Below the pieces are notes generated by a model, which saw only the letters and a program-made list of their open reading frames with translations, had not been told where the DNA came from and made no database searches. A program made the translations under genes and the position numbers. Below, piece by piece: positions 1 through 64,000 of a stretch of 64,000 nucleotides of DNA. The number at the start of each line of letters is the position of its first letter. Positions within the stretch are counted from its first letter, which is position 1. This DNA is from Rhodocyclaceae bacterium (GTDB taxonomy: Bacteria > Pseudomonadota > Gammaproteobacteria > Burkholderiales > Rhodocyclaceae): positions 1 through 64,000 of the forward strand of contig JAUXXJ010000051.1 in NCBI GenBank assembly GCA_030681195.1, in the 5' to 3' direction.

Positions 1-255
1 CTTCTTCGCCGTGGTCAGGTGCTTCATGATTTCCTGCTCGGCGTTGGCCTTGCCTTTGTATTCCTTGGCGGTCTTCTTCAGCGACGGGCCTTTCTTGTTC
101 TTCTCGGGGTTGTGGCACTTGCCGCATTCGTTCTGCTTGAATAGCAGCTTGGCGGCATCCGCATCCACTTCCTGCGCGCTAACCGGCACGGACAGTGCCA
201 ATCCGGCGGAAGCGAAGGCAATCATGAGGGAGCGGGACAGGGAAATCTGTGTCAT
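1..255 (-). CDS. c-type cytochrome, class I, monoheme (3' end beyond window)
   Basis: Reading the minus strand from the ATG at 255 gives a signal peptide (MTQISLSRSLMIAFASAGLALS, cleaved near VSA-QE) and then one heme motif CGKCH at about residues 45-49, followed by a Lys-rich stretch typical of small periplasmic class I cytochromes c. A ribosome site GGAGAA stands just before the ATG. The gene runs off the left edge, so the distal Met ligand is not visible. It diverges from the diheme cytochrome gene at 370, and a perfect FNR-type dyad lies between them, so electron carriage under low oxygen is the likely role. The redox partner cannot be told from this sequence. Confidence 0.85.
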   Translation of the reverse strand, partial: MTQISLSRSLMIAFASAGLALSVPVSAQEVDADAAKLLFKQNECGKCHNPEKNKKGPSLKKTAKEYKGKANAEQEIMKHLTTAKK

Positions 256-320
256 GGTGTTCTCCGAACAGAGTGGGTTGAAAATAGTCACAATTCGACA
301 ATAAAAAACGCGCAAATAAC

Positions 321-334
321 TTGATGGATATCAA
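321..334. promoter_or_regulatory. FNR/Dnr-type binding site
   Basis: TTGATGGATATCAA is an exact TTGAT-N4-ATCAA dyad. It lies 66 bp before the cytochrome gene on the minus strand (start 255) and 36 bp before the one on the plus strand (start 370), so it could serve either or both. The consensus is that of FNR, Anr and Dnr; which factor binds is inference. Confidence 0.75.
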
Positions 335-369
335 GCCGAAACAGCCTACCACTATGCTCGAATCAGCGG

Positions 370-984
370 ATGGCAAACAGACAACATCTTCCAGGGCATC
401 CGAAGCTGACGACAGCTTTTGTCCTCTGCCTGTTGCTTGGCACTTCCGCACTCAGTCACGCTGGCGATCCCCAGGAAATCGTCAAGACCGTCTGTGCTGC
501 ATGTCACGGCATTGACGGCAACAGCGTCGATCCAGCCAATCCGAAACTGGCCGGCATGGATCAGGAGTACCTGATGCGTCAACTCAAGGCATTCGCTGCC
601 GGCAAACGCCGCGATGAAACCATGACCGGCATTATTGCGGGCATCGATCCTCTTGATTTTTCCAGACTGGCGGCGTACTACGGCAAGATGACGCCCACCC
701 CCGGCAAGGTCAATGATGCACAACTTGCTACCAAGGGGAAAGCGCTCTATGACGATGGAAATACCGATAGCGGCGTTCCGGCCTGCGCAGGTTGCCATCA
801 GCCGGATGGGCGGGGCAACGCCCGTTTTCCACGCGTCGCCGGTCAGCATCAAGCTTATGCTCTCAAGCAACTGGCCGACTACAAGAGCGGACGGCGCGCG
901 ACTGACCCCTTGATGACCACGGTAGGCAAGCGTTTGACGGTCGATGAAGCCAAGGCCCTGGCTGAATACATGGCCGGCCTCTGA
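370..984 (+). CDS. diheme cytochrome c, c4-like
   Basis: A 204-residue exported protein with an N-terminal hydrophobic signal (FVLCLLLGTSALSHA-GD) and two heme motifs, CAACH near residue 43 and CAGCH near residue 138, one in each of two similar halves. Each half carries the PKLAG/PRVAGQ signature that follows the heme motif in cytochrome c4. The family shuttles electrons in the periplasm to terminal oxidases and nitrogen-oxide reductases. The gene is followed after 8 bp by a second diheme cytochrome of the same type, so the two form an operon. No strong ribosome site precedes the ATG; the start is set by the signal peptide. It sits just downstream of an FNR-type box. Confidence 0.85.
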   Translation: MANRQHLPGHPKLTTAFVLCLLLGTSALSHAGDPQEIVKTVCAACHGIDGNSVDPANPKLAGMDQEYLMRQLKAFAAGKRRDETMTGIIAGIDPLDFSRLAAYYGKMTPTPGKVNDAQLATKGKALYDDGNTDSGVPACAGCHQPDGRGNARFPRVAGQHQAYALKQLADYKSGRRATDPLMTTVGKRLTVDEAKALAEYMAGL

Positions 985-992
985 AGGAGACG

Positions 993-1652
993 ATGGTGAT
1001 GCATGGTTTTTCTGCTTTCTTGTTTGCCGCCTTCGGCTGCACCCTGGCCATCGCCGAACCCCAATGGAATGCCAGCTATGCCGAAAAAACCGAGGCACTC
1101 TCCCTCAAGGGGGATGTGACCCGCGGTGAGGCGGCTTTCGTCATCTGTCAGGGCTGCCACCGCGTCGGTGCGCTAGGCCGGGCCGACGGCAGCTATCCGC
1201 GTCTTGCCGGGCAACACACCAGCGTATTGATCAAGCAACTGACCGATGTCCGTTCCGGACGGCGCAGCAACGCGAAGATGCTCCCTTTTGCCGACCACTC
1301 GGCACTGTCCGTGCAGGACATTGCCGATATCGCCGCCTTCCTTCAGCAGTTGCCGGTGCCTGCCGATCAGGGCCAGGGCAGCGGCGGCGATCTGGCGCTG
1401 GGCTTCAAACTTTACGCGAAAGATTGCGTGACCTGTCATGGCGAGCGAGGGGAGGGCAAGGCCGACCAGTTCTATCCGCGCCTGTCCGGGCAGCACTATC
1501 GCTACCTGCTGCGAGAAAACCAGCTGATCCGCGATGGCGGGCGGCGCAACGCCAACCCCAAAATGGCGGACGCGATCCGGCATTACAGCGACGAGGACCT
1601 AGCTGCGGTGGCCGATTACATCTCACGCCTGCCGCTTGCACCGGCGCGCTAA
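993..1652 (+). CDS. diheme cytochrome c, c4-like (second copy)
   Basis: A 219-residue exported protein with signal peptide (AFLFAAFGCTLAIA-EP) and two heme motifs, CQGCH near residue 52 and CVTCH near 146. The YPRLAGQH and YPRLSGQH signatures after each heme are typical of cytochrome c4-type proteins. AAGGAG stands just before the ATG at 993; a second in-frame ATG lies six bases on. It follows the first diheme gene closely. The two proteins share the fold but not close sequence, so they may serve different acceptors. The gene ends 6 bp from the convergent DUF1566 gene. Confidence 0.85.
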   Translation: MVMHGFSAFLFAAFGCTLAIAEPQWNASYAEKTEALSLKGDVTRGEAAFVICQGCHRVGALGRADGSYPRLAGQHTSVLIKQLTDVRSGRRSNAKMLPFADHSALSVQDIADIAAFLQQLPVPADQGQGSGGDLALGFKLYAKDCVTCHGERGEGKADQFYPRLSGQHYRYLLRENQLIRDGGRRNANPKMADAIRHYSDEDLAAVADYISRLPLAPAR

Positions 1653-1658
1653 CTCCGG

Positions 1659-2258
1659 TCAGGGTTTGGGCTGGCCGCGCACCAACCGAACCGCTGCCGC
1701 AGCGGCACTGTTTCCTGCGAGGATCATGCCGTGTTCGAAACTGACGAACATCGCTCCGCCCACTTCAAGCGCGACGTAGGTGCCAGTCCAGTAGTAATCG
1801 GCCAGTGAATTCGGGAAAAATCGCTCGTCGATCTTCTTCGGCAATTCGGGACGCAGCAGGCCGGCCAGTTCGTCGGCAGTCGGCAGTCGCCAGTCGTTGA
1901 AACCACACAAGCGGCGCTGGTTGGTGGCGACGACAATGCCGGTCGTATCGCAACTGCCCTTGTGCGTGCAACTGCCGCCATCGGCATATCCGACCGGGAA
2001 CCCCTCGGCCTGCTTGGTCCTGTCATACCAGGTGTAGCTCCAGCGCTTGTCGCCCGGCCCCTTGTCATCCGTCTTGACTTCCCAGACCAGGCCGGTGGTG
2101 GTATCGAGGACGCAAGGATGGGGGCGGGCACCCGACTTCGGCACCGTTTTTTTGCCCTTGGCATCAAGCGCTACATAGCTTGACGATTCAGCCAGGGCTG
2201 CGGCTGGCAGCAATATCAATGGTAGCGAAACGGCAAGGGAGCGTAGTGTGAATAGCAT
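1659..2258 (-). CDS. exported DUF1566-domain protein
   Basis: A 199-residue protein with a clear signal peptide (RSLAVSLPLILLPAAALA-ES) followed by a DUF1566 (Lcl C-terminal-like) domain: TGLVWEVKTDD, CGFNDWRLPTADELAGLL and the YYWTGTY strand near the C-terminus are its usual landmarks. Four Cys suggest disulfides in the periplasm. Function of the domain is not established. The ATG overlaps the stop codon of the ccmI-like gene by one base (TGATG), so it is translationally coupled and is the last gene of the nitrite reductase/ccmF/ccmI unit. An upstream in-frame extension to 2438 lies in ccmI and is rejected as the start. Confidence 0.75.
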   Translation of the reverse strand: MLFTLRSLAVSLPLILLPAAALAESSSYVALDAKGKKTVPKSGARPHPCVLDTTTGLVWEVKTDDKGPGDKRWSYTWYDRTKQAEGFPVGYADGGSCTHKGSCDTTGIVVATNQRRLCGFNDWRLPTADELAGLLRPELPKKIDERFFPNSLADYYWTGTYVALEVGGAMFVSFEHGMILAGNSAAAAAVRLVRGQPKP

Positions 2259-2980
2259 CAGTGTGGCGCTTTCTTCGCTTCGGCCGGCGGCTTCGGTAAG
2301 GGCATGCCGGTACCGCCGAGGCTGAGATCCAGCTTTCTTTCTGCGGTACTGACCCCTTGGGCGATCGCCTCGTGATGCTCTGTGTCTTTCGGTATTTTCT
2401 TGAGCAAACGGCGCCAGTAATGCAGTGCTTCGGCCCATTTCTCTTTCTGGAAGGCGGCCAGGCCGGCCAGTTCCAGCGCTTTTTCCTCTTCGTAACTGAT
2501 CTCCAGCGCTTCCTGGATCAGTTCCAGTGGCCGCCCCTCCAGACCGCCCTGTTTGAGCGCCATCGCTTCGGCATACTGGGCAATGATGCGTGCATCTTTG
2601 GGGGCCTGTGTCGTCGCCTTGCGCAACACCGCTTCGGCCTCGGCATAACGGTCGAAAGCAATGTAGGCGCGGCCGAGCGCATACCAGCCCTCAGGGTCGT
2701 TAGGCGTGGCTTTCAGCTTGTCTTCCAGCGCCTTCACCATGCCGTCGACGTCGTAGTTGGTCTGGGCCTGGATCAGCGCCTGCTCCGTAAGGATGCCGGG
2801 GGCGCCAAGATAGAGATACAGACCGACCGTTACTGCCGGCAGCACGCCCAACACCCCCAGCGCCGACCAGCGAACTTTGTTGCGCCGTCCCGCCAGCGCC
2901 GACTTTTGCCGCCACAAGGGCAGCAGCAGGAACAGCAGCGCAACGACGATAAATGCCCCTACCCAGATCCACAGACTCAT
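2258..2980 (-). CDS. ccmI: cytochrome c biogenesis protein CcmI/NrfG-like (TPR)
   Basis: A 240-residue protein with two N-terminal membrane helices (residues 3-22 and about 38-60) and a periplasmic TPR region (GWYALGRAYIAFDRYAEAEAVLRKAT). CcmI presents apocytochrome c to the heme lyase; in the E. coli nrf operon NrfG does this for the CxxCK site of nitrite reductase. It overlaps ccmF by 4 bp (ATGA). No ccmG or ccmH lies between or near, so this is not the ordinary ccm operon; a role dedicated to the octaheme reductase upstream is inferred. The cytoplasmic loop KSALAGR is encoded by a copy of the dispersed 24-bp element. Confidence 0.82.
   Translation of the reverse strand: MSLWIWVGAFIVVALLFLLLPLWRQKSALAGRRNKVRWSALGVLGVLPAVTVGLYLYLGAPGILTEQALIQAQTNYDVDGMVKALEDKLKATPNDPEGWYALGRAYIAFDRYAEAEAVLRKATTQAPKDARIIAQYAEAMALKQGGLEGRPLELIQEALEISYEEEKALELAGLAAFQKEKWAEALHYWRRLLKKIPKDTEHHEAIAQGVSTAERKLDLSLGGTGMPLPKPPAEAKKAPH
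2884..2907 (+). repeat. dispersed 24-bp element, copy 1
   Basis: Exact consensus copy (starts GCCGTCCCGCC, ends CGCCGACTTTT). It lies antisense within ccmI and encodes KSALAGR in the loop between the two membrane helices. Confidence 0.9.
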
Positions 2981-4887
2981 TCCTTTGCTCCTTGCTTACG
3001 TACGCCCAAGGCAGCCAGCAAACCACCCAAGGCCATCAACAGCGCCCCACCCCACAACCAACCAACGAAGGGCTTCAGATACAACTGCATGCTCCAGACG
3101 CCGCCCGGCAACGGCTCGCCCATGGCGACATAAACATCGCCAGCGAAACCGTAACGGATTGCTGCCTCGGTCATCGTCATATTGGATTTCAGATAGATGC
3201 GCTTTTCGGGCAGCAGGGTAGCAACTGTCTGGCCGTTACTTTTCAACTCAACCGTCCCGCGCATGGCGGAATAGTTCGGGCCCGGCACTTCCGCCGCGCC
3301 GCGGAAGACAAACTCGTAGCGGCCGAGACTGGCCGTATCGCCCGTTTCCATGGCGACCGTCTTCTCGCTCTGGTAAGCCGACACCAGCCCCATGCCGATG
3401 ATGCCGATGGCCAGCCCGACGTGAGCGCAGCCCATACCATACGTGGAAAGTGGCAAACTGCCCACCGCGCGCCGCCGCGCGACCAGACCCGACACGGTGG
3501 CCAGGATCATCCAGGCTGCCAGCACTAAACCCAGCGCCGCCTGCCAACGCCATGCGTCGAAGGCGAAAGGCAAGGCTAGGCCGATCAGCACGGCGACAGC
3601 AGCCTGCCAGCGCAAGCGCGGCAGTAGTTCCCGCAGACTTTCCTGCCCCCAGCGCATCCACGGCGCAATCCCCAGCAGCAATAGCACCGGAACCATCATC
3701 GGCACAAACACCGCGTTGAAATACGGTGGCCCGACGGAGATTTTGCCGAGGCCGAAGGCATCGAGTATCAGCGGATACAGGGTGCCCAGCAGGACGGTAG
3801 CCAGTGCTGCTAACAGCAGGACGTTGCCGGTCAGCATCGCCGTTTCGCGCGAAATCATGCTGAAGTTGCCCACGGTCTTCACCGCACTGGCACGCTTGGC
3901 GAAAAGAATCAGCGATGCGCCGATCAGGATGCAAAGGAAGATCAGGATGAACAGGCCGCGCAAGGGATCAAGCGCAAAGGCATGCACCGAGGAGAGCACG
4001 CCGGAACGGACCAGGAAGGTGCCGACCAGCGACAGGGCGAAGGCGGTCAGCGCGAGGAAAACGGTCCACACGCGCAAGGCACCGCGCTGTTCGGTCACCA
4101 TCAGCGAATGTAGCAGTGCCGTGCCAGCAAGCCAGGGCATCAGCGAGGCGTTCTCGCTCGGATCCCAGAACCACCAGCCACCCCAGCCCAGTTCGTAGTA
4201 AGCCCACCAGGAACCGACCATGATGCCGAGCGTGAGGAACACCCAGGCCATCAGCGTCCACGGACGCACCCAACGCGCCCAGGCCGCGTCGAGCCTGCCC
4301 GAGATGAGTGCGGCGATAGCGAAGGCGAAAGCCACCGAGAAACCGACATAGCCCATGTAAAGCAGCGGCGGGTGAATGATCATGCCCGGGTCCTGCAACA
4401 GCGGATTCAGGTCGCTGCCGTTCGCCGGCGGCGGATGCAGGCGCATGAAGGGATTGGAGGTGAACAGGAGGTAGGCGAGAAAGCAGAAGCTCAGCAGACC
4501 CATGATGCCGATCACGCGAGCGTGCAAATCGGCAGGCAACTTGCGCCCCAGCAGAACGACCGCAACGGTCCAGGCCGACATCAGCAGAGTCCACAACAGG
4601 AAGGAGCCTTCGTGCGAGCCCCAGGCTGCCGTGATGCGGTATTCGACCGGCAGGAAACGCGACGAATGGTCGGCGACGTTCATCACGGAAAAGTCGTTAA
4701 CCAGAAACGACCAGACGAGGACGAGAAAGCCCACGGCGACAAACAGCAACTGGCCGGCGGCAGCGCCACGCGCCATGGCCATCCACGCCGGGGTGTCGCG
4801 GGAGGCGCCGGTCAATCCGAGGATGCCTTGCAGCAAAGCCAGTTGCAAGGCGACGATCAGGGCGGCATGGCCAAGTTCAGGAATCAT
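2977..4887 (-). CDS. ccmF: heme lyase subunit CcmF/NrfE-type
   Basis: A 636-residue polytopic membrane protein. The heme-handling WWD signature (GWGGWWFWDPSENASLMPWL, near residues 234-253) and flanking conserved His (SHEGS near 91, HPPLLYMGY near 172) mark it as the CcmF/NrfE family, which with CcmH and CcmI ligates heme b to apocytochrome c in the periplasm. Length is typical. It follows the octaheme nitrite reductase gene after 66 bp containing a hairpin terminator, and overlaps the ccmI-like gene by 4 bp. This order (CxxCK nitrite reductase, CcmF paralogue, TPR partner) mirrors nrfA-nrfE-nrfG logic, so a lyase specialised for the CxxCK heme is likely but not proven; a housekeeping ccmF elsewhere would support it. 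Confidence 0.9.
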   Translation of the reverse strand: MIPELGHAALIVALQLALLQGILGLTGASRDTPAWMAMARGAAAGQLLFVAVGFLVLVWSFLVNDFSVMNVADHSSRFLPVEYRITAAWGSHEGSFLLWTLLMSAWTVAVVLLGRKLPADLHARVIGIMGLLSFCFLAYLLFTSNPFMRLHPPPANGSDLNPLLQDPGMIIHPPLLYMGYVGFSVAFAFAIAALISGRLDAAWARWVRPWTLMAWVFLTLGIMVGSWWAYYELGWGGWWFWDPSENASLMPWLAGTALLHSLMVTEQRGALRVWTVFLALTAFALSLVGTFLVRSGVLSSVHAFALDPLRGLFILIFLCILIGASLILFAKRASAVKTVGNFSMISRETAMLTGNVLLLAALATVLLGTLYPLILDAFGLGKISVGPPYFNAVFVPMMVPVLLLLGIAPWMRWGQESLRELLPRLRWQAAVAVLIGLALPFAFDAWRWQAALGLVLAAWMILATVSGLVARRRAVGSLPLSTYGMGCAHVGLAIGIIGMGLVSAYQSEKTVAMETGDTASLGRYEFVFRGAAEVPGPNYSAMRGTVELKSNGQTVATLLPEKRIYLKSNMTMTEAAIRYGFAGDVYVAMGEPLPGGVWSMQLYLKPFVGWLWGGALLMALGGLLAALGVRKQGAKE

Positions 4888-4901
4888 GATTCAGCTCGAT
4901 G

Positions 4902-4932
4902 AAAAAAACAGGGGCGCGGAATTCCGCGCCCC
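4902..4932 (-). terminator. intrinsic terminator between nitrite reductase and ccmF
   Basis: A perfect palindrome with 11-bp arms (4911-4932, GGGGCGCGGAA and its complement) is followed on the minus strand by a T-rich tract (TG then T7). It lies 21 bp after the reductase stop and just before ccmF, so it probably lets only part of the transcripts read on into ccmF-ccmI. Confidence 0.75.
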
Positions 4933-4953
4933 GATGCTACCGTTTCTACAGAA

Positions 4954-6732
4954 CTACTTGGCGGCCGCTACCGGAGGTGCCTTCAGGGCGGCGATCGCGT
5001 CGTTCAGCGCCTTGATGCCGGCCTGCGAGTGATTCACCGACTCGGTCAGCGACTGGCGCGCCTGTTGTGGGTTGTGGAAGCCGACGGAGTTCTCGGCCGT
5101 CCACCATTCCCAACGGGTCTGCGCTTCGTCGTGTGACTTCTGCGCCGCCTTGACCGCCTCGGAGTTGCGCGGCACGCCGGCGTCGTAGGCGCGTACAAAG
5201 GTGTCGATCAACTGGGCCAGCCAGAACTCGGCTTTGACGACCTTGCCGCGGGTGTAGGACTGAATCGCGTCGATCTGGTACTTGGCATTCTCCTCGGTCA
5301 TCTCACCGTGGCACTTCACGCAAGTTTCCTTGAGCATCTTGCGCGGCGACTGCTGCTGGTGATCGGTGAAGGTCTTGCCGTTCTTCTCGATCTTCTTCAT
5401 ATGGCAGTCCTTGCACTCGACGCCTTCGCGCTCATGCTTGGACATCCAGAAGGTCTCGGCTTCCGGGTGCTGGATCTTCGACAATGCGGAGCCAGTGATG
5501 GCGTGACGGAAGTCCTTGAAGTTGCCAAACTTCTCGCGCATCTTGGTGTTGTAGTCGAAGACGTTCGTCCATTGGAACAGGTTGGTGCGCTGGTCGGCCA
5601 TGGTGACCGGCTTGTCCTTGCCATCCGGGCCTGCATTCGGCTCGAAGCCGGGGTTGCAGTTGTACTCGACGTGGCACTGGGCGCACATCAGGTTGGAGTC
5701 GGGCTTGGACAGCAGGCCAATGGCGCGGAAACCGTCGCGGAATACCACCTTCTTCATCGGGTTCTTGGCGCTCTTTTCCTTGTCGTACGGATAGGTGCCT
5801 TCGCCGCGATCAACCACTGCCTGGATAAGGCCGTCACGCGCGACGCGCGGGGCGGACGAATGCGGGTCGTGACACATGAAGCAGTTCAGCGCATGGTTGA
5901 TGGCCTTGGCAAACTCGGCCGGCTTGGAAACGCGGCTCCACTTGGCCTTCGGGTCAGGGTCACCCATATACTTCCACTTCAGGATGTTGTCGAAGGATTT
6001 GCAGTTCATGCAGACCGGGTTGGCCGCAGTGGCCACCTGAGGCATGAAGGCCTTCTGGTCCGTGGTGCCGGGTTCCTTGTCGACCAGCATGGTGCTCCAC
6101 ATGTCCGACACGGCGCTCTTGGCGTCGGTGATGTAGGTCCAGTCCTTGAGCTGGAAGCGGCCACCGTAGGCACGATCCACGATAATGTGATCGAGAGTCA
6201 TGAAGATGTGGCTACGCGGCTCGGCGTGTTCGCGGGTAAAGCCGTGCGGCTGCATCAACTTGTCAAACATCGGCGAAACACTGCGGGGCTGGGCTTTTTC
6301 CACTTTCGCGTGCGAGTCGTAGTTCATCGTCGCGAAGGTGTTGAGCTGCTCCTGGTGACAGGTGCCGCAAGCGTGGTGGTCGACGCGAGTGCCGATTGAG
6401 GCTTCCGTCGGCGCCTTCGGCTTGCCTTCCAGCTTGAGGTGCTCATCCGAGCCGGTGTGGCAGTAGGCGCAGTTCACATCGGCATGCTTGCTGCTGACAT
6501 GAAACTCCTTGATGTCCTTGTGACAACTGTAGCAGTTATTGACATCGACGAAGTTAATCTTGGTCTTGGCCGAATTCGGCAACGAACCCTTGATTTGGCC
6601 AATCGTTGAATCCTGCTGCTTGGCATAGGCCGGATCGAGTTTCTGGGCCATGGCCCCGGACATGCCGAACACTGCGGCGGCGCATAGCGCTGCCGTGCCA
6701 GCAATCTTGCGCATCAAACCACTTGCTCCCAT
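4954..6732 (-). CDS. octaheme cytochrome c nitrite reductase (ONR/TvNiR type)
   Basis: A 592-residue periplasmic multiheme protein with a signal peptide (AALCAAAVFGMSGAMA-QK). Heme motifs in order: CYSCH 67, CAYCH 88, CGTCH 122, CMNCK 241, CFMCH 284, CAQCH 350, CKDCH 440, CVKCH 471. Seven CxxCH plus a fourth-position CxxCK is the pattern of the octaheme nitrite reductase of Thioalkalivibrio (TvNiR), which reduces nitrite to ammonium. Further matches: CHVEYNC puts Tyr357 two residues before Cys359, as in the Tyr-Cys crosslink of TvNiR, and Gln421-His422 (IQHPE) matches the active-site pair. Pentaheme NrfA is shorter with five hemes. Start at 6732 has GGGAGAAG upstream; Met7 is an alternative. 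An FNR-type box lies 78 bp upstream. The dedicated ccmF/ccmI genes follow. Confidence 0.88.
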   Translation of the reverse strand: MGASGLMRKIAGTAALCAAAVFGMSGAMAQKLDPAYAKQQDSTIGQIKGSLPNSAKTKINFVDVNNCYSCHKDIKEFHVSSKHADVNCAYCHTGSDEHLKLEGKPKAPTEASIGTRVDHHACGTCHQEQLNTFATMNYDSHAKVEKAQPRSVSPMFDKLMQPHGFTREHAEPRSHIFMTLDHIIVDRAYGGRFQLKDWTYITDAKSAVSDMWSTMLVDKEPGTTDQKAFMPQVATAANPVCMNCKSFDNILKWKYMGDPDPKAKWSRVSKPAEFAKAINHALNCFMCHDPHSSAPRVARDGLIQAVVDRGEGTYPYDKEKSAKNPMKKVVFRDGFRAIGLLSKPDSNLMCAQCHVEYNCNPGFEPNAGPDGKDKPVTMADQRTNLFQWTNVFDYNTKMREKFGNFKDFRHAITGSALSKIQHPEAETFWMSKHEREGVECKDCHMKKIEKNGKTFTDHQQQSPRKMLKETCVKCHGEMTEENAKYQIDAIQSYTRGKVVKAEFWLAQLIDTFVRAYDAGVPRNSEAVKAAQKSHDEAQTRWEWWTAENSVGFHNPQQARQSLTESVNHSQAGIKALNDAIAALKAPPVAAAK

Positions 6733-6809
6733 TTTTCTTCTCCCAGTAAATTTGTAGGGAATGCCACTACCCCTAGTAGGGAGTCTAGGAAGCAGTCATG
6801 CCAATTTCC

Positions 6810-6823
6810 TTGATACGGGTCAA
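6810..6823. promoter_or_regulatory. FNR/Dnr-type site before the octaheme nitrite reductase
   Basis: TTGATACGGGTCAA matches TTGAT-N4-ATCAA at nine of ten positions. It is centred about 84 bp before the reductase ATG in the 102-bp gap to the SirB-like gene. A single NarL-like heptamer TACCCCT (6768-6774) lies nearer the start, without a proper inverted partner. Confidence 0.65.
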
Positions 6824-6834
6824 GAAAAAACAGG

Positions 6835-7245
6835 TCAAACGAAGATCGGCAACAGGAACCCTACGGGATGCTTGCTCAAGGCCACAGAGATAATCCAGCC
6901 GAATACAACAACCGCCATGAGGCCAGCAGCGATCCGCAGCCTGGCCGGACGCCCCGCCGTCAGCGCCAACGAACCCAGTATGATGTATGCAATGAGCCCA
7001 AGCACTTTCGCCGTCAGCCAAGCATCGACAAACGGATACTGGCCGATCCGCACAGCCAGCACAAGCGCTGCCACCAGTAGGACCGTGTCATTGACATGCG
7101 GTAGCCACCGCAGCTTTCCGGAAAGCCGTCCCGCCAGCGCCGACTTTTTGGCCAGCCCCAGTCGCAAGACCCCGCGCAGACAAAACCCGCCGATACTGAG
7201 TATCACGCATGCCACATGCAGGTGTTTGATCAACGTATAGGACAC
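6835..7245 (-). CDS. SirB-family inner membrane protein
   Basis: A 136-residue, mostly hydrophobic protein with four predicted membrane helices; YTLIKHLHVACVILSIGGF at the N-terminus and the later WLTAKVLGLIAYIILG segment are typical of the SirB2 family, whose biochemical role is unknown. The start is taken as GTG at 7245 because AAGGAGG lies eight bases before it; no in-frame ATG fits. The gene is followed by the nitrite reductase promoter region and diverges from the Dnr-like regulator at 7281. Residues KKSALAGR between helices 1 and 2 come from a copy of the 24-bp element. Confidence 0.72.
   Translation of the reverse strand: MSYTLIKHLHVACVILSIGGFCLRGVLRLGLAKKSALAGRLSGKLRWLPHVNDTVLLVAALVLAVRIGQYPFVDAWLTAKVLGLIAYIILGSLALTAGRPARLRIAAGLMAVVVFGWIISVALSKHPVGFLLPIFV
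7125..7148 (+). repeat. dispersed 24-bp element, copy 2
   Basis: Exact consensus copy, antisense within the SirB-family gene, encoding KSALAGR in a loop between membrane helices. The T run extends to five. Confidence 0.9.
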
Positions 7246-7280
7246 TTGCCATACCTCCTTGAATTTTTGACTGCACCCCC

Positions 7281-7988
7281 ATGCCGCATCGCCAAACCCC
7301 GAATATTGATATCTGCGACCAAATCGCCCACCTGCCGCTGTTTCAGGCGTTGACCCCAAGCCAGATCGCCAAGATGGCCGAACACACACGCAAAAGAATT
7401 CTGCCAAAGGGAGAGGTGCTGTTTCACAAAGGCGATGTGGCGCAAGGTCTTTTTGTCGTCGTCTTCGGCCAGATCAAGCTGGCTTTTCCTTCCTGCAACG
7501 GCAATGAAAAGGTGGTGGACATCGTCGGGCCGCGCGCGAGTTTCGGCGAAGCCGTGATGTTCATCGACCAGCCCTATCCCGTTTTTGCGCAGTCGATAGT
7601 CGACAGCCTGGTATTGCATGTCGGCAAGGAGTGCGTGTTTTCCTTGCTGGAAACCGATCTCTCCTTCGCCCGAAATATGCTGGCAGGGTTGTCGATGCGC
7701 AACCATGCACTGATGCAGGATGTCGAAACCTACTCCCTGCATTCAAGTACCCAGCGGGTCATTGGCTATCTGCTGCAACACTGTCCGAATGGATCGCATG
7801 GGCGATGTGATGGGAGCGTAAGTTTTGCCTTGCCCATTTCGAAGCAAATCATTGCCTCGCGCCTCAACCTCACGCCCGAAACTTTCTCACGCATTCTCAA
7901 CGAACTCATCACTGCCCGCCTCATTCGAGTTCAAGGCCGACAGATCACGATCCCTGATATCAAGCGGCTTCGGGAACACGATCTTTGA
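7281..7988 (+). CDS. Crp/Fnr-family regulator, Dnr-like
   Basis: A 235-residue transcription factor: cyclic-nucleotide-binding-like beta-roll (residues about 20-125), dimer helix (about 128-155) and winged helix-turn-helix (186-208, ISKQIIASRLNLTPETFSRIL). The recognition helix has E200-x-x-S203-R204, the FNR-type specificity for TTGAT-N4-ATCAA. The N-terminal cysteine cluster that holds the FNR iron-sulfur centre is absent (only Cys12 there), which fits the Dnr/NnrR type that responds to nitric oxide through heme. Dyads of this type occur at 321, 6810, 14623 and 21509, so it is a candidate local controller. It diverges from the SirB-like gene and overlaps the convergent membrane protein gene by 29 bp at the 3' ends. 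Confidence 0.85.
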   Translation: MPHRQTPNIDICDQIAHLPLFQALTPSQIAKMAEHTRKRILPKGEVLFHKGDVAQGLFVVVFGQIKLAFPSCNGNEKVVDIVGPRASFGEAVMFIDQPYPVFAQSIVDSLVLHVGKECVFSLLETDLSFARNMLAGLSMRNHALMQDVETYSLHSSTQRVIGYLLQHCPNGSHGRCDGSVSFALPISKQIIASRLNLTPETFSRILNELITARLIRVQGRQITIPDIKRLREHDL

Positions 7989-9243
7989 AGTGTCGATAGG
8001 CCAGCCCAATCTGCAGCAAATTGAAGGCCAGCCAGCCGCAGTCAAGCATCAACATCAGGCCAGCCGGCCTTGCCAGAACTGGCACCCAGACCGCCAGCAG
8101 CAACACGCCCAATGTTGCAAGATGGACATGAAATTGGATGCGCATCCGTGACTCGGGCAGCATCTGATTCATGTTTGGCGGTAAGACCTGCGTGCCGCGT
8201 GTGCCGTAGTAGCGTTGGAGTTGTAGCCAGTTGATGAAAGGCATGATCTTGTAGAGCATGCCGTTGATGACACTGAAGAACACGCCGAACAGGGCCAGCA
8301 CGCCCAGCCAGACGGTAATCCGTTCATCCTCCCAAAACAGGGGAATCAAAGCCGACAGCAGCAGGAGCAGCAGCGACAGCATCGCCAGCCGAAAGAACAG
8401 GAATGAGGTATCGCTCACCTTGCGACGGCGCCGTGCATGCAGATGCAATGTCATGGCCCCATAGCTGGCCGCCACGGCAACGCCGGACAACAGCACGATC
8501 GAGCGCAGGGGTTCGGAAAAATCGGGGAACAGCGCCGACCAGATGCCCACCACGGCCACCAGCGCCCACGGCATGCCCCGCGAAAACCAGGCCGGATAGG
8601 CGGGGGTCAGCTGAAACATCGGCACCACGAAATAAGACACACCGGCGAGCAGGATCAAGGCCCAGCCGCCCAATCCCCAGGCGGCATGTACATCCGCCAA
8701 CGGCGGCAGTGGCAACAGCAACCCCTTCGCGAGGCCGGTGGCGAGCGTCACGCCGGTCGCCAGGGTGACCAGGAGCGCCGCAATCGCAATACGCAAAGCA
8801 ATGACCGTCGCCCCCTGTGCAGGCGTGCGCCACACTGCCAAGCTGACCACGACGATAAAAAACCCCAGCCCAAGCGCAAAGGTATACCCCGCCGCCATGA
8901 AAAGGCCGGGGCGCTGTGCCAGAAATGCCGCCACCAGCAGGCCGGCGGCTACCATCAGCAGCGGATGGACCAGCGCGGCCAGCCAGTGCGGGCGCCAGAT
9001 GTTGCCGCCCGTCGCCACCGGGATGAATTGCAGCAGGGCGCCGCACATCGCCTGCAACATGAACCCCGCCACGACCAGATGCACCAGCGCCAGGGTGCCG
9101 GGCGCCCAGCGTGACACGAGCAAGGCATCCCCTTGGACCAGCAGCAGCAGGCCGGCCGCGATACCGAACCACGGTGCCGTCAGGAAGAACCGGTAGGGCA
9201 CCGATATCGGCGGCGCCTGTTCGAAGGAAAGGTTCGGATGCAC
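7960..9243 (-). CDS. polytopic membrane protein, NnrS-like
   Basis: A 427-residue protein with about twelve membrane helices. Features such as LVHLVVAGFMLQAMCGALLQ and HAAWGLGGWALILLAGVSYF place conserved His residues at helix ends, as in NnrS and distant heme-copper oxidase subunit I-like proteins. NnrS is a heme- and copper-containing membrane protein that relieves nitric oxide stress; similarity here is by pattern only, so the assignment is tentative. It is the last gene of a six-gene operon that also encodes DUF2249, hemerythrin and a diiron MBL protein. Its 3' end overlaps the Dnr-like regulator gene. Confidence 0.6.
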   Translation of the reverse strand: MHPNLSFEQAPPISVPYRFFLTAPWFGIAAGLLLLVQGDALLVSRWAPGTLALVHLVVAGFMLQAMCGALLQFIPVATGGNIWRPHWLAALVHPLLMVAAGLLVAAFLAQRPGLFMAAGYTFALGLGFFIVVVSLAVWRTPAQGATVIALRIAIAALLVTLATGVTLATGLAKGLLLPLPPLADVHAAWGLGGWALILLAGVSYFVVPMFQLTPAYPAWFSRGMPWALVAVVGIWSALFPDFSEPLRSIVLLSGVAVAASYGAMTLHLHARRRRKVSDTSFLFFRLAMLSLLLLLLSALIPLFWEDERITVWLGVLALFGVFFSVINGMLYKIMPFINWLQLQRYYGTRGTQVLPPNMNQMLPESRMRIQFHVHLATLGVLLLAVWVPVLARPAGLMLMLDCGWLAFNLLQIGLAYRHFKDRVPEAA

Positions 9244-9261
9244 GCGGAAACGGCCTCCGGA

Positions 9262-9501
9262 TCAGGCGTGGCGGATACGAATCTCGTGCGTACCGTCTTC
9301 GCGCATGGACTCCGTCCAGACAAAACCGTTCTTGCGCAGGATGTTGAGCAACGGTACGGGATGGCAATAAATCAACAGCAGCAATTCTCTCCCCGGTGGC
9401 AGGACATCCAGCGCCGCCAGGGTTTTTTCCATGGGTTCGGGCGGCTGCATATCGCGGCCGTCGACCACCAGATCAGCGGACTTGTCTAGGTCATCTGGCA
9501 T
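9262..9501 (-). CDS. DUF2249-domain protein
   Basis: A 79-residue protein with the DUF2249 pattern: VVDGRDMQPPEPMEKTL at the N-terminus, LLLLIYCHPVPLLNILRKNGF in the middle and a short C-terminal strand (HEIRIRH). The domain is a small TusA-like fold often found beside hemerythrins in denitrifier clusters; its function is unknown. The start overlaps the end of the hemerythrin gene by 16 bp, so the two are coupled. Cys46 in YCHP is the only cysteine. Confidence 0.8.
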   Translation of the reverse strand: MPDDLDKSADLVVDGRDMQPPEPMEKTLAALDVLPPGRELLLLIYCHPVPLLNILRKNGFVWTESMREDGTHEIRIRHA

Positions 9502-9977
9502 GCCAGATCAATCCTGTCTTGCAGTTGCCGGCCCAGGACCGCTTCCTGAGGTGCCAGACTGCGATCGCACATCGGGTAGAGAATGTTTTCTTCCTTCATG
9601 TTGTGCTGTTGCATGAGGATCAGGAGGGTTTCAGCCACACCACCGAAACCTTCGCGATCTTCCACTGCCAGCGTCGTCTGCATCTGCCCGATCAACTCGC
9701 GCATCTGTGCATGTTCGAGGCGCATCATCTGCGTGGGGCCAATCGTCATACCGGTTTCCGCCTCGAAGGCCGGAAACAGCAACTCTTCCTCGGTACGAAA
9801 ATGGCACTCGATCTCGGTTTGGAAGCGCGTCACGCTTTCCTTGGCACGGAGCCAATCGCCCCCGAGCGCCACGGCCTCGGCGTCAGCAAACAAATCATCG
9901 CAATGCTTGTGGTGATGCTGGAGGGGATCAGTCAATGCAGCCATCTTCAAAAACCATTCAATGTCAGGAACCGTCAT
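9486..9977 (-). CDS. hemerythrin HHE-domain protein
   Basis: A 163-residue four-helix bundle with diiron ligands in order: HHHKHCDDLF, HFRTEEELLFP (HxxxE), EHAQM, and QQHNMKEENILYP (HxxxE). Such proteins bind O2 or NO in the cytoplasm. The start is set at the ATG at 9977; a TTG at 10013 and an ATG at 9944 are alternatives and none has a strong ribosome site. It lies in the operon between the ODP-type MBL gene (36 bp upstream) and the DUF2249 gene. Confidence 0.85.
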   Translation of the reverse strand: MTVPDIEWFLKMAALTDPLQHHHKHCDDLFADAEAVALGGDWLRAKESVTRFQTEIECHFRTEEELLFPAFEAETGMTIGPTQMMRLEHAQMRELIGQMQTTLAVEDREGFGGVAETLLILMQQHNMKEENILYPMCDRSLAPQEAVLGRQLQDRIDLACQMT

Positions 9978-10013
9978 TCTCGGTACCTTTACCTTCGGGC
10001 ACCTTGACTGCAA

Positions 10014-10754
10014 TCAACCTTTGACGATACCGACCTCAAGGTGGGAGAACCAGTCGATGAAACGCCGCACCTGATCGCCACGATAGATAGCGCCGTGCTG
10101 CGGACACATCATCTCGATGTCAAGCTGGCTGACACGCTGACACCAGTCGCGCTTGGCCTTGTCCGAGCCCATCCAGCGGCGATGAAAACCTTCGGCATGG
10201 CGAATGTGGCGATCGAAATCTTCGAAGAACAAATCGTCTTCGCCCGGCGGCAGCAAGGCGGCGCCGACATCGCCGGAGAACAGGATCTTGGCCTTGGGGT
10301 CGTAGAGGTGGAAGTTGCCCGAGGAATGCAGATAGTGGGCGGGAATCGCCTGCAGGCGCTGGCTGCCGATCATGATGTCCATGCCGCCATCCGGAATGGA
10401 AATGAAGGTTTCCTTGTTGCCGCCGAAGTGGGGCACGAAGCTCGCCCACAGCCAGCTGATGTAGCACTTCACCTGAGGATTGAACTCCAGCCACAGGGCC
10501 AGCGAGGAAATGATATCCGGATCCTGGTGACTGGCGAACAGCTTGGTGATCTTGCGCGGATCAAACTCGGTCGACAGGGCCGAAAATACGGCCGGGAATA
10601 CCTCGTTGCCACCCGGGTCGAGCAGCAGCGAATCGTCGTCGTCAATCACCAGATATTCGTTGCTGTCGATCAGGTAATCCGGACGATTGGGGTCGCGCAC
10701 CAGCGCAATCCATTTGTGCTTGCCATCTTCGTAAATGACACGGGCGGTTTTCAT
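10014..10754 (-). CDS. MBL-fold diiron protein of the ODP/flavodiiron type
   Basis: A 246-residue metallo-beta-lactamase fold. Metal ligands match the flavodiiron core: H76-Q-D78-P-D80, H143 (AHYLHSSGN), D162 (FSGDVG) and H220 (CPQHG). The C-terminal flavodoxin domain of true flavodiiron NO/O2 reductases is absent. Stand-alone proteins of this kind (ODP, oxygen-binding diiron proteins) are known to act as oxygen sensors for chemotaxis in Treponema. Here the gene overlaps by 4 bp a soluble chemoreceptor-like gene, which strongly suggests the same pairing. A redox enzyme using a separate flavodoxin or rubredoxin is the alternative. Confidence 0.82.
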   Translation of the reverse strand: MKTARVIYEDGKHKWIALVRDPNRPDYLIDSNEYLVIDDDDSLLLDPGGNEVFPAVFSALSTEFDPRKITKLFASHQDPDIISSLALWLEFNPQVKCYISWLWASFVPHFGGNKETFISIPDGGMDIMIGSQRLQAIPAHYLHSSGNFHLYDPKAKILFSGDVGAALLPPGEDDLFFEDFDRHIRHAEGFHRRWMGSDKAKRDWCQRVSQLDIEMMCPQHGAIYRGDQVRRFIDWFSHLEVGIVKG

Positions 10755-11362
10755 AGGGTGGCATCCTGATGCTTGGTGAGGCTTTCGAGAGAACGCTGAA
10801 TTTCGCCAATGGTGCGCTCGAAATCGCTCGAGACCTGCATCAGCGATGTGGAAAACGCACCGCCATAAGCGGCCTCTATTTTGGCGGAACGCGCCAGCAC
10901 GCTGCCCAGTTCAACCAACTGCGCCGTGTCGGCGATCATCTGGGACAGACGGCGATTGAGCGCGGCGATCTGCTCGCGATGACGAGCAAAGACCAGATTG
11001 TGACGGGTACGCATGAACTCGTCGATCAGGCTGCGACCGCTGCCGCTGGATTCCTTGCGCGCGCGTTCCAGCACGCGATTGAGGCGTGCCTGCTTGACCA
11101 GTGCAGTTACCGTATTAACGCTGCCATAAGTCATCTCGCGCAACTGGCTCATCTGCTTTTGCAGGTCCATCGCGAAACGGCGTAGTTCGTTGGATAGCAC
11201 GCCAAACCCTAGCGCCGTTTGGCCTGCGCGTTTAGCGAGAAAAATGGCATTCATCGCCATCAGATTGATTTTGAAGGCCGTCGCCACCACACGCTTGATT
11301 TCCTCATTGGTGCGCACAATGCGGCGTAGTTCGCGGCCGGTGTCCTGGGTAACAGTTGCCAT
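10751..11362 (-). CDS. soluble methyl-accepting chemotaxis-like signalling protein
   Basis: A 203-residue protein with no membrane segment, HAMP or periplasmic domain. Residues about 27-62 (TAFKINLMAMNAIFLAKRAG, then LGFGVLSNELRRFA) reproduce the hairpin tip of chemoreceptor signalling domains (the [25 protein letters not shown] region), though the Glu/Ala positions are degenerate (IFLAKRAGQTALGFGVL). The rest is helical and could form the coiled-coil bundle. It overlaps the ODP-type gene by 4 bp. A receptor for CheA/CheW informed by the diiron protein is inferred; the diverged tip may mean altered or lost CheA contact. Confidence 0.72.
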   Translation of the reverse strand: MATVTQDTGRELRRIVRTNEEIKRVVATAFKINLMAMNAIFLAKRAGQTALGFGVLSNELRRFAMDLQKQMSQLREMTYGSVNTVTALVKQARLNRVLERARKESSGSGRSLIDEFMRTRHNLVFARHREQIAALNRRLSQMIADTAQLVELGSVLARSAKIEAAYGGAFSTSLMQVSSDFERTIGEIQRSLESLTKHQDATL

Positions 11363-11377
11363 GTAAATTTTCCGTGA

Positions 11378-12637
11378 TCAGGAGGCTGTCACTTCAGACG
11401 ACTGAGCCAGCGTATTGCCCTTGCTGAAGCGATAGTCGTTGAAGATGTGCTCGGCGGTCAGCAGAGCATAACAGCCATCCGCCAGACGTGCCGACGTATC
11501 CTTGAGCCGATACGTATAGTGACCACAGGTCCACAGGTCGAAGTTGCGCATGTGCGTACACAGGCAGGTCTTGTCCGGCACCTTGATCTTCTTTTCTGTG
11601 GGGTGGGCGGCTACTTCGCGGTTGTAGGCATCGATATATTGGCAATGGCCATTGGCATCGAGAATGTAACCATACGCCTCGCAATTGGGGCGGATGCCAT
11701 CGCCAATCGCCGGGCTGCCCTTCAGCATGCGCATCGGATAACCGGTTGGCGAAATGCCATTTACCTCAATATCGTCCTCGCTGGCCTTGAAATACTCCTG
11801 CTTGACGTCGTCCGGCAAACCGCATTCCTTCGCCACCGTAAACCGCGTGGCGACCTGTACCGCCGCCGCCCCTTGCTCAAGGAAGGCTGTAGCATCGCCG
11901 CCGGTAAAGATGCCGCCGGCCGGAATCAGCGGAATGTCGAGCTTCTCGGCGGTCAGCCAAGCCTGGATTTCCGCGACGATGGTGGCGAGATCATATTCCG
12001 CCCAGTCCATGCCGAAACCGAGATGCCCACCGGCCAATGGGCCTTCGACAACCACGTAATCGGGCAGACGATTGGTGCGGGCACTTTTCTTGATGAACAG
12101 CTGCAGGGCGCGCAGGCTGGAAACGATGATGCCCAGTTGCGCGTCACGAAAGCGCGGATGATCCTCGATCAGCGCAAAGGAACCGAGATGCAGGCCCGCC
12201 GCCAGGGTAATGCCGTCGATGCCGGCATCGAGTGCCGAACGCAAGCGCACGCGCAGCGTTTCCTTCGGCGCGTTCATCGTCAGCTTTTCCATGCAGTTGA
12301 TGAGGATCATGCCGTCGCCACGCTTGGCTTCCATGGTGTGACGGACATGGGTCTCGGTCGCTTCGGCCAGCAACGCAAGATCGAACTGCACGTCCGACTT
12401 GTCAGCATTCGCGACGTTGTATTTGTAGAGCTTGAGCTTGTCCTTGACGTACTTGGTGTTGTAACGTCGATCGGAGATCGTCGGCACCATCGCGTCGGAA
12501 ATATGGCCCACCCCGCCAAGGCGGGCTGCTACGAGGGCCAAGTCGGCCGTGGAAATATCCACGCCCATGCCGCCGATCATGATGGGCACCAGCTCGTGGC
12601 GCCCCAGCCGTAGGCGGAAATCATCCACACATTTCAT
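11378..12637 (-). CDS. nitronate monooxygenase / NPD-like flavoprotein
   Basis: A 419-residue TIM-barrel flavoprotein of the 2-nitropropane dioxygenase/FabK-like superfamily: an N-terminal MIGGMGVDIST, the FMN phosphate-binding IPAGGIFTGGDATAFLEQGAAAVQVATRF and a central VVEGPLAGGHLGFG. The family oxidises nitronates or acts as an enoyl-ACP reductase; the Cys-rich C-terminal part (CLCTHMRNFDLWTCGHYTY) is unlike standard forms and its role is unknown. Start at the ATG 12637 is preceded by GAGGAA; the longer reading to 12688 lacks one. It is the first gene of the operon running to 7960, 15 bp before the chemoreceptor-like gene. Confidence 0.78.
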   Translation of the reverse strand: MKCVDDFRLRLGRHELVPIMIGGMGVDISTADLALVAARLGGVGHISDAMVPTISDRRYNTKYVKDKLKLYKYNVANADKSDVQFDLALLAEATETHVRHTMEAKRGDGMILINCMEKLTMNAPKETLRVRLRSALDAGIDGITLAAGLHLGSFALIEDHPRFRDAQLGIIVSSLRALQLFIKKSARTNRLPDYVVVEGPLAGGHLGFGMDWAEYDLATIVAEIQAWLTAEKLDIPLIPAGGIFTGGDATAFLEQGAAAVQVATRFTVAKECGLPDDVKQEYFKASEDDIEVNGISPTGYPMRMLKGSPAIGDGIRPNCEAYGYILDANGHCQYIDAYNREVAAHPTEKKIKVPDKTCLCTHMRNFDLWTCGHYTYRLKDTSARLADGCYALLTAEHIFNDYRFSKGNTLAQSSEVTAS

Positions 12638-12697
12638 TATCGAATTCCTCGGCGCTCGCGCCTGGCTCCTCCGGCTACTAAGCCTCATGCGACCTAA

Positions 12698-12711
12698 GTG
12701 ATAGGCCTCAA
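12698..12711. promoter_or_regulatory. possible degenerate FNR/Dnr site before the sensing operon
   Basis: GTGATAGGCCTCAA matches eight of the ten consensus positions of TTGAT-N4-ATCAA. It lies about 67 bp before the nitronate monooxygenase-like start in the gap to phaC. Two mismatches make this a weak call. Confidence 0.3.
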
Positions 12712-12731
12712 TTTTAGCCGAACGGCTTGGC

Positions 12732-12755
12732 GCCGTCCCGCCAGCGCCGACTTTT
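12732..12755 (+). repeat. dispersed 24-bp element, copy 3 (intergenic)
   Basis: Exact consensus copy in the gap between phaC (ends 12772 on the minus strand) and the nitronate monooxygenase-like gene, followed by a fifth T. It is one of three copies outside genes or at gene ends. Confidence 0.9.
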
Positions 12756-12771
12756 TATTGGCGGCCCTCCC

Positions 12772-14502
12772 CTACGCGTCCAGTACATAGCTGCCCGGCG
12801 CATCGCCCAAAGCCGGATAGGCCTTGTTGGATGCCGGCTGCGGCTTGCCCAAGGGGCCGGATTGCGGTTTGATCCAGCGCATCCAGTCTTCCCACCAACT
12901 GCCGGCATGGTGCTCGGCACGGTCACGCCATTCCGCCGCCGTGTCATGGCGCTCCGCATCGGCCACCCAGTATTCGCGCTTGGGCGGATTGACAACCGGG
13001 TTAATGATGCCGAGGATGTGGCCCGAACTTGACAGCACATAGCGTTTCGGGCCGGCAACCACATTGTTGATGCGGAAAGTCTGCTCCCAAGGGGCAATAT
13101 GGTCATCCGCTGCCGCCACGGCATAGGTCGGCTGCACGATCCGCGTCAGGTCGAGCGGGTGGCCGGCCACTTCCAGCGCATCTTTCTTGATCAGCTTGTT
13201 ATCCAGATAAAGGTTGCGCAGGTACCAGGTGTGCATCTTTGCCGGCATGCGCGTCGTGTCCATGTTCCAGAACAGGACGTCGAAGGGGGGCGGCTCTTCG
13301 CCGTACAAATAGCCATGCACGACGTAGTGCCAGATCAGGCTGTTGGAACGCAGCAGGCGGAAGGCGGCTGCCATTTCCTTGCCATCCAGATAGCCCTTTT
13401 CTGCCATCTTTTTCGCCAGATAGTTGAAGCTGCCCTCGTCGAGGAAGACCTCAATATCGCCCGGCTTGTGATAATCGACCAGCGTCGTGAAGAAAGTTGC
13501 ACTGGCGACGGGTACATCTTTTTCAGCATATTCGCGATTGGCCCAGGCCATGTAGCTCGCCAGCGCGGCACCACCGATGCAGTAACCGACCGCATGCACC
13601 TTCGGGCTCTTGGCAACGCTGCGCACGGCTTCAATGGCCGCCCCGATACCCTCGGTCAGATAGTCATCGAAGCCGACCTCGGCCATCGAGGCATCCGGGT
13701 TCTTCCAACTCGTGATGTAAACATCAAAGCCCTGGTCAACCAGAAACTTCACCAGACTTTTCTTCGGCACCAGATCAAGAATGTAGAACTTGTTGATCCA
13801 CGGCGTCACGATCAGGATCGGTGTGCGGTAGGTTTCGCTGGCCGTCGGCGTGTAGTGAATGACTTCCAGCAAACGATTCTGCAGCACCACCTTACCGGGT
13901 GTGGCGGCCAGATTGACGCCCACCTTAAAATCATCAGGGCGCGTCATGCGAATGTTGCCGGCCTTGATGTCGGCCATCATATTGCGCAGGCCATGCATCA
14001 GGCTTTCGCCATTGGTTTCGGCCGCCTTGCGCATCGCCACGGGATTGGTCATCAGGAAGTTGGTCGGCGCCATGGCGTTAAGCCATTTCCGCCACCAGAA
14101 CGCGGCACGCCGCTTGTCGCGATTTGTCAGGCCCGGCGTTTGATACAGCATGTCCTGAGTGTGGTGGGTGAAGGTCAGATACCACTCCTTCGTGATGTCC
14201 CAACTGGCCGATTCCGTCCACACCGGATCGGCAAAACGTGTGTCGTCCGGGTTGGGTTTCTCGACATCTTCGCTTTGCAAGCCAAACATGCGCTGCCAGG
14301 AGTGCCACTGCAAGGCCATCATGCGCGTGGAGAAATCCGCTGCGGCTTCCGCCATTTCCTGCGGATGTGACAGCCACGCCATTTGCGCACGCATCAAGGG
14401 CGCCGCAACACCGAGCGGGTCGACCTGAGCCTCGATTGCCTCGTGCACAGCATGCATCATTTTGTGGGGTGCGACGGCACGCATCTCTTTTCCGCTTACC
14501 AT
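12772..14502 (-). CDS. phaC: class I poly(3-hydroxyalkanoate) synthase
   Basis: A 576-residue PHA synthase, which polymerises (R)-3-hydroxyacyl-CoA at the granule surface. The lipase-like box GYCIGG holds the catalytic Cys308; Asp467 (AADDHIAPW) and His495 (SSGHILGI) complete the triad. The N-terminal domain and total length fit class I. AAGGAG lies upstream of the ATG at 14502. No phaA or phaB follows; the gene stands alone between a divergent stress-protein gene and the sensing operon. The 190-bp promoter region shared with usp holds an inverted repeat and an FNR box. Confidence 0.93.
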   Translation of the reverse strand: MVSGKEMRAVAPHKMMHAVHEAIEAQVDPLGVAAPLMRAQMAWLSHPQEMAEAAADFSTRMMALQWHSWQRMFGLQSEDVEKPNPDDTRFADPVWTESASWDITKEWYLTFTHHTQDMLYQTPGLTNRDKRRAAFWWRKWLNAMAPTNFLMTNPVAMRKAAETNGESLMHGLRNMMADIKAGNIRMTRPDDFKVGVNLAATPGKVVLQNRLLEVIHYTPTASETYRTPILIVTPWINKFYILDLVPKKSLVKFLVDQGFDVYITSWKNPDASMAEVGFDDYLTEGIGAAIEAVRSVAKSPKVHAVGYCIGGAALASYMAWANREYAEKDVPVASATFFTTLVDYHKPGDIEVFLDEGSFNYLAKKMAEKGYLDGKEMAAAFRLLRSNSLIWHYVVHGYLYGEEPPPFDVLFWNMDTTRMPAKMHTWYLRNLYLDNKLIKKDALEVAGHPLDLTRIVQPTYAVAAADDHIAPWEQTFRINNVVAGPKRYVLSSSGHILGIINPVVNPPKREYWVADAERHDTAAEWRDRAEHHAGSWWEDWMRWIKPQSGPLGKPQPASNKAYPALGDAPGSYVLDA

Positions 14503-14583
14503 TTTCCACTCTCCTTGGCGCAGTCAGGGCCGCGCCCTCTATGATCTTCAAGCACCACCACCATACGCCGAATCATGCCCGAA

Positions 14584-14616
14584 GAATGCGTTATGATTGT
14601 GACAAGTAACGCATTC
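14584..14616. promoter_or_regulatory. 9-bp inverted repeat in the phaC-usp promoter region
   Basis: GAATGCGTT (14584-14592) and its perfect complement AACGCATTC (14608-14616) are separated by 15 bp. The spacing suits a dimeric repressor or activator contacting two turns of the helix. It lies 82 bp before the phaC start and 77 bp before usp. I do not recognise the half-site. Confidence 0.5.
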
Positions 14617-14622
14617 TGCGTG

Positions 14623-14636
14623 TTGATCTGCATCAA
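14623..14636. promoter_or_regulatory. FNR/Dnr-type site before usp
   Basis: TTGATCTGCATCAA is an exact TTGAT-N4-ATCAA dyad, centred about 64 bp before the usp start codon at 14693, a distance that would suit class II activation with a short leader. Control of usp genes by Anr/FNR is known in other proteobacteria. Confidence 0.75.
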
Positions 14637-14692
14637 TCGTCGTGCGGCGGCCGCAAGCTCACTTACGACAGCTCACTTTTTGGAGGAAAGCC

Positions 14693-15136
14693 ATGTTCAA
14701 GCATATCCTCGTCCCAACCGACGGTTCCGCGCTTTCTACTGACACTGTCAAGAAGGCCATTGAATTCGCCCGCGAAGCCGGTGCCCGCATTACCTTCTTC
14801 TACGCCAAGCCGGAATATCCAGTCAGCTTCTATGGCGAAGGGGCTTTAATTGATCCCACCACCCCGGAGAAATTCGCCGAACTGGCTGAGGAGCAGGCGC
14901 AGACACTGTTAGCGTCCGCAGAGTCACAGGCAAAGTCCCGTGAGGTACCTTGTGCCAGCGTGGCCATTACCAGTGACGTGCCCTACGAGGCCATCATCGC
15001 TGCGACTGAGCAGGCGGGCTGTGACATGATCTTCATGGCGTCACATGGGCGCCGCGGTATCAGTGGCCTGCTCTTGGGCTCAGAAACCCAGAAGGTGCTC
15101 ACGCACTCAACGGTTCCCGTTCTCGTATACCGCTAA
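14693..15136 (+). CDS. universal stress protein, UspA family
   Basis: A 147-residue single-domain USP: MFKHILVPTDGS at the N-terminus, and the ATP-binding G-x2-G-x9-G(S/T) region as ASHGRRGISGLLLGSETQKV near the C-terminus. The family supports survival in stress and anoxic stationary phase. The start is the ATG at 14693 with GGAGGAAA eight bases upstream; the longer frame from 14642 has no ribosome site. It is preceded by an exact FNR-type dyad and followed after 7 bp by a hemerythrin gene. Confidence 0.9.
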   Translation: MFKHILVPTDGSALSTDTVKKAIEFAREAGARITFFYAKPEYPVSFYGEGALIDPTTPEKFAELAEEQAQTLLASAESQAKSREVPCASVAITSDVPYEAIIAATEQAGCDMIFMASHGRRGISGLLLGSETQKVLTHSTVPVLVYR

Positions 15137-15143
15137 TCAACCG

Positions 15144-15731
15144 ATGCTGAACCGCGCCCTGGCCATCATCCACGACGAGCACCGCGCCTTGAGCGCCGTG
15201 CTGCATGGCTTGCGTTTTCTCGTTCGTGACATGCGGGAAAAGCATGTCGCGCCAGACTTCAAGCTGCTGTGGGCAATGATTTACTACATGGAGGCATTCT
15301 CCGAGCGCCTGCACAACCCGCGCGAAGATGCCTACTTATTCACTGCGCTCAAGACCCGCACGCACGAGGCCGATGAGATCATCGCCACACTGGAGCGCCA
15401 GCATGTCGAAGGCGGGGAGCATGTCCGCCAACTGGAACTTGCGCTGGGACAATTGGAGGCCGGCATCACGGGCGCACTTGAAAAGTTTTCAGCAGCCGCT
15501 GACCGACTGACCGAGGAAGCTTGGGATCACATGAGTCTTGAAGAAAAGCTCGTGATTCCACTGGCCAAAAAACACCTGACGACGGAAGACTGGATCACCA
15601 TTGGCGAAGCCTTCAGCGAAAACGGCGATCCGCGCTTCGGGCCAAAGCCGGATCATGAGTTCCGCGATCTCTTTACCCGCATCGTGAATCTGGCCCCCCC
15701 GCCAATCGGTGTGGGACCGGCTCGCGACTAG
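15144..15731 (+). CDS. hemerythrin-domain protein
   Basis: A 195-residue protein with hemerythrin helices: IHDEHRALSAVLHG, ERLHNPREDAYLF (HxxxED), QHVEGGEHVRQLE and LEEKLVIPLAKKHL, which supply the diiron ligands of this divergent branch (DUF/HHE type found beside usp genes). Start is the ATG at 15144, 7 bp after usp; an upstream frame is the usp gene read in another frame. O2 or NO binding under micro-oxic conditions is inferred from the FNR-controlled position. A bidirectional terminator follows. Confidence 0.82.
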   Translation: MLNRALAIIHDEHRALSAVLHGLRFLVRDMREKHVAPDFKLLWAMIYYMEAFSERLHNPREDAYLFTALKTRTHEADEIIATLERQHVEGGEHVRQLELALGQLEAGITGALEKFSAAADRLTEEAWDHMSLEEKLVIPLAKKHLTTEDWITIGEAFSENGDPRFGPKPDHEFRDLFTRIVNLAPPPIGVGPARD

Positions 15732-15742
15732 CTTCAGAAAGC

Positions 15743-15781
15743 AAAAAGGGGCAACCTGCCTAACGGCAGATTGCCCCTTTT
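15743..15781. terminator. bidirectional intrinsic terminator
   Basis: A hairpin with arms GGGGCAA...TTGCCCC plus an inner CTGCC/GGCAG stem, flanked by A5 and T4, lies between the convergent hemerythrin and DUF3149 genes. Confidence 0.8.
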
Positions 15782-15801
15782 CGTAACGCGCGCCGGATCG
15801 C

Positions 15802-15948
15802 TTACTGCTTCTGGGCGTTCTTGGCATCTTCTTCCATCTTCTTCTTGGCATATCCATAAATAAACACCACGAAGAAGGCAGAGAAAGCCACCGTGAAAAC
15901 GCTGAGCAGACCGATATCGGAAGTAAACAACAGTTTGATTGCATCCAT
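15802..15948 (-). CDS. small membrane protein, DUF3149-like
   Basis: A 48-residue protein: a short N-terminal helix (MDAIKLLFTSDIGLLS), one membrane segment (VFTVAFSAFFVVFIYGY) and a charged tail (AKKKMEEDAKNAQKQ). This matches small DUF3149-type proteins found near cbb3 oxidase genes in betaproteobacteria; function unknown. GGAGATG precedes the ATG. It lies 30 bp after the ccoH gene and is likely the last gene of the ccoG-ccoH unit. Confidence 0.7.
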   Translation of the reverse strand: MDAIKLLFTSDIGLLSVFTVAFSAFFVVFIYGYAKKKMEEDAKNAQKQ

Positions 15949-15978
15949 CTTTACATCTCCCCTAGTTGATTAAAGCAA

Positions 15979-16512
15979 CTACGACTGCGGCTTGGCAGAA
16001 TCTCCTCCACCGATCACCGTTTCATTTGCGGCCGGCAGCATCATGCTGCCCATCAGCCGCCAATCTTTGGCTTCATCCTCGATCATCACCAACCAGTGTC
16101 CCGAAGCGGGCAACAGCATTTCGCCAGAATAAACACCTCCCTCGGACTTGAGCACGAGGATGCGATCCAAACCAGCCCGCGTCGGATGCGACAACATGAC
16201 CCTCAGTGCGGGAGGCGGATTGAATTGCTCGTTTCCGCTTAACCGTACCCTCATTTTCTCTCTGGACAAACTGACGCCGGCGGCAACGCCCAGAGATTCG
16301 GCACGTTCGCTGCGGGCCAGCGTTTCGGCAACTGCCAGCCCTTTCTGGTAATAATCATCCGTGACCAGTCCATCACTCGTGGTTACTGCCAGCCAGGCGG
16401 TGACCAGGCCGGCAATAATCACAATGAAAGGACCGGCCATCAGCAGCCACGGCCATGGCTCACGATACCAGGGGTTTAAGGGCTGCTTGCTCATCACGCT
16501 AGTTGCGGTCAT
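15979..16512 (-). CDS. ccoH: FixH/CcoH family cbb3 oxidase assembly protein
   Basis: A 177-residue protein with one N-terminal membrane helix (WPWLLMAGPFIVIIAGLVTAWLAV) followed by the FixH hallmark DGLVTDDYYQKGLAV and a periplasmic beta domain. FixH/CcoH stabilises the assembling cbb3 oxidase. It is 11 bp after ccoG. The first ATG (16512) has GAGA upstream; Met7 is an alternative. Confidence 0.9.
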   Translation of the reverse strand: MTATSVMSKQPLNPWYREPWPWLLMAGPFIVIIAGLVTAWLAVTTSDGLVTDDYYQKGLAVAETLARSERAESLGVAAGVSLSREKMRVRLSGNEQFNPPPALRVMLSHPTRAGLDRILVLKSEGGVYSGEMLLPASGHWLVMIEDEAKDWRLMGSMMLPAANETVIGGGDSAKPQS

Positions 16513-16523
16513 CTATGTCTCTT

Positions 16524-17939
16524 TCATGGCATCAGGAAAGTGGCCTTTTCATGCACGGCCAGGTTGGGATTATTTTCCGCCTTGACATCAAAGAAGATCG
16601 TATGTGATCCCTTCTTGGCGGCCTCGGGTGGTACTCGGACGGCGACGTTAAAGCTCTTCGATGCGGCTGGTGTGACCTCGACTTCGGTTTCACCTTCCAT
16701 CTTGATATTGTCAAGACCACTGACTGTCACGACATAGCGATGGGCCTGTTCCGTGACGTTCATGACCTGCAGGCGATAGACGTTCTCGATCAGGCCGCCC
16801 TCCACTTCACGCGCCAGAATGGCACGGTCGCGGATGACATTAACCCGCAGGTCAGCCTTGTGGGCCAGCCCCCAGATCAAGGCCAGCGTAATGCCGACCA
16901 GGATCACGGTATAAATGATGATGCGCGGACGAGCAATATGGCCGAGGATGTCCTGCCAGCCCCAGTGTTGAGCCAAGGCATTTTCTGTGGTGTAACGAAT
17001 CAGCCCCTTCGGGTATTTCATCTGCGCCATCACATCGTCGCACACATCGATGCAGGCAGCACAGCCGATACACTCGTACTGCAAGCCATTACGAATGTCA
17101 ATACCGGTTGGGCATACTTGAACACACAGGCTGCAGTCGATGCAATCCCCCTTCCCGATACTCTTCGGATCGACCCCCTTCTTGCGCTGACCACGCGGCT
17201 CGCCACGCTCAGGATCGTAGGTAATCACCAGCGTGTCGGGGTCAAACATGACACCCTGAAAACGAGCATAGGGACACATGTACAGACATACCTGCTCGCG
17301 CAGGTGGCCTGCAAACGCATAAGTAAAGGCACCGTAAAAGAAGATCCAGAAAGTTTCCCAAGGACCCAATTCCCATGCCCAGAACGAGGCCCATAATTCC
17401 GTCGCCGGCGTGAAGTAGGCAACCAGGGTAAAGCCGGTCCAGAGGGACAACAAGGCCCAAGCGCCATATTTCATCGTACGCAGGCTCATCTTGCGGGCAT
17501 CGTTCGGGGCCTTGTCCAGCTTAATGCGGGCACTGCGATCGCCCTCGATCTTGGCTTCGATCCAGAGGAAAATTTCGGTATAGACGGTTTGCGGGCAGGC
17601 ATAGCCGCACCATAAGCGGCCGGCAACTGCAGTAAACAGGAACAAGGCGTACGCTGAAATGATCAGGATGATGGCCAGGTAGAACACATCCTGCGGCCAG
17701 AGCACTAGACCAAAAATATAGAACTTGCGATGAACGAGATCGAAAAGTACGGCCTGTCGGTCATTCCATTGCAACCAGGGCAAGCCGTAATACAACGCTT
17801 GCGTAAACCAGACAAAGATCCAGCGCCAGCTGGAGAAAATGCCAGCGACCGTACGCGGATGAATCTTGACGCGGGATTTATAAAGGGTAACTAACTGTTC
17901 TGAACCCGTGTCGGTTTCAGTTTTCGGGGATTGGCTCAT
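16524..17939 (-). CDS. ccoG: cytochrome c oxidase accessory protein CcoG (FixG)
   Basis: A 471-residue membrane ferredoxin: four to five membrane helices in the first 220 residues, with CGYACPQTVYTE on the way; two 4Fe-4S clusters from CIDCSLCVQVCPTGID and CIGCAACIDVCDDVM; and a C-terminal Ig-like FixG domain. CcoG reduces copper(II) during copper delivery to cbb3 oxidase. It lies downstream of ccoNOQP, separated by a hairpin, and upstream of ccoH. Confidence 0.94.
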   Translation of the reverse strand: MSQSPKTETDTGSEQLVTLYKSRVKIHPRTVAGIFSSWRWIFVWFTQALYYGLPWLQWNDRQAVLFDLVHRKFYIFGLVLWPQDVFYLAIILIISAYALFLFTAVAGRLWCGYACPQTVYTEIFLWIEAKIEGDRSARIKLDKAPNDARKMSLRTMKYGAWALLSLWTGFTLVAYFTPATELWASFWAWELGPWETFWIFFYGAFTYAFAGHLREQVCLYMCPYARFQGVMFDPDTLVITYDPERGEPRGQRKKGVDPKSIGKGDCIDCSLCVQVCPTGIDIRNGLQYECIGCAACIDVCDDVMAQMKYPKGLIRYTTENALAQHWGWQDILGHIARPRIIIYTVILVGITLALIWGLAHKADLRVNVIRDRAILAREVEGGLIENVYRLQVMNVTEQAHRYVVTVSGLDNIKMEGETEVEVTPAASKSFNVAVRVPPEAAKKGSHTIFFDVKAENNPNLAVHEKATFLMP

Positions 17940-18079
17940 GGTCTGGACTTCTTCAAGGGTTATTAGTCTGCTTAATTTGCAAGTGACGCCATCTTACTTG
18001 TGATGACGGACAACCCCCTGTTACTGTCCATCCAATCCCACCTGAATCGCTGTCGCGACTCCCTCACAGGTGGCAAAGC

Positions 18080-18104
18080 CTCCCGATCCTTGATGGATCG
18101 GGAG
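18080..18104. terminator. hairpin between ccoP and ccoG
   Basis: A 10-bp stem CTCCCGATCC / GGATCGGGAG with a five-base loop lies 18 bp after the ccoP stop. The T run follows on the plus strand only; on the minus strand, the direction of both genes, only CTTTG follows, so termination there may be partial. The remaining gap (17940-18079) shows nothing else. Confidence 0.55.
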
Positions 18105-18121
18105 TTTTGTTACTCAAACCA

Positions 18122-19129
18122 TTATTGCTTCTGTTCAGCTGCCGGTGCGGCCTCAGCTGCAGGCGCATCCGCGGGGGGGGCCTCAACCGCCGCCGGTGCG
18201 GCGACTTCAGGCGGAACACCACCACCCAAGCCCCAAACATAGGCCGTCAGCAGATGGATCTTGGCTTCGCCAAGGAACTCGCCAAATGGAGGCATTTGGT
18301 TCTGAACGCCCTTGGTGACGATTTCGATCATCTTGGCCTCGGACGAACCGTGCAGCCAGATCTTATCCGTCAGGTTCGGGTAGCCAGCAGCTTGCATACC
18401 CTTGCCATCGGCCTGGTGACATGCGGCACACGCTTGCGGGTACAGTTCTGCGCCACGCTGGACACGGGCGGAATCAGCGGTCAGACCTGACAGGGAACGG
18501 ACATAATGAACGACATCCTTGACCTGTTCGCCATCCATGTCTGGCTTGGTACCCATCGGGGTCATGATGCCCATGCGGCCATTCACAAGGGTTTCCTTGA
18601 TCTTCTCGGGCGTACCACCCCAGAGCCAGTCGCCATCCTTCAGGTTCGGGAAGCTGGTGGTACCACCGGCGTCACCGCCGTGGCACTGCGCACAGTAGGT
18701 CTGGAACAGACGGCCACCCATTTCCTTGGCCTCCTGATTCTTGGCCACCGTCATCACGTCCTGCTTGAGGAACTGGTTGAACTTAGGACCATACTGGGCT
18801 TCGGCTGCCTTCATTTCTGCATCGTACTGACCGCGCATCGTCCAGCCGAAGCTACCGCTCACGTTGCCAAGGCCTGGATACAGCGCCAAGTAGACCAAGG
18901 AGAAGAGTACGGTAAGGTAAAACATCCAGCGCCACCAGTTGGGCAACGGGTTGCTGTACTCCTCAAGGGTTTCATCCCACTTGTGGCCGGTCACTTCGCC
19001 GGGATTGAACTTCACCGATCCCTGTATCCACAAAAACCAGGCACACCAGAGAATGCTGACCAGAACAAGACCAATGACGAACATGTTCCAGAAGCCACTA
19101 ACGAAATCGCTCGTATTATTGAAATCCAT
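18122..19129 (-). CDS. ccoP: cbb3-type cytochrome c oxidase subunit III
   Basis: A 335-residue diheme subunit: two N-terminal membrane helices (residues about 10-32 and 68-85), the FWDETLEEYSNPLPNWW-type signature (KWDETLEEYSNPLPNWWRWM), and two heme motifs CAQCH (near 147) and CAACH (near 235). It passes electrons from soluble cytochromes to CcoN. The C-terminus ends in an Ala/Pro/Glu-rich tail of about 35 residues (PPEVAAPAAVEAPPADAPA) that is dispensable-looking and low complexity. AAAGGAA precedes the ATG. Confidence 0.95.
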   Translation of the reverse strand: MDFNNTSDFVSGFWNMFVIGLVLVSILWCAWFLWIQGSVKFNPGEVTGHKWDETLEEYSNPLPNWWRWMFYLTVLFSLVYLALYPGLGNVSGSFGWTMRGQYDAEMKAAEAQYGPKFNQFLKQDVMTVAKNQEAKEMGGRLFQTYCAQCHGGDAGGTTSFPNLKDGDWLWGGTPEKIKETLVNGRMGIMTPMGTKPDMDGEQVKDVVHYVRSLSGLTADSARVQRGAELYPQACAACHQADGKGMQAAGYPNLTDKIWLHGSSEAKMIEIVTKGVQNQMPPFGEFLGEAKIHLLTAYVWGLGGGVPPEVAAPAAVEAPPADAPAAEAAPAAEQKQ

Positions 19130-19148
19130 AACGAATTCCTTTCTTTAT

Positions 19149-19319
19149 CTATTGACCAACTTTGCCGCCGCGTTTGACTTCGTCGTCTTCACCCACTGCG
19201 AGTAAAGCCGCTTCGTCAAACGCCTGCTTGCGCTTACCGGAGTAAGCCCACACCACGATGGCTATAAATGCCACGAAAAGCATCACGGTGGCGATGGCGC
19301 GCAGGTCGTTGATGTCCAT
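19149..19319 (-). CDS. ccoQ: cbb3-type oxidase subunit IV
   Basis: A 56-residue protein with one membrane helix (IATVMLFVAFIAIVVWAYSG) and a polar tail (KRKQAFDEAALLAVGEDDE) as in CcoQ/FixQ, which stabilises the CcoNO-CcoP complex. It sits between ccoO and ccoP, five bases after ccoO. Confidence 0.9.
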   Translation of the reverse strand: MDINDLRAIATVMLFVAFIAIVVWAYSGKRKQAFDEAALLAVGEDDEVKRGGKVGQ

Positions 19320-19324
19320 GTCGC

Positions 19325-19948
19325 TTAACGTGACTGCTTGAGTGCAGTGCCAAGACCTTGCAGGTAGGCAACCACAGCATCCACTTCGGTCTTGCCTTCC
19401 AGCGCCTTGGGTGCGTCGGCGATTTCCTGCTCGCTATAGCCCTTGAGGTTGGACCCGAAGACCTTGTTCAGCGCCGCCATCTTGGCGCCGATACTCGGGT
19501 CGTTGAGCGGGCGATCCAGCCAGTAATAGGCTGGCATGTTCGACTCGGGCACGACATCGCGCGGGTTCAGCAGGTGGATCTTGTGCCACTGATCGGAGTA
19601 ACGGCCTCCGACGCGGGCCAGATCCGGGCCAGTACGCTTGGAGCCCCACTGGAACGGGTGATCATAGACAAACTCACCCGCCACCGAGTAGTGGCCATAG
19701 CGCTCGGTCTCGGCACGGAAGGGACGAATCATCTGCGAGTGGCAGTTGTAGCAGCCTTCGCGGATGTAGATGTCCCGTCCGGCCAACTGCAAGGCACCAT
19801 AGGGTTTCACCTGCTCATTCACCGGCGTCGTGGTCGACTTCTGGAAGAACAACGGCACGATTTCCACCAGGCCGCCCCAGATCACCGCAAACAGGGTCAT
19901 GACGATCAGCAGGGTATTACTTGATTCAACTTTTTCTTGCGTCAACAT
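19325..19948 (-). CDS. ccoO: cbb3-type cytochrome c oxidase subunit II
   Basis: A 207-residue monoheme subunit with one N-terminal membrane helix ([25 protein letters not shown]) and the [15 protein letters not shown] heme region typical of CcoO. Length is usual. GGGAGA precedes the ATG. It lies 21 bp after ccoN. Confidence 0.96.
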
Positions 19949-19969
19949 GATGTGTTATCTCCCTAGCGA

Positions 19970-21394
19970 TCAGTGAGCGTGCGCGGGTTCGAGGACTTTA
20001 GCGTCATCGACCGCACGACCACTACCGATTGTCTTGAACATGTTGTAGGCCATCAGCAGCATACCGGTCAGGAACAACACACCGCCAATCACGCGGATGG
20101 TCCAGAACGGATAAGAGGCCTTGACTGACTCGACGAACGCATAGGTCAGCGTGCCGTCGGCGTTGGTGGCACGCCACATCAGGCCCTGCATCACGCCGGA
20201 GATCCACAGTGCGGCGATGTAGAGCACGGTGCCGAGGGTCGCCAGCCAGAAATGCACGTTGATCAGCTTGGTCGAATACATCTCGCTCTTGCCGAACAGG
20301 CGCGGGATCAGGTAGTAGATCGCACCGATCGAGATCATCGCCACCCAACCCAAGGCGCCGGAGTGCACGTGACCAACGGTCCAGTCAGTGTAGTGCGACA
20401 ACGCATTCACGGTCTTGATCGCCATCATCGGGCCTTCAAAGGTCGACATGCCGTAGAAGGACAGCGAGGTGATCATGAACTTGAGGATCGGATCGTCACG
20501 CAGCTTGTGCCAGGCGCCCGACAGGGTCATGATGCCGTTGATCATGCCACCCCAACTCGGTGCCAGCAGAATCAGCGAGAAGAGCATCCCGATGGAGGAG
20601 GTCCAATCCGGCAACGCGGTGTAATGCAGATGGTGCGGACCGGCCCACATGTAGGTAAAGATCAGTGCCCAGAAGTGCACCACCGACAGGCGGTAGGAAT
20701 ACACCGGACGGCCAGCCTGCTTCGGCACGAAGTAGTACATCATGCCAAGGAAGCCCGCCGTCAGGAAGAAGCCCACGGCGTTGTGACCATACCACCACTG
20801 GATCATCGCATCCTGCACGCCCGAGTAGGCGGAGTAAGACTTGAAGAAGTCGACCGGGATGGCCGCACTATTGACCAGATGCAGCAGGGCAACAGCGATG
20901 ATCATCGCGCCGAAGAACCAGTTGGACACGTAAATGTGTTTGGTCTTGCGGGTACCAATGGTACCGAAGAAGACGATCGCATAGGAGACCCAGACGACGG
21001 TAATCAGAATGTCAATCGGCCACTCGAGCTCGGCGTACTCCTTGCCAGAGGTGAAACCCAGCGGCAGAGAGAGCGCGGCGAGAACAATGACCAACTGCCA
21101 ACCCCAGAAGGTGAAACTGGCCAACTTGGGGAGGAATAGCGAGGTATGGTTGGTCCGCTGGACCGAGTAGTAGGAGGTGGCGAACAACGCGCAACCGCCG
21201 AAAGCGAAAATTACTGCGTTAGTGTGCAGTGGCCGGAGCCTTCCGTACGACAGAAACTCGATGACGTTCAGTTCAGGCCAGACCAGTTGGGCGGCAATGA
21301 TAACGCCGACCAACATGCCGACAATGCCCCAAATTACGGTCATCACGGCGAACTGGCGCACGACTTTGTAGTTGTAAGTCGCTTGCGATTGCAT
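19970..21394 (-). CDS. ccoN: cbb3-type cytochrome c oxidase subunit I
   Basis: A 474-residue, twelve-helix catalytic subunit of the high-affinity proton-pumping oxidase. Conserved His ligands are seen in [34 protein letters not shown] and [17 protein letters not shown], and the crosslinked Tyr in [11 protein letters not shown]-type context. The ATG at 21394 is preferred to a GTG twelve bases upstream because GGGGTG lies nine bases before it. It heads ccoNOQP; an FNR-type dyad is about 120 bp upstream. Confidence 0.95.
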
Positions 21395-21508
21395 GATGGT
21401 TTTCACCCCTTTTTCACATTAATATTAAAAAGTCAGAAAAACTTCTCGAACCTCCGCGTGTCTCCCCGGAGTCAGCGGCGCAGGATACCCATCTCAGGGT
21501 GCGGCATT

Positions 21509-21522
21509 TTGACCCAGGTCAA
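21509..21522. promoter_or_regulatory. FNR/Anr-type site before ccoN
   Basis: TTGACCCAGGTCAA is a perfect dyad with one change per half-site from TTGAT-N4-ATCAA. It is centred about 121 bp before the ccoN start. FNR/Anr control of ccoNOQP is well known in proteobacteria. Confidence 0.65.
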
Positions 21523-21586
21523 CTATGGTGCATTGCAGAATATTCTATGCATAAATACATTTAGTTTATTGTGATTGTTTTTGGCG

Positions 21587-21614
21587 AAAAAAAAGGGTGC
21601 GCCTTCGCGCACCC
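21587..21614 (-). terminator. intrinsic terminator after ccoS
   Basis: An 8-bp stem GGGTGCGC / GCGCACCC with loop CTTC on the plus strand is followed, on the minus strand, by eight Ts. It ends the ccoI-ccoS transcript before ccoN. Confidence 0.85.
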
Positions 21615-21714
21615 CCAACCCCAACAGAGAGACTAACCACTTAAACGGGTCAGGATTAGATTAACCGGTTTGAGTGAACGGCGCGAATTTTGTCTGTTCG
21701 ATTACCCTGGGGCA

Positions 21715-21728
21715 TTGATCTGGGTCAA
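21715..21728. promoter_or_regulatory. second FNR-like dyad downstream of ccoS
   Basis: TTGATCTGGGTCAA matches nine of ten consensus positions. It lies 18 bp after the ccoS stop and upstream of the terminator, so a transcript started here toward ccoN would meet that terminator. Its role is unclear. Confidence 0.45.
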
Positions 21729-21745
21729 CATCCGCGCTTATTCCC

Positions 21746-21943
21746 TTATTTCTTTATGGGATTCTCTGGTTGGGCTGGTTTTTCAGCGGGCGTTTCTGCA
21801 GCGCGATCATCATCCATCAAGAGACGATAGGCGGGTCCCTCAAGGTCTTCCATCTGCCCGCTCCGTAACGTCCACCAGAAAACCGCGCCAATCAGAAAAA
21901 CCAGCACCACTGAGACAGGAACGAGCAGATAAAGACTTTCCAT
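21746..21943 (-). CDS. ccoS: cbb3 oxidase maturation protein CcoS
   Basis: A 65-residue protein with one N-terminal membrane helix (LYLLVPVSVVLVFLIGAVFWW) and the following RSGQMEDLEGPAYRLLMDDD stretch typical of CcoS/FixS, needed for cofactor insertion into cbb3 oxidase. It starts 2 bp after ccoI. Confidence 0.93.
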   Translation of the reverse strand: MESLYLLVPVSVVLVFLIGAVFWWTLRSGQMEDLEGPAYRLLMDDDRAAETPAEKPAQPENPIKK

Positions 21944-21945
21944 GA

Positions 21946-24390
21946 TTACCGCACCTTGCGCTGCAGACGCAGCGCATTCAGGACAACAAACAAGGAACTG
22001 GCCGACATGCCGATGCCCGCCATCCAGGGCGTCACCCAGCCCACCATGGCCAAGGGGATGGCCGTGACATTGTAGATAAACGCCCAGAGCAGATTCTGGC
22101 GCATGATGCGCAAAGTACGGCGGGCCAGCGCCACACCGGCCACTAGGCGGGCCGGATCATCGGCCAACAGCACCACGTCGGCCTGACCGCGCGCCAGATC
22201 CGTCCCCCCGCCCATGGCCACCGACACATGCGCCTGCGCCAGCACGGGCGCATCATTCACGCCATCACCTACCATTGCAACGGTTTCACCACGCGCCTGG
22301 GCTTCCCGTAAATAGGCGTGCTTATCCTCGGGCGCCATGCCGCCACGATAATCTTTGACACCCAGTTCCCTGGCGACGGCCTCAACCGTCTGTGGTGCAT
22401 CGCCGGACAGTATGGTCAGCTTCACCCCTTGCCGGCACAGGCCTTCCAGCGCCGTTTTGACGCCGGGACGCAAGGCATCGGCAATGCGGAACCAGGCAAG
22501 CCAGCCGGCATTGTCGCCCAAGGCCACCACCGTATCGCCCGCAGCAAGCCATTCAGACATCTCGGCAGGCAAGGCTTCGCCATGCAATTGGGCGACAAAG
22601 GCTGGAACACCGATGCGGAGCGCGGTTTCCCCCTGCCAGGCTTCGATGCCCTGCCCGGTAATGGCTTTCAACCCCATGACCGCTGCCGTCTCGCCAGCGC
22701 CGACTTTTTCAAACAACGCACGGCCCAAGGGATGCTCCGAGGCCTGTTCAAGCGCACGCACCAGCGCAAAGCTCTTCACCTCATCAGAGCGCGCCGTAAA
22801 ACGGGCCGCAACCACGCTCGGGCGTCCTACCGTCAGCGTGCCGGTCTTGTCGAAAATCCAGTGGCTGGCCCGTGCCAGGGTTTCGATCGCATGCCCGCGC
22901 GTCACCAGCACCCCTTCGCGCGCCAGCGCACCCGTGGCCACAGTCAGCGCAGCAGGCGTCGCCAGCGACAGGGCGCACGGGCAACTCACCACCAGCACGG
23001 CCACGCAAATCCACAACACTTGAGTCGGATCGACATTCCACCAATAGATACCGGTTGCGAGTGCCAATCCCAGCAGCACCCAGACAAAGCGCATGGCAAT
23101 CCGATCCGCCATCTGCACGATGCCGGGCTTTTCAGCGGCGGCTTGCTCCATCAAGCGCCGGATCGAGGCCAGTCGCGTGGCCTCGCCCACGCGCGCCAAG
23201 CAGATCACCAACGGACTATCAACGTTTTGACTGCCCCCGGTAACCAGATCGCCACAACGCTTGGGCACGGGACGGCTTTCCCCGGTCAGCAGGGATTCGT
23301 CGCTCTTGCTCTCGCCGTCGATCACTTCACCGTCGCCGGGAATCGTTTCCCCCGGTTTGACGCGCACGATGTCACCAACCGCCAGATCGGCCACCGCAAC
23401 ACGCTCGCCTTCCGTCGCTGGCCATTGCGGCAAGCGCTCGGCAAAGGCCGGTAACGCCTTGGCCAGGGTTTCCACGCCACGCGCGGCCTTCTGGCGCGCC
23501 ATCATCTCCAGATAGCGCCCGGTCAACAGGAAAAACACGAACATCGTCACCGAGTCGAAATACACCTCGCCCGAAGCCGTCAGCGTCGCCCAGACACTCG
23601 CCAGGAAGGCACTGCCCATGCCGAGGGCTACCGGCACATCCATGCCAATACGGCGGAATTTCAAATCGCGCCAGGCATTGTTAAAAAATGGCGCGGAGGA
23701 ATAGAACATCACCGGCAGGGTCAAGATCAGGCTCGCCCAGCGCAGCAACTGCTCGACATCCATCGTCATCTCGCCATCCAGTGCCACATACACCGGGACG
23801 GCGTACATCATCACCTGCATCATGCCGAAGCCGGCGACAAACAGGCGCCATTGCGCGGTGCGTCGCTCCTTCTGCGCCAGTTGCTCGGAGCGCGTCACAT
23901 CATAGGGATGGGCGCGATAACCAATCGCCTGGATGGATTCGAGGATCGCCGAGAGCTTGGTGACACTCTCGTCCCAGCGCACCCGCGCACGCCGTGTGGC
24001 GTAATTGATATCAACGGCCGTCACGCCGGGCTGGCGGGCTATATGCGCCTCATTAAGCCAGACACAGGCCGCGCAGGTAATACCCTCCAGAATCAGGGCC
24101 GCCTCGCGTTCATGCTCCCCGACCGGCCGGACAAAGTTCTTCTGCACCTCGGGATGGTCGAACAGCCCCAGTTCCTGCAAAGCCAGAGGAATCGCCTCGC
24201 GCGGCGACTCCGGCAGCGCATCCCGATGTCTGTAATACTCCGTCAGCCCGTTTTCAACAATCGCCTGTGCAACCGCCTGACAGCCCGCACAGCACATTTC
24301 GCGCGGCGTACCCTCGATGTCAACCGGCAGATGCAAGTCCGCCGGGACAGGCAGGCCGCAGTGGTAACAGGAATGGGCATCATCACTCAA
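21946..24390 (-). CDS. ccoI: copper-exporting P-type ATPase CcoI (FixI)
   Basis: An 814-residue P1B ATPase that delivers copper to cbb3 oxidase. Seen in order: N-terminal Cys-rich segment (CYHCGLPVP, CCAGC), heavy-metal domain (GITCAACVWLNE), membrane helices, CPCALSLATPAAL metal motif, phosphorylation site DKTGTLT, and GDGVNDAP. The start is taken as TTG at 24390, which overlaps the upstream aldolase stop (TTGA) and has GGAG eight bases before; a longer frame to 24507 has no family support. The nucleotide-binding loop contains KVGAGETA from a copy of the 24-bp element. It is followed by ccoS. Confidence 0.93.
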   Translation of the reverse strand: MSDDAHSCYHCGLPVPADLHLPVDIEGTPREMCCAGCQAVAQAIVENGLTEYYRHRDALPESPREAIPLALQELGLFDHPEVQKNFVRPVGEHEREAALILEGITCAACVWLNEAHIARQPGVTAVDINYATRRARVRWDESVTKLSAILESIQAIGYRAHPYDVTRSEQLAQKERRTAQWRLFVAGFGMMQVMMYAVPVYVALDGEMTMDVEQLLRWASLILTLPVMFYSSAPFFNNAWRDLKFRRIGMDVPVALGMGSAFLASVWATLTASGEVYFDSVTMFVFFLLTGRYLEMMARQKAARGVETLAKALPAFAERLPQWPATEGERVAVADLAVGDIVRVKPGETIPGDGEVIDGESKSDESLLTGESRPVPKRCGDLVTGGSQNVDSPLVICLARVGEATRLASIRRLMEQAAAEKPGIVQMADRIAMRFVWVLLGLALATGIYWWNVDPTQVLWICVAVLVVSCPCALSLATPAALTVATGALAREGVLVTRGHAIETLARASHWIFDKTGTLTVGRPSVVAARFTARSDEVKSFALVRALEQASEHPLGRALFEKVGAGETAAVMGLKAITGQGIEAWQGETALRIGVPAFVAQLHGEALPAEMSEWLAAGDTVVALGDNAGWLAWFRIADALRPGVKTALEGLCRQGVKLTILSGDAPQTVEAVARELGVKDYRGGMAPEDKHAYLREAQARGETVAMVGDGVNDAPVLAQAHVSVAMGGGTDLARGQADVVLLADDPARLVAGVALARRTLRIMRQNLLWAFIYNVTAIPLAMVGWVTPWMAGIGMSASSLFVVLNALRLQRKVR
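22685..22708 (+). repeat. dispersed 24-bp element, copy 4
   Basis: GCCGTCTC variant, one change from the majority form, followed by a fifth T. Antisense within ccoI, encoding KVGAGETA between the SEHPLGRALFE motif and the following strand. Confidence 0.9.
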
Positions 24391-25031
24391 GGTCGTGTCT
24401 CCGGCTGGCGCCCGTAGTCTTTGAACTTTTCGATCACCCGCGCCATTTCTTCGGCTTCCAGCAGCTTCGGTGCGCCCAGTTGCAATACACGCCAGTATTG
24501 CTCGCACAGCGCTTCCAGTTCAACGGCAAGTGCCAGCGCTTCCTTCAAGTCACTGCCAAAAACCACCATGCCATGATGCGCCATCAGGCAGGCACACCGA
24601 TCCTTTAATGCGGTAAGGATCGCATCGGACAATGCCTGCGAGCCGAAGGTGGCATAAAGGGCACAGCGCAAGGTATCACCGCCAAAGCGGGCGATCATGT
24701 AGTGAAAGGCAGGGATCTCGATTGCCTGACAGGCCAGTGAGGTCGCGAATGGAGAATGAGTATGCACGATGGCGCCTGCTTCTGGGCGCGCGGCATAGAT
24801 ATCACGATGAAAACGCCATTCGGAGGAGGGCTTGCGGCGTCCTTTAGCCGTCCCGCCAGCGCCGATTTTTACGATATCGTCCGGCGCACATTCATCGTAG
24901 GCCATGCCGGTGGGTGTGATCAGGAAACCGTCTGCACAGCGTGCGCTGACATTACCAGCCGCCCCACGGTTGATGCCGCAGGCATTCATGGCCCGCGCCG
25001 TCGCGAGCACCGTGCCCGACAGATCACTCAT
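24387..25031 (-). CDS. class II aldolase/adducin family protein (MtnB or Ald2-like)
   Basis: A 214-residue class II aldolase fold: GNVSARCADGFLITPTGM substrate loop, RRKPSSEWRFH, and metal ligands HTHSPF and AHHGMVV. It overlaps mtnA by 4 bp, so its substrate is most likely 5-methylthioribulose-1-phosphate. Two family members act on this compound: MtnB dehydrates it in the methionine salvage pathway, Ald2 cleaves it to DHAP and methylthioacetaldehyde. No mtnC, mtnD or mtnN/mtnP lies nearby, which leaves the choice open. KIGAGGTA in the loop before the RRKPSSEW motif comes from a copy of the 24-bp element. The stop overlaps the ccoI start. Confidence 0.8.
   Translation of the reverse strand: MSDLSGTVLATARAMNACGINRGAAGNVSARCADGFLITPTGMAYDECAPDDIVKIGAGGTAKGRRKPSSEWRFHRDIYAARPEAGAIVHTHSPFATSLACQAIEIPAFHYMIARFGGDTLRCALYATFGSQALSDAILTALKDRCACLMAHHGMVVFGSDLKEALALAVELEALCEQYWRVLQLGAPKLLEAEEMARVIEKFKDYGRQPETRP
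24847..24870 (+). repeat. dispersed 24-bp element, copy 5
   Basis: One mismatch (C to T in GACTTTT, giving GATTTTT). Antisense within the class II aldolase gene, encoding KIGAGGTA. Confidence 0.88.
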
Positions 25032-26010
25032 GGCTTGACGTTGGCGAGTTCGCCCGGCGCGACAATGCCATGCTCGGTAATGATGCCGGTAATCAAGTTG
25101 GCCGGTGTGACATCAAACGCAGGGTTTGCGACCGGAACGTTGCCTGCCCCAAGCTCATCGGCGGCGCGTTCTTCGATGGGAATCTGGCTACCGTCCGGGC
25201 AAGCGCAATCAACTGTCGACAGCGGTGCCGCCACATAGAACGGCACCTTGTGTGCCTGCGCAGCTAAAGCCTTCAGATAGGTACCGACCTTGTTGGCGGT
25301 ATCGCCATTGGCGGCAATCCGGTCAGCGCCAACGATGATGCAATCGACCTTGCCTTGCATCATTAACAGGCCGGCGGCGTTGTCGGCAATCAGGGTGTGC
25401 GGCACACCGGCCTCCGCCAATTCCCAGGCCGTGAGCAGTCCCTGGTTGCGCGGCCGGGTTTCGGATACCCAGACATGGAGTGCCAGCCCGGCAGCGTGCG
25501 CCGCGTACATGGGTGAAATTGCCGTCCCATGTGCCACGGTCGCCAGCCAGCCGGCGTTACAGTGCGTCATAAGATTCAGACAGCCCTTGGCGGCCAGCGG
25601 GTGCAACATTTCAAGTCCGTACTTGCCAATGGCGGCATTCGCTGCTGCATCCTCGCGCGCAATCGCGCGTGCTTCCTCCCAGGCAGTTTCAGGCCGTCCT
25701 GCCAACGCCGACTTTTCGAGCACACGCTGCATCCGATCGAGTGCCCAGTGCAGATTGACCGCCGTCGGCCGCGTTGCCGCGAGGGTAGAGAGAATGGTCT
25801 CAAGTGGCTGACCTTCAGACAACCCCAGCGCCACGCCATAAGCGGCGGTCGCACCGATCAGAGGCGCACCACGCACCTGCATGACGCGAATGGCATGCGC
25901 TGCGTCAGCAAGCGTGTGCAAACGCACGAACGCCGTTTCTTTCGGCAATCGGGTCTGGTCGAGGATGACGACGACTGCGCCGTCTTCCTCGGCAATCGTA
26001 CGCAACGCGT

Positions 26011-26014
<4 letters not shown>
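25028..26014 (-). CDS. mtnA: S-methyl-5-thioribose-1-phosphate isomerase
   Basis: A 328-residue MtnA, which isomerises methylthioribose-1-phosphate to methylthioribulose-1-phosphate. Landmarks: [38 protein letters not shown] with the catalytic Cys, [11 protein letters not shown], and [18 protein letters not shown] with the catalytic Asp. The start is taken as TTG at 26014, overlapping the secA stop (TTGA), since the region upstream is secA read in another frame. It overlaps the aldolase gene by 4 bp. [15 protein letters not shown] contains residues from a 24-bp element copy. Confidence 0.9.
25693..25716 (+). repeat. dispersed 24-bp element, copy 6
   Basis: Variant with CCT at positions 7-8 and A at position 13 (GCCAACGCC), the same form as copy 12. 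Antisense within mtnA, encoding KSALAGR. Confidence 0.88.
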
Positions 26015-28752
<2,738 letters not shown>

Positions 28753-28782
28753 GGGATATCAACTGGTTAGCATTGGAAAGTG

Positions 28783-28801
28783 GCGCACTATTGCAGTGCG
28801 C
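28783..28801. other. small inverted repeat in the secA leader
   Basis: GCGCAC (28783-28788) and GTGCGC (28796-28801) with a 7-base loop, about 30 bp before the secA ATG. Its role is unknown; it could fold in the leader RNA. Confidence 0.4.
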
Positions 28802-28830
28802 AACGCAACTGGCATCTTAGCATGGGGTAA

Positions 28831-28848
28831 TCAGGGCCTTTGCCCTGA
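28831..28848 (-). terminator. hairpin after the M23 peptidase gene
   Basis: A 7-bp stem TCAGGGC / GCCCTGA with a 4-base loop starts 7 bp after the peptidase stop. No T run follows, so termination may be weak or allow read-through into secA. Confidence 0.45.
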
Positions 28849-28854
28849 CAAAAC

Positions 28855-29793
28855 TCAGCGACTGGCGATGGCGGTGATGCCTTTTTCGAGGAATCGTCCA
28901 GGGTTCTGCGCAGCCCCGTTGATGCGAACCTCGAAATGGAGGTGGGGGCCGGTTGAGCGTCCTGTCGAGCCGACCGCAGCGATTCGCTGGCCCCGCTTGA
29001 CCAATTCCCCTGTTTGAGTAAACAGTGCCGACGCATGAGCATAGCGTGTGGTCAGGCCATTGCCATGGTCAATTTCGACCATGTTGCCATACTGCGGATG
29101 ACGCTCTGCGGTCATGATGATGCCAGCAGCGGCAGCCAAAATGGGCGTACCCGGCTCGGCGATAAAGTCGATGCCCTCATGCATGGCTGTCTGCCCCGTA
29201 AAGGGGTCCATCCGCCAGCCGAAGCCAGAGGCGCGCACATCTGCTGCAACGGGGCTCGCTGTGGGCAACAGATGCTTGCGAATACGCTCTTCGAAGAGTT
29301 GGTCTTCCAGCGCGGAAAGTGTCTCGCTCCGTCGCTCGATCTGGCGCGAAAGATCCTCCAGCGCACGTTGCATCTCTTGCGGGCTTAGGTTGCTGGGGCG
29401 CGTCAGTGGTCCGCCACTGGGCGCTACTTTTTCTGCTGCCGTGGCTTTCTCGGCTTTGGGTTTGACACCGGCAAGACCCGCCAGTCGCTCGCCCAGCGTA
29501 TCCAGATGCATGAGTTGCCCCTGCATCTGCCCAAGACGCACTGCCATGGTCGAAAGGCTCTCTTTCACCAATTCACGGGTCTTGGTGGACTCTTCCATGT
29601 TCAGGGTGCGGACCAGCTCCTGCAGAAACGGCATGCGAATCTCCGCCGCATGTCGCATGGTCAGATAGGAGAACATCGAAGATAGTGCCAGAATGACGAC
29701 CATCATGCCCAGACCGAACAAGGCCACATGCAGCCGAGTAAGCGTGATGCTGCGGGCGGTTGCCATGCGGTCAGAGACCAGAATAATGTGCAC
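28855..29793 (-). CDS. M23-family murein endopeptidase with coiled coil
   Basis: A 312-residue envelope protein: one N-terminal membrane helix (VALFGLGMMVVILALSSMFSYL), a helical coiled-coil region (about 65-165) and a C-terminal LytM/M23 domain. The zinc site is complete: HEGIDF near the start and HLHFEVR near the end, with YGNMVEIDHGNGLTTRYAH between. It cleaves peptide crosslinks or activates amidases at the cell wall. The start is GTG 29793, with AAGGGAG seven bases upstream. It is directly upstream of secA, as in many betaproteobacteria. Confidence 0.85.
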   Translation of the reverse strand: MHIILVSDRMATARSITLTRLHVALFGLGMMVVILALSSMFSYLTMRHAAEIRMPFLQELVRTLNMEESTKTRELVKESLSTMAVRLGQMQGQLMHLDTLGERLAGLAGVKPKAEKATAAEKVAPSGGPLTRPSNLSPQEMQRALEDLSRQIERRSETLSALEDQLFEERIRKHLLPTASPVAADVRASGFGWRMDPFTGQTAMHEGIDFIAEPGTPILAAAAGIIMTAERHPQYGNMVEIDHGNGLTTRYAHASALFTQTGELVKRGQRIAAVGSTGRSTGPHLHFEVRINGAAQNPGRFLEKGITAIASR

Positions 29794-29834
29794 GTGCGAA
29801 CTCCCTTTATCCCGATTGCCAGACTGGCACACCC

Positions 29835-30326
29835 ATGACACTGCTGCCGAAAACACGCGAATTCACTCGAAAATTCACTCGCGCATCCTCATCCAGCCGT
29901 GGCACCGTGATGAGCCACTTAGCCGCCGCCGATGCCTATGTTCGCCTGTCAGAACAGGCCAACCGGCTACGGCAGCTGCAAGCCTTGCTTGATGTCAGTC
30001 TGCCGGCCTACCTGCAACCCGGCACCCATATCGCCAACTTCAAGCGGGGCAAAATTATTATTCACGCCGACAGCGGCGCGGTTGCGGTCAAGCTAAGACA
30101 GATGGTGCCTACACTTGCCGAAACATTTATTCAACAAGGTCATGAGGTTACCGGAATCGAGGTCAAGGTGCAAGCCCGACGCATTTCCCGAGGCAATGTT
30201 CGCCAAAAATCAGCGAAGCAACTTGGCTTTCAACAAAAGCAGGTACTCACCTCCCTGTCCTCTGGCTTGACCGAGGGTTCCCCACTCAAGCTGGCACTAG
30301 ACAGGCTATTACGCAATACGACCTAA
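29835..30326 (+). CDS. DUF721/DciA-like protein
   Basis: A 163-residue protein whose middle (GTHIANFKRGKIIIHADSGAVAVKLRQMVPTLAETF) matches the DUF721 domain; DciA proteins of this family help load the replicative helicase. The C-terminal tail is basic and probably flexible. The first ATG (29835) and the one at 29910 both lack good ribosome sites; the latter begins near the domain. It diverges from the M23 gene and overlaps the convergent small membrane protein gene by 4 bp. Position beside lpxC and secA is typical of this gene. Confidence 0.75.
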   Translation: MTLLPKTREFTRKFTRASSSSRGTVMSHLAAADAYVRLSEQANRLRQLQALLDVSLPAYLQPGTHIANFKRGKIIIHADSGAVAVKLRQMVPTLAETFIQQGHEVTGIEVKVQARRISRGNVRQKSAKQLGFQQKQVLTSLSSGLTEGSPLKLALDRLLRNTT

Positions 30327-30508
30327 AGCAAAACGACCAGTCGCTCGAGTGCCAGCAAGGCAAACAGGGCCAAGATGAAGATCAAGGCATACTTGGCGAT
30401 GCGCCAAGAAAGCGCGAGGTAATGCCGCTGACGGGTGAACAGATAGGCCACAATGCCGGCGCCGATAGCGATTACCGCCAGAAGGCCAACAATGCGCAAC
30501 AGCAACAT
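30323..30508 (-). CDS. small membrane protein downstream of lpxC
   Basis: A 61-residue protein with two hydrophobic helices (IVGLLAVIAIGAGIVAYLF and YALIFILALFALLALERLVVLL) joined by a basic loop. It overlaps lpxC by one base, so it is probably translated with it. No function is known to me. Confidence 0.6.
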   Translation of the reverse strand: MLLLRIVGLLAVIAIGAGIVAYLFTRQRHYLALSWRIAKYALIFILALFALLALERLVVLL

Positions 30509-31428
30509 CAGGCAAACTGCACGTCAGGATAAAGCTGCGCGATGCGCGGCGGGGTAGTCGCTGGGGCCTCGAAAGTGGCCCACTCCCACGCATCCGCATC
30601 GGCCAGCAAGGCACGCAGCAACTTGTTGTTCATGGCATGACCTGACTTGTGGGCGCTGAAACAGGCCAACAGGGGTGCGCCGACCAGGTAGAGGTCACCA
30701 ATGGCATCCAGCACCTTGTGGCGTACAAACTCGTCAGGCACCCGCAGGCCCTCGGCATTCAGGACACGGTATTCGTCCATGACGATCGCATTCTCCAAAC
30801 TGCCGCCAAGTGCCAAACCCTGGGCACGCATCGCTTCGACATCCTGCGTAAAACCAAACGTCCGCGCACGGGCAATGTCACGGATATAAGACTGATCGAC
30901 AAAATCGACGGCCACCTGTGTCCCCGACTTATCCACCGCCGGGTGATTGAAGAGGATCGAAAACTCCAAGCGGAAGCCATCGTAGGGTGTCAGCTTGGCC
31001 CACTTGTCGCCATCCTTGACCTCAACCGTTTTTTTCACGCGCAAGAAACGCTTTGGCGCCTCCTGTTCGACAATGCCTGCCGATTGCAGCAGGAACACAA
31101 AGGGGGCTGCCGAGCCATCCATGATGGGAATTTCTTCGGCATCGACATCGACATGCAGGTTGTCGATACCCAACCCGGCCAGGGCCGACATCAAATGTTC
31201 GACGGTTCCAAGTTTTGCGCCGTCCTTTTCAAGGCAGGACGCCATGCGCGTATCGCCTACCGCATAAGGACTGGCCGGCAAACTGACCGGCGGATCGAGA
31301 TCAACCCGGTGAAAGATAATTCCGGTCCCCGGTTGGGCGGGCCGCAAAGCCAGCGTGACCTTTTCCCCTGAGTGGAGACCCACACCAGTGGCGCGAACAA
31401 GCGATTTGAGCGTACGTTGCTTCAACAT
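30508..31428 (-). CDS. lpxC: UDP-3-O-acyl-N-acetylglucosamine deacetylase
   Basis: A 306-residue LpxC, the committed zinc-dependent step of lipid A synthesis. Family landmarks: [11 protein letters not shown], the zinc ligand in [16 protein letters not shown], and [12 protein letters not shown] plus [13 protein letters not shown] near the C-terminus. Length is usual. It stands apart from the fts cluster, which often precedes it; here secA and the M23 gene lie beyond the dciA-like gene. Confidence 0.96.
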
Positions 31429-31469
31429 GGCGCCATTTTACCTGCAACCGAACGGCTTAACCCCCAGAA

Positions 31470-32237
31470 CTAACTGGTCAACTCTGCAATAACTGGCGCA
31501 TGATCCGAAGGTCGCTCCAGTTTTCGGGGCGACTTGTCGATACGACAAGCTATGCAGCAAGATGCCAACTCGTTCGAGAGCAGAATATGGTCAATGCGCA
31601 GGCCGATATTGCGGCGAAAGGCCATCATGCGGTAATCCCACCAGGAAAAGATCTTTTCAGGTTGATCGAACAGCCGAAAGGCATCCGCCATTCCAAGCTC
31701 AAGAAATCCGCGAAAAGCGTCACGTTCTGGTTCGCTGCAGAGAATCTGCCCTTGCCAAGCCTTTGGATCATGGACGTCTCGATCCTCTGGAGCGATGTTG
31801 AAGTCACCCAACAAAGCCAGCTTCGGATAAACCTGCATTTCCTCACGCAACCAGCCTGTCAGGGCTGCCAGCCATTTCAGCTTGTACGCATACTTTTCTG
31901 AACCGACTGCCTGACCATTCGGGATATAGGCACAGACAAGTCTTACGCCATCAACGGTTGCCGCAATCACACGTTTTTGCGGATCGTCGAAACCGGGGAT
32001 GTCGCAGCTTACTTTCACAAGTGCCGAGCGGGCCAGAATCGCTACGCCATTGTAGGTTTTCTGCCCATTGTGAATCGCCTGATAACCGGCGGATCTTAGC
32101 GCCTCGAAAGGGAACCCCTTGTCCTCTGTTTTAGTTTCCTGCAAACAAAGGGCATCCGGCTGTACCGCCGACAACCAGTCCAGCACATGGGGCAGGCGAA
32201 CCTTGAGAGAGTTGACGTTCCAGGTGGCAATCTTCAT
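31470..32237 (-). CDS. xthA: exodeoxyribonuclease III
   Basis: A 255-residue AP endonuclease/3'-5' exonuclease of the XthA family: MKIATWNVNSLKVRL at the N-terminus, CLQETKTED with the metal-binding Glu, GDFNIAPEDRDVHDP, RIDHILLS and the C-terminal PSDHAPVIAEL. The ATG at 32237 begins the family N-terminus; the upstream frame extension is not conserved. It functions in base excision repair. Confidence 0.94.
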   Translation of the reverse strand: MKIATWNVNSLKVRLPHVLDWLSAVQPDALCLQETKTEDKGFPFEALRSAGYQAIHNGQKTYNGVAILARSALVKVSCDIPGFDDPQKRVIAATVDGVRLVCAYIPNGQAVGSEKYAYKLKWLAALTGWLREEMQVYPKLALLGDFNIAPEDRDVHDPKAWQGQILCSEPERDAFRGFLELGMADAFRLFDQPEKIFSWWDYRMMAFRRNIGLRIDHILLSNELASCCIACRIDKSPRKLERPSDHAPVIAELTS

Positions 32238-32312
32238 GAACAAAATACCGTAGCAAGGGCGGGTATGATACGTAAACACCCTGTCTCATAGAACTCAAGG
32301 AGGAGCGCGCAA

Positions 32313-32699
32313 ATGCCCAATACACAAAACCGTCGCCAATTTTGGCGCGCGCATTTTCACTCCCCCGTGCAGTTAGCCATGCACGGCTGTGTCAGCGAAG
32401 CCGACCTCTACGACATCTCACTCAAGGGTGCCCTTGTCAAAGTACCGCAGGACTGGGCAGGCAAGAACGGGGAACACTGTCAGTTACGACTTGCGCTCGG
32501 TACGCACGCCATCATCGGCATGAGCACCACAATCACGCATATCGACGGGCGGCGCGTTGGTCTTCGTTGCGAGAATATCGACCTCGATAGCGTGACGCAT
32601 CTGCGCCGCTTGGTGGAACTGAATGCGGGCGATCCTGGCCTACTGGATCGCGAACTTTCAGCCCTGCTGCACGAAACCGATCAGGGCGATTTCGGATAA
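32313..32699 (+). CDS. PilZ-domain protein
   Basis: A 128-residue protein opening with NRRQFWRAHFHSPVQL, a fair match to the RxxxR part of the c-di-GMP site, and YDISLKGALVKVP matching the (D/N)xSxxG part. AAGGAGGAG precedes the ATG. It is a likely c-di-GMP effector; target unknown. Its end overlaps the convergent DUF4124 gene by 19 bp. Confidence 0.85.
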   Translation: MPNTQNRRQFWRAHFHSPVQLAMHGCVSEADLYDISLKGALVKVPQDWAGKNGEHCQLRLALGTHAIIGMSTTITHIDGRRVGLRCENIDLDSVTHLRRLVELNAGDPGLLDRELSALLHETDQGDFG

Positions 32700-33145
32700 C
32701 CAGCTGCGTCCAGCAAACCAGCCCAGTCGGTTTGCAAATAGCCGCGAGAGACCTTGCTGCCGACCGTTAATATGGGCACGCTTGGGTCACTTCCGCCCAG
32801 CAGCTTTCTTAGTGCTTCAACATCCTCATTGGTTGCAACAGTTGTTTCGCTGAAAGGAATGCTGCGTTTGTTGAGATAATCCCGCCCTTCCTTGCAGCGG
32901 GTGCCGCAATCGGGGCTGACATACAGCGTGACGGGGAAATTGTTCGCTGCCTGACGCACGGCATAGGGCAACTCCTTGGCCGCTGCGGGCGCATTCAGCT
33001 TTCTTTCCTGAACTTCGCGTGCGGTCTTTGGGGGCGCACGGTCGCTGTAATGGACTTTGCCATCCTGATCCACCCAGCGATAAGCCGTCTGTGCCTGCAC
33101 CAGACTGGCACAGAGAATAGCGGACAACCAAACAATGGCTTTCAT
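32681..33145 (-). CDS. exported DUF4124 / glutaredoxin-like protein
   Basis: A 154-residue protein with signal peptide (AIVWLSAILCASLVQA-QT), an N-terminal DUF4124 segment (YRWVDQDGKVHYSDRAPP) and a C-terminal glutaredoxin-like fold (VTLYVSPDCGTRCKEGRDYL...VPILTVGSKVSRGY). The usual CPxC is replaced by C-G-T-R-C, so the redox pair is spaced by three residues. ATG at 33145 is chosen as the signal peptide start. Function unknown. Confidence 0.8.
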   Translation of the reverse strand: MKAIVWLSAILCASLVQAQTAYRWVDQDGKVHYSDRAPPKTAREVQERKLNAPAAAKELPYAVRQAANNFPVTLYVSPDCGTRCKEGRDYLNKRSIPFSETTVATNEDVEALRKLLGGSDPSVPILTVGSKVSRGYLQTDWAGLLDAAGYPKSP

Positions 33146-33153
33146 GGCACCCC

Positions 33154-35187
33154 TCAAGCTGCCGTAACCATGCCGCTGTGGCGCAACAAGGCATCAGGCG
33201 AAGGTTCGCGGCCCCGGAAGGCCTTGAAGGAGTCAAGCGCCGGGCGTGAGCCCCCCACCGCCAGAATCTCGCGGCGGAAACGTTCGCCGGTGGCCGTATC
33301 GAGCACCGAACCGATACTGGGCATAACTTCCTCAAAGGCCGCATAGGCATCCGCCGACAATACCTCGGCCCACTTGTAGCTGTAGTAACCGGCCGCATAG
33401 CCCCCGGCAAAGATGTGCGAAAAACTCTGCGGGAAACGATTCCACTCGGGCGGAATAATCACCGCCACTTCGCGACGGACTTCATCAAGTACGGCCATGA
33501 AATCCTTGCGCCCCTCGGCATGCAGGCGCAGGTCAAACAGGGAAAACTCGACTTGGCGCAAGGTTTGCAAACCACTCTGATAATTCTTTGCGGCAATCAT
33601 CTTGTCGTAAAGGGCGCGCGGCAGTGGCTCACCTGAGTCGACATGGGTGGTCATGTCGGTCAGCACATCCCACTCCCAGCAAAAATTTTCCATGAACTGC
33701 GAGGGCAGTTCGACGGCATCCCACTCCACCCCATCAATGCCCGAGACGGCCAACTCTTCGACCTCGGTGAGCAAATGGTGCAGGCCGTGACCGGTTTCAT
33801 GGAACAGCGTCAGTACATCATCGTGGCTAAAGGTGGCTGGCTTGCTTCCCACCGGGGCCGGGAAATTGCAGCACAAATACGCGACGGGCGTCTGGATGCC
33901 GCTCACCGTCAGGCGCCGGCCGATGGCATCCGCCATCCACGCTCCGCCGCGCTTGGTTTCTCGCGCATAAAGATCGAGGAAGAACTGGCCGACGAGCTTA
34001 CCTTGACGCTCGATCTGGAAGAAGCGCACGGTCGGATGCCAAATCGTCGCGCTGTCTGACTTGATCTGCACGCCAAAGAGCGTTTCAACACAGCGGAACA
34101 GTCCTTCCAGCACTTTATGCTCGGGAAAATACTGCTTCACCTCATCGTCGGAAAAATCGTAGCGCGCCAGTTTCAATTTCTCCGCCGCCCAGGCCATGTC
34201 CCAACTTTCAAGCTTGGCCAATCCCAGTTCCCGCGCCGCATACTCGCGCAGTTCGGCCAGATCGCGCTCTGCGTAAGGACGTGCCTTGGCTGCCATTTCG
34301 CGCAGGAAGGCAGCCACTTGAGCAGGCGAATCAGCCATCTTGGGCGTCAGGGAAAGTTCAGCATAGCTGGCGAAGCCGAGCATGGCAGCTTCCTCAGCAC
34401 GCAGTGCCAGAATGCGTTCAATCAGCGGGCCGTTGTTCCACTCGGTGTTACCAAACTCGGCAGCACGCGTTGCGTAGGCGCGATACATGCGGGCGCGCAA
34501 CTCCCGATCTTCGGCATATTGCATCACTGGAAAATAGGAGGGGGCGTGCAGCGTGAACTTCCAGCCATTCCTTCCATCCTTTTGTGCGGCAGCCCGTGCG
34601 GCGGCTTTCACATCGTCCGGTAGTCCGGCCAGACCCGCCTCGCTGTCCACCCACTCGGCATGTGCATTAGTGGCATCCAACAAGTTCTCTGAGAATTTCG
34701 CGGCCAGTGCAGACATCTCTTCCTGAATGGCCTGGAATCGCGGTTTTTTATCAGCCGGCAACTCGGCACCGGCCAAACGAAAGTCGCGAATCTCGTGGTC
34801 TATGATGCGTTTGCGCGTCGGAGAAAGTTGTGCGTAAGCAGGGCTTGCAGCAAGTGCCTTGTACTTCTCGTAAAGCGCCAGATTCTGGCCGAGTTCGGCA
34901 TAGAAGCGCGTCACCTCGGGGAGCATGGCGTTATAGGCTTCGCGCCATTCCGGCACATCATTCACACCATGCAGATGACTGACGATCCCCCAGACACGCC
35001 CCAAGCGCTCGCTGGCATCGGTCATCGGTTGCACGAAGTCATCCCAAGTAGCGGCTGTTGCGGGTTGTTCCAGGCTGGTCAGCAGCTGACGGTTTTCATC
35101 GAGCAGTTCACGGATGGCAGGCGCGACATGTTCAATCGCGATATCGGCGAAGCGTGGCAGGTCGCTAAAGTCGAGTAGTGGGTTCAT
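33154..35187 (-). CDS. prlC: oligopeptidase A (M3 family)
   Basis: A 677-residue cytosolic zinc metallopeptidase. The HExxH motif lies in LFHETGHGLHHLL and the third ligand in the following VEWDAVELPSQFMENF. Oligopeptidase A degrades signal peptides and short peptides. Length is typical of PrlC/OpdA. A 24-bp element copy begins 9 bp upstream of its start codon, between it and purC. Confidence 0.95.
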   Translation of the reverse strand: MNPLLDFSDLPRFADIAIEHVAPAIRELLDENRQLLTSLEQPATAATWDDFVQPMTDASERLGRVWGIVSHLHGVNDVPEWREAYNAMLPEVTRFYAELGQNLALYEKYKALAASPAYAQLSPTRKRIIDHEIRDFRLAGAELPADKKPRFQAIQEEMSALAAKFSENLLDATNAHAEWVDSEAGLAGLPDDVKAAARAAAQKDGRNGWKFTLHAPSYFPVMQYAEDRELRARMYRAYATRAAEFGNTEWNNGPLIERILALRAEEAAMLGFASYAELSLTPKMADSPAQVAAFLREMAAKARPYAERDLAELREYAARELGLAKLESWDMAWAAEKLKLARYDFSDDEVKQYFPEHKVLEGLFRCVETLFGVQIKSDSATIWHPTVRFFQIERQGKLVGQFFLDLYARETKRGGAWMADAIGRRLTVSGIQTPVAYLCCNFPAPVGSKPATFSHDDVLTLFHETGHGLHHLLTEVEELAVSGIDGVEWDAVELPSQFMENFCWEWDVLTDMTTHVDSGEPLPRALYDKMIAAKNYQSGLQTLRQVEFSLFDLRLHAEGRKDFMAVLDEVRREVAVIIPPEWNRFPQSFSHIFAGGYAAGYYSYKWAEVLSADAYAAFEEVMPSIGSVLDTATGERFRREILAVGGSRPALDSFKAFRGREPSPDALLRHSGMVTAA

Positions 35188-35195
35188 ATACCTTT

Positions 35196-35219
35196 GCCGT
35201 CCCGCCAGCGCCGACTTTT
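35196..35219 (+). repeat. dispersed 24-bp element, copy 7 (purC 3' end)
   Basis: Exact consensus copy between the prlC start (35187) and the purC stop. Its last two Ts form part of the purC stop codon (TAA on the minus strand, 35220-35218). Confidence 0.9.
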
Positions 35220-36105
35220 AGCAAGTCAGCCGATCCAGCGCCTCGCGATACTTGGCACTGGTCTTTTCCAGAATCTCGGCAGGCAACTTCGGGCCTGGAG
35301 CCTGCTTATTCCAATCAAGGGTCTCAAGGTAGTCACGCACGAACTGCTTATCGAAACTGGCCGGACTAGTGCCGATCTGGTAGGTGTCAGCGGGCCAAAA
35401 GCGGGACGAATCGGGCGTCAGCACCTCGTCGATCAGGTGCAACGTACCGGTCGCATCAAGGCCGAACTCGAACTTGGTATCGGCAATGATAATGCCGCGC
35501 GTCAGCGCGTAGGCGGCCGCCTCGCTGTAGAGGCGCAATGCAGCATCGCGCACCTGGGCCGCCAGCGCCGGGCCGATGGCCTTTTCGACCGTAGCGAAAT
35601 CAATATTTTCGTCGTGCGTACCGAGCTCGGCCTTGGTCGAGGGTGTGAACAACGGCTGCGGCAACTGCTGGGCCATTTGCAGGCCGGCCGGCAACTCGAT
35701 GCCGCAAACCTTGCCGCTCGCCTGGTAATCCTTCCAGCCGGAACCAATCAGGTAGCCACGCACCACCGCCTCAATCGGCAAGGGCTTGAGCTTCTTGACG
35801 ACAATGGCGCGACCGCACACCTGCTCACGCTCGTTAGGCGTCACCACCGTCTCGGGGTCGATGCCGGTCAATTGGTTGGGAATGATGTGCCCGAGCTTGC
35901 CAAACCAGAAATTGGCAACCGCCGTCAGCACCGCCCCCTTGCCGGGAATCGGATCGGGAAGGATCACATCAAAGGCAGACAGCCGGTCGCTGGTAACAAT
36001 CAACATCTTCTCGTTGTCGATACCATAGATGTCGCGCACCTTGCCACGACCCAGTAGCGGCAGGCTGGTGATGGTGGATTCGAATAAGGGTTGGCTCATG
36101 TTCAC
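35218..36105 (-). CDS. purC: phosphoribosylaminoimidazole-succinocarboxamide synthase
   Basis: A 295-residue SAICAR synthetase of purine synthesis, of the longer form. [21 protein letters not shown] at the N-terminus, [16 protein letters not shown] and DTKFEFGLD are family landmarks. It overlaps the psiE-like gene by 4 bp (ATGA). The stop codon lies partly in a 24-bp element copy. Confidence 0.95.
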
Positions 36106-36551
36106 TCTTTGACAAAACGTTTTTCAGGAGCGCTTTCGTCGGCATCCTCGCGATAAGGAAAGCGCACATGGCCGTAACGGATCGCCAGCACGCCCAATGT
36201 CAGCAGGAAAATCGCCGCCACCACCGACAGCATCCGCAATTCGTTCATCTCCTTGATGTCGAGTATCAAGTAGCGCGCCAGCGCTACCATCGCGATATAG
36301 AGCGGAAACCGCACCGGCAGTTGGCCGGTCTTGAAGTACTGGCCGATCATCGCCAGCACCTCAAGGTATAAGAACATCAAGAGCAGATCGGCCAGCCGCA
36401 CTGTACGAGCCTGCACCATCACCGTCACCTCCTGATAAATTGCCACAGTAGTGGCGATGGCGATGATCAGCAGCCCGACATACTCGATGAAATCGAGTCC
36501 GCCGCTGAAAAAGCAGCGCACACGCACGAAGGTTTTTGAACGGACATCCAT
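36102..36551 (-). CDS. PsiE-family membrane protein
   Basis: A 149-residue protein with four predicted helices (for example [39 protein letters not shown]) and the [18 protein letters not shown] segment of the phosphate-starvation-inducible E family. Molecular function is unknown. ATG 36551 is preferred to 36569 because the family starts near there. It is coupled to purC. Confidence 0.8.
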
Positions 36552-36607
36552 GAGGCAGCTTTGTACCAAAACGGCCCCTGTTGTCGGGGTCCGTGTGTAG
36601 TGTGTCT

Positions 36608-36683
<76 letters not shown>

Positions 36684-36804
36684 GTGGGCGCTATTATAGT
36701 GAGAATTGGTGCATGCCGACTATCGACGCCAGCCTGCCGCTCGTCGCCTCAGGCTTCAATTTAACCAAGTTTTGTGAAAACCTACAGTCAGAGGAACCCA
36801 ACCC

Positions 36805-37215
36805 ATGAAACGTCAGTCCGGTTTTACCCTTATCGAAGTCATGATTGTCGTCGCGATTATCGGCATTCTCGCGGCGGTTGCCCTGCCGAGCTACAAGAAC
36901 TACATCATGCGCGGCCACCGGTCGGCGGCACAGTCTTTCATGATGGCCGTTGCCCAGAAGCAGGAACAGTATCTGCTGGACGCCCGCCAGTATGCCGAAG
37001 TCACCTCCGATGCTGAATTCTCGACCGTCGGGCTTTCCGTCCCCAAGGAAGTCAGCCCTTATTACACAATCACGGTTAGCTATGTAGCGAGTGATCCACG
37101 CACCTACAGCATCCAGGCTGCTCCCAAGGGCTCGCAGGCCACCGAGAGTTGCGGCACGCTCACGCTGACCAACACCGGAAGCAAGACCGCAACCGGTAGC
37201 GGCTCCTGCTGGTAA
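36805..37215 (+). CDS. pilE: type IV pilin PilE-like
   Basis: A 136-residue pilin with the prepilin leader MKRQSG and cleavage before [19 protein letters not shown], Glu at +5. The C-terminal pair of Cys (ESCGTL and SGSCW) would form the D-loop disulfide. It heads the operon pilE-fimT-pilV-pilW-pilX-pilY1, in which products form the pilus tip complex; it is the PilE minor pilin of that set rather than necessarily the main subunit. Confidence 0.88.
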
Positions 37216-37221
37216 TCCATC

Positions 37222-37680
37222 ATGACCCACCACCGCCAGCAAGGCTTCAGCCTCATCGAACTGATGGTTACCTTGGCTGTGCTGGCGATCATCATCGCAA
37301 TTGCCGTTCCCTCATTCAAAACCATGATCCTGAACCAGCGCGTCAAGTCCGCCAGTTTCGATATCGTGGCCAGCCTCGCCTACGCACGTGGCGAGGCGGT
37401 AAAGCAGAACGGTAATATCACCATCACCCCTACGGGTGGCAACTGGAGTAATGGCTGGACCATGAGCGGATCCGGCGGTGTATTCAAGACCCAGTCTGCC
37501 TTTGCCAATGTCACGATTACCGGCCCCGCCACCATCGTCTTCGGTCGCAGCGGCCGGGTCACCGCCGGCACCGGCAACATCCAGATTGATGACAGCGAGT
37601 CGAGTTCCGCCATCGTCCCGCGCTGCATTGCCATCGGCGTAACCGGCCAACCAAAATCAAAAACCGGAGCCTGCACATGA
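37222..37680 (+). CDS. fimT: minor pilin FimT/GspH-like
   Basis: A 152-residue prepilin (leader MTHHRQQG, then FSLIELMVTLAVLAIIIAIA) with the RSGRVT...CIAIGVTGQPKSKTGAC C-terminal pattern of FimT/FimU-type minor pilins. FimT can bind DNA in natural transformation in some species. It overlaps pilV by 4 bp. Confidence 0.82.
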   Translation: MTHHRQQGFSLIELMVTLAVLAIIIAIAVPSFKTMILNQRVKSASFDIVASLAYARGEAVKQNGNITITPTGGNWSNGWTMSGSGGVFKTQSAFANVTITGPATIVFGRSGRVTAGTGNIQIDDSESSSAIVPRCIAIGVTGQPKSKTGACT

Positions 37681-38249
37681 AGCGACAAACCGGTGCCACG
37701 ATGATCGAAGTCCTGGTCACCATCCTGATCATTTCCGCCGGCCTGCTTGGCATGGCCGGTATGCAGGCGCGTTCGCACTCGTTCGAATTCGAGTCCTACC
37801 AGCGTGCGCAGGCGCTGATCATCCTGCAGGACATCGTCAGCAAAATGAATGCCAACGCCACCTACCTCGACGTTGACCTCACGACCACCATTGACAATCT
37901 CGCCAACTACGTCACGACAGGCGTCGGCTCGGGCATCTCCGATGCCAGCGATTGTTATGGCTCATCCATGACCCGGGCACAATCCGATCTTTGCGAGTGG
38001 AGCAAATCGCTCAAAGGCGCGGCTGAACTCTCGGGTAGTCAGAACGCCGGCGCCATGATCAACGGCCACGGCTGCATCGCCCAGGTCAGTGGCACTACCT
38101 CCTACCTCGTCTCCGTCGTCTGGCAGGGCATGAGCGACACGGTACCGCCGGTGACCGACTGCGGCAATTCAACATCGCTCTACCCCTCCGAGAATCGCCG
38201 TCGTGCCGTTACCGCCGTCGTCGCCATACCCGATCTCGGGGCGCCCTAG
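37677..38249 (+). CDS. pilV: type IV pilus minor pilin PilV
   Basis: A 190-residue prepilin with leader MKRQTG followed by ATMIEVLVTILIISAGLLGMAGMQ, the LIISAGLLGMA segment being typical of PilV. The residue after the cleavage Gly is Ala rather than Phe. Start overlaps the fimT stop by 4 bp. Confidence 0.88.
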   Translation: MKRQTGATMIEVLVTILIISAGLLGMAGMQARSHSFEFESYQRAQALIILQDIVSKMNANATYLDVDLTTTIDNLANYVTTGVGSGISDASDCYGSSMTRAQSDLCEWSKSLKGAAELSGSQNAGAMINGHGCIAQVSGTTSYLVSVVWQGMSDTVPPVTDCGNSTSLYPSENRRRAVTAVVAIPDLGAP

Positions 38250-38255
38250 GAGAAA

Positions 38256-39374
38256 GTGATGCACAACCTTCCCCGCCGCCAGTCTGGTCTCTCCCTGATC
38301 GAACTGATGATCGCCATGGCGATCGGTCTGATCATCCTGGCCGGCATGGTCAGCATCTTCGCCTCGTCATCACAATCGCACAACGAGCTGGAAAAAGCCT
38401 CCCGACAAATCGAAAACGGGCGCTATGCCATCGAAATGCTGCGCGAAGAAATTGAACTGGCCGGCTTCTATGGTGACTACATGCCCATTTCAAGCACGAC
38501 CTGGACAACCCCCGACCCCTGCACGACCATCCTCAATGACATGCAATTTTCTGCAGCGGCCGTGCCCCCCAGCATCCCCTCCGGGTTGTATGGCATTGAT
38601 GGGGCCGATGCGCTTAGTGGCAATTGCGCCACCATCTTGTCCAACCGTCAAAGCGGCACCGACATTCTTGTCGTTCGGCGCGCCAGCACCACGAGCATTG
38701 CCCTTGATGCAGATGCCGACAACGTCCTCGACACACCGCAGCCGATCACCACCGACGAGTACTATCTTCAGGTCTCCAACTGCGCAGATGCGCCGGCCGA
38801 ATCGGCATTCGTCATGAGCCGGATTCCCGGCGACTTTACCCTGCACACGGTCAAGCCCGCTGGTGCGCCCTTGAGCTGCATGAATGGCGGGCTGGCGCCT
38901 GCCCGCAAATATGTCGTGCGCCTCTTCTACATCGCTACCTGCAACATCTGCAGCCCGAGCGACGGCATTCCCACCCTCAAGATGGTCGAACTGACAGGCG
39001 GTAGCGGCTGTGGCAATGACCCAAGCACTGCCTGTGGCAGCTTTACCTCCCTACCGATTGCAGAGGGCATCGAGAACATGCAACTCGAATTCGGCATCGA
39101 CAACAAGTTGCAGTCCGGGGTATCAGGAGCAGACGGCAGTCCGGACGCCTACGAGACCGCCAGTGCCGTCACCACCTGGAACGACGTGGTCTCCGCCAGG
39201 GCCTTCATCCTCGCCCGCAATACCGAACCCTCCATGGGCTATACCAATACCAAGACTTATGTGCTCAGTTCCGATGGCAGTGTCACGGTGAGCGGTGGTA
39301 ACGACCACTACCGCCGCCATGCCTATGCGCTGACAGCACGCGCCAACAACATTGCCGGAAGGAGACAGCAATGA
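38256..39374 (+). CDS. pilW: type IV pilus assembly protein PilW
   Basis: A 372-residue prepilin-like protein (LPRRQSG then LSLIELMIAMAIGLIILAGM) with the ASRQIENGRYAIEMLREEIELAGFYG segment of PilW and a YRRHAYALTARANNI ending. AGGAGAAAG lies before the ATG. It overlaps pilX by 4 bp. Confidence 0.9.
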   Translation: MMHNLPRRQSGLSLIELMIAMAIGLIILAGMVSIFASSSQSHNELEKASRQIENGRYAIEMLREEIELAGFYGDYMPISSTTWTTPDPCTTILNDMQFSAAAVPPSIPSGLYGIDGADALSGNCATILSNRQSGTDILVVRRASTTSIALDADADNVLDTPQPITTDEYYLQVSNCADAPAESAFVMSRIPGDFTLHTVKPAGAPLSCMNGGLAPARKYVVRLFYIATCNICSPSDGIPTLKMVELTGGSGCGNDPSTACGSFTSLPIAEGIENMQLEFGIDNKLQSGVSGADGSPDAYETASAVTTWNDVVSARAFILARNTEPSMGYTNTKTYVLSSDGSVTVSGGNDHYRRHAYALTARANNIAGRRQQ

Positions 39375-39937
39375 GGCTTCATCAGCGCGGTGCTACCCTG
39401 GTGATCGGACTGATCATGCTGGTCATGATGACCCTGCTCGGCGTGTCCGCGTTCAACATGAGCACCTCCTATTTCCGGGTCATCAGCAATATGCAATTCC
39501 AGGCAGAAGCCACCGTCGCTGCCCAGGCCGCCGTCAATGAGATCGTCAGCAAGGGCTCCTACTTCACCGACCCGTCCACCGCCCCCACCTCAAGTCAGAT
39601 CGACATCAACGGCGATGGCAACCCGGACTACACCGTCACGCTGGCCCAGCCCTGCCTGTTGTCGGCGGTGGCCATCACCGTCTCGGAGCTTTCCCCCGCC
39701 AATGCCGATGACCTGAAATGCCTGGGTACGGCCGTTGGCAAAAACACCGGCATCATGGGCCAAAACACCGGCGCGGCGCCCTCCGAATGCGCCCGCGTCA
39801 GCTGGCGCGTCACCGCCACCGTCAATGACAGCTTTACGCGTGCCAAAACCGAAGTTACTGAAGGCGTTGCCGTGCGTATGGACCGCTCCATCGCCGACGC
39901 CTACAAGAACGATAGCGCCCGCCGCTGCACTTCCTGA
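39371..39937 (+). CDS. pilX: type IV pilus assembly protein PilX
   Basis: A 188-residue protein with an N-terminal hydrophobic segment (GATLVIGLIMLVMMTLLGVSAFNMS) lacking the Glu+5 of prepilins, as in PilX. It lies between pilW and pilY1, 29 bp before the latter, and belongs to the tip complex. Confidence 0.88.
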   Translation: MRLHQRGATLVIGLIMLVMMTLLGVSAFNMSTSYFRVISNMQFQAEATVAAQAAVNEIVSKGSYFTDPSTAPTSSQIDINGDGNPDYTVTLAQPCLLSAVAITVSELSPANADDLKCLGTAVGKNTGIMGQNTGAAPSECARVSWRVTATVNDSFTRAKTEVTEGVAVRMDRSIADAYKNDSARRCTS

Positions 39938-39966
39938 TCGCCCACATCTCTTACCGGAGATTCGCC

Positions 39967-42900
39967 ATGGCCACACTGAACATCCTCAAGCATCTCGCCC
40001 TCGTTGCCACCCTCGCCATGCCGATGCTGAGCAATGCCGAAGACATTGACTTATTCGAAGGTGGCGCTGCCATCACGGGTGCCAAGCCAAATGTCTTGAT
40101 CGTATTGGATAACACGGCTAACTGGTCACGCGCCTCAGAATGGAATTCAACAGATGCCGAAGCGACCCAGGGTGCGGCACAGATTGAGGCAATCAAGACC
40201 GCGTTGTCAGTGCTTGATGCCAACGTGCGCGTTGGCATCATGATGCAGTCCCAAAGCGGTAACAACGCGGGCGGCTACATCCGCTTTGGCGTGCGCGAGA
40301 TGACCACGGCCAACAAAGATGCGCTTACTGCCATCCTTTCAGGCATCAAGCCCAATGTCGGCGATCCTGCTGAGAAAATCTCATCGCCCAACTACAGTCG
40401 CACCCTGCGCGAGGTGTATCAATACTTCAGCAACCAGACGATTTACGGACCCAACGACAGCAAGCGCGACTACACCGGCAATGGGAGCTACAACATCAAC
40501 TACACGGCCGGCAATGTTGCCGGTAACCCACTCTCCAGCATCGCTGACGATTCATACGAGACGCCCCTGTCGGCCACCGCACCCTGTGCCAAGAACTACA
40601 TCATTTTCGTTGGGAACGAGTGGTATCAAAGCGGACAGCCTGAGAACGATGGCGGCCTCTCCGGTTTGCCCAGTGCCAACACCACGCAGATTTACACCAC
40701 CAATGGCGGCGACAAAAAGTTTTCCGACGAGTGGACTCGTTACCTCAAACAGGTCGGGGTAAGTGCCCCCTGCACCGGCGACGTCTGTGCCGACGGCAAA
40801 GTCCTTACCTACACCATCAACGTTTGCTACAAAAGTTGCATTACACAACCGCAACTTGGCGTCGAACAGGAGTCGCTCCTGAAAAGCATGGCAGCGGTCG
40901 GCGGGGGACGATATTTCCGCGCCACCAGTACGCAGGAGATCAAAACTGCGCTGGCGACCATCTTCAACGAGGTTCAGGCCGTCAACAGTGTCTTTACCTC
41001 GGCCAGTCTGCCCGTGTCTGTAAATACCCAGGGCACCTATCTCAACCAGATCTACATGGGCGTCTTTCGCCCGGATGGCAGCGGTGCCCCGCGCTGGATG
41101 GGTAATTTGAAGCAATACAAGTTCGGGCTGACTACCGACGCTACCGGGGCTGACGTCATCTTTCTGGCCGACAAAAATGGTAACGAGGCCGTCAACACCC
41201 AGACCGGCTTTGTTTCCCCGAATGCCGCGAGCTATTGGACCAGCGAAATTAGTCCGGCCTGTAGTTCCGATCCCAGCAAAGGATTCTGGTGCTTCAACCC
41301 CTCCGGGGTCGGGCAAGACAAGGATCTGCCCGATGGCGACCTGGTTGAGCGCGGGGGCGCAGGCCAGCGGTTGCGCGCCCTGGGACCGACGGCGCGCACT
41401 ATTTTGACCTGCAAACCGGACTGTACCAGCGGTAACGCGCCATCTGCCTGGTCCACCGGCAATGCGGCCCTGGTCAGTTCCATGACTGGCGTCACCTCTA
41501 CCGTTAGCCTCTCGCGCTCCGGCCCAACGGTGACGGCCACCACGGCCGCAGCGCTGGGTATTTCCGCCACCGACACGGTCAGCATCAGCGGCGCCACCGT
41601 GGCCGCCTACAACGGACTCAAGAGCGTGACCAAGCTGTCCGACACTCAATTCAGCTTCAGCATCGCCGAAACGCCCCCCACGCCCGCCACCGGCACCAAC
41701 ATGACGGTATCCAGTGGCAGCAGTACCTCCCCGGTCATCACGAACCTGACCTTCGATACTACGCCTGGCAGTCCCACCTATGGCAAGGCGATTGCCACCG
41801 TCGGCGGACATGGCTTCATTAATGGTCAAAGCATCACCATCGCCGGGGTAACTGGCGTCGCAAAGGACCTGGTACTGAACGGCACCTTCACTATCACCGT
41901 CATTGACAGCAACACCTTCAGCTATACCCCCACGCTGGCAACGACAACCACCGAGACGCCAGCGGCAATCAATCGCGGCGCCGGGGGTACGGCAACTTGC
42001 GGCGGCACCACATACAACATCGCCAGCATCCGCCGCGACGCCGGAAACGACATCGTGACCGTCGTCACCACGACAAGCAATAACGCCAATTGCAAGATGA
42101 ACCCATCCGCAGCGACCGTAACAATTGCCGATGTTGCCGAAGATGCTGCCTACAACACCAGCATTGCGCTACATGGCGTGGATGGAACTTGTCCGAACTA
42201 TTCTTCGACCAACAATAACCATACCCTCTGCTACACCATCACGCGCAGCAGTACGAGCACCCCACTCACTCCGACCTCGCCTGCCGCTGGTACCCCCCAA
42301 ACTGCCACGGGCAAGCCGACGCGCGCCATTGCCTCGATCACGCGCACGGACGGCAATGCCAGCAACCTCGCTACGGTGACCGTCACCACCACCAGTGACC
42401 ACGGTTTCAGCGGCGCCACCTCTGTGGAAGTTGTCGGCGCAGACGCAACCACCATGAACGACTACAACGGGGTCAAGACCACGGCCGCCAACGCACTGGC
42501 CTTCCCGGCCGCCAACACCATCACCTACACCCTGACCACCGGACCGACCGCCAACGCCACCGGTACGGCTGGCAAGGGTTTCACACTTGATGCCAGCGCA
42601 CTGATCAACTGGATGCGTGGCGCCGACAATCGTGAAGATGAAAACAGCAACAACGACTTCACCGACGTACGCGCCTCAATCCATGGCGATGTGCTGCACT
42701 CACGTCCCCTGGTGATCAATTACGGCGGCAGCACAGGCATCTATGCCTTTTACGGTTCCAACGACGGCACCTTGCGCGCCGTCAAGGGTGGCCAGGCCGA
42801 TACGGACGGCCAGGAAGCCTGGTCCTTCATCGCCCCGGAACACTACGCCAAGTTGGGCCGTCTTTACCTGAACAGTCCGCTGGTCAAGTTCCCGAATACC

Positions 42901-44274
42901 TCGAACCTGATTACACCCACACCTACCGCCCGCGACTATTTCTTCGACGGTAACCTGGGGGTGTTCCAGAATGCCGCACTGACAACAACGCACATCTTTG
43001 CTTCAATGCGTCGTGGTGGCCGCTTCATTTATGCCTTCGACGTCAGTTCGCCAACGGCACCGGAATTCCTTTGGAAGATTGCCAACACGGATAGTGGTTA
43101 TTCCGAACTCGGGCAAACGTGGTCGGAGCCCAAGGTGATTCCAATCCGCAAAACAGCCGGTGTCGCCTGTTCGGCCAGTAACGACAGCAGCTACACTCGT
43201 GCGCTCGTTTTTGGTGCCGGATATGACCCGACCGAAGAAGACAGAACGGCTGGCACCGTGCGCAACCCAACTATGGGGCGCGGCATCTTCGTGGTTAATG
43301 CAGAAACTGGCGCCCTGATCAGGCAGATCAACATGCCCAATAACGCCGTCGCGGGGATCGCGAATGCCACCAAGCGTTACAGCGTTCCCTCGGAAGTTGC
43401 CACGCTCGACATCAGCGGGGATGGTTGTATAGACCGCCTCTATGTCGGTGACACGGGGGCCAACCTCTTCCGCGTGGATATCGACGATGCCAATCCGATT
43501 AACTGGAAATCCTACAAACTCGCCGCGTTGGGTGATATCGAAGGCAACGGCGGCAACAATGACCGCAAGATCCTCTACCCACCCGATGTTGTCCTTGGCT
43601 TCATCGGAGGACAACAGGTTGCCTATGTGCTTGCTGGTACCGGTGACCGCGAACAGCCGCGTACGGCAGCCATCCACGACATGTTCTTTATGATCAAGGA
43701 CACAATCGCGACAGGCACCGATCCCGCCACGCTTACCCCGTTGAAGTTGACGGATCTGACTCAGGCCACTAACTTCAATGCGGCAACCTCAACCCTTGAT
43801 GCCACCCTGTCATCATTCAAGGGCTGGTATATCGACTATGGTGACAAGAATGGGGATGGCACGCGCGAAGAAACCGGTGAAAAAACCGTGAATGCACCTA
43901 CCACGGTCGGGGGTATCACCTTCTTTGGCACCAACCGACCGATGAGTGCAACGGAAATTGCAGCGCGCAACAACTGCTCGCCAGACCTCGGCATTGCCCG
44001 TGGCTATGCGATCAATTTCCAGAATGCCACGGCTGCGTTTGACCGTGACGGCGACGGCCAAAAAGATGACTTGTTTGCCAACTTCGCGGGCGGCGGCCTG
44101 CCCCCCTCGCCCGTATCCGGGGTCGTGCAGATCGACGAGAACAAGACCGTTCGCTTCGTGATCGGCGGCGGCGGCGGCGGCGATGAGGGCTCCGCGATCG
44201 AAGGCACAAAACTGCAGGCATCCCCGAGCAGCCGCAGAACACGCGTGTTCTGGTATTTCAAGAAGGATGACTGA
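39967..44274 (+). CDS. pilY1: type IV pilus tip adhesin PilY1, with a long central insertion
   Basis: A 1435-residue secreted protein. Signal peptide (ALVATLAMPMLSNA-ED), a von Willebrand A-like N-terminal part (PNVLIVLDNTANWS, residues about 35-345), and the PilY1 beta-propeller from about residue 870 (INWMRGADNREDE, SIHGDVLHSRPLVINYG). The calcium site DISGDGCIDRLYVGD lies near 1148, and two further Asp/Gly loops near 1290 and 1360. Between about 505 and 868 lies a Ser/Thr-rich insertion with three related units (TDTVSISGATVAAYNG; HGFINGQSITIAGVTG; HGFSGATSVEVVGADA). PilY1 primes pilus assembly and controls retraction and adhesion. Ends with a Gly run and KKDD. Confidence 0.92.
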   Translation: MATLNILKHLALVATLAMPMLSNAEDIDLFEGGAAITGAKPNVLIVLDNTANWSRASEWNSTDAEATQGAAQIEAIKTALSVLDANVRVGIMMQSQSGNNAGGYIRFGVREMTTANKDALTAILSGIKPNVGDPAEKISSPNYSRTLREVYQYFSNQTIYGPNDSKRDYTGNGSYNINYTAGNVAGNPLSSIADDSYETPLSATAPCAKNYIIFVGNEWYQSGQPENDGGLSGLPSANTTQIYTTNGGDKKFSDEWTRYLKQVGVSAPCTGDVCADGKVLTYTINVCYKSCITQPQLGVEQESLLKSMAAVGGGRYFRATSTQEIKTALATIFNEVQAVNSVFTSASLPVSVNTQGTYLNQIYMGVFRPDGSGAPRWMGNLKQYKFGLTTDATGADVIFLADKNGNEAVNTQTGFVSPNAASYWTSEISPACSSDPSKGFWCFNPSGVGQDKDLPDGDLVERGGAGQRLRALGPTARTILTCKPDCTSGNAPSAWSTGNAALVSSMTGVTSTVSLSRSGPTVTATTAAALGISATDTVSISGATVAAYNGLKSVTKLSDTQFSFSIAETPPTPATGTNMTVSSGSSTSPVITNLTFDTTPGSPTYGKAIATVGGHGFINGQSITIAGVTGVAKDLVLNGTFTITVIDSNTFSYTPTLATTTTETPAAINRGAGGTATCGGTTYNIASIRRDAGNDIVTVVTTTSNNANCKMNPSAATVTIADVAEDAAYNTSIALHGVDGTCPNYSSTNNNHTLCYTITRSSTSTPLTPTSPAAGTPQTATGKPTRAIASITRTDGNASNLATVTVTTTSDHGFSGATSVEVVGADATTMNDYNGVKTTAANALAFPAANTITYTLTTGPTANATGTAGKGFTLDASALINWMRGADNREDENSNNDFTDVRASIHGDVLHSRPLVINYGGSTGIYAFYGSNDGTLRAVKGGQADTDGQEAWSFIAPEHYAKLGRLYLNSPLVKFPNTSNLITPTPTARDYFFDGNLGVFQNAALTTTHIFASMRRGGRFIYAFDVSSPTAPEFLWKIANTDSGYSELGQTWSEPKVIPIRKTAGVACSASNDSSYTRALVFGAGYDPTEEDRTAGTVRNPTMGRGIFVVNAETGALIRQINMPNNAVAGIANATKRYSVPSEVATLDISGDGCIDRLYVGDTGANLFRVDIDDANPINWKSYKLAALGDIEGNGGNNDRKILYPPDVVLGFIGGQQVAYVLAGTGDREQPRTAAIHDMFFMIKDTIATGTDPATLTPLKLTDLTQATNFNAATSTLDATLSSFKGWYIDYGDKNGDGTREETGEKTVNAPTTVGGITFFGTNRPMSATEIAARNNCSPDLGIARGYAINFQNATAAFDRDGDGQKDDLFANFAGGGLPPSPVSGVVQIDENKTVRFVIGGGGGGDEGSAIEGTKLQASPSSRRTRVFWYFKKDD

Positions 44275-44277
44275 TTT

Positions 44278-44313
44278 CTTGCCGGGTTCGGAAGCCGTTC
44301 CGAACCCGGCAAG
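44278..44313 (+). terminator. 16-bp perfect hairpin after pilY1
   Basis: Arms 44278-44293 (CTTGCCGGGTTCGGAA) and 44298-44313 are perfect complements around a 4-base loop, starting four bases after the pilY1 stop. No T run follows, so it may act as a partial terminator or an RNA-stabilising 3' structure. Confidence 0.6.
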
Positions 44314-44335
44314 CACCAACGAGTCGCCCTACCTC

Positions 44336-44941
44336 ATGCGTTTGGCCGCTTGCCTGCTGGGCTCCTGCGTGTTGCATGCCTTGCTCCTCACCCTGCCCAG
44401 CGGTGGCAGTTCAGGATCGACGGTGACAAGCAATCGCCCACATTTGCCGCCATTACGCGTAAGGCTAGGAGAGGCAACCGAGATCAACGCACCGCTGGCA
44501 ACCACCCCATCCACTTCAAGCACGCGCTCGGTCAGCACCGGCCCTCAACGCGACGTCGTGCCGGAGATGCAGGATGCCACCCCTCCCGGTGAGATGGGCT
44601 TAGCCGCCCCTTACTATGCGATGGAAGATTTATCTCGTCCTCCGGAAGCCCTGACGGAATACGGGCCGGCGCCGCACGACACCCCCGAGGGACGCGCCGG
44701 GGGCAAGGCTAGGCTGCGCGTCTGGATCAACCGTGCCGGTCTTGTCGACCGTGTCACTTTACTGGACAGCAACTTGCCCGACATTCTTACCCAAGCGGCC
44801 ATCACGGCTTTTCAGGTCATGCGGTTTCGGCCGGGCGAAATCTCAGGTCGGCCGGTGGCGAGTTGGTCTGAGATCGATATTGAATATGAGGCCCTGCCGG
44901 ACCCGGTCATCAAGCCAGATCTTTCGGCAAGGGGAAATTGA
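44336..44941 (+). CDS. TonB C-terminal-like protein
   Basis: A 201-residue protein with one N-terminal membrane helix ([19 protein letters not shown]), a Ser/Thr/Pro-rich linker and a TonB-like C-terminal domain ([27 protein letters not shown]...[16 protein letters not shown]). The start is placed at 44336 because a long hairpin covers the region before it; an ATG at 44267, overlapping the pilY1 stop, is the alternative. No exbB or exbD is near, so energy transduction is uncertain. Its end overlaps ispH convergently by 32 bp. Confidence 0.7.
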
Positions 44942-45833
44942 CGCTTTCCGCAACACCTTCCAGCGTCTCCACTGCCCCTGCGCCCAGTGCCCTGAGTTGC
45001 TGAATAACCTCGTTCACCAGAACCTCTGGGGCAGAGGCACCTGCCGTCACGCCAACGCCGACTTTCCCGGCCAGCCAGCCAGGATCAATCTCGCTGGCGT
45101 TATCGACCAGATAAGCCGACACTCCCAGGTTCTTGGCGACCTCACGAAGACGATTCGAGTTCGAACTGTTTTTTGAGCCAACGACAATCACCAGATCAAC
45201 ACGGCAGGCCAGTTGTTTGACCGCATCCTGCCGGTTTTGCGTCGCGTAGCAAATGTCGTCCTTCTTCGGCCCAACGATATCGGGAAAACGCCGCTTCAAG
45301 GCCGACACAATCGCCGCCGCATCATCCACCGATAGCGTCGTTTGTGTGACATAAGCCAGTGCTGTCGTGCCAGCGCCGACATTTAGCGTGGCGACATCCT
45401 CGACATTTTCGACGAGGTACATGCCACCCGCGCTCTGTCCCATGGTGCCCTCGACCTCGGGGTGGCCTTTATGGCCGATCATTACCACTTCCCGCCCGGC
45501 CTTGCGGTGGCGTTCGACTTCGAGATGCACCTTGGTGACCAGCGGGCAAGTGGCATCGAATACTTTGAGGCCACGCTTGTCGGCTTCCTCGCGCACCGCC
45601 TTGGACACCCCATGTGCGCTGAAGATCAGCGTCGCGCCATCCGGCACTTCGTTCAGCTCCTCGACGAAGATCGCGCCCTTGGCCTTGAGGCCATCCACAA
45701 CAAAACGGTTATGCACCACCTCGTGACGCACGTAGATCGGCGCGCCAAATTTCTCCAGCGCCCGTTCGACAATGGCGATAGCGCGCTCGACGCCAGCGCA
45801 AAAACCACGCGGATTGGCGAGCAGGATTTCCAT
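44910..45833 (-). CDS. ispH: 4-hydroxy-3-methylbut-2-enyl diphosphate reductase
   Basis: A 307-residue iron-sulfur enzyme, the last step of the MEP isoprenoid pathway. Cluster Cys are in [23 protein letters not shown] and [27 protein letters not shown] is the family C-terminal motif. The ATG overlaps the vapC stop (TGATG). Residues [12 protein letters not shown] come from a stretch resembling the 24-bp element at low identity. ispA and dxs of the same pathway lie 11-13 kb away. Confidence 0.95.
45361..45384 (+). repeat. degenerate copy of the 24-bp element
   Basis: Matches the consensus at 20 of 24 positions, in the same orientation, antisense in ispH. It encodes VGAGTTA in a region where the family is variable. 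It may be a decayed copy or chance. Confidence 0.45.
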
Positions 45834-46219
45834 CAGAGAATCTCCACCAGATCGGAATAGGCTGCCAGCAAGCGGTCGGCCGTCACGAAACGCACCCCTT
45901 CCTCGATGGCCTGCGCAACCAGCAAGCGGTCGAAGGGATCGCGGTGGTGCCAGATCAGCGTTGCCAGGCGAATTGAGTGACGGACATCGAGCGGCAATTC
46001 GAGAAAGTCTGTGTCTCGCGCAGCCTGGGCAACCTCTTCCGCCTGGAACGGAAAGTCGGCGCGACCGAGCGATGACTTGATGGCAATTTCGGCAATCGAG
46101 ACAGCACTGAAGTAGACATCGACATTCCCGTCGCACAGGCGTTTTCCTAGCGCAGGGGATAGCTTTTCCGGTTGATAGATGACCCAGAGCAGTATCTGGG
46201 TGTCGATCAAGAGGCGCAT
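45833..46219 (-). CDS. PIN-domain toxin, VapC-like
   Basis: A 128-residue PIN ribonuclease: [15 protein letters not shown] with the first acidic residue, [13 protein letters not shown] with Glu, and [11 protein letters not shown]...FVTADR completing the Mg site. It overlaps the antitoxin gene by one base and the ispH start by one base. VapC toxins cut tRNA or rRNA. Confidence 0.87.
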
Positions 46220-46500
46220 CAGGTAAGCATGCTCACGGCTTTCGCTACGCGTCCGACATCGGCAGGCCCATAAAACATGCCCTCGATGTCGGTGGCGAAG
46301 GGCGCATCAATATCGTCCGGCACTACATACTTTCCGGTGAGGATGCCGAGCCTGCGCGGTTTGCGTGTCGCCTCCGCCAACGGCATCAGGCGCGCCACCG
46401 GCCTGCCGGCCTTGGCAATGACGATCTCGGCGCCAGCGGCAGCCTGCTCGACCAAGCGCGACAAATGCGTCTTGGCTTCATGAATATTGATGGTGTGCAT
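46219..46500 (-). CDS. Phd/YefM-type antitoxin
   Basis: A 93-residue antitoxin: [40 protein letters not shown] is the Phd/YefM DNA-binding part; the C-terminal part binds the toxin. It precedes the VapC-like gene with a one-base overlap and would repress the pair. Confidence 0.87.
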
Positions 46501-46570
46501 ACCGGACCTCTTGTGGACATTTGAACCAAGCTTAGTCTAGTTTAGTGAGGCATGCAATTGTTTTGCAGAT

Positions 46571-47017
46571 CTAAAGTATCCCGATCACTTCGACTTCAAA
46601 GCGAATCGACTTGCCAGCCAGCGGATGGTTGAAGTCGACCAGTGCCGAAGTTTCGTCCATCTCGCGCACCATGCCGGCAAACTTGGCTCCATTAGGCGCT
46701 TCAAACTCAACCAGCGTCAGCACGTCAATGCCGGCGCCGCCTTTGGGGAGTTCGGTTTTGGGCAGGCGCTTTACAAGCTCGGGATTGTGGGGGCCAAAAG
46801 CCTGTGATGGTTCAAGCAGAAATACATGGCGTTCACCGACCGGCAAATCTTCAAGGCAAGCCTCCAGGGGTGGCGCCAGTTCGCCACTGCCCAGTTGCAA
46901 CGTGGCGGGCGTCGAACCGAAGGTGGCGATCACTTCGGTGTCGTCTGCCGTCGCCACACGGTAATGCAAGGTCACGAGGCTATCGAGTTTGACGCGCTCT
47001 ATTTGCGGATCAGTCAT
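46571..47017 (-). CDS. slpA: FKBP-type peptidyl-prolyl isomerase, SlpA-like
   Basis: A 148-residue SlyD/SlpA-family isomerase and chaperone: LDSLVTLHYRVATADDTEV, LGSGELAPPLEACLEDLPVGE and the C-terminal VDFNHPLAGKSIRFEVEVIGI. No His-rich tail, so SlpA rather than SlyD. The ATG overlaps the lspA stop by 8 bp; the order ribF-ileS-lspA-slpA (and ispH beyond) is the classical one, here broken by the vapBC pair. Confidence 0.92.
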   Translation of the reverse strand: MTDPQIERVKLDSLVTLHYRVATADDTEVIATFGSTPATLQLGSGELAPPLEACLEDLPVGERHVFLLEPSQAFGPHNPELVKRLPKTELPKGGAGIDVLTLVEFEAPNGAKFAGMVREMDETSALVDFNHPLAGKSIRFEVEVIGIL

Positions 47018-47486
47018 GGGCGTGTTCCTTGTAAGTGAGCTGCAGCCACACGAGCAGCACGACACCGACGGTAATGGCCGAGTCGGCGACATTGAAGGCA
47101 GGCCAGTGCCAACCGGCCACATGAAAATCGAGGAAGTCGACCACGGCACCAAAACGCACCCGGTCGATGACATTGCCCAGCGCGCCCCCCAGTACCAGCG
47201 TAAACGCCAGCGGCTGCAAACGCTCGGCGGCATGCTGGCGGATCATCACCACCAGCCAGATAGAAATGCCCAGCGCCAGCACGATGAAAAACCACTTTTG
47301 CCAACCGCCCGCATCGGCCAGAAAGCTAAAGGCCGCACCGCTGTTGAACACCAGCACGAGATTGAAGAAACTCGTCACCGGCAGGCTTTCACCCAAATGA
47401 AAACTTTGCAGCACCCAAAATTTGCTGACCTGGTCGAGCACGATCAGCAGGCCCGCGAGCGTCAGCCAATAGCCCGACCTAGGCAA
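47010..47486 (-). CDS. lspA: lipoprotein signal peptidase
   Basis: A 158-residue four-helix membrane protease that cleaves prolipoproteins. The conserved [25 protein letters not shown] and FNVADSAIT hold the catalytic Asp pair. The start is TTG at 47486 with GAGGT eight bases upstream, overlapping the ileS stop by 8 bp; the longer frame upstream is ileS coding. Confidence 0.92.
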
Positions 47487-50316
47487 AATTGCGTACCTCG
47501 CCGGCGCCGAAGAGATTGCTGGTGCAGCGACCGCACAACTCGGGATGTTCGGCGGCATGGTCGTGCTGGCCGATGTCCGCACGCCAGTGCCAGCAGCGCG
47601 CACACTTCTTTTCCGGGCTAGGCGTCACGATCACCGCCGTCTCGCCAGTCCCGGAAAGGGGATTCCCTTCGGTCACGTCGACTTTTTGCAGCACGGCCTT
47701 GGAACAGATCAGCACAAACTTGAGATCTTCACCCAAAGAGGCCAGCAGATCGTAAGCCTCGCCTTCCGCACGAATCTCGACCTCGGCTTGCAGCGAGGAA
47801 CCGATGCCGCCGGCGCTACGCACTTCCTCGATCTTCTTGAGCACTTCGCTGCGTACAGCACGGATTGCGCTCCACCGTCCTGCCAGCGCCGACTTTTCGG
47901 CCAGTTCGGGCAGTGTGTGCCAAGTGGTCAGCATCACGCTGTCCTTGCCCTGCAGCGCCATGATTTCCTCGGCGGTGAAGGAGAGGATCGGCGCCATCAG
48001 GCGCGTGAGGCTCTGCACGATATGCCAGAGCGCACTTTGGGCCGAGCGGCGCGCACGCGAATCGGCCGCACTGGTATAGAGGCGATCCTTGAGGATGTCG
48101 AGGTAGAAGGCGCCGAGGTCTTCGGCACAGAAATTCTGCAAGGCCTGCACCACCTTGTGAAACTCGTAGCGATCATAGGACGCAAGGCAATTGCTTTGCA
48201 GCTCATGCGTCAATGCCAATGCGTAACGGTCAATCTCCAGCCATTCATCCACGGGCAGCATCTGCGTCTGCGCGTCGAAGTCCGCCGTGTTTGCCAGCAG
48301 GAACTTCAAGGTATTGCGCAAGCGACGATAGACCTCGACCACGCGATCGAGAATTTCCTTCGAGATGGTCAGTTCGCCCGAGTAGTCGGTTGAGGCGGTC
48401 CATAAGCGCAGAATTTCCGCGCCGAGCGAATCCGACACCTGCTGCGGGGCGACGACGTTGCCCTTGGACTTGGACATCTTCATGCCCTTGCCGTCAACGA
48501 CGAAGCCGTGGGTCAGCAGTCCCTTGTAAGGCGCGCGGCCGTCGATGGCGCAACCGGTAAGGAGTGAGGAGTGGAACCAGCCACGATGCTGATCTGAGCC
48601 TTCAAGATAGAGGTCGGCGGGGTAGGCACAGTCAGCTTCATGCGAACCGCGCAACACGCTCCAGTGCGTCGTGCCCGAGTCGAACCAGACGTCGAGTGTG
48701 TCGCTCATCTTGTCGTATTGCGCCACTTCGTCGCCGAGCAGTTCCTTGGCATCAAGGGCAAACCAGGCTTCGATGCCGCCCTGCTCAATCCGCTTGGCGA
48801 CGTCCTCGATCAATTCCAGCGTACGCGGATGCGCCTCGCCTGTTTCCTTGTGCAGGAAGAAGGGAATCGGCACACCCCAGTTACGCTGGCGCGACACGCA
48901 CCAGTCCGGGCGGTTGGCAATCATCGCGTGCAAGCGCGCCTTGCCCCAGGCCGGGAAGAACTCGGTCGCTTCGATAGCAGACAATGCCGCGCTGCGCAGG
49001 GTCTCACCTTCCTTGGGCTGACGATCCATCCCCACAAACCACTGGGTCGTGGCGCGATAGATGGTCGGCGTCTTGTGACGCCAGCAGTGCATGGTGCTAT
49101 GGGTGATCTCGCCACCGGCCAGCAGCGCGCCGACTTCGACCAGCTTCTCGACAATCAGCGGGTTGGCTTTCCAGATGTGCTGGCCACCGAAGAAAGGCAG
49201 GTCTTTGGCGAAACAGCCGTCGCCCTGCACGGGGGTCAGAATCTCGTCGTTCTTCATGCCGGCGCGCTTGCAGGAATCGAAGTCTTCCATGCCATAGGCG
49301 GGCGCGCTATGGACGATGCCGGTGCCGGTATCGAGGGTTACATAGTCACCGAGATACACGGTCGAAGCGCGGTCATAGAGCGGGTGACGGAACTGCATGC
49401 GATCCAGTGCAATGCCGCGACAGGCGCCCAGCACCTTGCCTTCCAGCCCGTAGCGTTTCAGCGCCTGCTCGCGCAACTCGGCCGCGAGGATCAGCAGGCC
49501 CTTTGGCGTATCGACCAGCTCATAGACAAACTCAGGGTGAATATTGAGTGCCTGGTTGCCGGGAATCGTCCACGGCGTTGTCGTCCAGATCACCGCGTAA
49601 GCGGTTTTCTCGGGCAGCGTGGCGACATCGAAAGCCCCCGCCAGCCGGCTACGTTCAGCCGCATCGAGCGGGAAGGCCACGTCGATGGCCGGCGATTTCT
49701 TGTCGGCATATTCGACTTCCGCTTCGGCCAGTGCCGAACCGCAGTCGAAACACCAGTTCACCGGCTTCAAGCCCTTGAACAGATAGCCGCGCCGATACAT
49801 CTCGCCGAGCGCACGAATCTCGTCCGCCTCGGTGCCAAATGCCATTGTCTTGTAGGGATTGCCCCAGTCACCCAGTACGCCCAGACGGATGAAGTCCTTT
49901 TTCTGGCGCTCGATCTGTTCCTGCGCGTAGGTACGGCAGTGCGCCCGCGCCTGATCGGACGGCAGGTGCTTGCCGTGGGTCTTCTCGATCTGGTGCTCAA
50001 TGGGCAATCCATGACAGTCCCAGCCGGGGATGTAGGGCGCATCAAAGCCGCTCAGCGTCTTGGCACGAACAATGATGTCCTTGAGAATCTTGTTCACCGC
50101 ATGGCCGATGTGAATATCGCCGTTGGCATACGGGGGGCCATCGTGCAGCACGAAACGTGGACGGCCTTTGGAAGCAGCGCGAATCTTTTGGTAGAGCTGC
50201 TGCGCCTGCCATTGAGCCACCCAGCCCGGCTCGCGCTTGGCGAGATCGCCGCGCATCGGGAAGGCGGAGTCGGGCATATTCAGCGTTTTACGGTAATCAG
50301 CTTTCTGGTCAGCCAT
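47479..50316 (-). CDS. ileS: isoleucyl-tRNA synthetase
   Basis: A 945-residue class I synthetase: [14 protein letters not shown] (HIGH), [10 protein letters not shown] (KMSKS), CP1 editing domain and a C-terminal zinc knuckle [12 protein letters not shown]...CGRC. ATG 50316 is preceded by AGGTGA; the TTG at 50331 is less likely. It overlaps ribF and lspA by 8 bp each. [10 protein letters not shown] in the anticodon-binding C-terminal part comes from a 24-bp element copy. Confidence 0.97.
47874..47897 (+). repeat. dispersed 24-bp element, copy 8
   Basis: CCT variant with A instead of G at the first base. Antisense within ileS, encoding KSALAGR. Confidence 0.88.
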
Positions 50317-51244
50317 GATATTCACCTGCAAAGTAATCTTGGGTTGCTTGCACGTCGCGGGCGATCTGCGCGGTCAGCGCCTCCAGTGAATCGTATTTCG
50401 CCTCGTCGCGCAGCTTGTGAAGAAAATGCACGCTGACATGCGAGCCGTAAATCTCGCGATCGAAATCGAAGAGATGCACCTCCAGCACCGGGCGCAACCC
50501 CTGCCCCAGCGTCGGGCGCACACCAAGGCTGGCCGCACCGGGCAGGAAGCGCTTGTCGAGACCGGATACGGTCGCCGCAAACACGCCCGTCAGCGCCACG
50601 CGTTTGCGCTTGAGTTGAATATTCGCTGTCGGAAAACCAAGCTTGCGCCCGATCTTGTTGCCGTGAATCACCCGGCCGGAAATGCTGTAGGGACGACCGA
50701 GCAGACGTGCGGCATGTTCGAGATCGCCCTCACCGAGGACATCGCGTACGGCCGAACTTGAAACACGCTCGCCGTTGATCTCGATAGTGTGCATTGCCTC
50801 GACGCCAAAGCCATGTTGCTGCCCCGCCGCCTGCAGCATGGCGAAATCACCGGCGCGTCCCTTGCCGAAACGGAAGTCATCGCCAATGATGAGATGGCGC
50901 ACCCCGAGGCCCTGCACCAAGCCGCGTTCGATAAACGCCTCGGCGGTCAGTCCGGCCAGTTTGCGACTGAAATGCAGCAGGAACACTTCCTCGATACCGC
51001 AACTTTCCAACAGCGCCAGTTTCTCGCGCAAACTGGTTAGTCGTGCAGGAGCTTGATCCGGCGAAAACAATTCGCGCGGATGCGGTTCGAAGGTCATCAC
51101 CGCAGCCGGCAAACCAAGGCGGCGCGCATCGGCGGCAAGTCGTTCGAGCAGCGCACGATGCCCCAGGTGCACGCCATCGAAATTGCCGATGGCGAGCACG
51201 CGAGAATGGGTTGTCTGCGCCGGAATGGTGCGGAAAAGCTGCAT
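50309..51244 (-). CDS. ribF: bifunctional riboflavin kinase / FAD synthetase
   Basis: A 311-residue enzyme making FMN and FAD. N-terminal FAD synthetase ([31 protein letters not shown]) and C-terminal flavokinase ([18 protein letters not shown]). Typical length. Its stop overlaps the ileS start. Confidence 0.95.
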
Positions 51245-51279
51245 TGCGTACCTGCCGAGGGAAAGCCGTCGATTTTAGC

Positions 51280-52545
51280 TCAGTCGAGCCGGGCGACCTT
51301 GGACTTGCTCAGCGTCGGGTTCTGCTTGAAATAGCGACGCATGCCGGCGAGCAGGGCATCGGCCATCTTGTCCTGATAGACCTCATCGTTAAGCCGCTTT
51401 TCTTCTTCCGGATTGGAGATGAAGGCGGTTTCGACCAGGATAGAAGGAATATCCGGCGCCTTGAGCACGGCAAAGCCAGCCTGCTCGACATGCGGCTTGT
51501 GCAGGGCATTGATGTCGCCGATTTCGCCGAGCACCGCCTTGGCCAGCTTGAGGCTGTCGTTGAGCGTTGCGGTTTGCGACAAGTCCAGCAAGGTGCGTGC
51601 GAGATGCGGGTCTTTCACGCCAATGTTCACGCCACCAATGAGATCGGCGGCGTTTTCTTTCTGCGCCAGCCAGCGGGCCGCTGTCGAGGAAGCACCGTTT
51701 TCCGACAGCACGAAAACAGAAGAACCGCGGGCGGTCGGCTTGATAAAGGCATCGGCATGAATCGAGACAAACAGGTCGGCCTTCACCTTGCGGGCCTTGG
51801 CCACACGCTGCCCCAGTGGGATGAAAAAGTCGCCATCGCGTGTCAGTACCGCTCGCATGTTCGGCTGCGCATCGATCTTTGCCTTCAGCCGTCGTGCAAT
51901 CGACAGCGTGACATGCTTTTCATAGCTGCCGCCATGACCGATGGCCCCCGGGTCTTCACCGCCGTGGCCGGGGTCGATGACCACCGTCACCAGTCGATCG
52001 ACCACGGGCTCAGCCGGTTTTTCCGGTTTGGCAGGCGTAGCAAATGGATCGCTCTGACCATGCTTTTGCAGCAGCGCCATGAGCGGGTCAGGCGGCTCGG
52101 TCGGATAAAGGTCGAGCACCAAGCGATGTCCATATTCACCGACTGGCTTGAGTGTGAACACCTGCGGCTTCACTTCCGCCTTGAGTTCGATAACGATGCG
52201 CACCACCTCGGGCTTGAAACGGCCCGCGCGAATCAGGCGGATCTGCGGATCGGTCTCGCTGATCTTGCCCGGCAGGCTTTGCAGCACCGAGTTGAATTCG
52301 ACGCCCTCAATATCCAGCACTAGCCGGTTGGGGTCTTTCAGCAGCAGATGATTGAAGTTGAGCGGCTGACTGGTCGCCGCCTTGTATTCCAGCGTAACTC
52401 GCGTGTAATCCGGCGCTGGCCAGACGCGCACGGCCAGCAGCGTCGGTTGTGCGCCCGCCCGGACGGGCGTCACCAGCAGCGTCAGGCTGGCGGCAGCGAA
52501 CTGGAGGAAGTCGCGACGGGCAAAGTGGGTAGTTGGCTTAGCCAT
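51280..52545 (-). CDS. amiC: N-acetylmuramoyl-L-alanine amidase, AmiC-like
   Basis: A 421-residue periplasmic amidase with a twin-arginine signal (ARRDFLQFAAASLTLLVTPVRA-GA), an AMIN domain (about 35-150) and a C-terminal Amidase_3 domain with zinc residues in VVIDPGHGGEDPGAIG, the following YEKHVTL and VETAFISNPEEE. It splits daughter-cell murein. It overlaps the tsaE gene by 64 bp, as tsaE-amiC order is common. Confidence 0.93.
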   Translation of the reverse strand: MAKPTTHFARRDFLQFAAASLTLLVTPVRAGAQPTLLAVRVWPAPDYTRVTLEYKAATSQPLNFNHLLLKDPNRLVLDIEGVEFNSVLQSLPGKISETDPQIRLIRAGRFKPEVVRIVIELKAEVKPQVFTLKPVGEYGHRLVLDLYPTEPPDPLMALLQKHGQSDPFATPAKPEKPAEPVVDRLVTVVIDPGHGGEDPGAIGHGGSYEKHVTLSIARRLKAKIDAQPNMRAVLTRDGDFFIPLGQRVAKARKVKADLFVSIHADAFIKPTARGSSVFVLSENGASSTAARWLAQKENAADLIGGVNIGVKDPHLARTLLDLSQTATLNDSLKLAKAVLGEIGDINALHKPHVEQAGFAVLKAPDIPSILVETAFISNPEEEKRLNDEVYQDKMADALLAGMRRYFKQNPTLSKSKVARLD

Positions 52546-52997
52546 GCGCGTCCTCTTTCGCTACCGGGAACCAGCACTGCCCGGCGTCTAGCGCCGTCCA
52601 AGGAAAGCTGAACGCGCAGGTCGGGCGCAGGCAAATACGGCGCAGCCCGATCCGGCCATTCGACCAGGCAAATGCCTTGCTCTGCGAAGTATTCGTCCAG
52701 TCCCGCATCCAAAAACTCTTCCGGAATAGTGAATCTATAAAAATCAAAGTGATACAAGTTTAACCCAGAAGTTACATGAGGTTCAACCAAGGTATATGTC
52801 GGGCTCTTTGCCGTCTCGCCAGCGCCGACTTTTTGCAACCAGCCGCGCACCAGCGTGGTCTTGCCTGCGCCAAGATCGCCTTCGAGATAAATCACGGCCG
52901 GCGGCGTCACCACTTGAGCCAAGGCGGCGCCCAGCGCCAGCGTGGCCGCCTCGTCCGGCAAGTCATATTCACGGCAGGTATCATCAGCAGGATGCAT
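52482..52997 (-). CDS. tsaE: tRNA threonylcarbamoyladenosine synthesis ATPase TsaE
   Basis: A 171-residue P-loop protein (YLEGDLGAGKTTLVRGWL; KSPTYTLVEPH; LVEWPDRA) needed for t6A modification of ANN-decoding tRNAs. Its Ser-rich C-terminus (PVATSSSSLPPA) lies in the overlap with amiC. KVGAGETA just before KSPTYTLVE comes from a 24-bp element copy. Its start codon region overlaps that of the divergent queG. Confidence 0.94.
   Translation of the reverse strand: MHPADDTCREYDLPDEAATLALGAALAQVVTPPAVIYLEGDLGAGKTTLVRGWLQKVGAGETAKSPTYTLVEPHVTSGLNLYHFDFYRFTIPEEFLDAGLDEYFAEQGICLVEWPDRAAPYLPAPDLRVQLSLDGARRRAVLVPGSERGRAWLSQLPTLPVATSSSSLPPA
52810..52833 (+). repeat. dispersed 24-bp element, copy 9
   Basis: GCCGTCTC variant with a fifth T. 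Antisense within tsaE, encoding KVGAGETA immediately before the conserved KSPTYTL motif. Confidence 0.9.
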
Positions 52998-54017
52998 GAG
53001 GGAAACGCGCTAATAGAAAGGATTCGTGGCTGGGGCCGGGAACTGGGCTTTGCCGCCATCGGGGTTTCCAGCGTCGACCTTGGCGCCGCCGAAACGGGCC
53101 TGCTGGACTGGCTGGCAGCCGGTTATCACGGCGAGATGGATTATATGGCGGCGCATGGCACGAAGCGTTCGCGGCCCGCCGAGTTGATTCCCGGCACGCG
53201 CTCGATCATTTCCTGTCGCATGGACTACCTGCCGGAAATTGAGGATGGGGCTGGCGCCGCCATTTCCAGATACGCGCTCGGTCGCGATTATCACAAGCTC
53301 ATGCGTAATCGTTTGCAAAAACTGGCCGACCGCATGACCGCCGAGATCGGCAGCTTTGGCTATCGTGTCTTTGTCGATTCAGCGCCGATCATGGAAGTTG
53401 CATTGGCAGAGCAGGCCGGGCTGGGCTGGCGCGGCAAGCACACGCTGCTGCTGTCGAAAACCGGCTCGTGGTTTTTTCTCGGCGAGATTTACTGCGATCT
53501 GTCGCTACCGCCGGATGCGCCCATCGACGCACACTGCGGCACCTGCACCGCCTGCCTCGACGCCTGTCCGACCGGTGCCTTTCGCGGCCCCTATCAACTC
53601 GATGCGCGGCGCTGTATTTCCTATCTCACCATCGAACTCAAAGGCAGCATTCCAGAAGAACTGCGCCCGCTGATCGGCAACCGCATCTACGGCTGCGATG
53701 ATTGCCAATTGGTCTGCCCATGGAATCGTTTTGCGCCATTTACGCAGGAATCCGATTTCGCACCACGCCAAGGTCTCGACCGGGCAACACTGGTTAAACT
53801 GTTTGCATGGACGGAAGCGGGATTCAACGACCGGCTCGCTGGCTCACCGATCCGCCGCATTGGCCATGAGCGCTGGTTGCGCAATATTGCTGTCGCGCTG
53901 GGCAATGCAGCGCCTTCATCGGAAGCAAAAGCGGCGCTCTTGACACACCTAGATCACTCTTCCGCCCTCGTGCGCGAACACGTGGCCTGGGCGCTGCAAC
54001 AACATCAGCCGGGCTGA
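52992..54017 (+). CDS. queG: epoxyqueuosine reductase
   Basis: A 341-residue cobalamin-dependent iron-sulfur enzyme completing queuosine in tRNA. WRGKHTLLLSKTGSWFFLGEIY and two 4Fe-4S motifs (CGTCTACLDACPTGAF; CDDCQLVCPWN) are diagnostic, followed by HEAT-like C-terminal repeats. The ATG at 52992 lies 3 bases from the divergent tsaE start codon, so the two genes overlap head to head by 6 bp; no good ribosome site is seen. Its end overlaps the convergent sulfurtransferase gene by 13 bp. Confidence 0.93.
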   Translation: MHEGNALIERIRGWGRELGFAAIGVSSVDLGAAETGLLDWLAAGYHGEMDYMAAHGTKRSRPAELIPGTRSIISCRMDYLPEIEDGAGAAISRYALGRDYHKLMRNRLQKLADRMTAEIGSFGYRVFVDSAPIMEVALAEQAGLGWRGKHTLLLSKTGSWFFLGEIYCDLSLPPDAPIDAHCGTCTACLDACPTGAFRGPYQLDARRCISYLTIELKGSIPEELRPLIGNRIYGCDDCQLVCPWNRFAPFTQESDFAPRQGLDRATLVKLFAWTEAGFNDRLAGSPIRRIGHERWLRNIAVALGNAAPSSEAKAALLTHLDHSSALVREHVAWALQQHQPG

Positions 54018-54859
54018 TCTCCGGTGGCAACAGGACGCGCAGGATCGCTGCACCACTCACTCCACGAACCAACATAGAGTTTGGAACCCGACAACCCGGC
54101 GATCTCCATCGCCAGCAGGTTGTGACAGGCCGTCACGCCCGAGCCGCATTGCTGCACCACCGTCTTCGGGTCGCGGCCATCGAGAATGTCCTCGAACTCG
54201 GCCCGTAACTCATCGGCTGGCTTGAAGTAGCAAGCCGCATCGTCGAGGTTGTCGAAAAAGAAACGGTTGATCGCGCCGGGAATATGACCGGCCACCGGAT
54301 CAAGCGTCTCGTTCTCGCCGGCGTAGCGCTCTTCGCTGCGCGCGTCGATGATCACCATTTCCGGGGTGTGCAAGCGCTTCTCAACGAAAAGCGTATCGAC
54401 CTGAATGTCCTGCGGATGCGGTACGAAGCTCGCCGGCACCACCGGCCGCACTTCCACCTCAAGCGCAAACTTGGCGCGTCGCCATCCCGCCATCCCGCCA
54501 TCCAGCAGGGCCACTTTGTTGTGGCCAAGCCAGCGCAGCATCCACCACAGGCGTGAAGCGAATACCCCGCCCTCGTTGTCGTAGGCGACGACCTGCGTTT
54601 CCGGTCCGACACCGCACTCGCTCAGGCGTTTCGCGAACGTCGCCATATCCGGCAAGGGGTGACGACCGGTCTTGCCCGTCAGCGGGCCGGACAGATCGCG
54701 GTCGGCATGCATGAACTGGGCACCGGGAATATGGCCCTTGAGAAAGGCCTGCGCGCCATACTCGGTATTCTGCAAATCATGGCGGCAGTCGAACACGCGC
54801 CACTGCGGATCATCGAGATGTGCCGCGAGCGTCTGGGCATCGACCAGTTTGCTGAACAT
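54005..54859 (-). CDS. sseA: thiosulfate/3-mercaptopyruvate sulfurtransferase
   Basis: A 284-residue protein with two rhodanese domains: CRHDLQNTEYG...HIPGAQFMHADRDLSG in the first and VIIDARSEERYAGENE...QQCGSGVTACHNLLAME in the second, whose CGSGVT loop carries the catalytic Cys and is of the mercaptopyruvate type. It overlaps the following STAS-like gene by one base. Confidence 0.9.
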   Translation of the reverse strand: MFSKLVDAQTLAAHLDDPQWRVFDCRHDLQNTEYGAQAFLKGHIPGAQFMHADRDLSGPLTGKTGRHPLPDMATFAKRLSECGVGPETQVVAYDNEGGVFASRLWWMLRWLGHNKVALLDGGMAGWRRAKFALEVEVRPVVPASFVPHPQDIQVDTLFVEKRLHTPEMVIIDARSEERYAGENETLDPVAGHIPGAINRFFFDNLDDAACYFKPADELRAEFEDILDGRDPKTVVQQCGSGVTACHNLLAMEIAGLSGSKLYVGSWSEWCSDPARPVATGDQPG

Positions 54860-55209
54860 CAGCTCGCCTCCGCCAGCCAGCCGCGCGCCTCGTCACGCTC
54901 GGTAAATACGCGCAAGTCCGCATCGGCGAACAGCGTCTCGAGCCAGGCGCTCCAGGCCACCCACTGGCTGTCGGTCACCACCGCAATGCGCCGGAAATCG
55001 CCTCCATGGAGGCGCGAGAACTTGATCTCCTCGACCGCCATGTCGACGGTGAAGCCGGCCATCTCGCGCAGGTCGACGAGCAAATCGGGACGGGCCTCGA
55101 AAAGGTTTTTAGCGAGAAGAAATTCCTCGAACTCGGTGAAGTCTTCGAGGGTGAATTCGCCAAAGACGGTCAGGCTGACACGCCCGGATTGATGTTCGAC
55201 AGTAATCAT
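54859..55209 (-). CDS. SpoIIAA/STAS-like protein
   Basis: A 116-residue protein with the STAS/Sec14-like pattern of the SpoIIAA-like family: VEHQSGRVSLTVFGEFTLEDF, DLLVDLREMAGFTVDMAVEE, RIAVVTDSQWVAW and VFTERDEARGWL. Function unknown; it lies between the Rieske oxygenase gene (11 bp) and sseA (1-bp overlap), so the three form a unit. Confidence 0.75.
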   Translation of the reverse strand: MITVEHQSGRVSLTVFGEFTLEDFTEFEEFLLAKNLFEARPDLLVDLREMAGFTVDMAVEEIKFSRLHGGDFRRIAVVTDSQWVAWSAWLETLFADADLRVFTERDEARGWLAEAS

Positions 55210-55220
55210 TTGGTCACCTG

Positions 55221-56324
55221 TTATCTGAGGGCATCCGCCATTACGCGGCGATAAAACTCGTGGAAATGCTGCATGCCATCTTCCATCGGCGATTGATACG
55301 GGCCAACTTCGCTGCGCCCCTGCTTGAGCAGGGCATGACGCCCGCGATCCATGCGCTCACCGATATCATCGTCCTCAATCGCCGTTTCCATATAGGCGGC
55401 CTGCTCGGCCTGGATGAAGTCTGGCTCGAACAGCGCGATGTCTTCAGGATAGTAGAACTCGACCACATTCAGGGTCTTATCCACGTCCTGCGGAATCGCG
55501 GTCGAGACCACCAGCACATGCGGATACCACTCGACCATGATGTTCGGATAGTAGGTCAGCCACACGGCGCCTTGCTTCGGCAGTTCGCCGTTGTAGTAGT
55601 CGCGCACGGCCTTGTGCCACTTGGCATAGGTATCACTGCCGGTCTTGGCCAGTGAGGTGATGCCGACTTTCTGTACCGAGTACCAGTCGGCGAACTGCCA
55701 GGTCAGGTCGTCGCAGGTGACGAAGTTGCCGAGACCCGGATGGTAGGGCACCACGTGGTAGTCCTCCAGATACACCTCGATGAAGGTCTTCCAGTTGTAG
55801 TTGCACTGGTGCAATTCGACATGGTCAAGCTTATAGCCGGAAAAATCGAATTCGCCCGCCACCTTCATCCCGGCTAAGTCGGCATTCACTGAGCGCGGCC
55901 CCTTAAATAGCAGGCCGTTCCAATTTTCCAGCTTTTGCTTGTTGAGATTCAGGCAGGGATTGGCCGGGAAATGCGGCGCACCGATGAGCTCCCCCTGCGT
56001 ATCGTAAGTCCAGCGATGGATCGGGCAAACGACGTTCTGCGCTGTGCCGGAACCCTGCAGCATGATGGCCTGACGATGGCGGCAGACGTTCGACATCTGG
56101 TAGATGCCGTCGGGCTGACGAACAATAAGATGCGAATGGTCGGTCCACTCGGTGGATCGGTAGTTGTACAACTCCGGCACCATCCGTTCATGGCCAACGT
56201 AACCCGGTCCAGCATCGAAGATGAGCTTTTTCTCCATTTCGAACAGCTTCTCGTCGAAATACCACTCGACGGGGAATTGAGAATGGCTCGGCGCCAGCAG
56301 GGCGCGGGATGCAATGTCGGACAT
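55221..56324 (-). CDS. Rieske-type aromatic ring-hydroxylating oxygenase, alpha subunit
   Basis: A 367-residue oxygenase with Rieske motif C-R-H...C-P-I-H (NVCRHRQAIMLQ, VVCPIHRWTYDTQGEL) and a catalytic domain in which EVYLEDYHVVPYHPGL supplies the Asp/His iron ligands. No beta subunit or reductase is adjacent. The start at 56324 fits the family; a frame reaching 56546 overlaps xseB antisense. Substrate unknown; choline/carnitine-type monooxygenases share this shape. Confidence 0.85.
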   Translation of the reverse strand: MSDIASRALLAPSHSQFPVEWYFDEKLFEMEKKLIFDAGPGYVGHERMVPELYNYRSTEWTDHSHLIVRQPDGIYQMSNVCRHRQAIMLQGSGTAQNVVCPIHRWTYDTQGELIGAPHFPANPCLNLNKQKLENWNGLLFKGPRSVNADLAGMKVAGEFDFSGYKLDHVELHQCNYNWKTFIEVYLEDYHVVPYHPGLGNFVTCDDLTWQFADWYSVQKVGITSLAKTGSDTYAKWHKAVRDYYNGELPKQGAVWLTYYPNIMVEWYPHVLVVSTAIPQDVDKTLNVVEFYYPEDIALFEPDFIQAEQAAYMETAIEDDDIGERMDRGRHALLKQGRSEVGPYQSPMEDGMQHFHEFYRRVMADALR

Positions 56325-56477
56325 GGTGGGGTACCAACCTCCAAGAAAATGAACGTCCGGAAACCGGTCAGTCTCCTGCAGCGGCGCGCCGTTACAGGGG
56401 CAGGCGAGTATAGGGGAATTTGACCAAGGGGGCCACCTTGGGCTATGTTCGCATGTTCGCAAATGCCCATCCCCACC

Positions 56478-56717
56478 ATGAAGTCTGCCGCCAAACCCCC
56501 TGCTTCGTTCGAGGCTGCCTTGCAGGAACTCGAAACCCTCGTTCAATCACTTGAAAGTGGCGGTACTGCGCTTGAGGCTTCCCTGCAGGCCTATGAGCGC
56601 GGCATGCTGCTGATGGGCTACTGTGAGAACACGCTGGCACAGGCTGAGCAAAAGATTCGCGTCCTCCAGCAGGATGCTTTGCGCGACTTTCACCCCGTTC
56701 CCGGAAGCGAATCGTGA
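56478..56717 (+). CDS. xseB: exodeoxyribonuclease VII small subunit
   Basis: A 79-residue helical protein: PASFEAALQELETLVQSLES and ALEASLQAYERGMLL are the XseB signature. First gene of xseB-ispA-dxs, with a 4-bp overlap (GTGA) into ispA. The ATG at 56478 is chosen; 56463 is also possible. Confidence 0.92.
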   Translation: MKSAAKPPASFEAALQELETLVQSLESGGTALEASLQAYERGMLLMGYCENTLAQAEQKIRVLQQDALRDFHPVPGSES

Positions 56718-57610
56718 CCGATACCGTGACCAATACTTCGGCCTGGATGGCACTGATTCAGCGGCGCACCGAAACCGCGCTCGACCACTGCCTGCCCACG
56801 GCCACACTGGCGCCCACCCGCCTGCATGAGGCGATGCGCTACAGCGTTCTCGGTGGCGGCAAGCGCATGCGCCCCCTACTCTGCCACGCGGCGGGCGAAG
56901 CGCTCGGCGCCGACCCGCGCACGGTTGATCTAGCCGCCTGTGCCGTTGAGCTGATCCACGCCTATTCGCTGGTGCATGACGATATGCCCTGCATGGACGA
57001 CGACGAGTTGCGCCGTGGCCGGCCGACCTGTCACGTTGCCTATGACGAAGCCACGGCCTTGCTGGTCGGCGACGCATTGCAGACGCTGGCTTTTCAGGTG
57101 CTGACCGAGGGTGCGCTGCCGTCTCACCAGCGCCGACTTTTAATGCTTGCGCTGCTGGCCCAGGCGGCCGGCTCGCGCGGCATGGCCGGTGGGCAGGCCA
57201 TCGACCTCGCTGCGGTGGGTGTGGCGCTGACAGTGGAAGAACTCGAATTCATGCACATCCACAAAACCGGGGCGCTGATCCGCGCGGCGGTGCTGCTCGG
57301 TGCCCACTGCGGTGAGGCGGATGACGCCACGCTGCAGGCGCTGGGCCATTACGCCAACCGAGCCGGTCTGCTGTTCCAGGTAGTCGATGACATTCTCGAT
57401 GCCGAAAGCAACACCGCCACGCTCGGCAAAACGGCCGGCAAGGATGCCGCAAATGACAAGCCGACCTACGTCAGCATGCTTGGTCTCACGCGCGCCAAGG
57501 AACTCTCTGCGCGCCTGCGTGCCGAAGCGCATGATGCGCTGGCCGCCTGCCCGCTCGATACCGGAAGGCTGGCCGGCCTGACCGATTACATTGCCGAGCG
57601 CACTTTTTAA
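56714..57610 (+). CDS. ispA: farnesyl diphosphate synthase
   Basis: A 298-residue short-chain prenyl synthase. First Asp-rich motif [14 protein letters not shown] and second DDILDAE, with GGKRMRPLL near the N-terminus. GTG start overlapping xse[10 protein letters not shown] in a variable loop between conserved helices comes from a sense-oriented 24-bp element copy. Confidence 0.95.
57118..57141 (+). repeat. dispersed 24-bp element, copy 10
   Basis: GCCGTCTC variant with A at position 9 (TCACCAG). Lies in ispA in the sense direction, encoding PSHQRRLL (frame differs from all the antisense copies). Confidence 0.87.
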
Positions 57611-57612
57611 TC

Positions 57613-59475
57613 ATGACGTATCCCTTGCTGGAAACTATCAACGCCCCGGCTGACCTGCGCCAACTACCGCGCGAGCAATTAGCATCGCTCACCGAGGAAC
57701 TACGCACCTTTCTGGTGGATTCGGTCGCCAAAACCGGTGGGCATCTCTCGTCAAATCTCGGCACCATCGAACTGACCGTCGCGCTGCATTACGTTTTCAA
57801 TACGCCGGAAGATCGGCTAGTCTGGGATGTCGGCCACCAGACCTATGCCCACAAGGTGCTGACCGGCCGTCGTGCCGGCATGGCGAAGCTGCGCATGAAG
57901 GATGGCGTATCCGGCTTTCCGCGCCGCGAGGAATCGCCTTTTGACACCTTTGGCGTTGGTCACTCCTCCACCTCGATTTCCGCTGCACTGGGCATGGCGG
58001 TCGCTGCCCGAGACAAAGGGGAAGATCGCCGCGTCGTCGCGATCATCGGCGATGGCGCCATGTCGGCTGGCCAGGCCTTTGAGGCACTCAACAACGCTGG
58101 CGTGATCGACGCCAACCTGCTCGTCGTCCTCAACGATAACGACATGTCGATCTCGCCACCAGTCGGCGCCCTCAACAAATATCTAGCCCGTCTTCTCTCC
58201 GGCCGCACCTTCAATGCGGCCCGCAAGGCGGGTGAAAAAGTACTTTCAATGGCCCCGCCCCTGCTTGAACTGGCCAAGCGCGCTGAAGAGCACGTCAAGG
58301 GCATGTTTGTGCCCGGCACGCTGTTCGAGGAACTGGGTTTCAACTACATCGGCCCAATCGACGGTCATGACCTCGACTCGCTGATCCCGACGCTGGAAAA
58401 TCTGCGCGAGTTGAAGGGGCCGCAGTTCCTGCACATCATCACCCGCAAGGGCCAGGGCTACAAGCTCGCCGAAGCCAACCCGATTCTGTACCACGGCGTG
58501 TCGAAGTTCGATGCCACCAACGGCATTGAGTCCGGCAAAGGCGGCGGCAAACTGACCTTCACGCAAGTCTTTGGCGACTGGCTGTGCGACATGGCGGCAA
58601 CGGATGCCAAACTGGTCGCCATCACGCCGGCGATGTGCGAAGGCTCCGGCATGACGCGCTTTGCCGAACAGTTTCCGATGCGTTATCACGATGTTGGCAT
58701 CGCCGAGCAGCATGCGCTCACTTTCGCCGCAGGCCTGGCCTGTGAGGGTATGAAACCGGTAGTGGCGATCTACTCGACCTTCCTGCAGCGCGCCTACGAC
58801 CAGTTGATCCACGATGTCGCGCTGCAGAATCTGGACGTCACCTTTACTATAGACCGTGGTGGTCTGGTCGGTGCCGATGGCGCCACCCACCAGGGCGCCT
58901 TCGATCTTTCCTATCTGGCCTGCATCCCGAACATGGTGATTATGGCGCCCGCCGACGAAGCGGAATGCCGCCGCATGCTGACCACCGCCTACCATCATCC
59001 GGGGCCTGCTGCGGTACGCTACCCGCGCGGTGGCAGTGGCAGCCATGCCGTCCCGCCAGCGCCGACTTTTGAGTGTATCGACATCGGCAAGGGCGAGGTC
59101 TGCCGCCAGGGCCAGCGAATCGCGATCCTTGCCTTCGGCACCCTGTTAGGCGCTGCGCTGGAGGCTAGTCAAACGCTCGACGCCACGGTAGCCAACATGC
59201 GCTTCGTCAAGCCGCTCGATCTGGCCCTGATCCGCGAACTGGCCCAAACGCACGACATGTTGGTCACGATCGAGGAAAATGCCGTGATTGGTGGTGCCGG
59301 TTCGGAAGTTGCGCGGGCACTTGAGGGCATGGGTCTGAGCAAGCCCCTGTTGCGCCTTGGCTTGCCAGATCAGTTCATCGAACATGGCGAACAGGGACAA
59401 CTGCTAGCCGAACTTGGCCTGAATGCGGCGGGAATCGTCGAACGCATCAAAACTTTTGAATCCACCATTACTTGA
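57613..59475 (+). CDS. dxs: 1-deoxy-D-xylulose-5-phosphate synthase
   Basis: A 620-residue thiamine diphosphate enzyme, first step of the MEP pathway. TPP motif [27 protein letters not shown], and the transketolase-like [20 protein letters not shown]. Starts 2 bp after ispA. The linker between domains contains AVPPAPTF from a sense-oriented 24-bp element copy. Confidence 0.97.
59047..59070 (+). repeat. dispersed 24-bp element, copy 11
   Basis: Exact consensus copy in dxs, sense direction, encoding AVPPAPTF in the linker before the IGKGEV strand. Confidence 0.9.
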
Positions 59476-59488
59476 GAAAACTAGTCGG

Positions 59489-59500
59489 GAATGTTATATA
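59489..59500 (+). promoter_or_regulatory. possible Zur half-site or -10 element before folE2
   Basis: GAATGTTATATA resembles one arm of the Zur operator of proteobacteria (AATGTTATA-N-TATAACATT); the right arm is not present. It lies 28 bp before the folE2 ATG and could equally be a -10 box. Confidence 0.3.
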
Positions 59501-59527
59501 GGGCTTACGCCCAATGGAGACACTCCC

Positions 59528-60334
59528 ATGAATCTGAAAGAGATCACAATGGCCATCCCTGACGTTCAATCCAGCGCCGACTCGCGCGAGCTGCCCATAA
59601 ACAAGGTCGGCATCAAGTCCATCCGCCATCCGGTCAAGGTGCTCGATAAGAGTGGCGGGGTACAGCACACCATCGCCACTTTCAACATGTATGTCGGCCT
59701 GCCGCACAATTTCAAGGGCACGCACATGTCACGCTTCGTCGAGATTCTCAACAGCGACGCGCGCGAGATTTCGGTCGAGAACTTCGAATCGATGCTGCGC
59801 GAGATGGTCGTCAAGCTCGAAGCCAAGACCGGGCACCTCGAAATGAGCTTCCCGTACTTTATCAACAAGGAAGCACCGATCTCCAAGGTCAGGAGTCTGC
59901 TCGACTACGAGGTCACCTTCATCGGGGAAATTCTCGACGACAACCGCTTCCGTCAGACCACCCGCGTCGTCGTCGCCGCAACCAGCCTGTGTCCCTGCTC
60001 GAAGAAGATTTCCGAGCGCGGTGCGCATAACCAGCGCTCGCACATCACCATCACCGCCACCACCAACAGTTTCGTGTGGATCGAGGAGATCGTCCAGATG
60101 GCCGAAAGCCAGGCTTCCTGCGAACTTTATGGCCTGCTCAAGCGCCCGGACGAGAAGCATGTCACCGAGCGCGCCTACGACAACCCGAAATTTGTCGAGG
60201 ACATCGTGCGCGATGTCGCGGGTGTGCTGAATGCCGATCCGCGCATTGATGCCTATGTGGTGGAATCCGAGAACTTCGAGTCGATTCACAACCACTCGGC
60301 CTATGCGCTGATCGAGAAGAACAAGCTGCTCTGA
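59528..60334 (+). CDS. folE2: GTP cyclohydrolase FolE2 (type IB)
   Basis: A 268-residue enzyme making 7,8-dihydroneopterin triphosphate for folate or queuosine. [37 protein letters not shown] and [19 protein letters not shown] (metal-binding Cys) are FolE2 landmarks. FolE2 works without zinc. GGAGA stands nine bases before the ATG at 59528. Preceded by a possible Zur half-site and ended by a terminator. Confidence 0.93.
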
Positions 60335-60353
60335 TCCGCAGCCTGTTCGAAGC

Positions 60354-60381
60354 AAAAAAGGACGCCGAGGCGTCCTTTTTT
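60354..60381. terminator. bidirectional intrinsic terminator
   Basis: A6, stem GGACGC/GCGTCC with loop CGAG, then T6, between the convergent folE2 and rplS genes; it serves both strands. Confidence 0.88.
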
Positions 60382-60397
60382 GTGGCAGCAAGGCTGC

Positions 60398-60775
60398 TTA
60401 GGCCTTGGCTTCGACGTTCCTGCGCACCAGCTTTTCCTTGATACGTGCCGACTTGCCGGAACGATCGCGGAGGTAGTACAGCTTGGCACGACGCACATCA
60501 CCCTTGCGCTTCACTTCGATGCTGGCGATCAGCGGGGAGTAACTCTGGAAAGTACGCTCGACGCCTTCGCCCGAAGAAATCTTGCGGACGGTAAAGGCTG
60601 AGTTAAGGCCACGGTTGCGCTTGGCGATGACAACACCTTCAAAGGCCTGTACACGCTTGCGCTCACCTTCCACCACGTTCACGTTGACGACCACGGTATC
60701 GCCGGGCGAAAACTCGGGGATGGTCTTGCCAAGGCGGGCAATTTCTTCCTGTTCCAACTGTTCAATCAGATTCAT
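60398..60775 (-). CDS. rplS: 50S ribosomal protein L19
   Basis: A 125-residue L19 ([40 protein letters not shown]). Last gene of the rpsP-rimM-trmD-rplS operon. Confidence 0.97.
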
Positions 60776-60805
60776 GTCGTTTTTTCCTTTTTAAATAAAA
60801 CACTC

Positions 60806-61594
60806 TCACGACCGCAGAGCTCCGGTGTTTTGATCCGTTTCGACCTCACGCAGGAGTTGCGTTTCTTCTTTGCTCAAACCTCGAGCACTTCTGTGCGCCA
60901 GCCATTTGGCAAACAGCTCCGGGCGGCGCTCCCGGGTCCGCAACAGCGACTGTTTCAGTCGCCAGCGGCGGATGTTCTCATGGTGCCCGGACAACAAGAC
61001 CGCCGGCACCGGCAAATTCTCGTACACCTCTGGCCGCGTGTAATGCGGACAATCCAGCAGCCCCCCTACACCATCGGCAAACGAGTCCTCAACAGCCGAA
61101 GCGACGTCATTCAACGCACCTGGCAGTTGCCGCACGCAGGCATCAATCAAGGCCAGCGCCGCAATTTCACCGCCGGACAACACAAAGTCACCCAGCGATA
61201 CTTCCTCATCCACACAGCGCGTAATCACGCGCTCGTCAATCCCTTCGTAGCGACCGCAGAGCAGGATTGCACCCTCTCCAGCCGCCAACTCCGCCACTTT
61301 CGCGTGGTTGAGCGGCTTTCCCTGCGGCGAAAGATAAATCACTTTCGCCTTGCTACTGCGTGCGGCTTTGGCTGCACCGACCGCTGCTTCCAGCGGCCCC
61401 GCCTGCATCACCATGCCGGGACCGCCGCCAAACGGCCGGTCATCCACCGAGCCGTAGGCATTGTCCGCCCAGTCACGCGGATTCCAGCAGTCCATCTGCC
61501 ACAAACCCCGTTCCAGCGCGCGCCGGCTGATCCCGCAATCGCGCACCGCCGTGAACATCTCAGGAAACAGCGTGATAACGTCGAAACGCAGCAT
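60806..61594 (-). CDS. trmD: tRNA (guanine-37-N1)-methyltransferase
   Basis: A 262-residue SPOUT methyltransferase: [35 protein letters not shown] and [12 protein letters not shown] form the knotted SAM site. The ATG at 61594 overlaps the rimM stop; the frame to 61612 is rimM coding. Confidence 0.96.
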
Positions 61595-62109
61595 CACCAG
61601 TCTTTTTGCCAATCGACGCGAATCACACCGGCTGGCACATCAACATCTTTCACGACATGGCTGACGAACGGTAACAGGCGCTTTTGCGTTTGATCACCCT
61701 CGCCTTCCACGACGACCATCACTGCATGGGCGCCCGACTCAAGTAATTCCGTCACGCGCCCCAGCGTTTCCTGCTGTTCATTCACCACCTGCAGGCCGAC
61801 CAAGTCAGCCCAGTAAAACTCATCCGGATCGGTTGCCGGCAAAGCCGAACGTGGCGCGCCAACGAAACTACCCGTCATCTGCTCCGCTGCATCGCGGTCA
61901 TCGACCCCGGTCAGTTTGACGACCCAACCCTTGCCCTGCATCCGCAAGGACTGCAGCGGGTAAGCGCGCCAAGCCGAAAAATCGTTTTCGTCGCTGCCGA
62001 GCCACCAGCGCGAAATGTCGCGCCAGCTATCTGGATCATCGCCGAAGGGATGCAGCCTCAACCAGCCTTGCACCCCGTATGGGGCCGTAATCCGCCCCAA
62101 GACAATCAT
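61594..62109 (-). CDS. rimM: ribosome maturation factor RimM
   Basis: A 171-residue 30S maturation factor with the N-terminal [22 protein letters not shown] and a C-terminal PRC-barrel ([20 protein letters not shown]). Lies 20 bp after rpsP. Confidence 0.95.
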
Positions 62110-62129
62110 TGGTACTCAGCTAACCTTGA

Positions 62130-62378
62130 TTAGGCAGCCTTGGCAGCCTGCTTGACCAGGCGAGCGGCGGTCGGCGACAACTGGGCACCCTTGCTCTGCC
62201 AGTAGGCGAGGCGTTCGGTGTCAACCGACAAGCCCTTTTCGTTGGCGGCAGCCTTCGGGTTGTAGAAACCAACACGCTCGACGAAACGACCATCGCGACG
62301 GTTGCGCGAATCGGTGACGACCATGTTGAAGAACGGGCGCTTCTTGGCGCCGCTGCGGGCAAGACGAATGACAACCAT
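62130..62378 (-). CDS. rpsP: 30S ribosomal protein S16
   Basis: An 82-residue S16 ([27 protein letters not shown]-type VGFYNPKAA). Heads the ribosomal operon; GGTAACC precedes the ATG. Confidence 0.97.
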
Positions 62379-62465
62379 GTGGGTTACCTCTGTAATCCTG
62401 GAAACGGAGAAAAGCCGGCGATTTTAATGATGAACCGTCTGAAAGACAAGCACTTTTCGCCTTCC

Positions 62466-63278
62466 TCAGCGCCGGCTCGCGGCGGGCCATTCGGCCACCA
62501 TCAGGGCGCCCAGCAGGATAACTGACCAGGACAGGTGGAGCCAGAGCAGAAAGACCGGCAATGCGGCGAATGCCCCATAAATGGCCGCATAGGTAGGCAG
62601 CTTGACGATATAAAGCGCAAAGAGCCGCTGCATGCCGACAAACGCCAGCGCAGCGAGCAGCCCGGCCGTCCCGGCATGCCAGCGCGACACGGGCTTGTTG
62701 GGGACGGCCCAGTACAGCAGGGCAAATAACAGGGCCAGGAACGCGACGGGGAGTATCTGAGAAAAGGCGACCCGGAGCCAGCGCGGTTCATCAAAAAAGC
62801 CGAAGGAAATTCCGGCAAGATAGGTGATGCTCGCCAGTGCGGCACCATACACCAGCGGCCCGGCCAGCAAAGCGATGGTGTGCATCGCCAGACGCTTCAT
62901 GAACGGGCGCTGCGCCGGCACTTTCCAGATTGCATTGAAGGTATGTTCGATCGTCAGCATCTGCATCAGGGCGGTGATGACGAGCACAGCCAGTCCAAGC
63001 CAGGGGATCCGCTCTGCCTGGTGGGCAAACTGCCCGAGATATTTGGCAATCACAGCGCCGGCTTTCTCGGGCAACAGGGTCGCTGTCAGAAAGTTTTCGA
63101 GTGCTGCCGTCAGCTTGATGCCGAATGGCAATGTTTCGATCAGTGTCGCGCCAATCACGACCATCGGCACCAAGCCCAGTAGGGTCGTGAAGGAGAGCGC
63201 CGCAGCGGTCTGCATGAAGCGCTCGGCAAGGAAACGCCGCACGATACGGGTCACGAGGCGAAAGGGGGTCAGGAACAT
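62466..63278 (-). CDS. YihY-family inner membrane protein
   Basis: A 270-residue protein with about six helices; QTAAALSFTTLLGLVPMVVIGATL and YAAIYGAFAALPVFLLWLHLSW are typical of the YihY/UPF0761 family, formerly called RNase BN. Role unknown. An element copy lies 35 bp upstream of its start. Confidence 0.88.
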   Translation of the reverse strand: MFLTPFRLVTRIVRRFLAERFMQTAAALSFTTLLGLVPMVVIGATLIETLPFGIKLTAALENFLTATLLPEKAGAVIAKYLGQFAHQAERIPWLGLAVLVITALMQMLTIEHTFNAIWKVPAQRPFMKRLAMHTIALLAGPLVYGAALASITYLAGISFGFFDEPRWLRVAFSQILPVAFLALLFALLYWAVPNKPVSRWHAGTAGLLAALAFVGMQRLFALYIVKLPTYAAIYGAFAALPVFLLWLHLSWSVILLGALMVAEWPAASRR

Positions 63279-63312
63279 ATAATGGATTTTATCGGTCGGC
63301 GAGGCAATTCAC

Positions 63313-63336
63313 GCCGTCCTGCCAACGCCGACTTTT
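63313..63336 (+). repeat. dispersed 24-bp element, copy 12 (intergenic)
   Basis: CCT/GCCAACGCC variant identical to copy 6, in the 65-bp gap between the divergent yihY and DUF2069 genes, where it must lie in or near one or both promoters. Confidence 0.88.
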
Positions 63337-63343
63337 CAAGCCC

Positions 63344-63730
63344 ATGTCCCCTATCCCGCCACTTGCCCGCCGCGCCAACCTTTTCGCCAGCATCAGTCTG
63401 ATTGCGCTGATCGTCCTCTGTATCGCCTGGGAACTGTGGCTGGCCCCATTACGGCCGGGGGGCTCCTGGCTGGTATTGAAGGCGGCGCCCTTGCTGCTGC
63501 CACTGTTCGGCATCCTGCGCGGCAAGCGCTACACCTACCAGTGGTCCAGCCTGATGATCCAGATTTATCTGCTTGAGGGCCTGACACGCGCCACCAGCGA
63601 CAGCGGCACCATGCAGCTACTGGCTGCGGTTGAGGTGGTACTTGCGCTCATCTTCTTTGGCGCGACGCTGATCTACGCGCGCCAGACAGCGCCATCTCGC
63701 CTGAAGCAAGAGACTACAGCTGCGGATTGA
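63344..63730 (+). CDS. DUF2069 membrane protein
   Basis: A 128-residue protein with four helices ([73 protein letters not shown]) matching DUF2069. Function unknown. The start codon is 7 bp from a 24-bp element copy, with no clear ribosome site. Ends 17 bp inside the convergent leuA gene. Confidence 0.82.
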
Positions 63731-64000
63731 CCCGCTCCGGTCCGGCGTAGAGTTTGTTGAGCGCATTCAGGTAGGCCTTGGCCGATGCGACGATGATGTC
63801 GGTATCCGCGCCCTGGCCATTGACGATACGCCCACCCTTCGAGAGGCGCACCGTCACTTCACCTTGCGCATCCGTGCCGGTCGTGATGGCATTCACGGAG
63901 TAGAGTAGGAGATCGGACCCACTGCCCGCCACACTCTCAATCGCGAGGAAGGTTGCATCGACAGGACCGCTGCCGGTTGATTTGGCGCGCTGCTCCACAC
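63714..64000 (-). CDS. leuA: 2-isopropylmalate synthase, C-terminal part (5' end beyond window)
   Basis: The last 95 residues or so of Leu[42 protein letters not shown] and [25 protein letters not shown] form the leucine-binding regulatory domain. The gene enters from the right edge. Confidence 0.92.

Follow-up and report, generated by a model that had tools for sequence, protein, structure and literature searches.

How the one unusual heme of an octaheme nitrite reductase (ONR) is installed is the question raised by a locus within a stretch of 64,000 nucleotides from a Rhodocyclaceae bacterium (hereafter the window), in which an onr gene is followed by genes for a second CcmF/NrfE-type heme lyase and a TPR protein. 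In pentaheme NrfA, the CXXCK heme is attached by NrfEFG (PMC3601427). The protein that recognises CXXCK is called unclear in a 2025 review, the accessible part of which does not discuss ONR maturation (PMC12285233). An ONR-dedicated lyase is likewise not described in the accessible parts of the literature on ONR and its maturation, subscription papers lying outside the search. The accessible part of a 2011 review lists NrfA in 55 species, at times with seven CXXCH motifs, and places it in one operon with NrfEFG in 18 of these (PMC3601427), so the linkage of onr to a lyase may have been seen earlier without being singled out. The locus described here probably encodes a periplasmic ONR forming ammonium from nitrite, a lyase/TPR pair dedicated to its CXXCK motif, and an FNR-type box that switches the set. 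The enzyme gene and its key elements are as follows.

4954..6732, minus strand: octaheme nitrite reductase (ONR, TvNiR type); 592 aa, ATG start, no internal stops
N-terminus of the 4954..6732 product, minus strand: Sec-type signal peptide, read by eye
5998..6012, minus strand: CMNCK codons in the sequence, the fourth and active-site heme motif, with Lys245 last
5656..5664, minus strand: Tyr357-Asn358-Cys359 codons in the sequence, the predicted Tyr-Cys crosslink pair

The eight heme motifs start at residues 67 (CYSCH), 88 (CAYCH), 122 (CGTCH), 241 (CMNCK), 284 (CFMCH), 350 (CAQCH), 440 (CKDCH) and 471 (CVKCH). Seven are thus CXXCH and one, the fourth of eight, is CXXCK, as the initial annotation had read them; NrfA has five hemes with CXXCK first. 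In the accessible part of PMC5433712, ONR is defined by seven CXXCH motifs, one CXXCK motif and a named active-site Tyr, Arg and Cys, all of which the window protein carries (Tyr357, Arg187, Cys359 and the motif set). Six active-site residues (Arg187, Lys245, Tyr357, Cys359, Gln421 and His422) align with TvNiR Arg131, Lys188, Tyr303, Cys305, Gln360 and His361, the TvNiR-chain numbers being counted off the HMMER alignment to 2zo5. The aligned TvNiR residues have catalytic roles. The Tyr, Arg and Cys among them are those named in PMC5433712. Tyr357, Cys359, Gln421 and His422 lie exactly where the initial annotation placed them, and Arg187 and Lys245 complete the set.

These six residues are invariant in 83 of 83 ONR rows, a set composed of the window protein, the 80 closest loci kept of 292 relatives and two further rows, whose candidates were picked by patterns, one of them including CHVE but not the Cys; L040 has an internal stop, and two rows show fewer than eight motifs because of contig ends. 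At the Tyr-x-Cys position, three NrfA sequences, one from E. coli and two from genomes of the family, have YYF and lack the Cys, which makes the Cys ONR-specific in the present sample. The residue pair to which the initial annotation drew attention is therefore present, but it is a property of the whole family and not peculiar to the window protein. The Tyr-Cys crosslink of TvNiR is visible in a cryo-EM map (PMC6209398) and is stated in a review (PMC12285233), in the accessible part of each; a Tyr357-Cys359 thioether is predicted for the window ONR from its aligned residues. The periplasmic enzyme would reduce nitrite to ammonium with six electrons at the Lys245-ligated heme 4, with the seven bis-His hemes carrying electrons and the thioether tuning the active-site tyrosine.

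The window ONR is 54-55% identical to TvNiR, which is also its best match among solved structures (2zo5; 647 bits, E 2.1e-193, 523 residues), a sequence match far beyond chance. In a tree of 80 rows (without L005, L007, L015, L037, L040 and L054), all 77 ONR rows fall on one side of an outgroup of three NrfA with a split support of 100. An AlphaFold2 model built from a 44-row alignment (pLDDT 84, pTM 0.83) matches TvNiR (3f29) with a Z of 48.7 and an rmsd of 1.7 over 510 residues. Two NCBIfam NrfA-type models score the protein at 100.6 and 78.8 bits, their cut-offs being 595 and 692.5. Sequence, tree and predicted fold, which include the structure comparison with TvNiR and the phylogeny with NrfA proposed in the initial annotation, support its assignment of the protein to the TvNiR family of ONR. 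The enzyme itself is a further, ordinary member of an already known and fairly rare family: the accessible part of a 2023 survey gives 106 onr versus 1155 nrfA non-redundant sequences (PMC10716430), in agreement with the earlier remark that ONR is uncommon beside NrfA.

The genome of the window (G000) comprises 3.66 Mb in 58 contigs and is 99.96% complete. With an E threshold of 0.001, the ONR is its sole match to the cytochrome c552 family, so no NrfA was found in it at that threshold. A NapA gene (1447 bits) is located on a contig other than that of onr, three NirS-type d1 matches share one contig, and four NapC/NirT-type proteins above cut-off are encoded elsewhere in the genome. At the genome level, this gene content supports a putative denitrifying (NirS-type) and a putative ammonifying (ONR) nitrite route in one organism, the ammonium-forming capacity next to denitrification that had been suggested from the window alone. 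The nearest ONR relatives, 91% identical, belong to Rhodocyclaceae MAGs. Among 150 family genomes, an ONR-type match was found in six (G000 included) and an NrfA-type match in two, the types being judged by score (>500 versus about 160-190 bits); three further drawn genomes of the window's genus gave no cytochrome c552-family match. A very divergent ONR-like protein (L163, G017:C40:80000-95000; branch 1.2) keeps the six active-site residues, and its genome holds a single CcmF.

The regulatory elements of the window and the genes beside them are listed here.

321..334, no strand assigned: FNR/CRP-type box TTGATGGATATCAA, before the diheme genes
370..984, plus strand: diheme cytochrome c, weakly PdsA-like (67 bits, cut-off 330)
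993..1652, plus strand: second diheme cytochrome c
6810..6823, no strand assigned: FNR/CRP-type box TTGATACGGGTCAA, centred about 85 bp upstream of the onr ATG
7281..7988, plus strand: CRP/FNR-family regulator, without an N-terminal cysteine cluster as judged by eye
10004-10017: FNR-type box, at the hemerythrin/ODP gene pair
14623-14636: FNR-type box, directly before the universal stress protein gene 14642-15136
21509-21522: FNR-type box, before cbb3 oxidase genes (ccoNOP, FixG and FixH types by Pfam)

The pattern TTGAYNNNNRTCAA occurs six times in the window versus 0.25 expected, and six occurrences were reached in none of 100 shuffles. Of 21 loci chosen for a match starting near the N-terminus, 7 have an exact box upstream of onr; of 13 loci, 7 have one ahead of the first diheme gene. 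The spacer bases vary in both cases. Through this box, low oxygen or nitrogen oxides would induce the onr set. Since the box is common to onr and the diheme genes, the two diheme cytochromes are possible electron carriers to ONR; a NapC/NirT-type protein is the other candidate donor. Beside the CRP/FNR regulator, 7960-9243 (minus strand) encodes a 427-aa hydrophobic protein, a 36% identical relative of which directly follows onr in L050. The name nnrS is unsupported for this protein, which has no match in Pfam, NCBIfam or PHROGs. Adjacent genes at 9486-10754 (minus strand) encode a hemerythrin-domain protein and an ODP-family protein of the metallo-beta-lactamase fold.

Both the gene content and the boxes bear on what the enzyme is for. 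ONR may instead be a detoxifier of nitrite, NO, hydroxylamine, peroxide or sulfite in an organism that respires nitrite with NirS, a role consistent with the NirS-type and NapA genes of the genome, the ODP-family protein and hemerythrin encoded nearby, and the reduction of hydroxylamine, sulfite and peroxide by ONRs (PMC5433712, accessible part). Between onr and the genes flanking it, no NrfH- or NrfBCD-type gene was observed, which also fits this role; the four NapC/NirT-type proteins encoded elsewhere could nevertheless supply electrons, and the FNR-type boxes, one of which also precedes the cbb3 oxidase genes, suit an anaerobic respiratory regulon. We regard detoxification as a serious possibility, yet the less probable one, and favour ammonium formation from nitrite under control of the FNR-type box.

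The genes that would install the active-site heme lie directly downstream of onr.

2977..4887, minus strand: second heme lyase of CcmF/NrfE type, separated from onr by 66 bp; WWFWD, the four conserved His and Leu249 in the WWD domain
2258..2980, minus strand: TPR protein, CcmI/NrfG-like; its start overlaps the lyase stop by 4 bp

Neither gene was mentioned in the initial annotation. The lyase scores 381 bits with CcmF_C and 730 bits with the CcmF/NrfE family. It falls under the cut-off of the NCBIfam model cyt_nit_nrfE (714 versus 927.3 bits) and exceeds that of the PRK10369 NrfE model (500.3 versus 394), so the profile models give no clean split from NrfE. The four His of E. coli CcmF and the WWD domain, which mark the CcmF superfamily, are kept. 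The TPR protein shares 28% identity with CcmI of the same genome and, over the TPR part, 25% with E. coli NrfG, and both genes are under purifying selection (dN/dS 0.08-0.11 versus two relatives). A ccmABCDEFGHI run, its genes named by eye from ORFs and its CcmF by family match, is located on contig C52, separate from the onr contig; G000 thus has two CcmF genes, one in the ccmA-I run and one beside onr, which are 58% identical. No NrfF/CcmH-like LRCxxC protein was found in window positions 1-9300, where the lone pattern match lies in a stop-broken frame; the accessible part of PMC3601427 reports NrfF as non-essential in E. coli. The CcmF paralogue and the CcmI/NrfG-like TPR chaperone would form an ONR-dedicated lyase that attaches the CXXCK heme, and the general Ccm system would serve the seven CXXCH motifs and supply the remaining Ccm parts.

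The arrangement recurs in other genomes. Among the 80 closest onr loci of 292, a CcmF-type gene was observed directly downstream in 20 and about 3 kb downstream in 22, and none was seen in 38. Since 22 of these 38 have less than 5 kb of downstream sequence, 16 are informative negatives, in which CcmF was not found within at least 5 kb (16 of 80 loci); they belong to Nitrospirota (6), Pseudomonadota (4), Bipolaricaulota (2), Ignavibacteriota (2), Myxococcota (1) and one genome with no phylum given. A relative of the TPR protein is present in 19 of the 20 direct-type loci, the exception (L072) being a contig that ends inside the lyase. The whole ccm operon beside onr was read in one three-kb locus, L057, the other 21 being known by CcmF position. 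Four onr loci come from Thioalkalivibrio MAGs; three have a CcmF-type gene directly downstream, and the contig of the fourth ends just past onr. Within the six ONR genomes of the window's family, the lyase adjoins onr on the contig in G000, G066, G084 and G105, and in G025 a second CcmF on its own short contig groups with the onr-linked CcmF of another genome; G017, the genome of L163, has one CcmF. The cluster is also present in Propionivibrio dicarboxylicus DSM 5885 (L030). The gene next to onr on its downstream side in a Nitrospirae MAG (L021:7616-8845) encodes another protein with eight CxxCH/K motifs, which may be a redox partner.

The two arrangements differ in CcmF copy number, counted for 39 of 40 chosen loci (L006 left out), many from small MAGs: two CcmF genes are present in 17 of 18 direct-type genomes, the exception being a 1.7 Mb MAG (G156), and a single CcmF is present in 20 of 21 three-kb-type genomes. 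In G166, each copy is linked to an onr, on the contigs of L069 and L076, which leaves 16 of the 18 direct-type genomes with a linked and a separate copy. G166, a Thioalkalivibrio MAG, has two onr+CcmF loci on short contigs, which may be two copies or a strain mixture. In three close relatives (L002, L003 and L018), the onr-linked copy shares its contig with the other CcmF at a distance of about 9 kb, whereas in the window genome the other CcmF is on another contig. Extra CcmF copies were rejected as an indicator of ONR, since two or three full-length copies also occur in several genomes of the family that lack an NrfA/ONR-strength match; the argument is therefore based on adjacency and ancestry instead.

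In a CcmF tree of 77 rows, from which the fragments L006 and L054 and six duplicates were dropped, the window lyase falls within a clade of 17 lyases located directly after onr (SH-aLRT 100), and the genome's own CcmF groups with the CcmF of another genome of its genus. A topology uniting 9 onr-linked lyases and 9 NrfE in one clade was rejected (lnL 127 lower, AU p 6.1e-10), a result to be read with caution given the long NrfE branches. The rejection suggests that the window lyase derived from CcmF separately from E. coli-type NrfE. The trees split the onr-linked lyases, yet a test on 14 rows does not reject a common clade for them (AU p 0.23).

A comparison of the clade of 17 with 32 general CcmF yielded six discriminating columns. 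Residue 249, the counterpart of E. coli CcmF Phe250, is the last of WWFWDPxENAS(F/L). In the first set, Leu249 was observed in all 21 lyases directly after onr, in L165, in L050 and in E. coli NrfE; Phe was observed in general CcmF and in 20 of 21 CcmF about 3 kb after onr. A class-wide draw of 369 genomes gave five strong PF02335 matches, and the sampling was moved to one order; the resulting wider set holds 93 further CcmF-type stretches, some of them duplicates. Second CcmF copies of NrfA genomes carry Leu in 16 of 18 cases, 13 of the 16 being at most 5 kb from NrfA (the copies of G608, G628 and G646 are not), and Phe in two, both from family f188. We guess that these two are possible SirE, and they were set aside from the count. 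In total, all 40 lyases scored as dedicated carry Leu, against 8 of 119 others, the remaining 111 having Phe; with L050 and L165, labelled dedicated post hoc on account of two CcmF per genome, left out of the dedicated group, the figures become 38 of 38 versus 10 of 121. The eight Leu among the others comprise three CcmF that are the sole copy of their genome and five general copies, four of them from NrfA genomes and one from an onr genome. The count omits L207 and L208 (partial; L208 has a different reading at the position of residue 249) and L234, L248, L249, L257 and L261 (duplicates), and L055 and L260, unscored by the pattern, are both Phe by eye.

Mapped on the tree, the Leu/Phe difference reduces to three independent contrasts, which agree with one another (sign test p 0.25). 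Two f188 genomes with NrfA have a single CcmF each; it must serve CXXCK yet has Phe, so Leu is not required. No such specificity residue of the WWD domain is discussed in the accessible part of PMC10663686. With three independent contrasts, Leu249 is a candidate specificity residue, weaker than at first sight: a lead, not a result. A bolder scenario, in which Proteobacteria ONRs recruited CcmF as a CXXCK lyase independently of NrfE and both converged on a Phe-to-Leu change in the heme-handling WWD domain that reshaped or loosened the pocket for a lysine-ended motif, strikes us as speculative and rather unlikely; if true, it would reduce the question of CXXCK recognition to a single-residue experiment.

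The same data bear on whether the linked CcmF/TPR pair is merely a second general heme lyase carried with onr, with no CXXCK preference. The retained CcmF His residues and WWD motif would fit such a lyase, and the single CcmF of other onr genomes must handle both motifs, as must that of Shewanella (PMC6976685, accessible part). This reading is nonetheless improbable in view of the near-clean split in copy number between the direct and three-kb arrangements, the separate clade of 17 and a WWD residue that is common to NrfE and rare in general CcmF. Moreover, all 13 CcmF from six family genomes that lack an NrfA/ONR-strength match and were picked for extra copies have Phe. Shewanella is reported to mature its CXXCK NrfA without a dedicated lyase (accessible parts of PMC6976685 and PMC12285233), which together with the single-CcmF onr genomes indicates that a second lyase is not always needed, and linkage of onr and lyase can also reflect joint transfer; the 16 informative negatives, the single CcmF of G017 and the PRK10369 score weigh against a dedicated lyase as well. 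From linkage and copy number, we infer that the linked lyase likely attaches the CXXCK heme and was recruited in parallel with NrfE.

A dedicated lyase of this kind would add to what is known an account of how the odd heme of ONR may be installed, and may bear on why ONR might fail to mature in a host with the general Ccm system only. A CcmF-derived lyase that appears independent of NrfE, together with a candidate specificity residue, offers a natural comparison, and such an apparent parallel counterpart of NrfE makes CXXCK heme maturation testable.

Placement in the tetrathionate reductase (OTR) or HAO clades had been named as contrary to the ONR reading; of the remaining octaheme groups, HAO and MccA are distant. 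Sequence matches among solved structures at E up to 1 number 22, nine ONR and thirteen pentaheme NrfA; the Trichlorobacter ONR reaches 463 bits and all NrfA are at or below 104.4 bits, and HAO, OTR and MccA gave no match at that threshold. The ONR model gives Z 44.4 with the Trichlorobacter ONR, 28.1 with NrfA, 9.4 with HAO and 9.2 with MccA, so neither HAO nor MccA is the closest fold; OTR is not among the 50 fold matches listed, which excludes nothing. Membership of the HAO, OTR or MccA groups, to which the eight hemes and the distant fold likeness to HAO and MccA might point, is extremely improbable against matches confined to ONR and NrfA and a Z of 48.7 to TvNiR.

Among known systems, TvNiR of Thioalkalivibrio nitratireducens (2ot4, 3f29, 3rkh) is the closest, sharing with the window ONR the eight hemes, CXXCK in fourth place, the six residues, Tyr-x-Cys and the fold. 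The window ONR differs in about 20-25 extra residues between the end of the eye-judged signal peptide and the first heme motif, and its locus differs in the two diheme cytochromes nearby and in having its closest relatives in Rhodocyclaceae MAGs. The ONR of Trichlorobacter ammonificans (8rv0) is of the same type and more distant than TvNiR (Z 44.4, 45% identity); this organism likewise bears Nap, and the ONR gene of its relative T. lovleyi is said to follow the nap genes (PMC11972089, accessible part), whereas NapA of the window genome is on another contig.

With E. coli NrfA and NrfEFG, the locus shares a CXXCK active-site heme, the tyrosine, and neighbouring genes for a CcmF paralogue and a TPR protein. 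E. coli NrfA differs in being pentaheme and in reading YYF, with Cys absent next to the Tyr, and the lyases appear separate in ancestry (AU p 6e-10); in contrast to the E. coli system, no NrfF-like LRCxxC protein was found in positions 1-9300 of the window, and NrfBCD was not seen beside onr. The possible SirE of family f188, a guess of ours, has Phe at the WWD position. SirEFG of Shewanella resembles the arrangement proposed here in that paralogues of CcmF, CcmH and CcmI are reserved for a single octaheme cytochrome whose heme site is unusual (PMC6976685, accessible part); the site it serves is CX12NKGCH and not CXXCK.
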